DNA from: Psococerastis gibbosa | Lineage: Eukaryota > Arthropoda > Insecta > Psocodea > Psocidae | NCBI GenBank assembly: GCA_963971405.1 | Contig: OZ020489.1 | Span: forward strand, 30,344,290 to 30,408,289 | Reading direction: 5' to 3' | DNA: 64,000 nucleotides | Notes under the pieces: model-generated | The model's database searches: none | The model's input: the letters and a program-made list of their open reading frames with translations, nothing else | Told to the model about the DNA's origin: nothing | Shown here: positions 1 through 64,000 of the stretch, in pieces | Layout: every line of letters begins with the position of its first letter | How positions within the stretch are numbered: the stretch's first letter is position 1 | Made by a program: the position numbers and the translations under genes

Positions 1-457
1 ACTATGAAAGGCATTTTATCAACATTAATAACGACTAAAATATATGTGAATTTAAAGGAAATCGTTGGAGCTGTTTTGGAGAAATAATTTTTTTAGACTT
101 TTTTTGGAGTTTTTGAGAATAAAACCCCCCAAAATTAAGTTAGCCCAAAATAAAATAAATAGTATCGAAAATGATTTTTGTGAACCTACATGCCAAATTT
201 CATCAAAATCGGCCGAGTAGTTTGCCCGGAAATAGATGAACAGGCAGACAGACAGACAGACATACATACAGACAGACAGGCATACAGACAGACAGAGCGA
301 CAGAGAGACATTTCGTAAAAAACACTTTTTTGGGTTCCTGGGACCTCAAAACGTGTAAATCCGTTGAAATCTCGGAATCGAAAATTTCGACCATCACAAA
401 GCTTTCCTTATACTACGTATAAATTGGAAAGCAAAAATGAGCGCCAATGTTTATGCA
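1..457 (+). mobile_element. RP retroposon, 5'-truncated copy with (CAGA)n block
   Basis: This is the 3' half of a dispersed element seen seven times here; the full form is at 32733. It contains CCAAATTTCATCAAAATCGG at about 193, then a CAGA/CATA microsatellite at about 240-310, then a tail ending in ATAAATTGGAAAGC. Homology to the full copy begins at about base 10, close to the window edge, so the 5' truncation cannot be proved. The short open frames here are non-coding by-products of the microsatellite. Confidence 0.8.
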
Positions 458-680
458 GTCACTACTGTAATGAAAGTACTCGATCAACAAAACGTAGAAC
501 CGATAGGATTAATTTATTGATGGGAGGCATAGACTTGACACTTGTCATATCTGGTTTTGTCAAGGGTTCTGTTAGGCTCATTGATACTGTATGGATCTAT
601 ATACTGTACGTTTTTAGTTCAGTATTACATGACAGATATTCAGAACTACAATAAATATTATTCCAATCCTACGGTCCTAT

Positions 681-822
681 GGCACTTATTCCACCAACGT
701 CAATAGTGATAGTAAATGTAGTATTATGACGTGGTAGCAGACATTTTTAGACTGTCATTAATGTCTGCCACCACGTCAATACTACATTTACTATCACTAT
801 TGACATTGGCGGAATAAGCGCC
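681..822. mobile_element. Harbinger-like palindromic MITE (short form)
   Basis: This is a near-perfect palindrome of 142 bp. It starts GGCACTTATTCCACC and ends GGCGGAATAAGCGCC. A 3-bp duplication TAT flanks it (678-680 and 823-825). Each arm carries the shared module GACGTGGTAGCAGACATT. It has no coding capacity. The 3-bp duplication and GG...CC ends fit the PIF/Harbinger superfamily; that assignment is inferred. Confidence 0.82.
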
Positions 823-825
823 TAT

Positions 826-2690
826 TGTATCCTGAAATGAGAACGGAGCTATGAAATATTTTGTGAATTTTTCTCAGAGATAAGTCACAAGTAAGCACTT
901 CGCCGTTACATAACTAAATATACCAAATGAACTGCTTGCATAAAAATCTTGCTAGTCCGGTCATTAAGTAGCCAAACGGGCATTAACTGAATAGATACAA
1001 AAAAAAATTTTTATTGTGCTGCATGAGAATTTTTATAGAGTACCAATACAGTAATTAAAAATATGATCAAGATCGAACGATAGACAATAGGAATTTTGAT
1101 AATCTGCAAGAAATGCCCTGGGGAGACATCCATCATAGGGTCTTGTTAGAAAGCCGTTGAAAATTTCTCAAAATCGATAAAACTTTCGACATTTTCCATA
1201 AGAAAACGTTAGAGTTCTTAAGGCGGTACCTAACTGAATTAACTACATCAAATGTATTGGATCATTAGCTTGCAAAAAAGACTGACAGGATTCTTCAGCA
1301 TAATTGCTCCAGGCTTCTGTCTTATATAAAATGATAAATTGATTTCCAACGACCTTTTATCTTTTTACTTAAGCCTTAAAGGAAATGACAAGCATTCTTA
1401 ATTGCATTTTTCTAATTTCACTCTATGATATTCCGTAGAACACTTACTTCATTGATTTAGTACCTAATTAAAATTATTTTACCATTAATACGTGCTTTAG
1501 GTGAAGATTAACTCAAAGAACTTCTAATAGGTACTGTCAGAGTCTAGGAAAAGCTAGTTGAAGTTTGAAGTAGTCAGTGTGTGACAGTAGAAGGTAAAAA
1601 AAACAAGAAAATAGCCTGCAAACTATTGAGTTATTATAATGAACTACTAATATAATACAATTGGTCTATTAATAGCACTATAACACAGTCAATAATAATT
1701 AAATTAATAAAAACCAATACAGTACTATGCATTCTTGGGCACGTTGCTGGCCACAACATCCCAAATAGAGCAGTGGCCGTGAGAGAGTATCCTCTGCCTG
1801 TGCTCAGGCCTAGACCCTTCTGAGCTGTCATTTTTTTTAATACTATGCATTCAGACAGGGTCCCAGAGTCTTAAGATCAAATGAACCCCCCTCCCCGCAT
1901 TCGCATATGTGCACAAACTTAAATTTCTCATGTACCTTAGTATCGATCGTAGAGCCAGAAATGAGGTGTCAAAAACGATAAGACATTTATCTATAACTTT
2001 TTGACACACGATAAATTATGTGCCAGTCAATCCGATCAAGCCGATCGGTCAATGTTATTGAATTTGATATCTAAAAGTAACAGACACTGAGGAATTCAGG
2101 TCGAAGGAGTTTCAAAACTGTGGCCAATCCGTGTGCCAGCCATGTATCTATATCTCATTTATGGCTGTGTGATCAATATTTCATGAGAAATTTGAATTCA
2201 TGACAAAAAAAAAACGGGAATTGGGGGCTCTATTTGGTTTTAAATGCCGTACATAAATACACTGTATATTATATTTGATACTAATATTAAATATAATAAT
2301 ACAAACGAAATTAACCCTTTCGAAATGTTATCAATTCACTTTATGTACGAGTAATCATGCATGAACACAGTATGTGGAATGTATAATCTGGTTGCAGATA
2401 TAATGAAATTCCCCGAGTGCAAGTAATTTCATTTGTGGCGGGAGTTAATCCTAGCATTTCTCAGTGAGATTCAAAGTCAGGGTGAATTTAGGAACAGGTT
2501 GCAGGACCAAGCATCTTGTGCGGCTCAGACGGCTGGGTCTCAATGAAAAAACGAGGAAAAAAGAACAGAAAATAGTACAGGTAGTATAGTATATTGGTAT
2601 ATACAGTACGTAGCATATTTTTTCAATAATTTTAAGTAGCTAGTATAGTCGATAAAGCTGATAAATCATGATGAATGAAGCAGTAGATTC
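826..2690. other. No recognisable feature
   Basis: This is AT-rich DNA with only short open frames. A short direct repeat (ACTATGCATTC at about 1724 and 1843) is the only structure I noticed. I see no gene, RNA or mobile-element boundary. Confidence 0.4.
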
Positions 2691-2692
2691 CG

Positions 2693-2866
2693 GGCGATGT
2701 TGAACTGAAAGTGTACTTCCAAACGTTTAGTCAACATCTGCTTTCGACATCTTCAGTGGCACTGCGTAGACTTCTGCGAAGCCTCCAAGATACAGTCTTT
2801 GAAGTTTACGCAGTGCTACTGAAGATGTCGACGAAACGTTTAGAAGTTAGAAGATCAACATCGGCA
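2693..2866. mobile_element. Foldback element (ACTTCCAAACGTTT family), copy 1
   Basis: Imperfect inverted ends (GCGATGTTGA on the left, TCAACATCGGC on the right) enclose inner arms containing CTTCCAAACGTTTAGTC and GACGAAACGTTTAGAAG. A middle stretch, CAGTGGCACTGCGTAGACTT, is itself repeated in inverse. Relatives lie at 9310-9455 and 57908-58010. It is a non-coding foldback; its superfamily is not assigned. Confidence 0.65.
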
Positions 2867-2881
2867 AAAAAAAAAAAATTG

Positions 2882-3000
2882 GAAGTTTATTAGCATTTCT
2901 GGCCGCTCTCAGTTCAATTGGAAGCTTTTGGGAATAGGCAGAAGGCAGCGAGATGAATTGATCCAGAGAATATATGTAGCTCTTTGTAGTAGAGGGAAGA
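2882..3000 (-). pseudogene. LINE 3'-end fragment (RT C-terminal tail)
   Basis: Read on the minus strand, this gives a peptide containing KLPIELRAARNANKLP, which matches the fragment at 46530-46864 (KLPIELRAARNASNFP). This is a recurrent C-terminal motif downstream of the reverse transcriptase in several non-LTR retrotransposons. Only about 40 codons survive, next to a TA-flanked palindrome that begins at 3023. Confidence 0.5.
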
Positions 3001-3022
3001 AAAAGGAGAGTCCAAACGTATA

Positions 3023-3223
3023 TAGTCCACGCAAAATGATAAAAGTATGGGCATGGAATGTTTTGATCCTGTACAACACCGTAAAAATATTCTTGGCACA
3101 ATTTTTGTTATGCTTTGCATCCAATACAGCAAGGTAACACAAAATGGCGCAAGGAATATTTTTATAGTGTTGCACAGGATCAAAACATTCCATGTCCATA
3201 CTTTTCTCATTTTGCGTGGACTA
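3023..3223. mobile_element. TA-flanked palindromic MITE (TAGTCCAC family), copy 1
   Basis: This is an almost complete palindrome of 201 bp with ends TAGTCCACGCAAAATG and CATTTTGCGTGGACTA, flanked by TA on both sides. The arms contain GGAATGTTTTGATCCTG. Two further copies of the same length lie at 39640 and 43516. TA flanks and short non-coding size suggest a Tc1/mariner-type MITE. All open frames in it are arm artefacts. Confidence 0.8.
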
Positions 3224-3229
3224 TAACAG

Positions 3230-4075
3230 TGGTAGTGAGAGTCAAAGAAGACCTAAAAACCATAGGAGTAACCACAGCCGAAGCCCAAAATCGCAAGATA
3301 TGGAGAAGAATCGACCGTGCCCCTGATCCCACTAAGGGATAAAGCGAAGAGAAAGATAGACTATACATACAGTAATTACGTATTATTGCAAAACTAAACT
3401 AAGGAACGTACTGTATTTGTGTATGCATACTGTTCACAAGTACGTAGACAGCTCATACAGTACATTAAAGAAAAGAAGACAAGTAAACTTGAACGGAGTA
3501 CGGGAGTGCATGGGATTGCAAACCAGATCTCTGCCTTGCTGGATCAGTGCACAAACCTTTGGACTTTCCTGCATCAAAAATCAAATCAAATGTTCGTGGA
3601 GTAAACATACAACACAGTGATTTTGGACCCGTTAGACCGTGTCTCGTGATGGGTCATGAAAATTGTTAGTTTGGTGTTTCATTAAAAAAAGCAAAATGTT
3701 AATACAAGAGATAAATTAATCCGAACACTAACAAGGGAGGGAAAAGGGAAAAAGTGATTAATGGATATAAAATAAGAAAGAATTTTTAATAGATATTCTG
3801 GAATGTTCAATAGATATTGGCTGTAGAGTATTGGAATTTGCTTGTAATTAGTAAATTTTTGTGTCAACTGGTAATTTTTTTTGAATGATGATGATGATTC
3901 CTGTGATATTTTGTCACCTACAGTAATGTTCCTGGCATTGCTTGGAGTAATACAGGCTACAACATCACTACACACTTTCATTGCTGAACCTATTATGTAA
4001 GCCGGTAAGTTACTTAAAGTTGGTTCCAGTGCTTTGGTTATGGAAATTACAAGGGTACCATAATAGCAATATTTT
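3230..4075. other. No recognisable feature
   Basis: An open frame of 156 codons on the minus strand (3682-4152) runs from here into a decayed TTAA-family palindrome. It matches no family I know and is compositionally AT-rich, so I treat it as non-coding. Confidence 0.35.
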
Positions 4076-4330
4076 AGGGTATTTTTAAATTTAGGTGCAG
4101 TAGTTCTTTCATGAAAGTTACTGGGGACTAAAATTTCCTCCAGAATGTTCATTGAATAAATAAAACGCTAACAATTAAAAATAACCTATAATACTAGTAG
4201 CATGTATCAAGTAGTCTTCTACAACTTGAGTATACCAGATCTTTAATAGAATTTGAGTAATTTATGCATTTTAAAATTGGAAAGACTGTTGGAAAAAGAG
4301 ACGGGCATAGTTTTCCTGGGATGTTCCCAA
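4076..4330. mobile_element. Diverged TTAA-family palindromic element (fragment)
   Basis: Pieces match the interiors of the elements at 14319, 43117 and 54346: TTCTTTCATG then GGGGACTAAAATTTCC, and later AAGTAGTCTTCTACAACTTG followed by a TTTAATAGAATTTG stretch like the TTTAATAACTTG of the other copies. Terminal sequences are lost, so the boundaries are approximate. Confidence 0.45.
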
Positions 4331-5015
4331 TTATAATGTTTAAAATTAAATCTAAAAGCACTGCGGTAGGTAACGAGTACACGGCGAAGCACAAAAAGCT
4401 AAAATCACAAGCAAGAACGGGATTTCCAATTTAATAATATGAAACAACAGAATTTCCCAACCTTGGGTGTGGCGGTGGCGGTAATTGTATTTCTTGCAGC
4501 TTAGTGCTGATATTTTGCGCACTTGTGTTGAGATTTTTGGTTATTCAAAAGCCACTGTGGTTTTTATCCTATTGACCGAAAATAGCCCAATAGTTCAATT
4601 TATATTTTATGCACGTGTATAAAAATACAAATACCTTACACTAATAGTAGGTAGTGAATTGTTGATATAAAAGAACAAGAACCAAAAAATTGTTTTAGTT
4701 ACACTGATTAACTGTACTTACGATTAAGTTCTTTTTGTAAACAAATTAAGGGCAACATGAGACTTTCTACTAAAACTAAAGGCAATCAGTAGCATAAAAT
4801 TGTCAGATTAAATTGTATTTGTTGGTGAACCCTACAGCAGCCGTAGCACCAACGCGATATATGATAAATTATTCTGGGAATAAGATCATTATTATCCTAA
4901 GTAAACCCTAATAAATATAAATTTTCTGATGGGAATTATAGTGGAAAAAAATATATTAGAAATCGCATTTTAAATTGTTAACAGAGATTAATTAATTGCT
5001 GTATATTGTTGCATA
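4331..5015. other. Low-copy repeat fragment in unique DNA
   Basis: A stretch around 4835-4885 (CAGCAGCCGTAGCACCAAC followed by TCTGGGAATAAG) recurs in diverged form at about 8273-8315, and its first part recurs at 11702. Nothing else is recognisable. Confidence 0.35.
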
Positions 5016-5023
5016 TGCTAGAC

Positions 5024-5528
5024 CAGAGGTTCTCAAACGTTTTTCGTCGCGGACCCCTAAATGATATAAAATTGCATCGCGACCCACTAAATTCTGCATT
5101 GCAATTTATACTTCGATTTCCTTCCTAAAAAATAGCCTTACAGTCAGGAGCAAGGGGGGAGGGGCAAGCCAAGGGATGGATCCAGCGACCAATATATATG
5201 ATACCTCGCCCCTAGGCAAATTTTTTCAAAAGATATAGGCAAAAGGAAACGGGTTTCCACGCATTCTTTTTATGACTCCAAAAAGGGGGCCCGGGTGCCT
5301 CCCCCGGAAGAAATATTTTGAAATTGAAAGCAGAAAATGGTGGGTTTCCGCGTTTTTTTATCGGTTTTGGTCTATATCTTTGGTTCCCGCCAATCTTTAA
5401 AAAATATATGACTTAAATTGAAAAATACTTGTCATTCAATTCAATTCTATCTAGTGTATAATTGGCCAACGAGACCACGCCGCGACCCACTTTTAAATTT
5501 TTCGCGACCCACACTATGAGAACTCCTG
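5024..5528. mobile_element. hAT-like non-autonomous element with 8-bp TSD
   Basis: Ends are CAGAGGTTCTCA on the left and ATGAGAACTCCTG on the right, typical of hAT-type MITEs. A perfect 8-bp duplication TGCTAGAC lies at 5016-5023 and 5529-5536. Subterminal CGCGACCCAC repeats occur at both ends. The interior (about 5145-5320) carries G-rich sequence and a GGATCCAG motif like the other G-rich elements, perhaps an older insertion. No transposase is visible. Confidence 0.85.
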
Positions 5529-5536
5529 TGCTAGAC

Positions 5537-5960
5537 GTAGGTGGACTAGGAGCTTTGGCACTTTGGGGCGGGCTAGTTTCAACACCGCATTTAAATGGTT
5601 TAAATATTCTTTTCCGTTGGTGCAAATCTTGCTTGAAATAAAGTCATAAATTCCTTACATCTACAGTCAAGATTCAAGAAAGCACAAGAAATTGATGGCC
5701 AACAAGTTCTATTGTTTCTTCTTCTATTTGTTTTATATTATAAGTTACAGAGGATAACCAAAATGAGGGCATGAGAACACTTTGTGACATGAACTGCAAA
5801 TGGATAGGTACTGTCGTACTGTCGTCCAGTCGTTTTAAGTATGACAGCTCTTTTAGGGTTATAACATCTTGAATGTATGTGCATTTCCGGTCATAGAACG
5901 TTAGGTAAGGAACAATATGGAACTAGAAGAGTGCAAGTACAGTACCCCGCAAGGAGCAGG
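5537..5960. other. No recognisable feature
   Basis: AT-rich DNA. Neither strand holds a recognisable coding frame. Confidence 0.3.
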
Positions 5961-5968
5961 GTCATACT

Positions 5969-6148
5969 CAAGGTCGTAGCCAGGATTTTTATTCGGGTGG
6001 GGGGGGGGGGTTCAGAAATTTCATTGGATATTACATAGTGGTTTTATTTTTCCCCTCAAAATCCGATTCTATCTAGTATGAAGCCATTTAATTTCGGAGG
6101 AGGGGGGGGGGGGTTGAACTCCATGAACCCCCCTTAGCTACGGCCTTG
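5969..6148. mobile_element. hAT-like MITE with G-run ends, 8-bp TSD GTCATACT
   Basis: The element starts CAAGGTCGTAGCCAGG and ends TTAGCTACGGCCTTG, an inverted pair. The 8-bp duplication GTCATACT is exact (5961-5968 and 6149-6156). Long G runs lie near each end. It is non-coding. The 8-bp duplication supports hAT. Confidence 0.85.
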
Positions 6149-6159
6149 GTCATACTGTA

Positions 6160-6650
6160 GGTTCAAGTCTTGTATCTCTATTGTCCATTTTTCCCCATAG
6201 TCCCATTTCAGATCTATAACATAGAAAAGTAATTCCAAATGCAGACGGCTCAGAAATTAACAAAAATTTGCAAGTCTGAAAGAGCAAGCAGGCTGGACAA
6301 ACTCATCTACTCGTCCCTTCGGGATCGCGGGGGTTCGTCAGCAGGCAGGGGGGAGACTGGTTTATTTATGCCCCGCGATGTCAAAATGTCAGCAGCACTT
6401 CCCGTTCCTAGGGGATGGCCTGACTGAAGCCACATATCTACACCTAGCGACATTCCGTAGATTGTATTATTCCCTGCACCCGTAGGGCCCTTTTTGGTTT
6501 ATTATTTAGCTATTATTATTCAGACCAACAATACGTCATGTATTTATCAAGCCTATCGCTTTGCTAGCACTGGCTCTCATACAGTCATACATGTGAGTAG
6601 CATATAGTTGCAGAAAGGTGGGTTATCCTAGTAGATGTACCGCAACTGTC
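6160..6650. other. No recognisable feature
   Basis: A relatively GC-rich patch (about 6300-6420) encodes a short open frame that matches nothing I know. Confidence 0.3.
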
Positions 6651-6659
6651 TTTTGTTTA

Positions 6660-6781
6660 GGCGCATATTCCACCGACGTCAATAGTGATTATGACGTGGG
6701 ACGTAAAGACAGTGTAAACATGTCTGCTACCACGTCAATATCAGCTTTATTTTGACTATTGACGTCGGTGGAATAAGCGCC
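6660..6781. mobile_element. Harbinger-like palindromic MITE (short form)
   Basis: A 122-bp palindrome, GGCGCATATTCCACCGACG to CGTCGGTGGAATAAGCGCC, with TTA before it and TAA after it. The arms include TGACGTGG and CTACCACGTCA, but the module is partly degraded. Confidence 0.8.
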
Positions 6782-6823
6782 TAAGACCCTTAAAAACGAG
6801 AGGCTGGCTCTATGACTTATACC

Positions 6824-6853
6824 GTAAGTAAAGTAAAGTAAAGTAAAGTAAAT
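6824..6853. repeat. (AAAGT)n microsatellite
   Basis: About six tandem copies of AAAGT, followed by a T/A-rich tail. Confidence 0.8.
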
Positions 6854-7091
6854 TTTATTTATCGAGAAATACATTCTACATACATTTCATTAGTGGTTCA
6901 GAGGGGCACCTTTGGGAATTCCCGTGATGGTCTTCTTAAAGCTTCTTCAATAGTCCGCTAGCTTAATTGGAAGAAAGTTTCGCGCCAGAAATGATCATTC
7001 ACTAGCAACCTCCCTTGGAAGTAATGAGAACTTGTGTAACTCATAATTGTCGTGCCTCGTTTGTTGTGTGTACGTTTCGATTTCAATATAA

Positions 7092-7455
7092 GGCGGCTAT
7101 TTCACTTGTCAATATTCCGTCATTTGTGCGTCCATAATTGATGAGATTTTTGTTTTACTCTATGTCATTGTCCATTTTAACTTCCGCATGTTAAAATTGA
7201 TCAATGATCATAGAGTAAAATCACGCTTTGCAAACAATAACAAACTAAAATTAAACAATGGCGTCGTCTGGAGATGATAAATAATTGTAATTAATTTTTT
7301 GGGAACAAACTAATTATTTTATAATTGAAATCATAAAGTTTCTTGTAGATGATAAAATTAAAAGAAAGACAGCGGGCAAACTTACAAAATTGGATGATAT
7401 TTCCGTCAATGACATTATCAAATTTGAAGAAAAACTTAGAAGTGGAATAGCCGCC
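7092..7455. mobile_element. Harbinger-like MITE (long form, GGCGGCTATT ends)
   Basis: Ends are GGCGGCTATTTCACTTGTC and AAGTGGAATAGCCGCC. An exact 3-bp duplication TAA flanks it (7089-7091 and 7456-7458). The interior shares the stretch around TTGATCAATGATCATAGAG and the ATGGCGTC start codon context with the elements at 7561, 10769, 56101 and 58020, but here the frame closes after eight codons. Terminal arms differ from those relatives, so interior and ends assort independently. Confidence 0.82.
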
Positions 7456-7560
7456 TAAGATATGATGGATATTAAGTCGGAATGGTTCTATTATTTGAAT
7501 ATGCGGGCCGTTGGTAAGACTGCTGTTACGTGCCCCGTGGGACGTGATTAACTTTGCCAA

Positions 7561-7945
7561 GGCGCCCATTCCACCGACCGGCTAGGGCTATTTACGAAAA
7601 CGGTGACGTGGTAGCAGACATTCAAGACTTAGGCGGGGTTTCCACCGATCTCGCATTGCAGAATGCAAATGAAATGTTTGTTTTCCTCTATGCCATAGTT
7701 AAAATTGATCAATAATCATAGAGTAAAATCACAAACAAACAAACTAAAATTAAAAAATGGCGTCATGGGATATGTTAAGTACAAACATCTTAATAGATTT
7801 CTATAAAAAGAAAAAAAAACATTTCCGTCAATGTCATTTGCAATCTGCAATGCGAGATCGATGGAAACCCCGCCTAAGTTTTGAATGTCTGCTACCACGT
7901 CACCGTTTTTGTAAATAGCCCTAGCTGGTCGATGGAATGGACACC
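7561..7945. mobile_element. Harbinger-like nested palindrome (long form), copy 1
   Basis: The outer arms run from GGCGCCCATTCCACCGACC through GTGACGTGGTAGCAGACATT. At 7632-7874 an inner palindrome begins with GGCGGGGTTTCCACCGA and ends CCCCGCC. Flanks are CAA and TTA, an imperfect 3-bp duplication. The interior holds an ATG at 7757 in a good initiation context followed by a short peptide (see finding). Near-identical architecture occurs at 10769 and 58020. Confidence 0.85.
7757..7921 (+). pseudogene. Short conserved ORF start inside Harbinger-like element
   Basis: ATG at 7757 opens a peptide starting MASWDMLSTNILIDFYKKK. The same start, with conservative changes, occurs in the elements at 10769 (minus strand, SPNIVIDFYKKK) and 58020 (plus strand). 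The pattern of hydrophobic residues followed by a basic run resembles the beginning of MADF/Myb-like DNA-binding proteins encoded as a second ORF by some PIF/Harbinger transposons. That resemblance is short, and the frame then runs into the opposite palindrome arm, so it is at most a fossil exon. Confidence 0.35.
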
Positions 7946-7949
7946 TTAC

Positions 7950-8565
7950 GGGGGCCGTATCCAATTTAATTTTTATGGCAAGAAATATATAGAGTTTGAT
8001 AATGGACAAGGGAAACGGGCATTATTGGAAACTAAATTTTGAAAACCTAGTTAGCAGTCCCATTTCGCTTTTCGCGCATCGTATACACGACATCCACCTC
8101 AATAAATTCTAGGGGTAACATCGATTCTCCTGTAAAGTATATGATATAAACTTTCGAACATCAATTAATTATGGAAAGTGGCATTTGAAAGCGTAGTTCA
8201 CTCTGAGGTAGGGATGTTAGCCAATAGCATCGCTGACCTTTAAATTGGTTCCTTTTATTAGTAGTGTATTGCTGTAGCCGTAGCATCAATGGAAAAGAGT
8301 AATGTTCCGGGAATAAGTGTGAATTTTCCTAAATAAACCGCAATGATTGTAAATTTAGTTGATTATAAAAAAATCTCCCATGGTTCGTCTTCTTTTCCTT
8401 TGTCTACACTATAAATTGAACATATCATGCCTTGAAAGCAACCTTTAAATTTTGTGAATAGCCTATACCGTACTTGAAAAAGGAAAAAAACCTGTTATAT
8501 TTTCACCAGATTTGAGGTTGTAACCAATGTACAATAGCATATTAGACTAATCATAAATTCATAAA
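7950..8565. other. Mostly unique DNA
   Basis: It holds a diverged copy (about 8273-8315) of the low-copy stretch at 4835-4885 and nothing else I can name. Confidence 0.3.
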
Positions 8566-8570
8566 ATACT

Positions 8571-8623
8571 ATGTTCCCCAAGTGGTTCAGAATCCACTAT
8601 AATCAGGAGGTCCACCCTGTCAA
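8571..8623 (+). mobile_element. SINE-B fragment
   Basis: About 53 bp match the middle of SINE-B, including AGTGGTTCAGAATCCACTAT and ATCAGGAGGTCCA. Compare the intact copies at 34453 and 56412. Confidence 0.65.
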
Positions 8624-9054
8624 TAAGGTATATTTATAAACTCGTCATTCCCATCTTTTTCGCTTATTTGTTTATCATCTTTGAAGTCCACCCCCGGAGC
8701 ACGGCTTTGTTCAGTGATTATGTATCATACAATATAAACATGTACACTATGTCTTCGAGCTCTTTCTCAACAAACAGCAACCAACGGGTGACAACATGTG
8801 GTAAACGTCCGTTGGCAGCGTTAGCAGGCGTCTGTCCATTCGGCTGTTAATCGAAACCAAACGGATGCGATTAAAAAAAATCATTGCATCACAGCTCAAT
8901 ACTGTCTTTGTTTAAAACAAGGTCTAACTTTTTCTGCCCACCAACTGTGTAGTGTTTTTATTATTGTATATTATACTGCATATATACAATTTACAAAGGC
9001 TTTCACGTCCGGAGTTACATCATAAATCCGGGAAGATAACCCGCTAGTTAGTTA

Positions 9055-9300
9055 GTAATTTTTAAGTACCTTTTATGGACCCAGGCCCATAGGTCCCCTG
9101 TCCAATACCAACGACCCCATGAATTCCGTACATTATTTGTATTGTTTCCGTATGAATTTTTGGCCATTGGCAAGCTGGTAAAAGTCCTCGATGTCAACCT
9201 ACACCGGCTACAAGCGATAATAGACAAGCTGAGACAAGCTAACCATTGACGCAGTGAAACAGGCGAAAGCATGACTTAACTAAGTACAGATACGAGTCAA
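9055..9300. repeat. U1 dispersed repeat, copy 1
   Basis: About 245 bp are shared with 63487-63715 at high identity and in diverged form with 26876-27060; part recurs inverted at 23673-23765. Key blocks are ACCAACGACCCCATGAATT, TGTATTGTTTCCGTATG and CACCGGCTACAAGCGATAAT, ending near a GATACGAGTCAAGAT tail. No terminal repeats are obvious. It could be a SINE or the end of a larger element; orientation is not determined. Confidence 0.65.
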
Positions 9301-9309
9301 GATAACCCA

Positions 9310-9455
9310 TGGTCGTTCTAAAAGCGCACTTCCAAACGTTTCGTCGACATCTGCGGTTGACATCTTCAGTGGAACTGCGTAGACTTCTAAGGTTGTATCT
9401 CGGAGACTTAGCAGTAGCTTATGGAACGTTTGGAAGTATGGTTTTAGAACGACCA
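9310..9455. mobile_element. Foldback element (ACTTCCAAACGTTT family), copy 2
   Basis: Inverted ends TGGTCGTTCTAAAA and TTTTAGAACGACCA frame inner arms with ACTTCCAAACGTTTCGTCG and AACGTTTGGAAGT. The centre includes CTGCGTAGACTTCTAAGG, as in the copy at 2693. Confidence 0.72.
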
Positions 9456-9511
9456 CGGCCTACCATCCCGGACTCTACTGCTTCATCACATTATTGAATG
9501 TACTAGACGTA

Positions 9512-9821
9512 AATAATTAGATTACTCGTGACTTCGTGGTATTTCATATTAATAAACAAAAAATAACAAAAACTTAGAGTTTTAGAAAAACTTGTTACAA
9601 CAACCCGAATTAGTAAAACCCAAATAATCGTTAAGAAATTAACTTTGTCTAAGAAACCCACTTTTGTTAGTATATAACCCTTATATAACCTAGGGGTTAT
9701 ATACTAACACAAGTGGGTTTCTTAGACAAAGTTAATTTCTTAACGATTATTTGGGTTTTACTAATTCGGGTTGTTAAAACAAGTTGTTCTAAAACTCTAA
9801 GTTTTTGTTATTTTTTGTTTA
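9512..9821. mobile_element. Penelope-type inverted terminal repeat unit without coding region
   Basis: Two arms of about 130 bp form a near-perfect hairpin around a spacer of about 16 bp. The arms contain AACAAAAAATAACAAAAACT and ACTTTGTCTAAGAAACCC. The outer arm sequence matches the inverted ends of the Penelope-like element at 19905-21668. Like that element, it has an extra tail of about 40 bp on one side only (9512-9552, with ATTACTCGTGACTTCGTGG). Flanks share CTAGACGTA (9503-9511 and 9824-9832). Penelope-like elements are known for such terminal repeats and one-sided tails; a head-to-head pair lacking the coding region is my reading. Confidence 0.75.
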
Positions 9822-9962
9822 TGCTAGACGTACGTGGATTTTTATTGTGTCATAAGGTTTGAAGCTGGCTTGGAGTCGTGTGGGGGGGGGGGGGAGTCGT
9901 GGGGGTCATGACCCCATGGCTCAAAAAATTAAATTTTTAATTTACATACAACTTTCAAATCT

Positions 9963-10320
9963 TCAAGAGGACCAAAATATATAGCCCATCTCACGGCTGA
10001 CCGCAATAAGACAGAGCATCCTTCCTGTGGCTTGCGAACGGAGAGCCCCACGGCGGCAGTTGGCCAGCTCACTGCACATTTTCCAGGGGTGAAAAAATAG
10101 TTGAAAGAAAAAGGATCTCATCCTTGCGAGATCTTTTTTCATTCCCACAAAGACAAATGGGCTGTTCGCAGTGACAGCACTCTTGTCACCAAGGGGATGA
10201 ATAAAGGTTCAGAAAAAAAGGTTCAATTCATGCAAATCTTCTTAGGAAATTCACGTAAAAGGATAGAGGTTATTTGTTTAAGAATAAAAGGTTTACTATT
10301 TCCTCAATAGGTTTTGAAAA
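9963..10320. other. GC-richer segment, unidentified
   Basis: Composition rises around 9990-10150 and short frames exist on both strands, but no family motif is recognisable. It may be a LINE remnant. Confidence 0.2.
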
Positions 10321-10531
10321 GTTTGGAAAAGTAGCACAATATTGCGATCAGAAAATAAAGACAACTGAACACTGAGTTTCTTCTTTGTCATAAAAAATGT
10401 ATATTTATACAAGTATTGGAATTAACAGTGTTTAATTATCTTTAATGTAAAGCATCGTAATCGCATACTTACTTGCATACTTGTACACATGTAAATGTAT
10501 CATGCGGCTTGCCTCCACGATTGTAAGCTCT

Positions 10532-10736
10532 TAAATAAATAAATAAGGACTTTTTGTTCTATTACTAAGCCAACCTAGCGGAGTTAGGGCTAAAGGGCCC
10601 TCTCTTACACTCAACTAGGAAGGCCTGGGACCGCCTGCTCCGAAGCATGACCAGAAAATGTAGGAAGTGTTGGACTCGAACCAACAACCTTTCGGGTGAA
10701 AGTCAGAGTCCGTACCACTACTATACATGTCCTGAC
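10532..10736 (-). mobile_element. SINE-A (tRNA-derived)
   Basis: Minus-strand copy with an A-box-like region, anticodon-arm-like ACTTTCACCCGAAAGGTTG and B box GGTTCGAGTCC. The body includes TGCTTCGGAG, CTAGTTGAGTGTAAGAGAGG and GCTAGGTTGGCTTAGTAATA, ending in an (AAAT)n tail. The family is transcribed from its own internal Pol III promoter if active. Confidence 0.88.
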
Positions 10737-10768
10737 TTGTCTCCTCTTGTATTTAAGTGTCATCTTAA

Positions 10769-11153
10769 GGCGCCCATTCCACCGACCGGCTAGGGCTATT
10801 TACAAAAACAGTGACGTGGTAGCAGACATTCAAGATTTAGGTGGCGATTCCACCGACCTCGCATTGCAGAATGCAAATGACATTGACGGAAATTATAATT
10901 TTTCTTTTTATAGAAATCTATTACAATGTTTGGACTTAACATATCCCATGACGCCATTTTTTTAATTTTAGTTTGTTTGTTTGTGATTTTACTGTATGAT
11001 CATTGATCAATTTTAACTATGGCATAGGGGAAAATAAACATTTCCGTCAATTCTGCAATGCGAGGTCGGTGGAAACCCCGCCTAAGTCTTGAATGTCTGC
11101 TACCACGTCACTGTTTTTGTAAATAGCCCTAGCCGGTCGTTGGAATGGGCACC
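10769..11153. mobile_element. Harbinger-like nested palindrome (long form), copy 2
   Basis: Same 385-bp architecture as 7561-7945, with an exact TAA duplication (10766-10768 and 11154-11156). The inner palindrome begins near 10841, and its left end is partly changed to GGTGGCGATTCCACCGA. Relative to the outer arms, the interior lies in the opposite orientation to copy 1, so the conserved ATG reads on the minus strand near 10953. Confidence 0.87.
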
Positions 11154-11420
11154 TAAACGGACTGTCAGATAGAGTGAAAGTTTCTTATGTTCCCTATGGG
11201 TTAGAATAAAAGACCCCCGGATGGCCTAAATAATGAAATCCCGACTATAATTGAAGATATTGTAATCGTACTAGTTTATTTATCACACAATAGCTTGATA
11301 GCACAACGACCAAAGAAAACTTAATGGCATTACTAGACTGACATAAAGGATTGATTTTCACTGCGTGATGCCTTCGGAATTTGAAGTATTTCTTTTCATC
11401 CATAAGATCCTTTCATCGCT

Positions 11421-11930
11421 TTACCAGTAAAGACCCAATTTCCTTTTGTTCCACCTCAGTCTATCTAAGAGTGCTGGAAGCTTCCCATCCGAGATGAGGA
11501 AAGCGATAGGGCTCACATTAATTTTATTTTTCACGTAGAGTATTTTTTCCGTGAGACGAATCGTTAACATAACTTCTGAAACGGATTTCAGGGATTCATT
11601 TGAATATTTCTCAGAGACGACAAATATTTTCCTTTCAGACCATTTGTCTTCAATGTCAAGACGACAGATTTTATTTGAATTATTCGCCGCAATTACACTC
11701 CCAGCAGCCGTAGCACCAACACAAAAGGATAATTTGTTAAAACGCACTTGGAAACAAGGACACATGTTAATTGTTTTTTCATGTTTCGTGGCCCAAACAA
11801 TGTTCAGTATTTTTACAGGTTTTATTGCATACAAACCATTTAATGAATGCATCCGATGGAACTCGTCAGTCGCCTCGATAGGGTTAGTATACGTGTTGAG
11901 TGAAGAAGTCTCGGACGCTCGCACCACCAT
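11421..11930 (-). other. Unidentified open frame of 169 codons
   Basis: The longest open frame without a clear repeat origin over most of its length. Its first part overlaps the SINE-C fragment at 11827-11938, and an overlapping 128-codon frame is open on the other strand. No domain, signal peptide or family motif is recognisable. Chance or an old transposon remnant is more likely than a gene. Confidence 0.12.
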
Positions 11931-11938
11931 GTGGTGAT
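11827..11938 (-). mobile_element. SINE-C fragment
   Basis: The 3' two thirds of SINE-C, including GCATACAAACCATTTAATG and ATGCATCCGATGG on the plus strand. The tRNA-like head is degraded. Confidence 0.6.
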
Positions 11939-11959
11939 CCCAATGCGCCTTTTTGGCAC

Positions 11960-12140
11960 CGGTTCAGTAAAATTTGTAATGTTTTTTTGATAAATAAACG
12001 CATTATCATTATCATCATGATCACCTCTCCTCAGACATCCCAGTCCTTGGTCTTTCTCCTGCGAAGCCACCGCTGACATCTTCCGCAGGTCACGACGTCT
12101 TTCCACCTCTTCGTCCTCTTCTCTCCTTCTGCCCCCTATT
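11960..12140 (-). mobile_element. Probable LINE 3' end
   Basis: On the minus strand a basic stretch with WKDV and RRRKTKDW-like residues is followed by a GATGATAATGATAATG run and GCGTTTATTTATC, typical of the last codons and tail of several LINE families. Too short to assign a clade. Confidence 0.35.
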
Positions 12141-12142
12141 CT

Positions 12143-12266
12143 CGCTCTACATTCGGAATGTGGAGCTAGTATAGGTATTGATCCATTCGATTCGCAAGTC
12201 CAATCGCTCTACATACGGAATGTGGAGCTAGTATAGGTATTGATCCATTCGATCCGCAAGTCCAAT
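12143..12266. repeat. Two-copy 62-bp tandem duplication
   Basis: Units 12143-12204 and 12205-12266 are nearly identical, each containing GGAATGTGGAGCTAGTATAG and GATCCATTCGAT. Confidence 0.88.
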
Positions 12267-12487
12267 CCGCCAGATTTTTCGGGCTTTTGCGAACGGTGTC
12301 ATTTTTATTCAGGAGCCAGGATTCCTTCCCATAAACCCGATGCCTTGCTACGTGCTTGATTGCGGGGAACTGTTGAATTGAAACTGTACAGTAGAGGAAG
12401 TTCAGAGAAATTGGGTTAGAAACTACTTCAGGTTCCTACAATCCTAAGCTTTAGTAATTTCAATAATTCTATTTTCTTCAATTGAAG

Positions 12488-12592
12488 ATTGGCGATCATC
12501 ATTGCAATTTGGACCTTGGAGACTGCTGCTCTGGAAAGGGAAGTCGTGCTCTTGCCAAACCACTGCCTCAGGTTTTTCAACCAGGTTGTTTG
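12488..12592 (-). pseudogene. LINE ORF2 C-terminal fragment
   Basis: The minus-strand reading frame contains WLKNLRQWFGKSTTSL then RAAVSKVQIAMMIANL. This is the common C-terminal motif that follows the RWLGH/YFGH box in Jockey-like and related insect LINEs. The upstream RT is missing: homology stops near 12600 at a T-run. It matches the fragment at 50897-51130. Confidence 0.75.
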
Positions 12593-12599
12593 TTTGGAG

Positions 12600-14310
12600 T
12601 GATGTTTTTTTTTTTAGAGTCAAAATAAAATAAATTGAAATTAGAATAGTAATTTAGTATTAGTAGTATTAAAGGAGACCCAGCAGGGGAGAAATCCTTT
12701 GGGCCACCCCTACTGTTTTGTAATCTCACTTTATATATAAATTTGAAAAACCAATTTATTTATTTATTTCTGCCGGGAGCCCTGCATCCTTCAATCTTCC
12801 ATTAAATTATTACATGCAGAAGGCCATATTTTCGTTCCTCATCGCATGACCAAAGTATGTTAGTTTCCTCTTCTTAACTATACTTTATCAACTATACAGT
12901 GACTTAGTCCTCGATTGTATCACAGTCTCTAACGAGAATCTTGAAGACTCAATTATTAATTCAGTGAATAGTCAACCTATTGTACTTGCTGTAATTACGT
13001 GTGCACAGTCGTGCTTCATCGAACATATAGTACGTGGTTTAATAATTTTAAGTCAGTCAAACTTGACAATTCAATTGAATTCATTTTTCTTGCAGCCTTG
13101 CTCTTCAAGAGGAAAAACAATAAACTGACACAGAAAAATCATTATTGAAGCTCCTCATATTCTTTGAATAGCACTCGTTACACTGTGAATATGCCATCTT
13201 CAACTTATAATTTTCCTTTTACGTGTGACAGTAAATTAGTTTCTTCACAATGGCGATTTCTCCCCGATTGTGATTAATCCTATTTTATACTATTGTAATA
13301 TAAAGCTTCAAAATCCTCTAATCATAGAAATGGTTTAATAGGTGGAAAAACGGTTCTCAAATATTTTATTCAATTAGGTCAATTTATACGAAGTTAAGAA
13401 AATTTTATCTTACGCTATGAATAAGTAAGGTAAAAATTGAAGAAAAACTTGCAAAGCACAAACAAATGAAAATTTGTAGACAAGCACATCTTTCTTGACT
13501 CTCGTAAATGCTCTTACTCCAATCCTTCCTTCCTTTTCGTAAGCTTTTTGAGGACTCAATCCTCTTACTTTTTCAACAGTAATTTATGGTTGAGGCTATT
13601 CATACGGTTTATTATTTTGAGTGCTTTATTTTTAAGTGCGAAATGCGGAACCATTGTGTCAATTAAATGTGATAACATGGTTCGAGCTACTTGTATACGA
13701 TAGACTATTTGTATTAGGTACAAACGTGCGTAGAGTGATGGAAGGTCCGAGACAGAGGGTGGCGTTCCTAGTGTTTGTGAAGTGGCTTTTGGGTTAAAGT
13801 AAAAAAAGTGAAGTAAAAAGTAAAAAATCAATTTATTTATTTCAAACATTTTGTAAGTAATAAATTCTGAATGATATATATCAGTAGGAGGGAGTTATTT
13901 CTTTTAGTTATATCAGTTCATTCTATAAGTAGCCTAATGATTATTTCCAAAATTTAAGATTTTTAAAACGGTCCAGTCATCCGGTCTGCTAATTTTATCA
14001 ATTCCGGTTATATCCGGTTCCGTTCTCTCCCACAGATTTTTAGTATTTTCAATGCATTTTCTGTCGGTCTAATCCGGACCGAAACCATCACTACGGAATA
14101 ATAATGTAATTGTAAAAAAATTTCAATACACATATATTATTATTATTATTATTATTATTATAAATGGAATTCGTATTTAATATGTAACTAAGGGCTGTAA
14201 TCCATCTCTATACACAGCATGTATGAGTACTGCATCTATAAAAAAAAAAATTATTTTATCTTGTGTATATATGCTGTATAGGCTATATATTTGTATATAT
14301 ATTCAATGAT
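12600..14310. other. No recognisable feature apart from simple repeats
   Basis: AT-rich. A minus-strand 94-codon frame at 13565-13849 ends with NRMNSLNHKLLLKK, faintly like the junction region of some LINE proteins, but too weak to call. An (ATT)n run lies at about 14138-14161. Confidence 0.3.
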
Positions 14311-14318
14311 ACTGTTAA

Positions 14319-14714
14319 GAGGATATGCATGTAGAAAATTGGCACCCCAATATTAAATACTTATCATTTTTTATTTCATTAACTCAGCAAGTTATAAAAA
14401 ATTTGGCTCATTCATGTTGTAGTAGACTACGTTCGTGGATCATATAATTGGGAATTCTTACTTTTCGGTTTTTTAGTTTTTCCAAAAATTCCATTTTCCG
14501 CAAAATGTTTTTTCTCCAATGGTTTTTATGAAAGAAAGTCTAGGGTAGGTACCAAAAATGTGATATTTCCGATTATATGACACATGATGTAGTCTTCTAC
14601 AACTTACATGAACCAAATCTTTAATAACTTGCTTTGTTATTTAAAAAGAAATAAAAAGTCAATAAATTCAACACATTTAGGGGTACCTACTAATTTTCTA
14701 CGTAGCATGTCCTC
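14319..14714. mobile_element. TTAA-flanked palindromic element, copy 1
   Basis: Ends GAGGATATGCATGTAGAAAA and TTTTCTACGTAGCATGTCCTC with TTAA on each side (14315-14318 and 14715-14718). Subterminal blocks such as GCTCATTCATGTTGTAGTAG recur in inverse. TTAA duplication is the hallmark of piggyBac-type elements, but the ends lack the usual piggyBac start, so the superfamily is open. Related copies lie at 36753, 43117 and 54346. Confidence 0.8.
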
Positions 14715-14719
14715 TTAAG

Positions 14720-16005
14720 CACAGTTAAACCCTAATTAAATTGCCCCATGTTATTAAGTTCTCACCTGCTTGCTGCAATATATTTAATAAAAGAACCCAT
14801 TAATGAAATTGCGACCAAAATGCGATGTTATAAAGGAATTAAAAATATGAATGTCGTGAATGTATATTAATACGATGTTTACCCTGCCGTATATCGTACA
14901 TCGTAAAGTTTATTGGAGAAGAGAGCGAACGGTGAACTGAAGCTGAAACGCAAAAAGTAAATTTTGTTGTAAATTGGAGTGGGGATTTGGGTATTGAGCA
15001 AGGAATAGAAATAATAAACGAGAAAAGCATACATTATACTGTTGTATGGGGAGAAGCCATTAAAAACGGAGCGTTCGTTCCAAACAAAATGAAACGAGAC
15101 AAAACTCAACACTAAACACTAAACAGTGTTGTTACTGTTTGTCCTTGGATGCTTAAAATGCTGGGAATTTAACGGCAGATTTCGTTTTACTGATTTCTTT
15201 TTAATTAAAAAGTTCTACTATTCTTTAATCCTCTGCTTTGTATAACAATGGCACTCCTTTTTATCAACCTACCTCAAAACGCAGTCTACAGTATTTACAT
15301 GATTTAGAATTACCCTATAGAATTTCAATATTAATTTATCCCTTATCACTTTTTAGAATTTCCAAAAATAAATATACAGTATATTTTATTTATTTATTGG
15401 CTTTATAAAACACAACAACATTATAAAACTCCCATCCCAGCGATGTTGTAGGTTCATAAGGCCCTTTCTTACCCTCATCTGTGATGACAAGCAATCATAC
15501 AATAGTTTTGATTGAATTGAATTGAATTGGTTTGATAGGATATTTGAACGTGGAATACTGGTCATTTGCTATCAAGCCTAATTTCATATACAGTATTATA
15601 TACTGACATAAATTATATATTATTATTTATACAGTACTTGTAAGGGTTCAATGTGAATATACAATACTGCACCGCTTCATGCAGTTAGCAGTTCCTCAAA
15701 TTCGAAGTGGAGTTTTATTTCTAAATACCAAATAGGCAAATAAACCCAAGTGGTCGGCCAACATATATAAATCCAGCAAATGGCAATAAAAAAGTTTTAG
15801 TGCTGAAGTAATCGATTTTCAGACATTTGCCCTTTTCATGTTTTTACAGCACTGACAGTTTTTACCATATCAAAGCCAATAGTTTCCCTGATGGATGTAA
15901 CTACTCCTAACATTTTGCACGTCTCATGTTCTCACATTTTTCAAATTATCCGGAGGTATTTCGGAGAAGTCTTCTTGAAATTAGGGAAGAAAGAGAATTC
16001 GTAAG
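14720..16005. other. No recognisable feature
   Basis: AT-rich DNA with short open frames only. Nothing resembles a known family. Confidence 0.35.
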
Positions 16006-16009
16006 GTCT

Positions 16010-16231
16010 GTCAGGACAGGTAGCGTAATGGTACGGACTCTGACTTTCACCCGAAAGGTTGTTGGTTCGAGTCCCACACTGAGATGGCTACATTTTCTGG
16101 CCATGCTTCGGAGAGCATGTAAAGCAGGCGGTCCCAGGCTTTCCTAGTTGAGTGTAAAAGAGGGCTTTATAGCTCTAACATCCGCTAGGTTGTTTTAGTA
16201 ATATAGAAACAATAAAAAGTATTTATTTAAG
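16010..16231 (+). mobile_element. SINE-A (tRNA-derived)
   Basis: One of the most complete copies: GTCAGGACAGGTAGCG start, perfect B box GGTTCGAGTCC at about 16065, conserved body and a short ATTTATTTAA tail. A 73-codon open frame across it is a shadow of the SINE. Confidence 0.88.
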
Positions 16232-16282
16232 ATTTGAAAAATCAAGTCACTAGAGGTTTTTTATTTTTCTATAATAAATTAT

Positions 16283-16434
16283 TCGCATACAAGCAATTCA
16301 ATGAATGTACCTCTTCAGTCGCCTCTGTAGGTATTACCTGTGTTAAGTTACGACAGGCCACCGATCGCATGATGTGTAGAGAGTCGCACAAGTAGGAACA
16401 AGCTACCAATATGCCATCGAAGTCCTATATACAT
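16283..16434 (-). mobile_element. SINE-C (tRNA-like)
   Basis: The head on the minus strand is GACTTCGATGGCAT, with a degraded A box. The body carries GATCGGTGGCCTGTCG, and the 3' part ends TTGAATTGCTTGTATGCG. Diverged relative to the copies at 36396 and 41063. Confidence 0.7.
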
Positions 16435-16696
16435 ACTAGCTACACACCGTGGCAGTCTGTTGACGTTTGCATTAACCGCATTCCATCTTTAATGCACGAA
16501 GTGATGGAACAACCGGCTACGTTTGCAATGAAGTGGGTAAGATGGGCATCCGCAATGTAAACAACAGCAGCAAAAAGTTGTGACTGAGATTAAGCTTGGA
16601 GGTTCTCACCATATGCTAATTACATTCATATGAAGCTACACGTATTAAGACGAAACCGGAGAGTTGTGACCTTGCATGAGCGTTGAGTGTTGAATA

Positions 16697-16924
16697 CATA
16701 GAAATCTAATATAACTGGAGCGGCGGGAGCCATAATATGCCTTACGAGGCACCCGTTAACCATAAGCCAACTATCAGAGATTAGTACCAACGCAAAAAAT
16801 ATCGAAGTCTTACACATTGCAGCTTAGCAAAGCGGACACCTGGACCCGGTCAAAAACTCTGTACTTTGCTTGTGCGGGCTACACTAGCAGCCATATTGAT
16901 AACGGTCTCCAGCCACGGGATGGT
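16697..16924. repeat. U3 two-copy repeat, copy 1
   Basis: About 228 bp are closely similar to 40030-40307. The shared blocks include GAGCGGCGGGAGCCATA, CGTTAACCATAAGCCAACTA and CCATATTGATAACGGT. On the minus strand both copies encode MCKTSIFFALVLISDSWLM, which is hydrophobic like a signal peptide. No known family; see finding. Confidence 0.7.
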
Positions 16925-16929
16925 TGAAT

Positions 16930-17510
16930 ATCCATTTTATAAACAAAGCCCCGCGTCATGTACCTGTTCCTTATTTCACATGTATTCTTTCAAATAATTG
17001 CAGTTTTACCTATTGCTAGCGCTTTACAGTCAAATTGAGTGTTCATATTTCCAGGCATATGCATTTAATTACAACAGTTGGAGGTTTTTCTTCCCTGTGG
17101 GGCACATAAAAATGTTCTAAGAGGTATGTTTTTAAATGCTTCATGCACGAATTTGAGAAATATAGTAATAGTAATTTTAGTTTGACTGGATAACTTAAGC
17201 ATGTCTACGCGTATACTAGTCCCTCTTATCGATTATTAATATGCCCCTGCGGTGTAAAACGTGTATTAGGAACCCCCTGCAAAGTCATTTCCAGGTCAGT
17301 CACGTGACCCCCTCAGGTTTGGCCTTAAGATTGCTAAGTCAAGTGCGCATAAACTTACTGCACAAATTCCATTGTTAGCCCTGTCTGCTGTCTGCTGGAT
17401 TGTACATGGGTTCTTCATTTGCAGCAATTTTATTTTGTCTATGTTGAAACCCGAAAAACTTAGTCACCATTTCTTTGCCCAACCTTGCCATTTCCTTTGG
17501 GTTGTCATGC
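16930..17510. other. No recognisable feature
   Basis: Unique AT-rich DNA. Confidence 0.3.
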
Positions 17511-17517
17511 CACGGCA

Positions 17518-17712
17518 TTATACTTCCTTGGATCCAAGCGCGGGCCCAGAAATACTTCCTGGGGGGGGGGGGGGTTTGGGGGTTTCCATGCTATGTAACT
17601 ATTTGTATTTGTTTCACGTGGCTAGTGCATTTTATATAGTTTTCACTGGTTTTTCTCGGGGAAGCGCCCCCCCCCCCTTGGAGCCGCCACTGCCTGGATC
17701 CGCCCTTGAGTG
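17518..17712. mobile_element. G-run/C-run hairpin element (hAT-like, tentative)
   Basis: A long G run at about 17561 and a C run at about 17668 face each other, with GGATCCAAGC on the left and TGGATCCGCCCTTG on the right. This resembles the other G-rich 8-bp-TSD elements, but no clean duplication is visible. Confidence 0.4.
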
Positions 17713-17969
17713 GTATCATTACTTGTAATGGATCAATGTTTATGTAGTGAATACAGTACTTGTACTTTACCAGCAATGATAATGAGCGAACATGAAAGGT
17801 TTGCGTGCCAACATTGCTGTCAAAGCTTTCATTGAAAATTACAGATGTTATCATGTGGCACATGTAGGACATTGCCCTAGAAGCTAGGAGATTAACGATG
17901 AAGATAACTCAAATGCAAATCCTTTAGGTAGCAGTACAACTTAAAGGGATACCGATCGCGCATACAATA

Positions 17970-18051
17970 TCTTCTTCTTCTTCTTTTTCTTCTTCTTCTT
18001 CTTCCTGAACGACAACACTCCTCCAGTTATCTCGGTCGGTTTTGTACAAGT
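17970..18051 (-). pseudogene. LINE 3' end with (GAA)n tail, part 1
   Basis: The minus strand gives KTDRDNWRSVV followed by a glutamate-coding GAA repeat, like the last residues and tail of the LINE at 51630-52262. It is interrupted from 18052 by a G-rich insertion and resumes at about 18305. Confidence 0.6.
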
Positions 18052-18304
18052 CCAGGGCAGGTTTTACTGGGGGCGCGGGGCCTGTGGTGGTTCCATGGCG
18101 CGGGGCCCCTACCTTAGGATATATTTTCTCGGGCGAGGCCGGGGGGGGGGGGGGGTTAATCATGGACAAATTTAGTCCTTATTTTCAGTTATTAAAAAAA
18201 ATATATATTGTATATTATTATTAAAAATTGTGCCAAGCATGGGGCCCACTGAAAACGCGGGGGCTGTGTTTTTTGTCACACTCGCCACATGGTAAAACCA
18301 GCTA
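18052..18304. mobile_element. G-rich insertion inside LINE tail
   Basis: About 250 bp split two LINE pieces that are contiguous in the copy at 51660-51715. Near the ends lie AGGTTTTACTGG and GGTAAAACCAGC, an inverted pair. The interior has a 14-G run and GCGCGGGGCC. The target duplication is not clear. Confidence 0.5.
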
Positions 18305-18366
18305 TGTGTATAACGCTCCACCATCTACGGACTTCCAACTCCCGAAGATCAGTTTCCAACTCAATT
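18305..18366 (-). pseudogene. LINE 3' end, part 2
   Basis: CGCTCCACCATCTACGGACT and CCCGAAGATC match 51670-51712 of the LINE at 51630-52262, allowing for a 10-bp local duplication (CTTCCAACTC). Confidence 0.6.
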
Positions 18367-18374
18367 CTTTACAA

Positions 18375-19890
18375 TATAGCCTTATCTAAGGGAGTATAGC
18401 CGCGACATTGAGTTAAGATACAATAGCCTGCATATCAAATCACAATAAAACACAAAATGCAATTGTAAAATACAAGAACTATACTCGCACTTGGCGATTT
18501 TGTGTATCTTTTTAGTACCGCGTAGCTCTAGGGAGATTTTATTAATTGCTGTATAAATTTGTATTGCAATACGTAGATCTATCCATCTTATCATCTGCAT
18601 CTTTTTAGCCAAATTTATTCATCTATTGGCATTATTAAGAGACAACTGTAGGGGAAAAATATTATAGGGGTTGTTGTGTTTGTTGGAAATTTTTATCTTA
18701 AAACTATCAATAAGTCACACCCATTAGAAAAATGTTCCTTTACATTTTGATTTACCATCAATATAACAACTTGTAATTGGTTAACGCCTGTTTCATTGCA
18801 TCAATGATCTGAAATCTATATTTTCGGGGAAATTTGACATTTTGCAAAAAAACTACTAGGAGGGGGAGGGTGCCCAGTTGTCTATACTGACTGTAATCCG
18901 AAAAGTTCCCTTTTAACTGTGTCACCGACTGCCGGATTTTCTTTTTTATATTTTCACCACTCCAGTTGCCAACATGCCTCGAGCCTTTCTCAATCCCTTT
19001 ATCCTTTTTCCCAGCAGGTATTACAAAATAAAAACTTAACATCGCTCCAATTAGCCTGAACATAAGTCCTCAAAAAAATTGAGAGCGAAATGGGAAACTG
19101 CAGCATCACCCGGAGCATTACTTTTGTAGATAAAAGAAATGAGATAAAGATACAATGTAGCAAACTGATTACACAATTGCGTGAGCGTCGATGATTACTT
19201 TTTTCCTCTCCAGCAGGACCTTTTTTTGGTTTTTTCATTTTTAATCCAGCCATTCCCATTATTGTGGTTATTCAAGGTGGAAAATTTTATAAGCTGCTGT
19301 TTTTGCTCTCGAGTGCTTTTAAAAATATAAGCTCTTCCAATCTTTCAACCAATCTACAAACTGGTAACAAGGACAAAAATCCGCGTCTACTTTTTATTTT
19401 GCGCTTGAAATCTCCAATGAAACAGGGAAGCGTTGTAAACGCGGAGTGAAAGGTTTGTTTTTCTTAAATACCACCAACCACAGCATTTTATGACGAAATT
19501 TTAGGAAATTAACAAAAACGTTGGATAACCTATTATCTATTCTGTTATAAACCTATAGCTCGTGTGCGGCATAGAGAAGCTTATTAGCCCACATGATTCG
19601 ACTCTAATAAACCTCATCATTTTGCATTCAATGGGATTTATTGATTAGCTATATATGCGCAGAATGAAGAATGCTTTGTGGGTAGAAATTTTCATTTTGA
19701 GATTTCAGATTTTGATGAAATTCGTCATTTAGGTTAAAAGAAATCTATCTCAGAACAGATTTTTCTATTTTCTCAATTTTGGCGGATTTTACACAACAAA
19801 AACTTCTAAAAAAATTATTCTTCAAAAATGATTATTTTTAAAAATCACATAAAATTTATATAAATATTAATGTGAATAATACCCACTATA
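18375..19890. other. No recognisable feature
   Basis: AT-rich single-copy-looking DNA. Short open frames on both strands (for example minus 18758-19063 and 18999-19259) match nothing I know. Confidence 0.35.
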
Positions 19891-19904
19891 GTCTGTTTTA
19901 GTGT

Positions 19905-20032
19905 AAACAAAAAATAACAAAAACTTAGAGTTTTAGAAAAACTTGTTATAACAACCCGAATTAGTAAAACCCAAATAATCGTTAAGAAATTAACTTTGTC
20001 TAAGAAACCCACTTGTGTTAGTATAAAACCCT
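19905..20032. repeat. Penelope-type terminal repeat, left
   Basis: It matches the arms of 9512-9821 over about 125 bp, including TAAGAAATTAACTTTGTC and AAGAAACCCACTTGTGTTAG. Only its outer 70 bp or so is mirrored at the right end of this element. Confidence 0.82.
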
Positions 20033-20161
20033 GAGCGCTTTCGGCAAGAACTGCCATCTACAGAGGGAAACCCACTAGCACAGTTACACCTTATCTGCGA
20101 TTTGAGACTTGCTCAACTCGAGGAGAAGATGCAAATGTGACTAGAGAGAGGAAACCTTGGT

Positions 20162-21560
20162 TTATATAGGACTGGGAGCGGGGGGAGGAGGGGGTGGGAG
20201 GGGGCGTGGCTGGTTACCTATTCCTAACCTACTAGCTAGATCTATTAGAGGGGATGATTGTGTGAATGTTATGTCGTTTGTTAATTTTTCCCTGTTGTGT
20301 AAAGCTCTTTTGATTTCAACATTTTCAAAAAAATTTAAAGTGTAACTTTTCTTCATTTTGTGTAGGGCTGTCCAATTGTTAGGATCGAATGTGTGATTTT
20401 CCGAGTTAAGGTGTTTCGCGAATGTGCTGTTGGTGTTGGTGTCTCCTATACCTGCTATATGTTCTCTGACCCTAGTTTTAAAGCTTCTGCCTGTTTGGCC
20501 TATGTAAATTGCGTTACAATCGTTACAATTTAGACGATAAACTCCATTGCCTTTTTCCTTTTCTGGTTTGGTTTTGCAGTTCATGAGTTTATTGGCCAAA
20601 TTGTTGCGGTTGTACGGGGCTGGTGTTTTGTCTGTTGTAGAAGAAATGAGGTTACTTATTTTTTCTGTGATTTTTTCTATGAATTGTATCCTGAAATATG
20701 ATTTATTGGTTACCTGGTTTAAGCTCTCTGGGGGGTAAATTAGTTTGAGGTTGTGTTTGATTTTGTGATGTCGTAGGATTCTGTCTATTAGGTTGAGATT
20801 GAAATTGTTATTTTGGGCAATTTGTTTTATTGTATTTAATTCATTATTATAGTTGGTTTCATTCATAGGGATGTTAAGGAGTCGAAAAATCATACTATGG
20901 AATGCTGCGTGTTTGTGCTGGAATGGGTGAGAAGAATCAACAGGGATTATATTATCGCTATGGGTTTCTTTACGAAATATCTTGAAGTCTAGGGTACTAT
21001 TATTTTTGGTGATGGTGAGGTCTAAGAAGTTCAGGGAGTTGTTTTCTTCTCTTCCATGGTAAATTGGATTTTTGGGTGAATTGTGTTGATAAAACTAAAG
21101 AAATTGTCTAGTTGTCTGTTACTTCCTGTCCAAATGCAGAAGATATCATCCACATACCTTGTCCAGAAAGATATACATTTAACTAGGGGATTTTTATTGA
21201 ATAGAAGTTTGTGTTCGAAGTTATCCATAAAAATTTCCGCAAGAAGGGGAGAAAGGGAAGAACCCATAGGTAGGCCTATTTTTTGTTGGTAGTAGTCGGA
21301 TTCGAAACGGAAATAGTTTTGATGAGTGCATGTGTCTAACAGAAGGAGGGTCTCAGAAATAAGGCTGTTCGAGGTATTATTGTGATAGAGTGACTGGGCA
21401 ACTAATTTACGTACTTCGGGTACGGGAATATTAGTAAACAGATTTTTGACATCGAAAGAGACGAGTTTGGCATTGCTGGATAAGGAAAGGTGCTTAAGGC
21501 GGGAAATCAACTCGAATGAGTTTTTGACGCTGTGGCGGGGTGTGAAGTTTGATACTAATT
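20162..21560 (-). pseudogene. Penelope RT and GIY-YIG endonuclease (truncated, one frameshift)
   Basis: Upstream part (to about 21045): FDVKNLFTNIP with the first catalytic aspartate, QQKIGLPMGSSLSPLLAE, and YVDD with the catalytic pair. A frameshift near 21045, in a G/A-rich run after FTMEE, separates it from the downstream frame, which continues with NSLNFLDLTITK and then the GIY-YIG nuclease: GVYRL, YIGQTGRSFKTRVREH, and the later FFENVEIKRALHNREK that supplies the catalytic glutamate. The endonuclease nicks target DNA and the RT primes from it. The start is lost at the 5' truncation (about 21560), so the copy cannot be autonomous. The last 20 or so residues are a proline-rich read-through of a G/C-rich stretch. 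Confidence 0.92.
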
Positions 21561-21561
21561 T

Positions 21562-21668
21562 TTTTACTAATTCGGGTTGTTATAACAAGTTTTTCTAAAA
21601 CTCTAAGTTTTTGTTATTTTTTGTTTATTAAAATGAAATACCACGAAGTCACGAGTAATCTCATTATT
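21562..21668. repeat. Penelope-type terminal repeat, right, with tail
   Basis: Inverse of the outer left arm (ACTAATTCGGGTTGTTATAA through GTTATTTTTTGTTTA), then a tail of about 35 bp with ACCACGAAGTCACGAGTAAT that is absent on the left. The same tail is present on one side of the element at 9512. Confidence 0.82.
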
Positions 21669-21689
21669 TCTGTTTTAGTGTGCTAAGAA

Positions 21690-22075
21690 ATAACAAATGT
21701 TCATCAAAAATTACTAACAAATATTTTTTCTGAGAAGCCTTTTTATCGATCCTTTCAACCTAAGGTGCTAAATGGAGGAACAAAACCGATCAGATTGTTT
21801 TACCAAGCATGTTTTGATAAAAAATTGAAGTAATGATGGATCAATAATCCGTCCCCCATGTATTGCAAATAATGACATTATGTTATTATATTATATATTA
21901 TATTATTATTATTATTATATTATATTATGGTATTATATTCGTCTGTCCATTATAGACTACACAATCGATCAATCCAGTTCTTTAGGATAGGAAAAATTGA
22001 GGCAGCTGAAATTTAACCTTAAGATAATTATTTACCATAGAACTTCATAATTATCTTATTCTTATTTTATAAAAT
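21690..22075. other. AT-rich spacer with ATT/AT microsatellite
   Basis: A run of mixed TTA/ATT repeats lies at about 21880-21938. Nothing else is recognisable. Confidence 0.4.
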
Positions 22076-22082
22076 ATTAATT

Positions 22083-22244
22083 GCGTATACAACAATTTAA
22101 TGAATGTATCCGATTAACCTCTTTAATCGCCTCACTAAGTAACGTTTTTGGGTAGTTGTGTCGAGTTACGACACGTCTCCGATCGCAAGGTGTGTGGAGG
22201 CTCCCAAGAGTACAAGCATGCTACCACCTGGCCACAGAAGTCGC
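22083..22244 (-). mobile_element. SINE-C (tRNA-like)
   Basis: Full-length copy. Minus-strand head GCGACTTCTGTGGCC, A-box-like GGTGGTAGCATGC, B-box-like GCGATCGGAGACGTG, then GTCGTAACTCGACACAA and the AAATTGTTG 3' end. Confidence 0.78.
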
Positions 22245-22282
22245 TATCTATTACAGTACCCATACTTATTTATAAATAGAAA

Positions 22283-22316
22283 AGCATGCGCTGGTTCACT
22301 CGGACCGTTTCTTTAG
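22283..22316 (-). mobile_element. RP retroposon 5'-end fragment
   Basis: The complement of CACTCGGACCGTTTCTTTA matches the RP 5' end (TAAAGAACCGGTCCGAGT...) seen at 32733, 44885 and 53551. Only the first 35-50 bp are present. Confidence 0.45.
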
Positions 22317-22318
22317 GA

Positions 22319-22985
22319 TAAATAAATAAATAAATAAATAATCGTTTATTTGCAAACAGACAAAGTCCAATAATATGCAAATTAACTTGACTTACTTAAC
22401 TATGCTTATCATACTTTACATGTGTGATACAAAACTATTATAACAATTATAATTATAAGAAGTATATCTTACATCTATTTGGCAATGTGAAGATTAAAGA
22501 GATAAGTTGTATACAAGTTATCTAGTTGGTAAGTAATGATAAAAATAAAAAGTAATACTATAAAGTAATACTATCTGCCAATACATATCATTCTTATATA
22601 TCTAAACTAAGTCTTTATTATTTAAAAATGGTAATCTAATAAAAGGTAGTCTACTGGATTCATAATAGCTAATGTTTTAATAAATTTACGTTTGCCATCG
22701 GTGATGTCTAAATGTGTAGCATTAAGATTAAATATTTTAGTTAGCCTGTAAATGGGAGTATTCGCACATATATTAATTCGGGGAGTTTGTAGATAAAAAA
22801 GGTCATTGTTTCTGGATCGTCTATTTGGGGTATTAATTAAAAGTTTTTCTAAGAGCTCTGATGAATCGAGTAGTGAATGGAATCTGTTATATAAGACTTT
22901 TATTGCAATTTTTGTTCTTCTTGTCTTAAGCGTCGGCATCAGAAAGTGATTGACATAGTTTATACTTATTCACGGCTAGCTTATA
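22319..22985 (-). mobile_element. LINE 3' end with (TTTA)n tail
   Basis: It carries the C-terminal ORF2 piece at 22622-22939 and about 300 bp of 3' sequence ending in AAATAAATAAATAAATAA on the plus strand. The 5' part is missing. Confidence 0.72.
22622..22939 (-). pseudogene. LINE reverse transcriptase C-terminal segment
   Basis: An intact frame of 105 codons: LPTLKTRR-type start, FHSLLDSSELLEKLLINTPN, then RNNDLFYLQTPRINICANTP and an IYRLTKIFN stretch. The order (TL.-RR, LY...L...ELL, the P-R-N-LF block, then P-I-R) is the conserved C-terminus of many Jockey-type and related LINE ORF2 proteins. The RT catalytic domain lies upstream and is absent. Confidence 0.72.
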
Positions 22986-23423
22986 CCTAGGTAATGCTGG
23001 AACCCGACAAACTCAGTCACATCTCTTTCGGCAACTTTTGACATTTCCTATGATATTTCCCCGCATTCCCCCTTAAGTTTCTGGGCCATCTAGATTCCAT
23101 TATTATATTATTTACATTTAAATATTCTTGTCCGTAGGTGCTATGCAGTTATGTTTGCTGTCAAAGGTGCAAAACTATCCGATTTTCGTTAGGTATTGAT
23201 TATAGGTTGTTACCATAGAAGGTCATTCCAAACACTTGACAAGTTGATAAATGTTTCATGCTCAGGGGATGTTGACTTTTGTGGCTGGTCAAGACATATC
23301 GAAAATTTTGTCCTTGACCTCTGTCAAAGCTTGGCCATTCACAAAAATATCACCTTAGTTAAGGTTGAGATACGATACTACACTTAAGCTAAGAATAAGT
23401 ATACTGTTTTGATTATTTGTTTA

Positions 23424-23672
23424 TACGTAGTATAAGGAAAGCTTTGTGATGGTCAAAACTTTGGAGATTTTAACGGATTTACACGTTTTAGTTCTGAAGT
23501 CTCGCAGAAACCCAAAAAAAGTGGTTTGTACAAAATATCTGTCTGTCTGCCTGTCTGTTTGTCAATTTGTGGGCAAACTACTCAGTGGATTTGCATGGAA
23601 TTTGGCGTGTAGGTTCACAAAAATCATATCTCGGGACCATTTTTTTTCCAGCTAACTCAGTTTTAGAGGGTT
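23424..23672 (-). mobile_element. RP retroposon, 5'-truncated copy
   Basis: TTATACGTAGTATAAGGAAA start, CTGTCTGTCTGCCTGTCTG block at about 23540, then the complement of the AAATTTCAT region. Homology ends at about 23672 and abuts an inverted U1 fragment. Confidence 0.72.
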
Positions 23673-23765
23673 TCACAAGTTTACCAATAGCTAAAAATGC
23701 ATGCGAAAACAAAACCAATAATGTCCGAAAATTCATGCTGTCTTTGGCAAGGGTTAATGGTCTAC
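23673..23765. repeat. U1 dispersed repeat fragment (inverted)
   Basis: ACCAATAGCTAAAAATGCAT and AATAATGTCCGAAAATTCAT match the inverse of 9100-9180 and of 63530-63590. Confidence 0.55.
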
Positions 23766-23815
23766 TTTAAGTAGGCCTACATCCATAAAGAGCCCTTCAA
23801 ATATGTTAGGTACTT

Positions 23816-23997
23816 CAGGGACGGATCCAGCCCATTTTGGGGGGGGGGGGGTAGCTGAGGGTCAAAATAGGAAAAACTTATGTAGGATCGACTAAATTAA
23901 AGCGTAATAACTTAATTTACAATAGATTTACCAAATTTTGGGGGGGGGGCAGCTACCCCCCCTACCCCCCCCCTGTATCCGTCCTTGGGGTACTTAT
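23816..23997. mobile_element. hAT-like MITE with G-run ends, 8-bp TSD
   Basis: Starts CAGGGACGGATCCAG and ends CTGTATCCGTCCTTG. Flanked by AGGTACTT and GGGTACTT, an 8-bp duplication with one mismatch. G runs face C-rich sequence. Confidence 0.8.
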
Positions 23998-24009
23998 GGT
24001 ACCTAGCAT

Positions 24010-24800
24010 ACACATTTCAATTTGAAATAGGGAGCACATACTGTATAGGTACGTTCAGAAACTACTCCAGTTTGAGCTGCCAGTTTCAAATTTATTTGCT
24101 GTTGACGCATTGAGCATTTAAACTGTAAAGCTCTCTTCTTAACAATATTGCTTAGCCTTCCATCCAATTGGTTCTCGTCAGTCTGCAAAAGAACGCCCTT
24201 GCAATCTAGTAAGAAAGGACGTAGTGTAAAAAACTCAATGATGTAGGAAAAAGGGATCAGCAGTCAGTCGTGGAAGATATAGAGATCTTTGCAGGACGGT
24301 GGGGACGGGGTGATTAATAGCTTTCCAAATTGGACTCGAAAAATACGCTGTTGATTGCTCCCTTTGTAGCACTTAGGTCGCCAGCTGAGGTAAACGACGC
24401 CATTTCGATAACTTTTAAGGTCAAATGCCTGAACATTCAAGGTCCGGCAACGAACCCTATTCAAGCTGGTTTCTTATATTTTTCTTTTAAAAAAGATTAC
24501 TCGCATTGTTAAGAAAGTATTATATTCTTACCTTGAATGTAAAGGTTTTATTATTAATTAAACGTATAGCCACGCCCTTCTATCGTATTTATTTATTATT
24601 CATACAATTATTAACATATACTACTTTAAGATTGATTGGAATATAATATCTTGACTCGTTGTTAATTTCATTAATCCTTTTCTTTTTCCTCCATCTTCCG
24701 TTTTTTCTACAAGCATTGGTGCCAACCTCTTGCATACCAAACTTCAGAACAACCATCCTTACCATCCAACTTACATTTAAAATTAACCCGCGCAAGTACT
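24010..24800. other. No recognisable feature
   Basis: Short frames on both strands. The minus frame at 24589-24945 has an N-terminal part that is the SINE-C at 24811 read through; the rest is unrecognised. Confidence 0.3.
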
Positions 24801-24810
24801 TTTCCCAACA

Positions 24811-24952
24811 CGCATACAAACAATTTAATGAATGCATCTGATTGACCTCTTCAGCGCCTCTGCAGGTTTGTACCCGTGTTGAGTTAAGACACGTCTCCGA
24901 TCGCATGGCGTGTAAAGACTCGCACAAGTGCAAGCACGTTACCATCGAAGTC
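24811..24952 (-). mobile_element. SINE-C (tRNA-like)
   Basis: CGCATACAAACAATTTAATG at the left, ACACGTCTCCGATCGCATGG in the middle, and GCACGTTACCATCGAAG at the right. About 140 bp, with a small deletion in the head. Confidence 0.75.
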
Positions 24953-25043
24953 GGGGTTCTATAATAATATGACGAATATGTATATGTTAACTCCTATTCA
25001 TTACTCAGATGCTAAAGTGATCACGTTAGCCGTTAGCTAGGTT

Positions 25044-25441
25044 AGAGTTCTATATAGGAGAGATTCATTTCCCGCCAAAATATATTATTCAATTGCTGGG
25101 GCCGGTCTTCTATGACCAGCCATTGAAAACACGTACTAGATGGCCCCAGGATTACAATTTATTTTTTAGCTATCTTACAATGGATCCGCCCCCCCCCCCG
25201 CACATATTTTATCCTTTTTTTACTCTTCCTCTCTTTTTCTTTTCTTCTCGATTTAATTTTAACCATTTATAATATTAATAATATGTTTCAGTTTTTAAGG
25301 TTAGCATGAAAACAAGACTTTATAGTCTTATTTTGTTCGCCTTTTGTACATTTGCAATAAAGTCGTTTTCATTTCATTTCATTTCATGCCTTTTCATTTC
25401 ATTTCATCTCGAGTGTCCCATCTCCCCTATATAGAACTCGA
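25044..25441. mobile_element. Inverted-repeat element carrying a retroposon 3' end
   Basis: Left end AGAGTTCTATATAGGAGAGA; right end CTCCCCTATATAGAACTCGA. Part of the right end recurs at 47010-47032. The interior (25250-25405) ends with TTGCAATAAAGTCGTTTTC and (ATTTC)n, resembling a polyadenylated retroposon 3' end. Confidence 0.62.
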
Positions 25442-25792
25442 GTCTGAGTGTTGGAGGATTGTTTATGCAGTGGCACGCTCTCTTCCATGGGGATAATAAA
25501 ATGCATATGGCATGCTCAAAAATCTATCCACCTATATTATAGCACCTGTATTTTCAAAAATTACCCCCGAGGGAGACCTCCCTTGAAACCCCTCCCCAAT
25601 ATAGGGATCCCACAGTTCACAATTTAAAATAAACTAACTCCGTTTTGAGGAGGGGGCAATTTGCCTTTTCCCGCCCGCCCGCTTCCATAAGTCCTGGTTC
25701 CGACTCCGAATTCTTTTCGGTTGAATCATGGACTCCTGGACCTTGTACACGACTATTATTTTACTATATGTAAATTTAAATCTAACATCGGA

Positions 25793-26440
25793 CACATATT
25801 TTTTGAAAATCTACATTTATGCGTAATGTAACTTAATTGGCGAGATAGAAAGAATTTAATTTCAGATATTCCCTTTACCTCTCCTTCTCCCCAATTAGAT
25901 TTGTAACCATAATTTACGCATGTTCAATATTTTCCACTTTTTCACTTTTCCACTGTGGACTACGTCTCAAATCCACCAGCTTTGCTGCAGTATCGAGGGG
26001 GGCGGGGGCATCACACATATTTTTGGAATATCTACATTTACGCGTAATTGTCACTTAATCGGCGAGATAGAAAGAATTTAATTTCAGATCTTCCCTTTAC
26101 CTCTCCTTCACCCCAATTAGATTTGTAGCCATAATTTACATGTTCAACATTTTCATTTTTCCCACTGTGAACTACGTCTCAAATCCACCAGCTTTGCTAC
26201 AGTATCGAGGGGGGCGGGGGCATCACACATATTTTTTTTAAATCTACATTTACGCGTAATTGTCACTTAATCGGCGAGATAGAAAGAATTTAATTTCAGA
26301 TCTTCCCTTTACCTCTCCTTCTCCCCAATTAGATTTGTAGCCATAATTTACATGTTCAACATTTTCCACTTTCCCACTGTGGACTATGTCTCAAATCCAC
26401 CAGCTTTGCTACAGTATCAAGGGAGACGTGGCATCACACT
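25793..26440. repeat. Three-unit satellite-like tandem repeat, about 216 bp per unit
   Basis: Units start near 25793, 26014 and 26226. Each has CACATATTTTT, GGCGAGATAGAAAGAATTTA, CCCCAATTAGATTTGTA and a G-rich end. Units 2 and 3 are closest to each other, fitting successive duplication. Confidence 0.92.
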
Positions 26441-26605
26441 CGGGGCAAAATAAAGACATGTGAAATATTATACTAAAAACCTATTATTTCGAAAATATGT
26501 AAATACCGTAATTAATAAATATACACATATTTCTGTTAAATTATACAATAAAGTACCTAATCAACAAGTAATCGACAAGACATAATAAAATAAAATCGTC
26601 AAAAT

Positions 26606-26760
26606 TAGGTAGTTTTGTCATTGTCATTGTGCTCAGTGGCAGTGTAGAAAGCTTTCTCTAAGAGATGGTCTCTAAGTAATTTAGGGTAGTTAGTAGCATT
26701 TCTCGCCACTATCAGTTCATTCGGGAGTTTTCTAAATTAGGCAAATCCTTGTAGTATAAG
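26606..26760 (-). pseudogene. LINE ORF2 C-terminal tail
   Basis: Minus-strand blocks matching 46660-46770: AAAACTCCCGAATGAACTGA, GCGAGAAATGC, then CATCTCTTAGAGAAAGC and TTCTACACTG. The frame is decayed. Confidence 0.6.
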
Positions 26761-26875
26761 ATCCAGTCACTCACATGTATTTTCAGCACTTTCCCCTCGG
26801 GACCTCCCTCTCCACTTAATTTGCCACATTTTAAGCTTATAATTAACAACTTTCGGGAAGAAATTATTATTATTG

Positions 26876-27060
26876 AAGGGAATTTTATGGACGTTTCCCT
26901 GCCAACGACCCCGTCACTTTTCTAAGATTATGGACATAGTTTCTAAATTTCTAGTCATTGGCAAACTGGTTCAAGTGCCAATGCCAGGCTCAGACATTCA
27001 TACCATTGACATTGCTACAAGTGTTAGCTCGACTTAACCAAGAATGAGAACGAGTCTTCA
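26876..27060. repeat. U1 dispersed repeat, diverged copy
   Basis: TTTTATGGAC, CCAACGACCCC, ATTGGCAAACTGGT and CGACTTAACCAAG in the same order as 9060-9300. Confidence 0.5.
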
Positions 27061-27106
27061 GGGGCACAATTACCATCAGGGTTAGTGGCTCCAATGTAGA
27101 AATCCT

Positions 27107-27640
27107 GTGTCTGCCCCTTCCTTGCTGTCGCTCATCAATGCCCATTGCAGCAAGAGGAAATGCTGTGGTGCCCATCACTACAGGAGCGTCGCATTACAAT
27201 TAAATGCTAATTTAATTGATATATCGTATACCCTGAATTCAGTTGATAAGCTCGATCGTAAATCAGTGAGCTCGACTGTCATGTCTGACTGCCCCACGTT
27301 GAGAGGGGCGATTAAATTCGACCTGGGCCGCTATTGGACATTTAAAAAGAATATAATCAGAAAATGATTGATGATAAACTCAAAACCCATTTACAGTAAT
27401 TAATTAATCTCCGCAATCAGCAGCAATTATACTGTTGAAATAAGCCAGTTAATGAAAATTTTATTTTTATGTTCATCCTTTTACCAATTTTGCAACCTCA
27501 GTTATGTTACCCTAAGCAAGAGCTGACTTTATTTTGCATTCTTTTAGGTTCATAGTCATAGCATACAATTAGGGTGAAGTTTTTGAACGGTGAGTTATTT
27601 AATTGATGATTGAAAGTAAGTAACTTAAACCATGACCATG
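27107..27640. other. No recognisable feature
   Basis: An 86-codon plus-strand frame (27107-27367) has no recognisable motif. Confidence 0.25.
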
Positions 27641-27694
27641 AACTCAGATGCCCATGGTCGGGTGACCTAGAGTACAGTTTGCCACCATAATCGG

Positions 27695-27802
27695 TATAGT
27701 CTAGAGAGCGGGGAAAGTCGGGGTCGCTCTATGGGCCCTCACAAGCGGCCTAAGTCGATAAAGCCCCGGCGAAGAAGAAGAAGAAGAACAACAACAACAA
27801 CA
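27695..27802 (+). mobile_element. SINE-B 3' part with (GAA)n(CAA)n tail
   Basis: AAGTCGGGGTCGCTCTATGG and GCGGCCTAAGTCGATAA match 34660-34720 of the intact copy, then CCCCGGCGAAGAAGAAG replaces the ACTACTATT tail. The 5' part (27640-27695) is too diverged to assign. Confidence 0.68.
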
Positions 27803-27804
27803 AG

Positions 27805-28575
27805 CAACTTAATACTTATGCTAGCCTAAGTTATGACAAATCTCCAAATCAAAAATCAAAATAAAATTTTAATATATCCCAAATACAGTACGGTATACAG
27901 TTATACAATTTAAAAACCATTTGCCTATGAGCTAGGCCCGTTCTAGGGTGGATATATATTATATTTTCTAAAATAATTATTCTAACAATCCCGCAATGGA
28001 ATTCGTTACAGTGTATATTTTGTGAGTGTAGTAGTGTGTGTGTGTTTTGTGTTCATGTGTTGCTTGTGGTGTATTAATGTGTACTTGTTACTTTTTGTTT
28101 ATTATTATGCAATTTCTAAATCAGTAAGCCAATTTTTTACCTTTTACCAATCACATGGTGTGGGGCGACTCGCACGTTACACTGTGCTGCAGTTATTATG
28201 TTTATTCATTTTTAGAGAAATGAAATATAAATAAATATCTTCTGAAATTAGTTCCGGTACCTATATTTTATTGCTTGATAATTAAATATCTAATAATACT
28301 TTTAACTTCTTATTTGGGTGCCCAAAATTGTTTACTTGTTGCAATACAGGGGTATGCTATTTTCAATTCTACCGTTCGGTCCCAAGAACATACCCGCCTC
28401 TATAAAAAAAAAACAATAATTGGCAGGTAAGAAGCAACAAAAAATAACTCAAGGAGGAAAAATAAATAGTACTCTACCAGTAATAAAACAAAGAAATAAA
28501 AAAAAAATTTCTTCAAGCGTACAAATTACAACATAACGACAATTGGAAGGGGAGCTCCCTACACCTGCAGAAGCC
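27805..28575. other. No recognisable feature
   Basis: AT-rich spacer. A valine/cysteine-rich 70-codon frame at 28022-28234 derives from GT-rich low-complexity sequence. Confidence 0.3.
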
Positions 28576-28579
28576 TTAA

Positions 28580-28951
28580 ATGCGGACTCCCACTACTCCA
28601 ATATCAGACAAATATTTGTCACTTGCCCCTATTTGCCATGCATAGGGCAAATAGTTCACTCGGCCATTACTAGTACAATTATTTGCCACTGGCGAAGTCC
28701 CGCCGGTTGTCGGTATGGAATACCGTGAGTCAAAGGGATTTCAATTAGGTACTTTCAAACTTATACTATTAAATTTATTAAATTATTTGCCAAACACAGG
28801 GAGAAGCGAACTTGAGAATTGAGTTTGAAACTGGGTGTACTTACCAACTACGCAAGTGTTTGTCACAGGGACCGTTTCACCCCACCGCCCCCCAAGGATC
28901 CGTTCCTGGTTTGTCACTTGCTAATATTTGCCATGTAGTGGGAGTCCGCCT
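28580..28951. mobile_element. TTAA-flanked inverted-repeat element (GCGGACTCCCAC)
   Basis: Ends ATGCGGACTCCCACTAC and GTAGTGGGAGTCCGCCT with TTAA on both sides (28576-28579 and 28952-28955). Subterminal TTTGTCACTTGCC repeats appear at both ends. No coding region and no second copy here. Confidence 0.75.
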
Positions 28952-28959
28952 TTAAGGAG

Positions 28960-29640
28960 AAAGGACATTTCACCGAGAGGAGACCAAATACCAAAGAACG
29001 ATGTATGATAAGCTTAAGGAAAACTCTCCAGGTAACCTCTTTCTTCGTACCAAATGACAAGGCTATACCGGTATTACACTAGGAGGGTTCTATCTTAAGC
29101 GTAGAAGACTTGTTCTCAAGGGAGATACGTATGTTAGAAGAAGGTCAACAAATTGGGGTTGCCAGTGATATAGATGTCACGTGTAAATCTCACGTTAGTA
29201 GAGTTTATGAACGCAGCGTAATGAACTTGGTCCCTCGCTTCCAGCCCAATAACACCTGTTCTATGTTTTTGCGAGAGGGTATTCCCTGTTTCCTGACTTT
29301 CACAAAGCGGAAATGTTTCGACCGTTCACCCTGACCCCCGGCGGCTATTCGTTGACGTTTGCAACATCCACAAAGCACTGAAATGTAGTGGGTACTGTAT
29401 ACGGTGTGATTTGAAAGCTTTTTTTTTCATTACTGTGTCGCAGTCCCTCCAAAGGCATGTCATTATCGCAATTAAATCAGTGGCACTGCGAAACGTGAAC
29501 TGTCGTACAATACTGTGTAATGCGCTGACCCCCCTAATGGCGAATTCTCTAACAATCACCCTATAGTACAAGTTGTACATTATGTGGGTCTGCCACACAT
29601 TCGGCTTTAACAGTTACAATGCTTTTAATTGCGTTTGAAA
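28960..29640. other. No recognisable feature
   Basis: Frames at 29110-29334 (plus) and 29326-29598 (minus) look less AT-biased than the surroundings but show no known motif. Confidence 0.25.
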
Positions 29641-29663
29641 TGGACGTTAGGTATACGGGTTAA

Positions 29664-29921
29664 CAGTGTCGGATTAACCCATGGGCACTTGGGACACAGA
29701 CCCACACCCCCCAAAATACCTAAAATTCCGGCCCCCACAAACAATACCTTCATGTAAATAACAAAAATTGAAAGTTGAAAACAATTTCCAAACAAAATTT
29801 TGAATTCAGCGGGAAATTAAACAATTTTTTTTTTGCTGCAATATTGGTAGACAGAACTTTCACCCACGGCCCCCTTCTTATCTTGTACCCATGGTCCCCC
29901 GCAGGGGTTAATCCGGCACTG
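29664..29921. mobile_element. hAT-like MITE, 8-bp TSD CGGGTTAA
   Basis: CAGTGTCGGATTAACC at the left, GGTTAATCCGGCACTG at the right, and an exact 8-bp duplication CGGGTTAA (29656-29663 and 29922-29929). The interior has an inverted CCCATGG pair. Confidence 0.88.
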
Positions 29922-30173
29922 CGGGTTAAGGTAAATGGTTCAGTTGACGACAATATAGACAATATACGTTATTCAGTCATTATTTAACCAGCAGGCAGCA
30001 AGTACATGCGGTTTTCGATGTCGTCATAAAATACAATAATACACTTAGAACTGTAATAATTTAATATCTAATATTAAAATAATTTACTAAATAAATAAAG
30101 GTTAACTTTAAGAATTGGTGAAATATGTCAACAGGGTGAGAGGCTGGTCGAGAGAAATTCGTTCACGGAGAAA

Positions 30174-30429
30174 GGCGTCTATTCCACTTATTATATTTTC
30201 TTCATTTGTGCATAAAAAAATGATGAGATTTTTTAAGGAGACTATCATGTAGATACTTAACTTATCTATTATAAATTAAGTTATAATATCATAATAACAT
30301 CAATAATAAGTCTCTACCATATTATAACTTAATTTTTAATAGATAAGTTAAGTATCTACTTAAAACAAAAATCTCATCATTTTTGCACAATGCACAAATT
30401 AAGAAAATATGACAAGTGGAATAACGGCC
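30174..30429. mobile_element. Harbinger-like palindromic MITE (GGCGTCTATT form)
   Basis: Palindrome of 256 bp, GGCGTCTATTCCACTT to AAGTGGAATAACGGCC, with AAA and TAA flanks. The interior AAGGAGACTATCATGTAG is shared with 41875-42051. Confidence 0.8.
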
Positions 30430-30734
30430 TAAGGGCAACATCTCATTATTCTCACGCGGACGATTCCCCCAGTGGCGATTTGCCGACATCTTTTCCATTG
30501 CAGCCATAGCAGATTTATTGCCGATTTCTCGACGACTTTGCCAGCTGTCGTGAAGCCGACCGCACGAAAGTGAACGGTTTTCCCCTCGACCCGCGTCAAC
30601 GTCACAAAACCGTCGGAAGTACGTTCAGAAATTAACTTTTCTTTACACCAACCTATAACCAGCCCATTTTTTCCCATGATAAATTTCTCTGCCATGTGTA
30701 CCGGGCATAAGAGGCATCCCTTCACATTGCTCAT
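30429..30734 (-). other. Unidentified GC-richer open frame (101 codons)
   Basis: Starts MSNVKGCLLCPVHMAEKF and contains a CxxC pair and SDGFVTLTRVEGKTVHF. Base composition is richer in GC than the surroundings, which is why I list it. It ends exactly at the Harbinger-like element, so it may be a truncated exon or a remnant of an unknown element. No family recognised. Confidence 0.2.
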
Positions 30735-30838
30735 GAACGCGTTACGGCTAACGTCTTCTCTTTTTAGACCCTAGGGAAGCTTGTTAAGTAGTCTGGAGAA
30801 AATCTGGAGGTGGTTACACCATGTTTGTGATTAGTAGT

Positions 30839-31143
30839 CAGAGGCGTAAAGTTTCAAAATGATGGCGGGGGCAAACCTAAGTATACCATATGACGTCAAC
30901 AGGCAGGATAATTAAAAATTGGAGATACCTGTATAAGTGCAAAATAGTAGGGTTTTACGCATTTTGATAGTATATTAAGGTATAGCTGTAGATTTTACAA
31001 AGCTAAGGGGCCCGGGGAGACATGAACCACTTCTTACATTACTCGAGGGGGGGGGGGCTTTGCTGGGGGGTGGGCAAAGCCCCCAAAAGGAGCTGGGGGG
31101 GGGCAAGTAAGACCGTGCCCCCCCCCCCAACTTTACGCCCCTA
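30839..31143. mobile_element. hAT-like MITE with G/C runs, 8-bp TSD TTAGTAGT
   Basis: CAGAGGCGTAAAGTTT at the left and AACTTTACGCCCCTA at the right. Exact duplication TTAGTAGT (30831-30838 and 31144-31151). Long G and C runs lie near the right end. Confidence 0.85.
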
Positions 31144-31154
31144 TTAGTAGTGGT

Positions 31155-32015
31155 TAGTAAACTTAACAACAGGGACTATTCAGTAGGTAAAACAACATCG
31201 AAGAACATTATAGGGTCATGGGAAAGGCTTTACTTGTAGAGTGGTTTCGAAGTGGGTCTCATCGTGTCGTCTTATCGATTTAAACCTAATTTTGATAAAG
31301 TCAGCACATCTTACTTTACAAAAAAATTTGCATACGAAGCGTATAAGTTTTGTATCTATACAGTGGTGATCTAGATTTGTTAATCGTTGTGCATCAAAAT
31401 AAGAGTTTGAACCATTATTATTATTATAATTCGCGTATTTTCTCATTATTTTTTTACCCAAATGGCGTCTGAAATCTCAAATCTGTAATTAATGTTTCAT
31501 TTCGACTTTCTGAATAAGTTAAACGAGATTTTAATGGTATATAAGGCCTAAGGCTATCTTGGAAAATGGCAACCTAGGAACATTCAATCAGCTTAAAGAC
31601 CTGAATGTTCATTTTTTTTTAATTTACTGCAGACGGAAAGAAACCAGTAAATATTGTAACACGGTTTCCATTCTCAAGAAAACTCTGTGCAATAGGTATA
31701 GACTGTACCGTAGCATAGCCGGGTACAGATCTCTACTAAAGTATTGAAATTCTTTCCATAATAAACGCTGTCACATGTAAAATTATGTGAATATACAGTA
31801 CAGTATTTTAACTATTCAAGATAAGAGTAATATATCGGAATACGAGCAAAGTCAGTGGATTCGAAAACTCAAGAAATAACCAGCGACCTGTGTCAAAAAT
31901 CACGATCTGAATATAAATTTGCAAGTTCTAGGAAAGGCTTACAAAACCTACTCAACGTACGAGTATCATATCGTATCATATAGCTGTCTTTAGAGACTTG
32001 TTCCTTATCGTCTGC
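31155..32015. other. No recognisable feature
   Basis: AT-rich unique DNA with no supported frame. Confidence 0.3.
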
Positions 32016-32023
32016 ATATTTAG

Positions 32024-32182
32024 AAAGGTTGTTGGTTCGAGTCTCACACATTGTTACATTTTCTGGCCATGCTTCGGAGGGCATGGAAAGCAAGTGGTCC
32101 TGGATCTAGTTGAGTGTAAGAGAGGGTTGAGTTGTCTTAGTAATAGAACAAAAAAGTCAAAATTTATTTATTTATTTATTTA
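32024..32182 (+). mobile_element. SINE-A, 5'-truncated
   Basis: Begins inside the tRNA-like head at AAAGGTTGTTGGTTCGAG, so the B box is kept and the A box lost. The tail is (ATTT)n. Confidence 0.82.
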
Positions 32183-32184
32183 AC

Positions 32185-32730
32185 AGTGCCAAGGAGTACC
32201 GACAAATTTTACGCCTAATCAATTAAAACGCTTGCTACATTTTATACTGTATACACCACTCATGAATCATCGTTTTAGGATGAGTTCCTGGAATAACTGC
32301 AGCTCTATAAATTGGGCTTTTAAAACCGATGAGGCATGTACACTTGCATGCTAAGTATTACAAACGATTTAAGCCTTGCTCTTGCATATTTAAATTATGG
32401 AATTGACAAAATACAAATTGATACAGGTGTGAATGAAGGCTGACAGCCAATTCCAATACCCTGATTAAAGTATTGTGTACCTAACCATTCACTTGCTAAA
32501 TTGAATTATAACAAGAGAATACAAGTGCATTAGCTGAAAGCAGGTAATTTTATATCCCATTATTACGCGTATTTCACGTTATCCAAGTTACAGTAAGGCT
32601 ATTTCCAACGATACACAGAAATATATTTGCACATAAAACACAAATGGTTTTACGATTTATGGTAGGCTATATAAGTCCATGAGAGTAGTATGCAGTATAC
32701 GATCAGCACTACTCACTATCACCAGCAATT
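32185..32730. other. No recognisable feature
   Basis: Unique AT-rich DNA. Confidence 0.3.
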
Positions 32731-32732
32731 AA

Positions 32733-33625
32733 TAAAGAACCGGTCCGAGTTCACTCGAACATGCTTTCCAATTTATCAAAATTATTAGATAGAAAAAATT
32801 AGTAATTTTATGGCAAATATTTTTCCTAGGGTTAAATTTCCGAAATCTCGGGGGGGTGGGGGGGGGGCGGTTGTTCACCTGACGTCACTGGAAGTGAGGT
32901 AAATTCTCGATAGGTCAAACAAACACATTAATTACCACACAGCAATAATGGCAGGGCATGCAATGCATTTGAGCGCGAATTTTCTATCATTTTTTTCAAA
33001 AAATAATTTTTTGGGCAAAACCAAATATTTTTTTGGGAAAGCAACCTATCCGGTTTCGTTACTCAATTTAACACCTAAAACATGCTTGAAGGTAGAAATC
33101 ATCGATAGAAAGGTTTCGCATTTTTTAATCATTTTTTCATTAAAATTTAGTTATTTTTAATTTTTTACCCCCAGAAGCAAACTATCAAGGGGCAAGCGAC
33201 CCCCCGCATTTTGTCAACATTAATAACGACTACAATCTACGAGAATTTAAAAGAAATCGTTGGAGCCGTTTTTGAGAAATAATTCTTTTAGACGTTTTTT
33301 TGGAGTTTTTTGAAAATAAAACCCCCCCAAATTGAGTTAGCCCAAAAAAAAAAAAAAAATGGTCCCGAGGTATGATTTTTGTGAACCTACATGCCAAATT
33401 TCACTCAAATCCCCTGAGTAGTTTGCCCGGAAATCGACGAACAGACAGACCGACCGACAGACCGACAGACCGACCGACAGACAGACATTTTGTAAAAACC
33501 ACTTTTTTGGGCTCCTGGGACCTCAAAACGTGTAAATCCGTTGAAATCTCGGAATCGAAAATTTCGACCATCACAAAGCTTTCCTTATACTACGTATAAA
33601 TTGGAAAGCAATAATTAATTAATTA
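32733..33625 (+). mobile_element. RP retroposon, full-length copy 1
   Basis: The 5' end TAAAGAACCGGTCCGAGTTC is shared exactly in position with copies at 44885 and 53551 (minus strand), while flanks differ, which fixes the true 5' boundary. The element carries TGCTTTCCAATTTAT about 30 bp in and ATAAATTGGAAAGCA at its 3' end, an inverted pair. The interior has a G run at about 32850, a CGAC/CAGA block at 33440-33486 and ATTA-type tail repeats after the 3' end. No long frame. It is best described as a non-autonomous retroposon, since four other copies keep the 3' end but lack the 5' part. Confidence 0.85.
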
Positions 33626-34370
33626 GTTTCTCAGCCCAGAGCTCCTACCACCAACTACACTTTAAACCACTCCTAAAATGTATAAATTGGGTTAAACACA
33701 ATACCCTTTTGTCTTATAAACCAGCGTTTATCCATAAAAATCGATGAAGTACCTACTGTAAGTCTTATTTCTGGAACTCGCTCTCTGCTTCTTCCCTTTC
33801 GGTTATTTTATTTTATAGACTAACAATAGTTCATATAAACAAATGTATTGTCTCAAAGTTTATATACCTGTATTTCACGAGGTGTTCAAAGAGCTATTTT
33901 CAAGGGTGGACGGAGCGAGTTTTCAGGGTAAAGCGAGATGTCATTTCGGCATCCCCCCCCCCCCCCCAAGGAACTTAAAAAGTTCTTATTTTATTAAACT
34001 AATTAAGTTTCTTCAATAAAATTTTTATTTTTAAATGTTTGTGATTGTGGTATTTTTTATGACGGTAGCCTATTTTCGCCCGTTTTGGCGCACCCTTCAA
34101 CTTTGGGCTTTAGTCGCTTTACCATTCGTCCGACGCTCCGTATTTTTCTAATATAGCCGCTGTGGAATGAGAATTTAATTAGTTACCTCTCACGCCATGT
34201 TGTTTTCCACAACTTTGGAAAGAGCCCACCAGTGTTATATATTTAATGGTTAGGTAACTATGGTCATTTGTAATAAACATAGTTTATTGCAATATAATAA
34301 GTGCTGCAATAATCATCTACCATCGTAATGATGGAAATGCTGATATAGGCCTAAGCACTTCTGCAACCAC
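33626..34370. other. Unique DNA with one C-run
   Basis: A C run of about 16 lies at 33952-33967, preceded by GGGTGGACGGAGCGAG. It may be the end of a G-rich element, but no partner end is clear. Confidence 0.3.
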
Positions 34371-34375
34371 CTGAT

Positions 34376-34888
34376 AATGTAGAGTAGTGGTTCGGACTCT
34401 GACTTTCACCCGAAAGGTTGTTGGTTCGAGTCCTACACTTACTACATTTTGTACCGGCCGCCATACCAAGTTGAATCCAACGGACCAGAGCAGGTTCAAA
34501 GCTGCAGAAAACTTGGTCGTGTGCACAGTGCCGGTAGGAAAACATGGTAGGACTTGTCCTGGTCACCTCCGAACTAATCGTGTGACTTCACTGTGTTTCC
34601 CAAGTGGTTCGGAATCCACTATAATCAGAAGGTCCACTGTCCTATGGGCTGGCACAGGGCAGTCAAGTCGGGGTCGCTTTATGGGCCCAAATATGAGGCC
34701 TAAGTCGTTATTAACCCGACGAACACTACTATTACTACATTTTGTGGCCATGCTTCAGAGGGCATGCAAAGCAGGCGGTCCCGGGCCTTCCTAGTTGAGA
34801 GTATGAGAGAGCTTTATAGCCCTAACTCCGCTAGGTTGGCTTAGTAATAGAACAAAAAAGTCAATATTTATTCATTATTTATTTATGA
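34376..34888 (+). mobile_element. SINE-A interrupted by SINE-B
   Basis: The head (34376-34452, perfect B box GGTTCGAGTCC) and body (34746-34888, TGGCCATGCTTC onward) are separated by a SINE-B insertion. A 135-codon open frame crosses both SINEs and is not a gene. Confidence 0.9.
34453..34731 (+). mobile_element. SINE-B, full length
   Basis: Flanked by a perfect 14-bp duplication TTACTACATTTTGT (34439-34452 and 34732-34745). The 5' end CCGGCCGCCATACCAAGTTG faintly resembles the start of 5S rRNA; GTGGTTCGGAATCC later resembles a B box. The 3' end reads CCCGACGAACACTACTATT. About 279 bp; clearly a target-primed retroposon. Confidence 0.88.
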
Positions 34889-35000
34889 TAATTTTGTGTG
34901 TACAACACAAGAAAATAATTATACTTATAAATAGGAAAGCAAAACAAATGGATGACTCACCAGACATACAACATCGTATCAGAGCTCGTATACATAGAAA

Positions 35001-35232
35001 ATAAATAAATACATAAATAAATGTATTGACTTCTTTGTTCTATTAATAAGCCAATCTATCGAAGTAAGGGCTGTAAAACCCCCTCTTACACTCAACTGAA
35101 GAATCCTGGAGCCACCTGCTTTACATAATTGCATGCCCTGCAAAACATGGCCAGAAAATGTAGGAAGAGTGTGACTCGAACCAAAACCTTTCGGGTTAAA
35201 GTCGGAGCATGTACCACTACTCTACACGTTCA
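35001..35232 (-). mobile_element. SINE-A
   Basis: Minus copy with (AAAT)n tail at 35001-35023. The B box is altered by a small deletion (GACTCGAACCAAAACC on the plus strand). The body is intact, with a short insertion near 35125. Confidence 0.82.
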
Positions 35233-35279
35233 GTAATGCTTTGTCAGGAGCATAGATGACTCCTCAATTGTCGGAATTT

Positions 35280-35630
35280 ACAAAAGAATCTAACTAAAGG
35301 TATCATTTTTTGCGCACTTAAATAAAAAGTATACGATTTGGCTCTCAACTCAGCGAAATTGCTCCTTTTGAAACCGGAAACTGGAAAACTATAATCGGAA
35401 GCTGGCATCCGGTGCAGTTTTCAAGCAGGAGACATTTCCTTTTCATCTTTTTTACACATGTGGACATTTTATTTCCGCCCATTACTTTCAATCTCCCTCG
35501 TTTTTCCACTCAAAGCCTTTATCACCACTGTCTGTCGGCTCACACCTGCCCTTTATTTAATAGCTTAATCTCGTACAGTCCACCCTATATATTTGATAAT
35601 AAGAACTCTAAAATCACGGTTTCCTCAGGC
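35280..35630. other. No recognisable feature
   Basis: A 99-codon plus frame (35412-35711) runs into a palindrome and shows no motif. Confidence 0.25.
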
Positions 35631-35637
35631 GTGTATT

Positions 35638-35728
35638 CCACTTGTCAGTATTCCGTCAATTATGATTTAAAAATCTCAACTTTTTTTAAATCACAAATTA
35701 TGGAATATTGACAAGTGGAATACACGCC
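35638..35728. mobile_element. Harbinger-like palindromic MITE (smallest form, 91 bp)
   Basis: GGCGTGTATTCCACTTGTCA to TGACAAGTGGAATACACGCC, with exact TCA duplication (35635-35637 and 35729-35731). Essentially only terminal arms remain. Confidence 0.88.
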
Positions 35729-35822
35729 TCATATAAGGGTATGGCATCTAATTTTAAAGGTTAATTAAGCGATTCCATGTTTTATAGGGTTGAAGTGGCC
35801 ATGTCAAATAATGTATCAACAA

Positions 35823-36044
35823 CAGGACCTATAGAGTAGTCGTACAGACTCCGACTTCACCCGAAACGTTGTTGGTTCGACGCCCACACTGACAACATTT
35901 TCTGGCCATGCTTCGGAGGACATGTTAAGCAGGCGGTCCCGGGCCTTCCTAGTTGAGTGTAAGAGGGGGTTTTATAGCCCTAACTCCGCTAGGCTGGCTT
36001 AGTAATAGAACAACAAAAAATCTTGATTATTTATTAATTTTTTT
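35823..36044 (+). mobile_element. SINE-A
   Basis: CAGGACCTATAGAGTAGTCG head, B box mutated to GGTTCGACGCC, full body and an ATTTATTAATTT tail. Confidence 0.86.
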
Positions 36045-36049
36045 ACGGC

Positions 36050-36390
36050 AGCCTGCGTATTTCCCTTCCATGGGGATTCAGCACATTTCACTCAATTACA
36101 CTTATGCGTGAAAAATGCCTTGATCAATAGTAAAAATCTGTAAAAAATCTAATACCCCTCCTACCAGACTAAGCAAATCAGTAATAGAACCGACAAACAC
36201 ACTGACGCTTCGAGGCGGGGAGTATCTCAAATTGTATCTCTCAGTAATGGCAAATGGAAAAGTAATTCATTATATTTCTTACAAGGTAATGCCTAGTTGA
36301 CGAAAAAGGAATTGTTGTACAGTACATAATTTGATAATAAATGTTCAACAGGTTAAAGAAACTTCATGCGCAGCTTTCCGGTAGTTGCAA
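36050..36390. other. No recognisable feature
   Basis: Unique AT-rich DNA. Confidence 0.3.
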
Positions 36391-36395
36391 GTTAA

Positions 36396-36556
36396 GCGAC
36401 TTCGGTGGCAAGGTTGCAACGTACTTGTACTTGTGTGAGGATCTACACACCTTGCGACTGGAGACGTGTCGTAACTCGACACAAGTACCTATCAGGTGAC
36501 TTAGTGAGGCGATTAAAGAGGTTAATCGGATGCATTCATTAAATTGTTTGTACGCG
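36396..36556 (+). mobile_element. SINE-C (plus-strand copy)
   Basis: GCGACTTCGGTGGCAAGG head, then TTGCGACTGGAGACGTGTCG, CAAGTACCTATCAGGTGAC and TTGTTTGTACGCG at the 3' end. The clearest copy for defining the family. Confidence 0.82.
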
Positions 36557-36752
36557 ATCTAGATTTAACCTTTTTATTAAAAGAAAAGAAAGAAGAAGGC
36601 AAAGAAAGTACCCTCCAATGCCCCTATAGACTGAGTATAATGAGAAAAGTCACAAATTTTAAATCATACTTTTCTAAACTCGGATAATACAGAGAACTTC
36701 AGTTACAACCAACTAAATTGCCATTCGTCTACTCCCTAGAAGTCTGTGTTAA

Positions 36753-36974
36753 GAGTGTACAGCCCGTAGGAAATTGGCAGCCCGAAATTTAATACTTTTC
36801 ATTTTTTATTCAATTAACTTTTAAGTTTTTTAAGTTTTATTAAAGATTTGGCTCATTTTAGTTGTAGAAGACTACTTCATGAATCATATAAAAGGTAGTA
36901 TTATTGGTTATCGAAATTTTTCGAAAATAAAAAATAAAAAGTATTACATTTTGGGCTGCTAATTTCCTACACTC
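36753..36974. mobile_element. TTAA-flanked palindromic element, short copy
   Basis: GAGTGTACAGCCCGTAGGAA to TTCCTACACTC with TTAA at both ends. Contains TTTGGCTCATTTTAGTTGTA and AAGACTACTTCATGAATC like its relatives, but lacks about 170 bp of interior. Confidence 0.78.
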
Positions 36975-36979
36975 TTAAT

Positions 36980-37500
36980 AATACTGAAAATTTCCATTAA
37001 AATGGAACACCATGATGGAGGGCTTGGAGCAACATGTAGCAATGCCTTTGATGCGATGCGCTCGTCGATACTTGAAAAAACTATATGCTGTATGTTTAAT
37101 TTAAAACAGTCTCGTCACTAAAATTTGCGTTAGTATTTCTGATGGAAGAGAGAATGTGCATTGTAAAAGCGTAATAAAAAAAAAAATTGTTTCTGTCTCA
37201 TCTCCTTTTTATTCCAATGCAGACAGAAATACCATTCTCTATTGAAAATTACAAATGTAGGTCAGCATACTGAATACCTCACATTCGAGCTAAATTTACG
37301 ACAAATACAATAAAAATTATTTGCTTAGTTTCTTTTGTACCTACTATCGGGCATTTACCTAAAACTGAAGGCTTTGATGCAAAGCGAGTTTCGCCCGTAT
37401 GTACAGTACAGTATGTTTGATTGAATATTAGCTACAGGTACCAAATTTTGTTTATTATTTTTTGAATGAAGAAGCAAAACAATTAGTGTTTTAATGAAAC
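36980..37500. other. No recognisable feature
   Basis: Unique AT-rich DNA. Confidence 0.3.
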
Positions 37501-37514
37501 TGGCTATAATAACT

Positions 37515-37605
37515 AGAGTAAGTGAAACCTAAATAATTGTTAAGAAATTAACTTTGTCAAAGAAACCCATCAGTGTTATTGTTTTGACAAGTTTAGAATA
37601 GTTTC
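37515..37605. repeat. Diverged Penelope-type terminal repeat fragment
   Basis: CCTAAATAATTGTTAAGAAA, TTAACTTTGTCAAAGAAACC and TCAGTGTTATTGTTTTGAC match, with changes, the terminal repeat at 19935-20010. No coding part lies beside it. Confidence 0.6.
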
Positions 37606-38120
37606 CGTTACAGCTTGGCAGATGATGGCGTATCATTTGTATTCCCTCTACTAAGGTTAATTTGCAATTTATTAATTTTTATTAAATTTTGGGCTAGGCC
37701 TATCAAAATTCAAGAGTGGAATGGATGGATGGTTAGAGGGTGATGACCCCAAATGTTAAATGTTAAAATATGACTTTTGTTTTCCTTCTACAATAATTAT
37801 GCGAAATTTAGCACACAGAAAGTTTAATGTTGGAGGACATTTTCGGTCTTTAGGTCCAAGGGTACAAAAATTTATTTTATATTGTAATTTCTGTCCGCCA
37901 TCGAATCCACTTCATTGATTATGCTGAAATGTTGCACCTTGGTTGACTTAAATAATACCGGATAACATTTTAACTTCATTTTCTTTAAAAAAGCTCCAAA
38001 AAGAGCAACAAAAAAATAATAATCATCCCAAGAAACTCTAGTTTCTTTAAATAGAAGTACAAGATGCGCATGGGTAAGGTCTACAAATTTATTGAATAAT
38101 TGGGAGTACGTAAGTAAGTA
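37606..38120. other. No recognisable feature
   Basis: Unique AT-rich DNA. Confidence 0.3.
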
Positions 38121-38123
38121 AGT

Positions 38124-38330
38124 ACAGTGTCATGCAGCGTAGTGGTACGGACTCTGACTTTCATCCGAAAGGTCCCACACTGGCTAAATTTTCTAGCCAT
38201 GCTTCGGAGGGAATGTAAGGCAGGCGGTCCCCGGCCTTCCTAGTTGAGTGTAAGATAGGGCTTTATAGCCCTAACTCCGCTAGGTTGGTTTAGTAATAGA
38301 AACAACAAAATGTCGTTATTTATTTATTTA
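38124..38330 (+). mobile_element. SINE-A with deleted B box
   Basis: A short deletion removes the TTGTTGGTTCGAG part of the head (GAAAGGTCCCACACTGG remains), so this copy lacks the internal Pol III B box. The body and (ATTT)n tail are intact. Confidence 0.86.
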
Positions 38331-38334
38331 TCAT

Positions 38335-38858
38335 CTCGACTTTGCTCCAAAGTATTTTTCAACCCCTCGGGCTTCCAAAAACTCAGCTGAGAGGAAACAA
38401 ATTTGAAAAATATACTGTATACGCAGTACTTATACTTACGCCATATACTTTCTGCAGAAGAACATTTCAAGTATTTCCTTGAATAAAATAGGAAAATATC
38501 ATATTGTTGCAATAAATTAATGTAAAAGCATGCTGTGATACCATCTCAGGGCAAAAGAGAATGTGCTGTACATATCAATTTAAGATAATAACAGATAACA
38601 ATTTAGAGATACATGATAAAAGCTTTCGCGTGTATGGAAGCAGTCAACAGCTTTATAAAATGCTGTCTCATAGCTGGAAGATAGCTTTTTCATGAGTAAC
38701 CAAGTGAATTTCATTACCTCCCGACACACTCTGTTAGGGGCGGATTTAAGTTTGTCTGAAATGTCACATGTTTGTAGGGTGGCAAATTCCAGAATTTAAT
38801 TGGAAAAACTGTAATGAAACTGGATCAGTAAGTTAAGTTTGAATGTTTTTCTCTTCGC

Positions 38859-38890
<32 letters not shown>

Positions 38891-39275
38891 CGATATACAG
38901 TATATGCATATGTCTTATATGTTTAACAAAGAGTTAGTTGTACTTACATTGCCTGTTGAACAGCTAGGAAGGGTATGTTAGATAAATAGTATTCCACCAT
39001 TGCCACTAACCTTTACCAATAGAATATATATATGTGCGTGTAAATTATAAATTATTATTAGTTATAATTATTCATTATGCTCAGTTAATTATATTATTCC
39101 ATTATTATTGGTATAATTTACAAAATGTTGTTATGCCTAAAGTAACCTAGTGCCTTAGCCTAAAGAGGTGTTGAAAATGACTGTTAATCAATTATGTATG
39201 TGTGTGTGTGTGTGTGCCCCACCTAGACAAAAGACAATTTTTAGAACTTAAGTTCAAAAAATTCCCCAAGTGAGA
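38335..39275. other. Unique DNA with AT and GT microsatellites
   Basis: (AT)n at about 38866-38890 and (TG)n at about 39196-39215. No gene visible. Confidence 0.4.
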
Positions 39276-39280
39276 GTTCT

Positions 39281-39440
39281 TCTCCTTCTTCTACTTCTTC
39301 TTCAGCCAACGCCCGTCCTTTGCTGTTGGGCCATTTGACGCCGTGCCTCATATAGTAGAGCTGAGCCCTCCTGTGTCGTAGCTCGGTTTTCTACCTCTAA
39401 TGAGTTGGAGTACCCTCAACACCTCTCCTGATCTATTAGA
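39281..39440 (-). pseudogene. LINE ORF2 C-terminal end with (GAA)n tail
   Basis: The minus-strand frame gives ARRQMAQQQRTGVG-like residues, the terminal motif of Jockey-type ORF2, then a (GAA)n tail. Matches 58497-58615. Confidence 0.6.
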
Positions 39441-39473
39441 GCGACACCTAGCAAAATCGTGATGTCCTTCCAA

Positions 39474-39552
39474 CAGCATGTAAAGCAGGAGGTCCTGTAT
39501 AATCTAATTGAGTTTAAAAGAGGGCTTTTTAGTCTAAAGCCCGCTAATGTGA
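39474..39552 (+). mobile_element. Diverged SINE-A 3' fragment
   Basis: GCATGTAAAGCAGGAGGTCC and AAGAGGGCTTTTTAGTC, CCGCTAATG in SINE-A order. Confidence 0.55.
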
Positions 39553-39639
39553 CATACAATCAAAAAAAAAATTATTTGGATCCTTAATAAGTTCATAATA
39601 AGCGAGAAATAATTATCCTAATGCAGATGCTGTTTGGTA

Positions 39640-39840
39640 TAGTCCACGTAAAATGAGAAAAGTATGGACATGGAATGTTTTGATCCTGTGCGACACTATA
39701 AAAATATTCTTTGCACCATTTTGTGGTACCTTGTTGCATTGGATGCTAGGCATAACAAGAATTGTGCAAAGAATATTTATATAGTGTTGCACAGGATCAA
39801 AACATTCTATGTCCATACTTTTCCCATTTTGCGTGGACTA
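39640..39840. mobile_element. TA-flanked palindromic MITE (TAGTCCAC family), copy 2
   Basis: TAGTCCACGTAAAATGAG to TTTTGCGTGGACTA, 201 bp. TA precedes it; the right TA is lost (GCC follows). Confidence 0.78.
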
Positions 39841-40029
39841 GCCCCAGACTACATCAGTATCCAAAGAAACGGGTCTGTGATGATGGATACCGGTACACTC
39901 AGGCGTACTTAAAGGGATAAATAAATTTTGGTACCTAGTTTGGGAATACCTAATTAAGAATTAAAATAAATTAAAATATTATATAACAGGGGAAAAGAAT
40001 GCAATAATGTCCAAACTAATGGGGAAATC

Positions 40030-40307
40030 CCATAGAAATACATTAACTGGAGCGGCGGGAGCCATAGTATGCCTTACGAGGCACCCGTTAACCATAAGCC
40101 AACTATCAGAGATAAGTACCAACGCAAAAAATATCGAAGTCTTACACATTGCAGCATTGCAGAACGGATACCTGGACCCGGTCAAAAACTCTGTACTTAG
40201 CTTGTGCAGGCTACACTTATCACTGGGTTTTCCCGCCAAATTGCGTACTTATCTTATGCAGGCTACACCAGCAGCCATATTGATAACGGTCCCCAGCCAC
40301 GGGATGG
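40030..40307. repeat. U3 two-copy repeat, copy 2
   Basis: Closely similar to 16697-16924 except for about 50 bp extra near 40215-40265, which partly duplicates the GTGCAGGCTACAC block. On the minus strand it encodes the same MCKTSIFFALVLISDSWLM start. Confidence 0.7.
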
Positions 40308-40830
40308 GAAATCTGTGACAAAAACGTGTTGATATACCGCTTACAAAAAAGTAATTTTCTCCTATTCTTTTGTTTCTGAGCCATGCAACAACATCTGGGT
40401 AAAATTGGATTACTTTGCGCAGAGCTGATTTGACCCGTAAATAACAAGAATACGGCAGCGCTCATCCGGGCAAATACAGAATTCCATGTTCAAGATTTTG
40501 CTCTGATTTTTTTTTATCTCAGCTAAAGAAAACTTGTGACAACTTCTATCCTTGTAGATAAGGTGAAATCTTTGGATATGGGATTCTGAAGTAACGTATG
40601 CATTTCAAAAATATCAAAGTCAATTGCGGCAAGTAAAGAATTGAAATCCGATAGGACAACTCTGTAGAACTTATCGAACTTACCTTCAAATAACAAAAAA
40701 GAACTAGAATTATTACTGTACTGCCACAGGTACGCAGACACAGGGAAAAAAATGAGCCACCCTTATTGACTCGCCAATACCCATACTTAAATGTACATAA
40801 AAACATAAAATACATAAATACACATGAAAT
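40308..40830. other. No recognisable feature
   Basis: A 116-codon minus frame (40546-40896) is AT-driven and runs into a hAT-like element. Confidence 0.25.
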
Positions 40831-40835
40831 ACATA

Positions 40836-40982
40836 CAAGGCCGTGCCCAGGTTTGTTTTCGTTATTTATTAATGAATTAATGGATAAATTCATCAAACCT
40901 TACAGGTTTACACACAAAAATTAATTTCGGCGGGGGGGGGGGGGGTCCGGACCCCATGGACCACCTCCTGGGCACGGCCATG
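40836..40982. mobile_element. hAT-like MITE with G run, 8-bp TSD AATACATA
   Basis: CAAGGCCGTGCCCAGG at the left and CCTGGGCACGGCCATG at the right, with exact AATACATA duplication (40828-40835 and 40983-40990). A 13-G run is followed by GTCCGGACCCC. Related ends occur at 62157-62369. Confidence 0.88.
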
Positions 40983-41062
40983 AATACATATATGCAAACA
41001 TAATTTCAAATAACAAAAAAAACTTGAACTATATTTTATTTTTATTTTTATAAAAGGTTAAA

Positions 41063-41224
41063 TCGCATACAAACAATTTATTGAATATATCCGGGTAACC
41101 TCTTCAATCGCCTCACTATGTCACCTAATAGGTACTTCTGTCGAGTTGCGACACGTCTCCGACCGCAAGGTGTGTAGAGACTCGCATAAGTACAAGCACA
41201 CTACCACCTTGCCACCGAAGTTGC
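41063..41224 (-). mobile_element. SINE-C (tRNA-like)
   Basis: Full-length minus copy: CGCATACAAACAATTTATTG through ACACGTCTCCGACCGCAAGG to ACCTTGCCACCGAAGTTG. Confidence 0.8.
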
Positions 41225-41239
41225 AATTACTCTACTGCC

Positions 41240-41708
41240 ACATCAGCACACAAGCACAAGACCTTTATTGACCCGCCAAAACCCAGGTTCCTGCCGAGGG
41301 CAGTGACCATTGCAGTTTTCAGGACTACCATTGCCCACGAATACCTCCCGTCCCACCTGCATCGCATCGAGGTCCTTGCTTCCGGCATCTGCCCCAGTGT
41401 AACACACAAGCACAGGACCTTTATTGACCCGCCAATATCCAGGTTCCTGCCGAGGGCAGTGACCATTGCAGTTTTCAGGACTACCATTACCCACGACTAC
41501 CTCCCGTCCCACCTGCATCGCATCGAGGTCCTTGCTTCCGACATCTGCCCCAGTGTAACACACAAGCACAGGACCTTTATTGAGCCGCCAATACCCAGGT
41601 TCCTGCCGAGGACAGTGACCGTTGCAGTTTTCCGGACTACCATTGCCCACGACTCCCTCCCATCCCACCTTCATCGCATCGATGTCCTTGCTTCCGACAT
41701 CTGCCCCC
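41240..41708 (+). repeat. Triplicated LINE segment, 156-bp (52-codon) unit
   Basis: Three head-to-tail units with boundaries at about 41240, 41396, 41552 and 41708. Each encodes FLPRAVTIAVFRTTI then HDYLPSHLHRIEVLAS and CP. The unit length is a multiple of three, so the frame stays open. This HDYL..HLHRI...CP pattern is the region between RNase H and the terminal zinc-knuckle of Jockey-type LINE proteins. Confidence 0.9.
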
Positions 41709-41866
41709 AGTGTAAGTGTGTAACGAAAGCAAAATGAAAGCAGCGCATCTACCCGAGTGCCCAGCCCTGGTGGAAAACTGATCCAAACGGACAACATCTT
41801 GCGGGAGACAGCAAGGAGATACTGGTCAGCGCGTCACCATATGGCTAACATGCTGTAGAGGCATAG
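41303..41866 (+). pseudogene. LINE RNase H/zinc-knuckle end with amplified segment
   Basis: A frame open from 41303 to 41737 ends with ICPQCKCV, after which the frame shifts. The following DNA still encodes the expected downstream residues in another frame (AHLPECPALVEN, then a W-ARHHMA box and a RRGIG-like end near 41866). The single-copy version in related LINEs occurs once per protein; here one stretch is tripled. The minus strand is also open for 184 codons across the array (41243-41797), a side effect of the repeat composition. Confidence 0.68.
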
Positions 41867-41874
41867 GCTAGTAA

Positions 41875-42051
41875 GGCGGGTATTCCACCGGCGATTTTAC
41901 TTCAAATTTGATTTTGTCATTGACGTTTGTTTTGTTTTAAGGAGACTATTATGTTGAGACTTAGCTTATCTACATAATAGCCTCCTTAAAACAAAACAAA
42001 CGTCAATGACAACATTAAATTTGATGTAAAATCGCCGGTGGAATACCCGCC
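41875..42051. mobile_element. Harbinger-like palindromic MITE (177 bp)
   Basis: GGCGGGTATTCCACCGGCG to CGCCGGTGGAATACCCGCC, with exact TAA duplication (41872-41874 and 42052-42054). The interior shares AAGGAGACTATTATGT with 30174. It lies 10 bp after the LINE remnant. Confidence 0.9.
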
Positions 42052-42054
42052 TAA

Positions 42055-42540
42055 ATATAATTACTGTACTAAGTGCCAGTCTGTATATGTATAATACGAT
42101 AAATGGTTCATGGTATATGAATTAGAGAGATAAAGCAACGAGTAACTTAATTCAAACTCCTTGACCTTACACTGTATACTGTGATCAAGACCATGAAGTA
42201 ATTGAAGAATTTCTCAACCCAAGCTCTTCCGACTTATTCTAAATTTTTAAACGGAAACTAGGTCACAATATTACTGAATAAATGAATGAGATGCAACTGA
42301 AGAAAATTTCCTTCCAGGATAAGAGGATTTAAGTTAATGAGGGGATAAATTAAGGCTGAATGGTAACTTAATTTCTTAATCAATGAAAGGAATTTTAATT
42401 AACATTGATAGCTTGTGCGTGAAAATATGCGGTCTTAATGTTTGGCGTGGAGGCAAAACTTCATCTTTACTCTTTAGGTCCCACCATAGCTTGAAAAGTA
42501 TTCCTTACCGAGAGTTTTCAAACGACGATAGTTGTAGAAC
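42055..42540. other. No recognisable feature
   Basis: A 103-codon plus frame (42383-42694) runs into the next palindrome and is not supported. Confidence 0.25.
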
Positions 42541-42549
42541 TGGCAATAA

Positions 42550-42691
42550 GGCGCTTATTCCACCTCCGTCAATAGTGCACAGTAAATGTGGTATTGACGT
42601 GGTAGCAGACATTTTTAGACTGTCTTTAATGTCTGCTATTACGTCAATACCACATTTACTATGCACTATTGACGTAGGTGGAATATTCGCC
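42550..42691. mobile_element. Harbinger-like palindromic MITE (short form)
   Basis: 142 bp, GGCGCTTATTCCACC to GGTGGAATATTCGCC, exact TAA duplication (42547-42549 and 42692-42694). Same length and layout as 681-822, including GACGTGGTAGCAGACATT. Confidence 0.9.
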
Positions 42692-42985
42692 TAAGGTAAA
42701 GATGTTTACCTACTGTTTGCAGCCACTGCTCTTTGGCGCTGCGGCCCGTGAAGGGTCCTGGTCTGCTCGGCCACATGGCGCCAGCCTGCGCGGTAGGTAT
42801 TATAGAGCTATTAGTCTGATTTAACTCTCAAAAGCTTGCACAAATAATTAATACAGAATTTCAACAGACAAAATATTTATCTCCCTTACTAATGCAAAAT
42901 GTAATGAAAATGTTTATATACCTCCCGAAGATTCGAGCAGATTGGTGTTCAAATTTTTATTGCAGTATAACAGGTCATATAGCAT

Positions 42986-43066
42986 AGTCAGGAGGGCCTT
43001 ATAGCCCTAACTCCGCTAGGTTGGCTTAGTAATATAACAAAAAAGTCCTTATTTATTTTATTAATT
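42986..43066 (+). mobile_element. SINE-A with internal deletion
   Basis: GTCAGGA (the family's 5' end) joins directly to GGGCCTTATAGCCCTAACTC (its 3' part), then the usual tail. Either an internal deletion or coincidence with a 5'-truncated copy. Confidence 0.72.
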
Positions 43067-43116
43067 CATAACCGGCAAAATATAAGCTTGAAGAAAAATC
43101 ATTGTAAAAATAATAA

Positions 43117-43488
43117 GAGAACATGCTATGTAGAAAATTAGCACCTCAAAATTTGTTGTTTAAAAAAAAATATTTTTTAATTAATTAACAAAGCAAGTTA
43201 TTAAAGATTTGGCTCATTTAAATTGTAGAAGACTACTTCATGCCTCATATAATGGGAAATAATCTATTTGTACCTTAGTTCTTGTATAAAAACCAGAGGG
43301 GACTAAAATTTCGCGTAATCTGGGATTGAAAAAACTACAAAACCGAAAAGTAAAAATACCCGATTGATGCACGAAGTAGTCTACTACAACTTAAATGAGC
43401 CAAATTTTTAATAACTTGCTGAGTTAATGAAATAAAAAATGAAAAGTATTTAATTTTGGTGTGCCAATTTTCTCCGGAGCATATCCTC
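43117..43488. mobile_element. TTAA-flanked palindromic element, copy 3
   Basis: GAGAACATGCTATGTAGAAA to TTTTCTCCGGAGCATATCCTC. The right flank is TTAA; the left is ATAA. The interior carries ACCAGAGGGGACTAAAATTT and inverted AAGTAGTCTACTACAACTT. Confidence 0.8.
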
Positions 43489-43515
43489 TTAAGCACGTAC
43501 AACATGCAATAGATA

Positions 43516-43715
43516 TAGTCCACGAAAATGAGAAAAGTATGGACATGGAATGTTTTGATCCAGTGCAACACTGTAAAAATATTCTATGCACAATTTTTAT
43601 TATGCCTCGCATCCAATGCAACAAGGTAACACAAAATGGCGCAAGAAATATTTTTACAGTGTTGCACAGGATCAAAACATTCCATGTCCATACTTTTCTC
43701 ATTTTGCGTGGACTA
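43516..43715. mobile_element. TA-flanked palindromic MITE (TAGTCCAC family), copy 3
   Basis: 200 bp from TAGTCCACGAAAATG to CATTTTGCGTGGACTA, TA on both sides. It sits 28 bp from the TTAA element. Confidence 0.82.
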
Positions 43716-44036
43716 TACTCGATGAATTTTCTACTGTTTCTCATTACCATATTCATTAGCATAGCCAGTACATTAATTACTAATGCATAAGAGCTTTACA
43801 TTGAACGACTTGGGTTAAGCACCCCTTTTAATATTCCGAAGGAAACATCTTGCACGTAATTTGCATATGAGATAAAGTGAGCTTACCTGCAGTCACGCTG
43901 CACCGTCGCTTAAACCTCGACCTGAAACAAACCAATACGTGGACTCAATTGGTAATTTTAATAGTGCAGGGCCTAGAGTCAGCTACTTTCAATCGAACGA
44001 AAAATATACATTTGCCATATTTTTATTTTTATTTTT

Positions 44037-44885
44037 GCTTTCCAATTTATAGCCTACGTAGTAGGTATATAAGGAAAGCTTTGTGATGGTCAAAATTTTC
44101 AACGAATTTATACGTTTTGAGGTCCCAGGAACCAAAAAAAAATAGTTTTTACGAAATGTCTGTCTGTCTGTCGCTCTGTCTGTCGCTCTGTCTTTTCATC
44201 GATTTCCGGGCAAACTACTTGGTCGATTTTGATGAAACTCGCCATGTAAGTTCACAAAACTCATATCTCGGGACGATTTTTTTTTTGGGGGGGCTAACTC
44301 AATTTTGGGGGTATTCTTCTCAAAAAACTCCAAAAAAGCGTCTAAAAAAATTATTTCTCAAAAATGGCTCCAACTATTTCTTTTAAATTCATATACATAT
44401 ATTGCAGTCGTTATTAATGTTAACAAAATGTGGTGGGTCGCTTGCCCCTTGATAGTTTTCTTCTGGGGGGAAAAAAAATAAAGATAAGTCAATTTTCATG
44501 AAAAATGACTAAAAATTAATTTTTCTGCGGAACCTTTCTATTGATGTTTACTACCTTCAGGTATGTTTTAGGTGTTAAATATAGTAACAATACCAAACAG
44601 CTTGCTTTCCCAAAACAGTATTTGGTTTTGTACAAAAAATTATTTTTTGAAGAAATCATATAAAATGCCGTTCTATTATTACTGTGTGGTAATGTATTGG
44701 TCTGCCCGTTCCCAATGCCATCGAGTAATGTAGTGCTTTGGGATAGGGTCCGGACCCCCTCCCCTCTCAAGGGATCCGAAATTTAATCATAGGGAAATTA
44801 TTTACTATATGAAATAACTCATTATCTCTAACTACTAGTTGATAAATTGGAAAGCATATTCGAGTAAACTCAAACCGGTTCTTTA
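44037..44885 (-). mobile_element. RP retroposon, full-length copy 2
   Basis: Minus-strand copy. 3' end at TGCTTTCCAATTTATAG (44037), TCTG/TCGC block at 44158-44197, and 5' end at CCGGTTCTTTA (44885). The 3' side is flanked by a TATTTTTATTTTTATTTTTG stretch, a plausible simple tail. The interior includes GGTCGCTTGCCCCTTGATAG as in the other full copies. Confidence 0.85.
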
Positions 44886-44889
44886 AATC

Positions 44890-45720
44890 AGTTTAACGCC
44901 ATTTTTCATCAATAGTTTCATTATTTGGAAGGCATAGATTTATTTAGTCTGTCCATACCAAACCTTATATGGCAATTGTATAATGCACACAAGGATTCCC
45001 AGATATAATATTTTTTACCACTGGGGAAAATAAAAAGAACCAACAAATTCAACAGGACAACAAATTGGAAAACTGCAAAATAGCCAACAATTTTGAAATC
45101 GTTTGTTCTTGGTGGCCACACTTTACTGTTTATGTTGGGATCAGATAAAACGAAACCCTTTTAGGTTTGTCAGCCACGGGAAATGATGCGAATTTCTTCA
45201 TGTCCATCCTATTCAATGCTGCTGTTGTTTTTTCGTGGTAGATAAAACAACTCAGCAAACTCCAGGCGCCCAAAAATAAATATTATTTCATACATTGGGA
45301 CTTGTGAGCGAGCTGAGCGACCAATTTCAATGTACAATATAAACATGCGCAGAACAAAATTTTAATTGAATTTTGTTGAACTGTTTATTTCGTTAATGCA
45401 TACGTATATTACAGTAATGCATACTGAACTGTGTGATAACAATGGTAATGCATTTTTGGAGTTATAATATACTGTAATTTCCAACATTAAATTTTGGCCA
45501 TAAAAGTTGTCACAGCTGAAAATCAACTGGGGATGGAGATACCACCTGAAATATTATGGCCATAGATTTTGTCGGGAAAATGATGGGCCATAAACTCGGC
45601 GAAGTGGGTTGTCAAATACTGGCAGACCTGGGTAACTTACCACCCAATTATTTGCACCTGCTTTACTTCCCATTATTCATATAAAGAAAACTTACATGGC
45701 ATTGTCATAGACTGTTCCAG
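44890..45720. other. No recognisable feature
   Basis: Unique AT-rich DNA. No motif recognised. Confidence 0.3.
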
Positions 45721-45734
45721 TCTTTTAAATGAAA

Positions 45735-45775
45735 TGAAATTGAATACGTTTATTTTAGACGAGCTTTTGCCCGGT
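45735..45775 (-). mobile_element. Possible retroposon 3' end
   Basis: The minus strand reads AATAAACGTATTCAATTTC then ATTTCATTT, like the polyadenylated (ATTTC)n end at 25340-25390. No more is preserved. Confidence 0.3.
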
Positions 45776-45811
45776 AGGGGAAACACATTTTTCTTTCCAA
45801 AAATTGAAAAT

Positions 45812-45982
45812 AATTAATAAATAAAGGCTTCCTTTATTCTATTACAAAGCCTACCTAGCGGATCTCGGGCAATAAAGTCCTCTCTTACACTCAAGTAGGA
45901 AGGCCTGCTTTACATCCCCTCCGATGAACCAACAACCTTTCGGGTGAAAGCCAGAGTCCGTACTACTGCACTACATGATGTG
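45812..45982 (-). mobile_element. SINE-A with internal deletion
   Basis: Head and 3' body are present, but the middle around TGCTTCGGAG is shortened. The tail ATTAATAAATAAAGG is at the left. Confidence 0.8.
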
Positions 45983-45984
45983 AC

Positions 45985-46525
45985 TATGTGAATACGACTA
46001 GTAATAAATCACCAGCTTTAAAATTTTACTTTACAGTTGTACAGAACGTAAAAGTCAATCTCCGAAATGCACCAAATCTCGAAATAGCTATTATATATAC
46101 GGTAGTAAGTTCGTAGACTATTAATGGTCATTAACCAAAGCTCTATTAACGTGAAAGCTATTTCCTACTGTGGTCAGCCAAATCCCGACCTAGCAGGCGA
46201 ATAACTATACATTCCAAAGTAGATTTGCTAATTGACAAGTAGGCAATGCATAGCTTATGGAAACACAGTTCTTATTGGAATTTCTGACTCGCAACAACTT
46301 GTCAAAGTGAACACTATGCATCCTGCTGCTGCAGCTCAGTGGACATGAAAACAAAACAAAAACAAATGGCTTGACTTCTAACTGGGGGGCCAATAAAAAA
46401 ACATTTTTAATTGGGAGTAGGTATAATGAAAGTAAGTAACTTGTAACCAGTTATAGTATAATTCTGACGTTTTTGAATTACAATAACATGTAAGTAACAT
46501 GTAAAACACCTTTTACATATCTTAA
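45985..46525. other. No recognisable feature
   Basis: Unique AT-rich DNA. Confidence 0.3.
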
Positions 46526-46529
46526 AGCC

Positions 46530-46864
46530 TGAGGTGTGGGGGACATTTAAACAAAACGGGGACACTCACACCTACAACACGAGGCAACGGGGAGACCTTG
46601 CGAGGCCAGCGCCACACACAGCCAAGTGTGAGCGACTGAATCCTATACCCCAAGGTTTCGCCTACCTTAGAAAACTCCCGATTGAACTGAGAGCGGCGAG
46701 AAATGCTTCTAACTTCCCTAAATTGCTTAGAAACCATCTCTTGAAGGAAGCTTTCTACACTGTCACTTAGGCACTAGCACAAGCTCAAGGACAATGACGA
46801 TTTAATGTTATAATTTTCTTGTATTGTAGAATTTAACTGAAATATATATTGTATTGTATTGTAC
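46530..46864 (+). mobile_element. LINE 3' end with (TTGTA)n tail
   Basis: Contains the C-terminal ORF2 piece to 46770, then about 90 bp of 3' sequence ending TATTGTATTGTATTGTACC. Confidence 0.72.
46534..46770 (+). pseudogene. LINE reverse transcriptase C-terminal segment
   Basis: A 78-codon frame with HTYNTRQRGDLARPAPHTAK, then FAYLRKLPIELRAARN and LLRNHLLKEAFYTV before its stop. YNTR.....P.H.T, then LP.E.R and F...L...LL...FY is a well-known C-terminal signature of CR1/Jockey-superfamily LINE ORF2. The catalytic RT is missing upstream. The ATG is not a true start. Related fragments lie at 2882 and 26606. Confidence 0.75.
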
Positions 46865-46869
46865 CTCAA

Positions 46870-46950
46870 AAGTGGGGGAACCGGGGGGGGGGGGGGTCAG
46901 AGAAACTTTCGGGGGGGGGGGGGGCAGGGCCCACCGGGCACCTTGCTGGT
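46870..46950. repeat. Pair of long G runs
   Basis: Two G runs of about 13-15 lie at 46878-46894 and 46908-46924, with GGGCCCACCGGGCACC after them. Possibly a relic of a G-rich hAT-like element; the ends are not clear. Confidence 0.4.
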
Positions 46951-47031
46951 TTTAGGAAACGTGTGCATCAGGTGGGACCAGGATTAAAAAAAATTGGCGA
47001 GCTGGAATGTCCCATCTCTCCTATATAGAAC

Positions 47032-47229
47032 TCAGGACATGTAGAGTAGTGGTACAGACTCCAAATTTCACCCGAAAGGATGCCGTACACTTGCAACATT
47101 TTCTGGCCATGCTTCGGAGGGCTTGTAAAGCAGGCGGTCCCGGGTCTTCCCAGTTGAGTGTAATTTATAGCCCTAACCCCGCTAGGATGGCTTAGTAATA
47201 GAACAAAAAAGTCAATATTTATTTATTTT
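47032..47229 (+). mobile_element. SINE-A
   Basis: CAGGACATGTAGAGTAGTGG head; the B box is degraded (AGGATGCCGTACACTTG). The body is mostly intact and the tail is ATTTATTTATTTT. Confidence 0.83.
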
Positions 47230-47975
47230 GGAGTCAAATATGTAAGCTAAATATGGTATGCTACTATAAGCAATAATAGGTAGCAGCTTCTTATAAAATT
47301 CCAAAAAGCCTATGCAAACTTCAACTCCACAACAATGGGCTGCGTTGCCTATTTAATATTTCATTATAGCAGCTAAGTAAGTTTCGTTTATAGTCAATGT
47401 GAAAGATTAACTTATTAAATATTCATTTTCCTTTTCCCTTTGGTCTTGCATTATGACATTAAATTTACAATGAAAAGTTTTCAAAAAGGACTACTTTTAT
47501 TCTTTATTTGCAGTAAGACGTAGGTGGCGGCTTACCTACTCCTTTTCTATTGGAAGTAACGGAAAAAGAAAAAAGGAAAATACATTTTAATGTCATTATA
47601 CAAACATGAAATTTGACTTCAACATGGTATTGTACTCAATATACATTATTAGGAAAGTTTGCAACCAACTGTAGAAGGCAAACAATAATTTGATTGGCAA
47701 ATATGCAAACAGAGGCACTCATGGAAAAAAGTTGATGGCGCTGCCACAGCATAGATTGATGTATCCAATATTAACTAACTAACTAACTAACTAACAACAC
47801 AAGTAGAGAGTTTCGATTTCAAGTTTATGATGGAAAAACTTATTTTACCCTCTGGTCATACATGCTAATTTGAATTATGCAACATTGCAAAATTGAAATT
47901 TATAAATAATGCATTATACAGTATGTATGTATGTACATGTACTAGTAGTACCGGTATGTAGCCTGTTCAAAGCAA
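47230..47975. other. No recognisable feature
   Basis: AT-rich. (AACT)n at about 47774-47793. No supported gene. Confidence 0.35.
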
Positions 47976-47984
47976 CATAAAAAT

Positions 47985-48108
47985 TTGGACGAAGACAATT
48001 ACGAAGGTAGCTGAGGAAATAGACATGAAAGCAGTGGGTACAACCATCGACGATTGGGCCAATCGTCGCCTTCGAGCCTACATTCGCGCAGGACGAGGAC
48101 ATTTGTAA
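47985..48108 (+). pseudogene. Possible DDE-transposase C-terminal fragment
   Basis: A plus-strand frame reads KIWTKTITKVAEEIDMKAV and then DDWANRRLRAYIRAGRGHL before a TAA. A W..R...-I...G-GH-stop ending recalls the extreme C-terminus of Tc1/mariner-like transposases. It is short, with no DDE residues, so the call is tentative. Confidence 0.3.
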
Positions 48109-48334
48109 TAACTCTTTTTTATGCGTTCTTTTATAGTTGTTATAACGTTGTTATAACATTGTTACAGAATCCCGCCAAGTCCAGGTTTTTCTAAATCCTC
48201 TAATTTCAGTTATAACGTGGACGTTGCCTCTTCAAACATAAGTTAGTTTAATGTTAATGTTAGTATTATGTACCATATAACGCTGTAATATATGGGACAT
48301 TGTCTACTTGGATGTTCATGCCTAAAACAAACCA

Positions 48335-48377
48335 GTATAGGAAGAAAGAAAGAAAAAAAGAAAGAAAGAAAGAAAAT
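48335..48377. repeat. (GAAA)n microsatellite
   Basis: About ten GAAA-type units with one interruption. Confidence 0.85.
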
Positions 48378-48575
48378 GGTTTTTATTTTGCATGTGGGCG
48401 AATTACATTACCATTAACCCACAATTTTTGTGCTAAATGTTAAAAGGTTTTTGTTAAATTTTATCTATGTATTCATCTGTATAAATGTATAAAAGCTCTG
48501 CCCCCCTCTAGCCCGAGAGCTGGCGATGTCCATGTAGTTTCCCCTGACAGTAGATGAATATTGCTGTTTATACTA

Positions 48576-49166
48576 CTGTATCAATTTTATTGGTGTTTAT
48601 ACTATCAATTTTCGACCTACGGGCTAAAATAAATTGTGGGTGAGACTATCAATAGTTGACCAAGAGAACAGTGATGACGTTTAAGCTAAGAAGATCGTGA
48701 TGACGTCACAACTACTAATGGGCTACCTTGCTCTATTGAGTCAGAATGCTTAACTCGTGTACAGTAGAGAAATCCCAGTTTAGGCTACCTACTGTACTGC
48801 TCATACCGGTATTTCTCTACTGTTAGCGCGGTAAGCATTCTAACTCGGGAGGGTCTGCTTTACATGCCCTTCACAAATGTAGTTAGTGTGGAACTCGGAC
48901 CAACAACCTTTCGGGTGAAAGTTGGAATCTGTACCAATACTCTACATGTCCTGACTGATTATATATATATGACGTCATCATCATCCCCTTTATAGTACTG
49001 TTGTAACGTAATCATTAAGCGACTCTTAGGGAAATGCCACATAAATAAGAAGACCAGAGGCATATACCAATACAGTACTCTTAGCTTAAAGGTCATCACT
49101 GATCTCAAAATTGATAAAAGAATTGATGAAAAATTGATAGTATAAACACCAATAAATATGGTAGGA
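48576..49166. mobile_element. Foldback element interrupted by SINE-A
   Basis: The left arm at 48587-48612 (TTATTGGTGTTTATACTATC...) is the exact inverse of 49130-49155. Further in, GTGATGACGTTTAAGCTAAG mirrors CTTAGCTTAAAGGTCATCAC at 49079. A GATGACGTCA block also appears on both sides. The SINE-A fragment at 48853 sits between the arms. Outer limits are approximate. Confidence 0.7.
48853..48957 (-). mobile_element. SINE-A 5' half
   Basis: Head on the minus strand with TCAGGACATGTAGAG and a mutated B box (GGTCCGAGTTCC). The 3' half is missing. Confidence 0.8.
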
Positions 49167-49179
49167 TAAACACCAATCC

Positions 49180-50550
49180 TGGCTTTGGAGTTTGACGAGC
49201 AGCACCCAAAATGCCCTTTGCAAATTGACTTGGCCAGCTCGGCGGTTGGTTGGAGCAGCCCTTATCACTGGATATTATGGCGAACTGAAGAGGACTGTCA
49301 GAATTTCCTGGTAGATAATGGAACTTTCCCATTATTCAGGTATAATGTACAGAACATCGGCTTTTAATTAAATTACAATGTTCTCCCTCCATTACTTCAT
49401 TATAACAAGTATCAACATTGTTTCAACGAAAATATATACGTACGAGAATTGAGTTCTATAGTATAATAACTGAGTATAACATAGCAAAACACAACACCCC
49501 TTATCCAATTTTCATTGTACTAGTAGTCACTCACCAAATAACCAAAAGAGCTAAATTCAGGCGCGGATCTAGAATGAGATCAAGGAGGGGGCTAAGATTA
49601 AATTTCGATTTTTTTTTAAAATAGGGCTGAAATATTGGGGTTTTACGCATTTTCAGAGCATAAGGGTTCTCTGTTATAGGTAATTAATACAATCGAGCAC
49701 AAGGGGGGTCCGGGGGTCGCCAGGCTGACAGGGTTGCTTAAAGCAGAAATGCTGAAAGCAGACGTTGTAAAAAAAGAATGACGAATGAAGAAGGGCTTAG
49801 AAGCAAAGGGATGCAAGTGACATTTTTTTTGCGTTTTATAGAGTTAAGTGTAGTTGCTGTTCATTCTCAAAGAAACCAACAGGAAAATCGGGATCTGTCA
49901 TTTTGCCAATGCTAGAATTAATGGAAAAAGGGGATAAGCTTGTACATTTTCAATTGAGCTACAAACTTAACTACCTCAATTATCTCGAATGTTTATTTTT
50001 GTCACTTCCACCCCTTGGCCTTTAGACCCCATATGGAGTAGTGCCATGTATTGGGATAGGGTTTAATTCAGCAACAGGCGAATAGACATATACCTACATT
50101 TAAAAGCAGACAGCCATTGTAATTCTTGATAGGGATAAGAGAAGCAGACGATGTTAAAAACCTTCAGTTTGAACTGAAAAAGCTTCTGTTGAGATTTGAC
50201 AGTCTAAACTTCTCTAATTTGATCGCACTAAACTCAAACGAAAGTAAAATAGTGTTAAAATCATTTTAACTTTCAGAGAAATGTTCAATGGGAGTGGAAG
50301 AATGAATTTGCATGGAAAATTATATAATACGATCTATTTATCTAAGACTTGTGAATTCTATGCTGTAGCGCTTTAGATGTGACTGTAGATAATGTTGAAC
50401 AATAAACTGAATTTTTATTAATAGAGTCGAGTCATTGCAATTAAATTAATATGATGTAGCCTACACTTTTAAGATATTTTCAGGACACATACATATTCGA
50501 AATATCGTACTCATGATTAAAGCTGGATCCCAGCAATATAATACAGTACA
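49180..50550. other. No recognisable gene; G-rich patch
   Basis: GCGCGGATCTAGAATGAG at 49561 and GGGGGGTCCGGGGGTCGCC at about 49704 suggest an old G-rich element. The rest is unique. Confidence 0.3.
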
Positions 50551-50557
50551 TGCATCA

Positions 50558-50848
50558 GTGGCGGATTTATACCAATAGGCAACTGAGGCATATGCCTATA
50601 TCCGCGTGCGCGTACATTAAATATTTTTTTGTGTGCATATTATGTAACAAAAAAATTAAAATACTTATTTATAAAATTTTAGTTAAGGCGATAAGAAAGT
50701 AGGCTAATTTGATTATAAGCATTTAAAAAAAAAATAGTGGTTTTATTTTTTAACACCCCCCCCCCCACTATACATACAATAATTATTAACGTCCGTGACC
50801 CGTGACAAGAGCAGTGCCTATATCCGCCCAAAGCCAAACCTACCCCTG
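50558..50848. mobile_element. Possible hAT-like element (CAGTGGCGGATTTAT)
   Basis: The left end CAGTGGCGGATTTATACC is a typical hAT-type terminus. On the right, CCTATATCCGCCC and CCTACCCCTG are candidate complementary ends. A C run is present. No clean 8-bp duplication found. Confidence 0.45.
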
Positions 50849-50896
50849 AGTACAATTTATGCACCATGTGTGGATTAGGTGACGGCATTTTAAATG

Positions 50897-51130
50897 GAAG
50901 CAGAAGCCAAGTTGCTGCTGACGGTTGAAAAACGGAAAAGAACATACTTCGGTCATGTGATGAGGAACAATAAGTATCACCTACTGCTTGTTATAATCCT
51001 AGGGAAGATAAAAGGGCTTCCGGCAGAAGAGGAACATTCTGAGGCAGTGGCTTGGCAAGAGCACGACTTCCCTTTTCAGAGCAGCCGTCTCCAAGATACA
51101 AATTGTCATTATGGTCGCCAATCTTTAATA
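50897..51130 (+). pseudogene. LINE ORF2 C-terminal segment, frameshifted
   Basis: TVEKRKRTYFGHVMRNNKYH and LLVIILGKIKGL read in the first frame; then a frameshift near 51015 moves the matching residues to another frame (RNILRQWLGKSTTSLFRAA, VSKIQIVIMVANL). KRK..YFGH..R...Y.LL..I..GKI.G followed by the W-FG/S-LFRAA block is the standard C-terminus of Jockey-like and related LINEs. A longer nominal frame continues to 51313 but leaves the homology. Confidence 0.8.
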
Positions 51131-51134
51131 GAAG

Positions 51135-51625
51135 AGGCATTAAAAGCCGCGAAAAAGATTTTATATGTTAGCCGAAATACATATAAACGCAAGACTAGTA
51201 AAGACACAAAAACACTTTTTGGTGTTAAAAGGCCCGCTCATTTGACGAAACAGCTAATCAATCACTTATTCGAAAGGAGGACAATAATGAGGAGAGTGGA
51301 TGAGATGTTTTAAGCTCGTGGGACCCAACGGGGCGGTGGCGGGGGGCGTAGCGAAGAATGTCAGGATGTTGACGGATTTCGTTTCAGACCGGAAGTCAAA
51401 TCCATCCATCGATTGCCCGCGCCTCAGTTCGAATCCTCTTGACCCAAATATCACGATTCACGAGAGGTCCTTCAACAACGTCACCATCCCCAAGTGGCTT
51501 GCAATTTATAATTTCATCACAACTAATTATACTGTATCTCTGAGGACGTGGAGGTATACCCAGCACAAACTGGGGATACAAAGCATCCAACCCAGATGGG
51601 CAACTGCTTGAGGAGTGGACCCTAA
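51135..51625. other. Unidentified segment between two LINE fragments
   Basis: GC is somewhat raised (51300-51610), and frames are open on both strands (plus 51300-51611, minus 51396-51662), but no motif is recognisable. Confidence 0.25.
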
Positions 51626-51629
51626 GATG

Positions 51630-52262
51630 TCCTTCTTTCTTCTTCTTGGCTCCTCCAGTCATCTCGGTTCAGTACACGCTCCACCATCTACGGACTCCCG
51701 AAGATCATTTTCCAACTCATTCTTCCAGCATTTACGAGGACGTCCGGCCAGTGGTCTTCCTGCCATGCTGCCATTGTACATCTTTTTCGGCATGCGGTCT
51801 GAAATTCGTACGACGTGTCCCAGCCATCTTATGTGTTGCGCTTTTATGAGCATGAGAATTTATTAATTAAAAATCGTGTTAAAATCACGGAGAAATCAGA
51901 AGGGCCACACTAAGTGCACCCTGTGAAGGGGACCTGCGTCGTGGTCCATATGAACCGAACTACAGGTATGTCTTCTCCGTTGAGTATTGCGTCAATTTCG
52001 GCGTTGTTTCTTATACGCCACTCTCCGTCTTCGCATAGGGGTCCGTAGGTCCTCCTAACTATCTTTCGTTCCGATACTCGCAGTTTCTTTGCGTCATCGA
52101 CTGTAAGATTCCAGGTTTCCGAGCCTTATGTTGCAATAGATCTGATAAGGGTTTTATATATCCTTAACTTATTGTCTCTGGATATACAGTTTGTCTTGAC
52201 TTGAGCAATTTCACGTTCGCAAAGTAAGGCTCTGTTAGTTGCTATTGTTCTTCTATCTATGT
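51630..52262 (-). pseudogene. LINE RT C-terminus with 100-bp insertion
   Basis: Minus strand, in order: NKLRIYKTLIRSIAT, a stop where tyrosine is expected, GSETWNLTVDDAKKLRVSER, KIVRRTYGPLCEDGEWRIRN, ILNGEDIPVVRFI, then after an insertion KAQHIRWLGHVVRI, DRMPKKMYNGS, GRPRKCWKNELENDL, ending near a GAAGAAGAAAG tail. This is the thumb-to-terminus region of an insect-type LINE ORF2. The conserved GSETW and RWLGHV boxes are present. One internal stop, a missing catalytic domain and an insertion make it dead. Related to 17970-18366. Confidence 0.85.
51849..51946. mobile_element. Short insertion (about 100 bp) with TATGA duplication
   Basis: It separates adjacent codons of the LINE frame (…VRFI and KAQ…). 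TATGA occurs at both edges (51844-51848 and at about 51948), and joining the flanks would keep the reading frame. No inverted ends are evident; class unknown. Confidence 0.55.
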
Positions 52263-52264
52263 TA

Positions 52265-52680
52265 CAAAGACTTTAATACATGATCCAAAACAACCGACCT
52301 CTTGTAACAGTGGAAGATGGAAGCGGGGCAAAGACTAAAGAGGGTGTCATTTCAAGGAGAGTATCAGCAAATATCGGCAGTGGGTGAGAAATACTCGGAT
52401 TCTGCCTTCGCTGAACACTGAAACTCCTCGGGCCACACCTCAGAATTCTCAAACTTACATGATTGCCGCAAAGGAAAACTTTTTGAGGAACTATAGGTGG
52501 AGCGTATTGAAAGCAAACAAGCGTTGAGCAAATACTTGTGGTTATTACATCATCTCTGCCCTCTTCTGGGTTAGGCCTACTTTCAACCACATTTTATCAT
52601 GCCTTTGACATTAAACTTAAAAAAATAAATTCATATAAGCTTACTGTAAAACTATTAGGCTTCCTGGACACAGACTCTTT
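52265..52680. other. Unidentified frame next to LINE remnant
   Basis: A minus-strand 105-codon frame (52273-52590) has proline- and serine-rich content and no motif. It abuts the LINE but does not look like RT. Confidence 0.2.
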
Positions 52681-52684
52681 TTTG

Positions 52685-53551
52685 TTTTCCAATTTATACG
52701 TAGTATAAGGAAAGCTTTGTGACGGTCAAAATTGTCGACTCCGAGATTTCAATCGATTTACACGTTTTGAGGTCCCAGGAACCCAAAAAAGTGTTTTTTA
52801 CGAAATGTCTGTCGCTCTGTCACTCCGTCGCTCTGTCTGTCTGTCTGTTCATCGATTTCCGGGCAAACTACACTGTCGATTTTAATGAAATTTGACATTT
52901 AAGTTCAAAAAAATCATACCTCGGGACCATATTTTTTATTTTTGGATAACTCAAGTTGGGGGGGTTTTATTCTAAAAAAAAACACCAAAAAACGTTTAAA
53001 AAGATTATTTCTCAAAAACGGCTACAACGATTTCTTTTAAATTCACATATATTCTAGTTGTTATTAATGTTAACAAAATTCGGGGGGTCGCTTGCCCCTT
53101 GATAGTTTGCTACTGGGGGTAAAAAAATAAAAATAACTAAATTTTAATGAAAAATGACTAAAAAATAATTTTTCTGTGAAACCTTTCTATCGATGATTTC
53201 TACCTTCAGGTATGTTTTAGGTGTTAAATTGAGTAACGAAACCGGACTGATTGCTTTCCCAGAAAAGTATTTGGTTCTGTAAAAAAAAATTTTTTTTTAT
53301 AAAAATGATAGAAAATTCACGATTAAATGCATTGCGTGCCCTGCCAGTATTGCTGTGTGGTAATGTGTTGGTCTGACCTATCTAGAATTTACCTCATCTC
53401 CAGTGAGGTCAGGTGGCCAACCCCCCCCCCCCCTCCGAGATATCCGAAATTTAACCATGGGAAAATTATTTACCATGAAATTAATCATTTCCTCTTTCTA
53501 CTAATTGATAAATTGGAAAGCATGTTCGAGTAAATTCGGACCGGTTCTTTA
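52685..53551 (-). mobile_element. RP retroposon, full-length copy 3
   Basis: 3' end TTTTCCAATTTATACG (52687), TCGCTCTGTCACTCCGTCGC block at 52811, GGTCGCTTGCCCCTTGATAG, a C run at about 53420, and 5' end GACCGGTTCTTTA (53551). The collinearity with copies at 32733 and 44037 defines the family. Confidence 0.87.
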
Positions 53552-53554
53552 AAT

Positions 53555-54340
53555 TCTTTCACAGCAAATGAAATAATAAAAATGTGCCGCATTTCAACAT
53601 TTCAAATTTATAACGACAACTGTGGTCTCCATTTAATGCAACCAAAATTGTTTGGTTGACAGGTAAAGCAGACAGGTTGTGATTTACAAAGTTAACGTCA
53701 TGTGCAGGCCATCCCAGCAGTGGTGTAACCCTTTAGTTAGAGATGATCCTTTCTAACTGCAAATAAATAAAGGATATCTCACCACTTTTACAGCTGACTT
53801 TATTCTCCCTCTGGCTAAAGTTAATTCCAAGTTGGAGAGTCATTTAAATTTACGATCCCGACACTTCTTAACCCCTTAAGATTTTCCCCGAAGCTAAAGC
53901 CCAGCTACGTCTAAATTAAGCTTAAGTAAGGCGTAGATTTACCTAATTTTAATGGCCACCATTATTTTTTTTCATGGGTTAAAATAAAGCAGGCCTATCT
54001 AAAAGTAAATATTTTTTTTAATTATTTTGCTCTTGTTAGCTAGGAGATTAGTTATCGCGACATCATCTTTTTTTAAGCTCCGTATAGTCTACCGGGTAAT
54101 TTGAGCCACCCTGAATCTCATCTCAGCAATCATAAAAATGTAATGCAGTAAAATTTCATTTCCCAAGAGGAATCACATTTTCCTACGGGCATCTTAATAA
54201 TTGAGAATTGTACTAAAAAAGGAGTAATTTTTAAAGTTTAACAATGGCGCAATGTGGTCTATTTTTTGAAAGCTATTTTTAAGGCCTGTAATGTTCAATA
54301 TAAATTTTGATTTTTGAAAGAGACAGATATCGTCAAAGCT
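53555..54340. other. No recognisable feature
   Basis: Unique AT-rich DNA. Confidence 0.3.
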
Positions 54341-54345
54341 CTTAA

Positions 54346-54918
54346 AAGGACATGCTACGTAGAAAATTAGCATCCCAAAATTTTTTTTTTTTTTAAATTT
54401 TTATTTTTTTATATAAATAATAAAGCAAGTTATTAAAGATTTGGTTCATGTAAGTTGTAGAAGACTACTTCATGCATCATATCATAGGAAATAATAAATT
54501 TTTGATACCTTAGTTCTTTCATCGAAACCAGTGGGTACTAAAATTTTGCGTAAAATAAGATTTCTGGAATAAGTACAAAACTGAAAAGTAAAAACACCCG
54601 ATTGTATGATGCACAAAGTAGTCTTCTACAATTTAAATGAGCCATATTTCAATAAATAAGGACTTTTTGTTGTTTTTATTACTAAGCCAACCTAGCGGAG
54701 TCAATGCCATAAAGCCCTCTCTTACACTCAACTAGGAAGGCCCGGGACAGCCTGCTTTACATATGCCTTCCGAAGCATGGCCAGAAAATGTAGCGAACCA
54801 ACAACCTTTCGGGTGAAAGTCAGAGACCGTACCACTACGCTACATGTATTGACTGAATTTTTAATAACTTGCTTAGTTAATCAAATGAAAAAAGAATTTA
54901 ATTTTGGGGCATATCATC
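54346..54918. mobile_element. TTAA-flanked palindromic element interrupted by SINE-A
   Basis: AAGGACATGCTACGTAGAAA at the left; GGGGCATATCATC at the right; TTAA on both sides. GTTGTAGAAGACTACTTCAT on the left mirrors AAGTAGTCTTCTACAA near 54617. A SINE-A splits the right arm at about 54650. Confidence 0.82.
54651..54855 (-). mobile_element. SINE-A
   Basis: AATAAATAAGGAC tail at the left; the head (GGGTGAAAGTCAGAGACC, TACATGTATTGAC) is at the right. The B box is shortened: GAACCAACAACC without the GGACTC part. Confidence 0.86.
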
Positions 54919-54924
54919 TTAAAA

Positions 54925-56095
54925 ATATAGAAGCAGCTGAGCTGATCGACCATTTTACAAAGCATATCGTAAATCAAGTTTGGACTAAAGAACTTATATA
55001 ATACACTAAAAGAACCATTGGCGCTAGTGTCGCATGGTCATATGATTTCCGCCAATTTTGGGCTTACAGCAGGGGGTATTCTGTATTTTATTTCAAAACT
55101 AAGAGAAAATGCCTTTTTGTTGCCCTGTTATTATTGCCTATAATTTAATTTTGCATTTGCTACATTTCAAATTTTATAGGGTACAGTTCAGTTGTTGTTT
55201 TGGATGATTGAACTTATTTGATCCTATTGTTTATTTTTAATCCACATAATTTTCAGCTATTTTGGGAAAGCATATTTATCATAATAGTGAAGTTAGACAG
55301 CCTAAATATTTAATAAAGACACATTTTTTTTAGTTTAAAAATCTTGGGTTAGGTACCATAAGATAACTATTGAGTTTCATTAGGCGCGAAAATGTGAGGC
55401 CAAAATATGGCGGATCTTCTATTGGTCATATGGTGGTGTAGGGGCTCAGTTTGGACAATGACGGATACTTCCTCTTGTTGGTCGAGTAGATTTTCAAAAT
55501 GGAAGATTGACTGTGCCCTAGCAATCAAACTGAAAAATACTGTAATGTATAAGTAGCAACTGTTGAGTTACTATTGTATATTCTGTGTACTACAGTTAAT
55601 TACGTAATATATAGTATTCTCCCATGAGTTTACTGTGGTTTTTAATATAGCCGCCAACATTAACGAAGTTTATTACATGGGAGAGTATCTTATAGAGACT
55701 TTTTGTAATATAAAGCTTTATAGGGTCGTTGTGACATGTGAGGTAATGCCAACATGACAGTAACATACATCCAATGGCGCCGGATAACGTTTTATTATCC
55801 CCCGTATGACAATAAGCCCTAATCCTTAATTCAGGACAGCGATGGAACCAAGCTTCAACCAGTACGGGGGAGTGGCATTATGAACGTGCAACAGCGCAGC
55901 GGTTCCCAAATTACAGATCGCGTTTAGGCGCACCTCAGTGGCGGACTGGGCCGGCGAGCCCCCAACTTGCCAAAAAAAGGTGCAGAAATTAACTTGACGT
56001 AGATCCTGATTTTACGTTATTTGTGACTTCACTCAATCCAGATGAGGCAAGAAAGCAATTCAATAATTCTTAACATTGATTCATTTTTTAACAAA
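54925..56095. other. No recognisable gene
   Basis: Unique DNA. A single hAT-type-looking end CAGTGGCGGACTGGGCC at 55936 has no partner that I can find. Confidence 0.3.
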
Positions 56096-56100
56096 TCTTA

Positions 56101-56746
56101 GGCGCGGTTTCCACCGACCTCTAAGTGCAAAATACACATATGGTGACGTGGTAGCAGATATCATTAACAAAGGTGGGGTTTCCACCGACCTCTCATTGCA
56201 GAATGCAAATGACATTGACGGAAATTTTTGTTTTACTCTATGCCATAGTTAAAATTGATCAACGATCATAGAGTACAATCACAAACAAACAAACTAAAAG
56301 TAAAAAATTGCTTCATGGGATATGTTAAGTACAAACATTTTAATGGATTTCTATAAAAAGAAAATTCAAATTTCCGTCAATGTCATTTGCATTCTGCAAT
56401 AAGAGGTCGGTAGTAGTAGTAGTAGTACAGTTGGACACCCAGGCCACGGTGTGGGCCCATAGGACGTTGGACCTCCTGATTATAGTGGATTCCGAACCAC
56501 TTGGGAAACACAGTGAAGTCACACGATTAGTTCGGAGGTGACCAGGACAAGTCCTACCATGTTTCCCTACCGGCACTGTGTACACTACCAAGTTATCTGC
56601 ATCTTTGAACCTGCTCTGGTCCGCTGGATTCAACTAGGTAAGGTGGCCGGCTAAGAGGTCGGTGGAAACCCCGCCTTTATTAATGATATCTGCTACCACG
56701 TCACCGTATGTGTATTTTGCACTTAGAGGTCGGTGGAAACCGCGCC
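56101..56746. mobile_element. Harbinger-like nested palindrome interrupted by SINE-B
   Basis: Outer ends GGCGCGGTTTCCACCGACC and GGTCGGTGGAAACCGCGCC, with TTA before and TAA after. The inner palindrome starts at about 56174 with GGTGGGGTTTCCACCGACC and contains the same core as 7561 (TTGATCAACGATCATAGAG, GGGATATGTTAAGTACAAAC), but the start codon is lost (ATTGCTTC). Its outer arms differ from those of copies 1 and 2 while the core is shared. Confidence 0.85.
56412..56651 (-). mobile_element. SINE-B, full length
   Basis: 12-bp perfect duplication TAAGAGGTCGGT (56400-56411 and 56652-56663). 5' end at the right (GCCGGCCACCTTACCTAG on the minus strand); (TAC)n tail at the left (AGTAGTAGTAGTAGTAC on the plus strand). 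Lies inside a Harbinger-like element. Confidence 0.9.
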
Positions 56747-56756
56747 TAATTACAAT

Positions 56757-57000
56757 AATATAATGTTTGTGAGCCTAGGTGCTAAATTTCATCAAAATCC
56801 ATCGACTAGTTTGCCTACATTGAACAACATACAGACAGACCAACTGACTGACCCAACCGATTGACAAACAGGCGTAAAAGCTACTTTTTTTTCGTGCCTG
56901 GGACCTCAACACGTGTAACCCGACTGATGTCTCGAAATCAAAAATTTCGACCAACACATATATAGCTTTTCTTATACTGCGTATAAATATGAAAGCAATA
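56757..57000 (+). mobile_element. RP retroposon, 5'-truncated copy
   Basis: CTAAATTTCATCAAAATCC, a short CAGACAGACC block, GGGACCTCAACACGTGTAAC and ATATGAAAGCAATAATAGG at the 3' end. The microsatellite is nearly lost here. Confidence 0.72.
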
Positions 57001-57004
57001 ATAG

Positions 57005-57450
57005 GAGCAGTAAAGAAAACTGTGTATGCCGTTTGAAAACTGTGCGGGCCGTATGAAAAAGAATGCGAAAGTCGTAAGTGCGACCAGGGCGAACGATTTC
57101 ATGAATGCATGATTATTCATACGTTCAAATAACCATTAGGTACTTCATTACTTTCAATTCTTTGTCAGGCAGTACATAAGGAGCTAAATAAACATCCCCA
57201 TTGCAATCTTACAAAGAATACTGCACGAAGCATATAGAGTGCAGTATGTGATAATATTTTTGAATCAATAAAAAATACAATATTATAATTAGGTTCGGTT
57301 GGTTGTTAAAAAAATGAAATTCTGACTAGACAATAAATCAAACTGCGGATGTTTTTGAGTAGTAGCCTCTTGTGAGATAACCAAACATATTAATATTCAA
57401 TCTTATATACATACAACATGAAAATCAACCTGAGCGCACTTCATTTGACG
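57005..57450. other. No recognisable feature
   Basis: Unique AT-rich DNA. Confidence 0.3.
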
Positions 57451-57460
57451 GCTGTGCTGA

Positions 57461-57579
57461 GGCGGGGTTTCCACATACGTCAATGACGTGGTAGCAGAAT
57501 TTTTAGTATGCCTTTAATGTCTGCTAAACCTTCAATTTCACATTTCTCATTGACGATTGACGTATGTGGAAACCCCGCC
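57461..57579. mobile_element. Harbinger-like palindromic MITE (119 bp)
   Basis: GGCGGGGTTTCCACATACG to CGTATGTGGAAACCCCGCC, flanked by TGA and TAA. Contains TGACGTGGTAGCAGA and a truncated mirror. Confidence 0.84.
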
Positions 57580-57907
57580 TAACTCCAAGGGATGCACATT
57601 CCACGTGAATGAACCAGAAATAACCACCCCATCAGACAAGCAGGCAAGGCTCTCTCTACTGGTGGAAGGGGTAGCTCCCCCCCCCCCCCATCTCGCCTTT
57701 AGACAAATAAGAGACATTTTCGAAATGGGGATACGACAAGGTTACATCTCAAGTTCAAAGCATCTTCTTCCCCCTTAATGGAGGGGTGAAGGTGAAAGGA
57801 AAAGCATACTGTTTGGTGCTGTGGTATCATTTTCACGGAGTCCTCCGGTTCTAATTGCAAATAGAGATTATTGTCAATGTGATTTTCATTAATGGATGAG
57901 TGGAATC

Positions 57908-58010
57908 CAGGATAATAGCGTACTTCCAAACGTTTCGTCAACATCTGCGGTCGACATCTTAGACCTCTAAGATTGTATGTCGGAGGCTCAGTATAGGAAC
58001 TCAGTTGATC
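57908..58010. mobile_element. Foldback (ACTTCCAAACGTTT family) fragment
   Basis: TACTTCCAAACGTTTCGTCA, CATCTGCGGTCGACATCTT and TGTATGTCGGAGGCTCAG correspond to the left part of 9310-9455; the right arm is missing. Confidence 0.55.
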
Positions 58011-58019
58011 AGTCTGATA

Positions 58020-58403
58020 GGTGCCCATTCCATTGACCGGCTAGGGCTATTTCCAAAAACGGTGACGTGGTAGCAGACATTCAAGACTTAGGTGGCGTTT
58101 CCACCGACCTAGCATTGCAGAATTGATGGAAATGTTTATTTTCCTCAATGCCATAGTTAGAATTGATCAATGATCATACAGTAAAATCACAAACAAACAA
58201 ACTAAAATTAAAAAATGGCGTCATGGGATATGTTAAGTACAAACATTTTAATAGATTTCTATAAAAAGAAAAATTCTAATTTCCGTCAATGTCATTTGCA
58301 TTCTGCAATGCGAGGTTGATGGAAACGCCACCTAAGTCTTGAATGTCTGCTACCACGTCACCGTTTTTGGAAATAGCCCTACCCGGTCAATGGAATGGGC
58401 GCC
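58020..58403. mobile_element. Harbinger-like nested palindrome (long form), copy 3
   Basis: 384 bp, GGTGCCCATTCCATTGACC to GGTCAATGGAATGGGCGCC, flanked by ATA and TTA. Inner palindrome from about 58091. The core ATG is at 58215 on the plus strand with the same short peptide as copy 1. Confidence 0.86.
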
Positions 58404-58489
58404 TTAGGGGGTTGACAAGTTTCTGGGACCGGCTTTGAGTGACAACGTTATGGAGGCGAATGATATGCCGACTACAGTGACGATAAGAA

Positions 58490-58790
58490 AATTATTCTTC
58501 TTCTTCTTCTACAGCCGACGACCGTCCTTGGCTGGTAGGCCATTTGACGCCGTTACGCATAGTAGAGCTGAGTCATTCCCTCCTGTGTCGTAGATTCGGT
58601 TTTCTACCTCAAAGCCAATGCAGCTGAATAGGTGCTAGGAAACAGAGGAGGCATTCGTGTGAATCAGCATTCAGCGATACCTATTCTGTTGAGGTGGCTC
58701 TGGAGGTAGACGTGCCCTGTGGCCATTCGGAACGATGCCACAGCGATGTCCCGGCTCAAGTTGCTGGGGATGGTGTCTGTATATTGATAA
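58490..58790 (-). pseudogene. LINE RNase H/zinc-knuckle end with (GAA)n tail
   Basis: The minus-strand frame contains DIAVASFRMATGHVYLQSHL then NRIGIAEC, and further on QLYYA-RRQMACQPRTVVG before a GAAGAAGAAGAAGAA tail. R...A..R..TGH.YL..HL.RIGI..C is the segment between RNase H and the last zinc-knuckle in Jockey-type LINEs. Frameshifts separate the two blocks. Homologous to 39281-39440 and, for the TGH.YL..HL.RI block, to the repeated unit at 41240-41708. Confidence 0.72.
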
Positions 58791-58848
58791 GAATTAGTCG
58801 AAGGGCGGACACAGCTATTTCTGTAAAGGTTTTAGGAGAAGGATGCTG

Positions 58849-59117
58849 GCGCGTCCTGTTCCATTTGGCGTTAGCGCCATTTAGAGGGGTCATCCACGAC
58901 TACGCTGAACCAGTCGCTCCAAATCTTTCAAATTGTACATACAGTGTGACGATATGGAAGAGGTACTTTTACCCTGTACAATTTGAAAGATTTGGAGCGA
59001 CTGGTTCAGCGAAGTCGTGGATGACCCCTCTAAATGGCGCTAACGCCAAATGGAACAGGACGCGCCATTTGGCTTGGCGCGAGTCCATTTGGAGTCTCGT
59101 GAATGGCCAGCTTTACA
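58849..59117. mobile_element. Foldback element (AAAGCTGGCCATTCACG family), 5'-cut copy
   Basis: Arms GGCGTTAGCGCCATTTAGAG and GGTCATCCACGACTACGC mirror around about 58955. The right end AATGGCCAGCTTTA is intact; the left end is missing before 58849. Confidence 0.8.
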
Positions 59118-59199
59118 AAAAGGTTACAAAAAGCCATATTCTGCAGTAATGTCGTAGAATTCCGAACGGCTTCGACTTAGAGAGAAAAAAAGGAACTCT

Positions 59200-59506
59200 T
59201 AAAGCTGGCCATTCACGTGGGCTCCAAATGGACTCGCGCCAAGCCAAATGGCGCGTCCTGCTCCATTTGGCGTTAGCGCCATTTAGAGGGGTCATCCACC
59301 ACTATGCTGAAGCAGTCGCTCCAAATCTTTCAAATTGTAAAGTGTAAAAGTACCTCTTCCATATCGTCACAATTTGAAAGATCTGGAGCGACTGGTTCAG
59401 CGTAGTGGTGAATGACCCCTCTAAATGGCGCTAACGCCAAATGGAACAGGGCGCGCCATTTGGCTTGGCGCAGGTCCGTTTGGAGCCCTCGTGAATGGCC
59501 AGCTTT
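59200..59506. mobile_element. Foldback element (AAAGCTGGCCATTCACG family), complete copy
   Basis: Ends TAAAGCTGGCCATTCACG and CGTGAATGGCCAGCTTTA, fully palindromic for about 307 bp, with CAAGCCAAATGGCGCG and GGCGTTAGCGCCATTTAGAG in the arms. TA at each end could be a duplication. It lies only 82 bp from the first copy in the same layout. Confidence 0.85.
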
Positions 59507-59509
59507 AGA

Positions 59510-60120
59510 GTTATGATCTATACTGACTAATACTAAAGTTACCTACAAAAGTTGCATAACCAATAGGGCAAACTGTCCAGAAACTATTATTTGAGATAAT
59601 TATGTAGATAATTTCATTTAGGGCTATACCTGTAGCCTCCCCAAGATATATACGTCGTATAGTGGAAGCGGCATAAACTTCGTTCACGATGGATGGTTGA
59701 ATGGTAGGGAACAAATGCAGCGATCCTGTTGTTGTGGTATATAGAGCGCAATATGGTTGTTGCGGAAGCATGAAGCGAAACCGCTAGCTCCCATCCACTG
59801 CAGCAATTCGAATAATAACAATTCTGCCCAAGGCTCTTAGACGGACTGTCAGTAAACATTTCTGATTTCATAGACAGTACGTACAGCATTGAAACAACAA
59901 TCAAGCATTGATGTAACACGTATGCTTGTATTTTCAATTGAAATGAGTTGAATCTTAAGACCGTACTACTGGTGTAAGGGTTAGACAATGCGGAGAATTT
60001 ACTTCACAAATTTGGCGCAAATACTTTAGGATTAGAGGTTTTGCTTCATAGGGTATAATATGTGGTTCAGTGGTTCAGGACTTGAAGTATGCATAGAAAC
60101 CCTCGCAAGAATGACCTATA
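59510..60120. other. No recognisable gene
   Basis: Overlapping minus-strand frames of 86 and 124 codons (59511-59771, 59614-59988) have no known motif. Confidence 0.25.
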
Positions 60121-60129
60121 CTGATTTTG

Positions 60130-60213
60130 TGAGCGAAAATTTCGACCATCACAAAGCTATCTTAGAAAGAGTCCTTATAAGAACTTACAATATAATATAG
60201 TAAAGGAAAGCAA
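60130..60213 (+). mobile_element. RP retroposon 3'-end fragment
   Basis: AAAATTTCGACCATCACAAA then TAAAGGAAAGCAATAATG; the ATAAATT part of the end is lost. Heavily 5'-truncated. Confidence 0.6.
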
Positions 60214-60447
60214 TAATGTCAATATGTTATTACTCCGATACCCTCATTCTTGTGTTAATGCCTAGACATTGTAACGCAAATTCTTGTATTAAAAATGGGA
60301 TGACCTTGCAGTCTCCCCTATCATTTATATAATGAAAAGAAAGGTTTATTATTATTATTTTGTAGAATACAGTAGCTTAATATCTGACATAATAAATTGA
60401 AATTTGAAGTTGAAGTTAGATTAAGTTAACAATTTTAAGGTACTAAC

Positions 60448-60550
60448 GGAAATTAGAGGATATAAAAAAGATTGGCCTTGGCGAAATTCGAACCCACGAT
60501 CTACACTTAACCGGGGCGTCTTCTTGACCGCTGGACCACCAGCCCCAACA
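60448..60550 (-). mobile_element. SINE-D (tRNA-derived), copy 1
   Basis: The minus strand starts GTTGGGGCTGGTGGTCC and has A box TGGTCCAGCGG and B box GGTTCGAATTT, spaced as in a tRNA, then a short tail with TATATCCTCTAATTTCC. Shares ATCGTGGGTTCGAAT with copy 2. Confidence 0.72.
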
Positions 60551-60813
60551 AGAACAGTTGATATGCATATAAGTACGGTACCCTACATAAGTATATAAGT
60601 AGAGGTACTTATATGATCGACTTGACATGATTCGTAATGTTAGACAGGTTAGCACCTTAGCTACCCAACTATCCAACCGAACACGTCTGTGAGCTTACAT
60701 ACTTAATGCCATAAAGGTAATGCTTTACACATTATAATGCAATATTATATGTTGTATAAAACACTGACATTAAATTAACGTTGGTTGAAGAGGTAACCTC
60801 CACGTAATAACCA

Positions 60814-60920
60814 AAATTAGAGGATATAGAACAACTAGGTTTGGCGGTATTCGAACCCACGATCTACATCTGTGCCTCAGTACTGGCAGAGTATCCTATG
60901 CCATGACCACAGCTCTATTC
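60814..60920 (-). mobile_element. SINE-D (tRNA-derived), copy 2
   Basis: The minus strand has GTGGTCATGGCATAGGAT (A box region), GATCGTGGGTTCGAATACC (B box) and the TATATCCTCTAATTTTGG tail. Confidence 0.72.
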
Positions 60921-61039
60921 GGAATGTTCTGCCACACTTTTCCTACCAATGAAACTAAGATACTAATCCTACTAATACTACGGTATTTTTGTATAACAAA
61001 TGTATTGCATGTTGTATGACTATATTGATTGATTAATCC

Positions 61040-61118
61040 GAGTTGGGTCGCGTTTCGAACCTCGACCTTATGTTTCATAGTTTAATTCGCTACCAACTGG
61101 ACTTTTCCTGACCAACAG
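61040..61118 (-). mobile_element. tRNA-like SINE fragment
   Basis: The minus strand reads CAGTTGGTAGCGAATT then GGTCGAGGTTCGAAACGC. A-box- and B-box-like blocks have tRNA spacing. No tail match to copies 1 and 2. Confidence 0.45.
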
Positions 61119-61124
61119 GGATGA

Positions 61125-61885
61125 TGGACCTATGAACTTATACCACAGGTTGTACAATAGTGGGCCAAATGAATAGTATCTGCTAGCTCCCTACGGAATA
61201 CAGCGGTGAATTCACTGATTTAACAGACGAAGATGCATGGAAGTTAGGGCAGCAGAATCCGAGAAAATCTAATCAGAGTTAAGCAAGAACCGTCTACGTT
61301 TGATGGCTAACTACCCCAGCGGCATGACCCACATTCCCTTATTGTGTCCTTGTTCTTAGATAGAATGAAGAATAGCATGGGCCAAGCTTAGATAATAAAA
61401 CTGGACGCCTGGACCGATGCTTTGAAAAAATTAAGAAGAAATCAATTATCCGTTTTTAGCCCTTAACTGGTCTGTGTCCAATCAGTATAGCAGTAGGTGT
61501 TTTACCTTTAATTTCCCACAAAATGTTTTTGCGACAGCAGACGCTGCATATGGTGTAGACAACAAAATGATAAGGAAACAGTTTCGCTGTGTTTTCATTC
61601 GGGTAGGTGTTTTCTGATTTTGGTAAGGTATTAGATGCATAAGTAAGAATTGTAATGGATATTACCAAATATTTTAATTTTGTATTTTTTTCCAACGCCA
61701 GCTATCAGCATTTCGGCTGTAAGCAACCCTGTCAGCCTGGTGGGGGGAGTGAGTCTGTTAATTAACTTGAGGCACCCTAAGGGCAGACTCATTCACCTCA
61801 GGGAGAAGGGGAGTTGATGACAGGATGGGCCTCCTAATTAAGTAAGTAAGGAAGTAAGTAAATAGTATATTACAGTTTTTTTAAT
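61125..61885. other. No recognisable feature
   Basis: Includes a GTAA-type run near 61842-61862. No gene supported. Confidence 0.3.
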
Positions 61886-61890
61886 TATAT

Positions 61891-62092
61891 TAGTGGATTC
61901 CGAACCAGCACTTGGGGAACATAGTAAAGACACACGATTAATTAGGAGGTGACCAAGACTCGACACGCACTGAAAATGAGCGCGTTTTCATGTCCCACCA
62001 TGTTCCCCTGTCAACGCTGTGCACACAACCAAGTTAACTGCAGTTGTTCTGGTTTGTTCTGATGGATTTAACTTGGTACGACGGGTGGCGCC
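61891..62092 (-). mobile_element. SINE-B with 30-bp insertion
   Basis: TAGTGGATTCCGAACCAGC, GATTAATTAGGAGGTGACC, ATGTTCCCCTGTCAACGC and AACTTGGTACGACGGGTGGC follow SINE-B order on the minus strand. About 30 bp (TCGACACGCACTGAAAATG...) are extra near 61958. 3' tail missing. Confidence 0.75.
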
Positions 62093-62156
62093 AAAAAGGA
62101 TATACTACAGTAGTAAGCTATCTGAATCGGGATGAACCCAGGTGGGACACTTCAGT

Positions 62157-62369
62157 ACATAGTTGTGCCCAGGGGTGTGGTCCATGGGGTCCGGACCTCC
62201 CCCCATCCGAAATAACTTTTTTTATGTAAACCTGTATTGTTAGAAGAATTGGAATAAAATTATTTGAGTTTGAACACTGGATATACCTAATGGACTTTCA
62301 TTAATAAATTACTTAAAAAACATTTTGGACCCCCCCTCCCCCCGAAATCAAAACGTGGGCACGGCCTTG
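62157..62369. mobile_element. hAT-like G-rich element, degraded ends
   Basis: TTGTGCCCAGGGGTGTGGTC and GGGGTCCGGACC on the left; ACGTGGGCACGGCCTTG on the right. Ends correspond to 40836-40982, but the flanking duplication is imperfect. Confidence 0.68.
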
Positions 62370-62374
62370 CAGTT

Positions 62375-63480
62375 CAATACCTAATAAACGATTAGGTGTT
62401 TAATGATATACAGTTTCATATCACCGCACAACTTTAATAGTATAATTAACCATATAGCAAAAGAGGGAAAATAAATCTGTAAAACCCGGCCACACTGCGA
62501 GAGGGATTTGTCTCAGAAACATAGGAAGTAGTCGCTAACTAATTTAATAACTGAATTACTGAGGTGGAACGGAACCTCAAGAACTTATAATACAACAAAA
62601 AAATTATAAACTCAGCACGAAAGAAATTTGCAGAAGTTTTTCCAATTACCTGAACATTTAATTTCAGTTTTTCCTTAACAACAGCCAAAGGCTACTACTG
62701 CATAATCACTCAGTTTTGCCGGTAGAAATTATAACCGGTTTTTACTCAATTTATAAAATATATAAATGGTACAATATATCATTAATATTTAGAGGCTTCA
62801 TATAGGTAAGAATCGAGTATTTCATAACTTCGTATTACATAGGGTTTGTGTGGTTTTCTGCGATAGCTCAGGAAATAAAAATAAGTACCTAACTCACAAC
62901 AGGGGCGTATCCTAATAAGCTAATAACTAGGAACTCCAAATTACGCTCCTGGAAGTTTAGGTACCTATGAAATGAGAGTGGACAGTATGAAAATAATATG
63001 ATTTGGTAAGAGAATAAGAGATAAAAAAATAAGCCTACCGTATACTCTGCTTAGTAGTACAGAAGGTAGACCTATTATAATATGTAATGTATAGCGTGGT
63101 GCTGTAAGGTGTCTGGGTGTATGTGTTTTAAGTGAATAGGCTACGCTACTCATCTACTGCTGGAGTCCGTGGCTTGCAAAGTATCCGCAGGAATCGCAGC
63201 AGGGGCGAGCACAATAAACACTGTTTAATATAACGAATAATAACACAAACACGAGAATACTACAACCACAACTAATAAAATTAATGTAAATTAACAATAG
63301 GTATATAATTAAATAAATATAGAACCTATCGGAGCCGATACAATATTAAGACTGAATGTAGAGTGCGGGGATGAGTACCTAGCCGAATTTAGGGGTAGGT
63401 AGATACCTCTGCGACAACAACCCGCAACTATGCTTAGCTTTTAAAATGCGAGGCATTCACGGACAGTTTGTAATTTTAAT
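62375..63480. other. Mostly unique DNA with a 42-bp repeat copy
   Basis: At 62806-62846, GGTAAGAATCGAGTATTTC and the following 20 bp recur at 63762-63802. Nothing else is recognisable. Confidence 0.35.
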
Positions 63481-63486
63481 TGTAAT

Positions 63487-63715
63487 TTTTGAAGGACTTT
63501 TTATGGGTCCCTTGTCCACTACCAATGACCCCATGGATTTCGAACATTATTTGTATTGTTTCCGTATGCATTTTTGGCGATTGGCAAGCTGGTATGCGTT
63601 CTCGATGTCAACTTACACCGGCTACAAGCGATAATGGACAAGCTGAGCCAAGCTTACCATTCACGCAATGAAGCAGGCGAAAGCATGACTTACCCAAATA
63701 CAGGTACGTGTCTAA
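63487..63715. repeat. U1 dispersed repeat, copy 2
   Basis: Best match to 9055-9300: ACCAATGACCCCATGGATTT, TTGTATTGTTTCCGTATGC, CCGGCTACAAGCGATAATGG and GAAGCAGGCGAAAGCATGAC. A 109-codon frame (63556-63885) begins here and continues to the right into DNA not shared with the other copies; it has no domain that I recognise. Confidence 0.68.
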
Positions 63716-63761
63716 ATAATATACATACTATAAACAGTAAATACCTATTTAGTGGTTTCAA

Positions 63762-63802
63762 AGGTAAGAATCGAGTATTTCAGAACTTTGTATTACCTAG
63801 AC
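63762..63802. repeat. Second copy of 42-bp direct repeat
   Basis: Matches 62806-62846, about 950 bp upstream, with few changes. Confidence 0.65.
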
Positions 63803-64000
63803 ATCATGCTACAATATATGGTCAAATGGCTAAGACAACGAGTGGTGGCTATGCAATCTACGAGCTCAAACGCACCAAGTCATAAAAATTTGTTATGTTG
63901 AAGAATTAGAGGACTATTTCATACACATATACTATAAGGGCCTATTTTTTTATTTTTTTATTGTTTGGTGTTGCTGCAGTGCAGTGCATTTATCCGTTTT

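Follow-up and report, generated by a model that had tools for sequence, protein, structure and literature searches.

The composite elements described here are non-autonomous Tourist/Harbinger-like MITEs nested in one another, and insertion of one MITE into a sibling, followed by joint transposition of the pair and matching of the arms, is very probably the best explanation for them. We analyzed a window of 64 kb (positions 30344290–30408289 of contig C14) together with the assembly it comes from, a single genome of 409 Mb in 68 contigs of up to 53.6 Mb. Fewer than 170 loci out of many thousands were read, mostly on contig 1, and they were picked by exact patterns or by family search. A first-pass annotation of the window had described an inner palindrome with its own termini exactly centred in an outer palindrome. 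Our analysis confirmed that this nesting is real: inner elements with GGYG...TTCCA termini sit midway between 71-bp arms in four window elements, E7561, E10769, E56101 and E58020 (Table 1). The elements have the traits of Tourist-like MITEs, being short, bounded by terminal inverted repeats, apparently non-coding and present in high copy number.

The interval 56101–58403 consists of three separate elements, E56101, a solo element and E58020. As the first-pass annotation had it, one core is common to the four composites, the E56101 copy carrying a 240-bp insert. The inner element measures 242–243 bp in E7561, E10769 and E58020 and 504 bp in E56101, because the latter holds this insert and its 12-bp duplication, TAAGAGGTCGGT. 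The SINE-like insert has a GTA repeat at its left end and gave no Rfam match up to E 0.1, nor did any part of 56000–58800 in the same scan. A piece similar to it by eye lies near position 8580 of the window. The TTA/TAA-like inner edges that had been reported are present in E7561, E10769 and E58020 (TTA...TAA in each) and absent from E56101, which has AAA...TTT.

Table 1. Positions of the nested elements, their parts and related solo elements in the window
Feature	Positions	Strand	Remarks
Solo with module	681–822		flanks TAT...TAT
Solo with module	6660–6781		flanks TTA...TAA
E7092, relative with other termini, same leader around the core start codon	7092–7455	+	
E7561, composite MITE, A-type arms on B-like core (chimera)	7561–7945		inner 7632–7874; flanks CAA...TTA
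E10769, composite MITE, A-type arms and A-type core	10769–11153		inner 10840–11082, minus strand; flanks TAA...TAA
Solo with module	42550–42691		flanks TAA...TAA
E56101, composite MITE, C-type arms, half2 centre on both sides	56101–56746		arms 56101–56171 and 56676–56746; flanks TTA...TAA
Inner of E56101, broken by insert, 504 bp	56172–56675	+	
SINE-like insert in the inner of E56101, 240 bp	56412–56651		12-bp duplication at 56400–56411 and 56652–56663
Solo with module, without inner element	57461–57579		flanks TGA...TAA
E58020, composite MITE, A'-type arms, half1 centre on both sides	58020–58403		arms 58020–58090 and 58333–58403; flanks ATA...TTA
Inner of E58020	58091–58332	+	

E7092 had been taken for the same core with other ends. 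Compared with six inner sequences, it shares about 80 nt at 80–85% with five of them (split into 39 + 29 nt against that of E56101), a further 28–33 nt at 86–88% with four and, with five, a piece of 18 nt. The similarity is confined to the leader at the start codon: E7092 is a relative of the core, not the identical core in new ends. One of its reading frames enters the terminal repeat and stops at the TAA of the target duplication. The core of E58020 contains ATGGCGTCATGGGATATGTTAAGTACAAACATTTTAATAGATTTCTATAAAAAG, translated MASWDMLSTNILIDFYKK, which looks like the start of the ORF of a longer parent. Elsewhere in the window, at 20162–21579 on the minus strand, reverse-transcriptase-like ORFs with a GIY-YIG-like end were seen, which we take to be Penelope-like.

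The module GACGTGGTAGCAGACATT had been said to recur in at least seven elements. At up to 3 mismatches we found 14 matches in the window (shuffle mean 0.01), which by our own assignment are spread over eight elements, at 681, 6660, 7561, 10769, 42550, 56101, 57461 and 58020. Genome-wide, the module is present in 24,101 exact copies (reversed control, 0); it is deleted in L019 and L062. The nested junction, GACATTCAAGACTTA joined to GGNGGNGNTTCCACCGACCT, has 7,856 exact occurrences, and if a composite contributes at most two, composites of this type number no fewer than 3,928 in the genome. A search of viral contigs returned 0 matches. Three bacterial matches, in genome contigs, were rejected: chance alone predicts about 7, and the sequence around them differs from these elements.

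If one MITE had inserted into another, each should be found alone. The inner element was sought with a pattern of inner size, TAA on the left and TWA without a following G on the right, which gave 18 matches, 16 of which were read with flanks of about 90 bp. Eleven of these 16 loci hold a free inner element, without the module in the flanks; nine have TAA...TAA and two TAA...TTA, TAA on the left and TWA on the right being forced by the pattern itself. The remaining five were nested (L123 and L128), lopsided, with outer arm(s) at just one side and an inner terminus at the opposite one (L118 and L121), or from another family (L131). As to the two unread matches, C14:30460964 is the L075 locus and C20:4852750 belongs to another family by its listed sequence. 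The inner boundaries thus occur as free elements, one of the two checks that the first-pass annotation had proposed.

The other was an empty outer element with a TTA/TAA target at its centre. We searched for outer arms still like the terminal repeat of the inner element (444 exact matches genome-wide) and read 20 stretches from the first 100 matches, 8 of them chosen for short spacing and 5 as wider pairs. They comprised nine empty elements (L132–L138, L150 and L151), seven symmetric composites (L140–L144, L146 and L147), one asymmetric copy (L149) and three lopsided ones (L139, L145 and L148). The empty elements are about 140 bp long and have the centre ATATCATTAA-TAA-GTCTTG in nine of nine, seven of the nine having been picked by close pair spacing. 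We call half1 the GTCTTG/CAAGAC side and half2 the ATATCATTAA side of this centre.

The filled form was read at 12 loci from the 491 exact genome-wide occurrences of the half2 junction, the type present in E56101. Seven are asymmetric, half2/half1 (L161, L163, L165–L168 and L170), three are half2/half2 (L162, L164 and L171), L169 is lopsided, and L172 showed no right end within the stretch read. In six of the seven asymmetric copies the filled site reads ATATCATTAA-TAAA-inner-TAA-GTCTTG, its half2 side being fixed by the search pattern; L161 has TTA as the second TAA. Compared to the empty site, the filled site has the TAA of its exact centre repeated directly, and one additional A. This exact asymmetric form is present in 163 copies genome-wide (reversed control, 0). 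The core has the same orientation relative to half2 in 33 of the 34 asymmetric copies with sequence listed, the last being too short, yet compatible. Independent insertions should yield both orientations, so this suggests a single founding insertion of the inner element into its outer sibling; the alternative is a strong orientation preference of insertion.

Composites then moved as units. In our set of 69 distinct symmetric composites, drawn from the window and the loci read, the outer 3-bp flanks are identical in 36, compared to 0–4 of 69 in shifted frames, which shows that the composite moves by means of its outer ends. TAA or TTA accounts for 29 of these 36 exact pairs, in agreement with the 3-bp TWA target duplication of PIF/Harbinger; ATA, TAT, GTA and TCA also occur. 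Short elements carry exact 3-bp duplications in 23 of 41 cases, in a set gathered by script that may include a few untrue solos (20 exact TWA, 3 exact other, 7 TTA/TAA mismatches and 11 other pairs). For the composites, a TTA/TAA mismatch is seen in 16 of 49 clean TNA pairs, compared to 21 of 2252 A/T differences between arms. Such middle-base mismatches would fit target overhangs pairing with overhangs brought from the donor site. Free inner elements, empty outer elements, the TAA duplication of the filled site and the target duplications of composites together bear out the earlier proposal that transposition into the centre of a sibling was followed by joint mobilization.

To compare the arms, we measured their mean identity to the terminal repeat of the free inner element after nt 18. 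This identity is 0.99 for the empty elements (7 arms), 0.91 for D (21 arms, one of which, at 0.41, is a faulty cut), 0.81 for L035 (1), 0.72 for E56101 (2), 0.64 for B (28), 0.57 for A (65) and 0.56 for A' (50), with a mean of 0.53 for unclassed arms (2). By this measure the arms form a graded series starting from the inner element's own terminus. The outer arms of E56101, previously noted as different, take a middle step of the series. Empty elements could in part derive from precise excision; against this, all nine empties read lie, by their arms, at the ancestral end of the series, and a single empty with arms of the composite type came from exact patterns. An exact search for empty half1/half1 elements had no match. 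Relaxed exact patterns for it gave one locus, L049, with B-like arms and the centre TTA-GAC-TTA, which would fit a composite that lost its core better than an ancestor.

The centre halves are half1/half1 in the large lineage and half2/half2 in E56101, and the empty element has two different halves. Neither matched end state derives straight from the asymmetric empty element; either the centre of one arm was replaced by a copy of the other's or symmetric siblings were lost. Mostly, the two arms of one copy change together: six of eight asymmetric copies have, over the outer 48 nt, two arms of one type that differ at 1–3 positions, other-type copies differing at 6–11. Two observations count against parallel change as a universal rule. 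L163 and L149 are asymmetric copies with arms of two types (L163, with arms unequal in length and type, lies outside the 48-nt comparison), and other copies of the same type, which differ at 0–5 of the 48 nt, are as close as a copy's own arms.

The first-pass annotation had also suggested arm exchange during hairpin repair. A step that makes the arms match is upheld in part, in that most composites seen carry the same half twice. Arm-to-arm conversion in a hairpin or cruciform might have been the route of matching; recombination between copies would serve as well, as would a symmetric sibling since lost. Linkage between mirror sites was considered as proof of hairpin conversion and set aside as neutral: the raw r2 is 0.70 versus 0.32, and after frequency matching it is 0.70 versus 0.49 over all rows and 0.44 versus 0.48 and 0.58 versus 0.62 in subsets, with a D' that is not higher (0.86 versus 0.93), so that neither D' nor either subset gives an excess. 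At positions 41 and 342 of the composite alignment a CpG site (ACGG to ACAG) is variable in either arm, with no correlation between the two (r2 0.00), a pattern compatible with methylation and decay of the copies.

If arms and cores had been swapped freely among families, by recombination or gene conversion, their groupings should disagree. We built core trees of 90 and 110 rows. Free, asymmetric, half2 and most D copies fall together in the core tree, followed by most B, then A, then A', and nine labels placed on the 90-row tree require 26 changes compared to a shuffled mean of 55. On the 110-row tree, where 2 of 107 forks are starred and support is otherwise weak, free, D and C copies as one group are not rejected (p 0.73), while a single clade of A, A' and mixed cores is (p-AU 0.0012), which speaks for exchange. 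On the 90-row tree the single-clade tests for AA (p 0.060), A'A' (0.035) and BB (0.043) are borderline, which speaks against it. Individual conflicts exist. E7561 has A arms and a core nearest to B copies, L071 and L083 have A' arms on A-type cores, L143 has D arms and a core among A, and the B-armed L051, L056 and L064 stand apart from other B copies. Arms of two types are carried by 7 of 68 symmetric copies; three of these seven have exact duplications. Judged by mismatched duplications, as a sign of exchange between copies, the two-type copies do not differ significantly from the others (3 of 7 versus 14 of 61, Fisher p 0.35). Linkage (D') is lower between arm and core (0.67) than between arms (0.93–0.95), but it is low within the core too (0.56), so that recurrent mutation may account for part of this. 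The incongruence between arm and core trees that the first-pass annotation had proposed to test for is seen in exceptions such as E7561, L071, L083 and L143, in trees that agree largely but not in full, and the free interchange it had envisaged is mostly not borne out, since the core tree broadly follows arm type and the graded series has intermediates. We consider such free swapping an unlikely origin for these elements.

Lopsided elements were found as 16 units in 15 loci (L035, L039, L051 with two units, L056, L064, L072, L073, L075, L106, L118, L121, L139/L160, L145, L148 and L169). Thirteen were scored; the L051 array was left aside, and so was L118, as its outer end lies outside the stretch read. 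Exact 3-bp pairs flank seven of the 13 (L035, L039, L064, L073, L106, L121 and L145), the GTA...GTA pair of L035 being uninformative as it lies within a GTA run; in five of the 13 (L056, L072, L075, L139 and L169) the flanks differ solely at the middle T/A base, and L148 differs otherwise. These counts include elements whose inner-end triplet was fixed by the search pattern, as it was in L056, L064, L072, L073, L118 and L121. From these flanks, inner ends appear to be still usable for transposition. L092 was rejected as lopsided, since remnants of its right arm remain. When 40 loci were sampled by one exact nested junction, 31 were aligned symmetric copies, 1 was lopsided and 8 were assigned neither way. 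In L051, at about 335–965, lopsided units form a head-to-tail array with TAA between them. In L139, together with L160, two tandem 71-bp outer arms, both with the variant GCAGGCATT, precede the inner element; an outer arm unit can thus multiply by itself.

A lopsided element might also have come first, an arm being attached at one flank of the inner element and later copied across by template switching, with no central insertion. Lopsided copies are known with each arm type named, and symmetric composites do carry the same half twice, as this order of events would have it. Yet the 163 exact asymmetric composites hold both halves, ordered as in the empty element, with the TAA duplication, and the lopsided copies are scattered over the core tree, mostly next to symmetric copies with like arms, as derivatives would be. 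We regard a lopsided beginning as very improbable. Hardly credible at all is the idea that nothing was ever nested and that the inner termini are subterminal repeats of one long-TIR element, e.g. tandem transposase-binding sites, for which the homology of inner and outer termini and the tandem doubling of arms (L139) might speak, but which we dropped after the free and empty forms turned up, the former with target duplications, the latter with an intact target, while lopsided elements end at the inner terminus with a target duplication.

We therefore return to nested insertion. An inner MITE about 250 bp in length, apparently a deletion derivative keeping the leader and start codon, would have inserted at the central TAA of a sibling of about 140 bp with a nearly identical terminal repeat and two differing centre halves, doubling the TAA and gaining one A. 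The pair would then have transposed as one via its outer ends, an inner end and the opposite outer end sometimes pairing to give lopsided elements. In a third step the centre halves would have been matched, as half1/half1 in the main lineage (D, B, A and A') or as half2/half2 in the type of E56101, after which the arms would have diverged stepwise, largely in parallel, with the core co-descending. Insertion and joint transposition can be read, at the level of sequence, from the surviving forms themselves; the matching step we infer from its end states. Two features count against plain insertion, the A on the half2 side beyond a 3-bp duplication, and the TTA...TAA at the inner edges in the main lineage (42 of the 69 symmetric composites), which is not a direct repeat.

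Autonomous PIF/Harbinger elements share the terminal repeats of their MITEs and encode a DDE_Tnp_4 transposase and, in a second ORF, a Myb-like protein. The genome has at least 150 matches to the DDE_Tnp_4 profile (150 scored among 220 candidates). No autonomous parent was found among the eight autonomous-looking DDE_Tnp_4 loci read (L152–L159, 3.5 kb each). In all eight, pairs of such termini bound a solo element of 150–162 bp, at about one place, and the solo of L152 has a module-like centre. L152, the locus scanned for domains, encodes DDE_Tnp_4 and HTH_Tnp_4 with a separate YqaJ ORF, which fits ISL2EU.

The systems closest to these elements are CMITE-IN, Galileo and mPing, the last of which is a simple element. 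In the CMITE-IN elements of Acropora corals, a MITE inserted into the target site midway along a short prototype, after which the composite behaved as a mobile element (PMC2872659). Tandem MITE arrays and an internal region common to families with different ends are further likenesses. CMITE-IN is described there as piggyBac-like, with a TTAA target, about 70 copies by its authors' count and a prototype with direct repeats and no palindrome (PMC2872659). The elements studied here differ from that description in their 3-bp TWA target, GGYG ends in place of the CCYT ends of piggyBac-derived CMITEs, insertion into a sibling whose terminal repeat is almost identical, copy numbers in the thousands, matched arms and the presence of lopsided forms. 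Galileo/Foldback of Drosophila resembles them by one central region with terminal repeats of three subfamilies, chimeric copies and terminal-repeat extension (PMC3573991). It belongs to the P superfamily and makes 7-bp target duplications, where ours are of 3 bp; its 12 copies with two repeat types, lacking matching duplications, are ascribed to exchange between copies (PMC3573991), whereas here three of seven copies with two arm types have exact ones. mPing has the same 3-bp TWA target, accepts T or A in the middle and is cut in a staggered way in the duplication (PMC4561436); the TTA/TAA mismatch was purpose-built there and tested in yeast, whereas here it is naturally frequent.

Among the matches listed in the open-access literature, subscription papers lying mostly outside it, none brings together self-insertion at the centre, empty as well as filled sites, arms that match and lopsided elements. 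The birth of new high-copy MITE families is poorly resolved, since intermediate forms have mostly disappeared. In this one genome the inner element survives free and the outer one empty, next to the asymmetric first product, the half1/half1 and half2/half2 end states, lopsided derivatives and a graded series of arms. Empty and filled versions can be compared directly, the pair has spread together in thousands of copies, and the sequence of events is legible from the DNA and testable by transposition assays. We tentatively propose, with somewhat less than even confidence, that the composite may be a four-ended unit in which one transposase reads all termini (the outer pair, an inner with an outer end, possibly the inner pair) and the arms co-evolve by hairpin-mediated copying. 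If this reading were true, high-copy MITE families would arise by self-insertion at the hairpin tip of a sibling, followed by arm matching.
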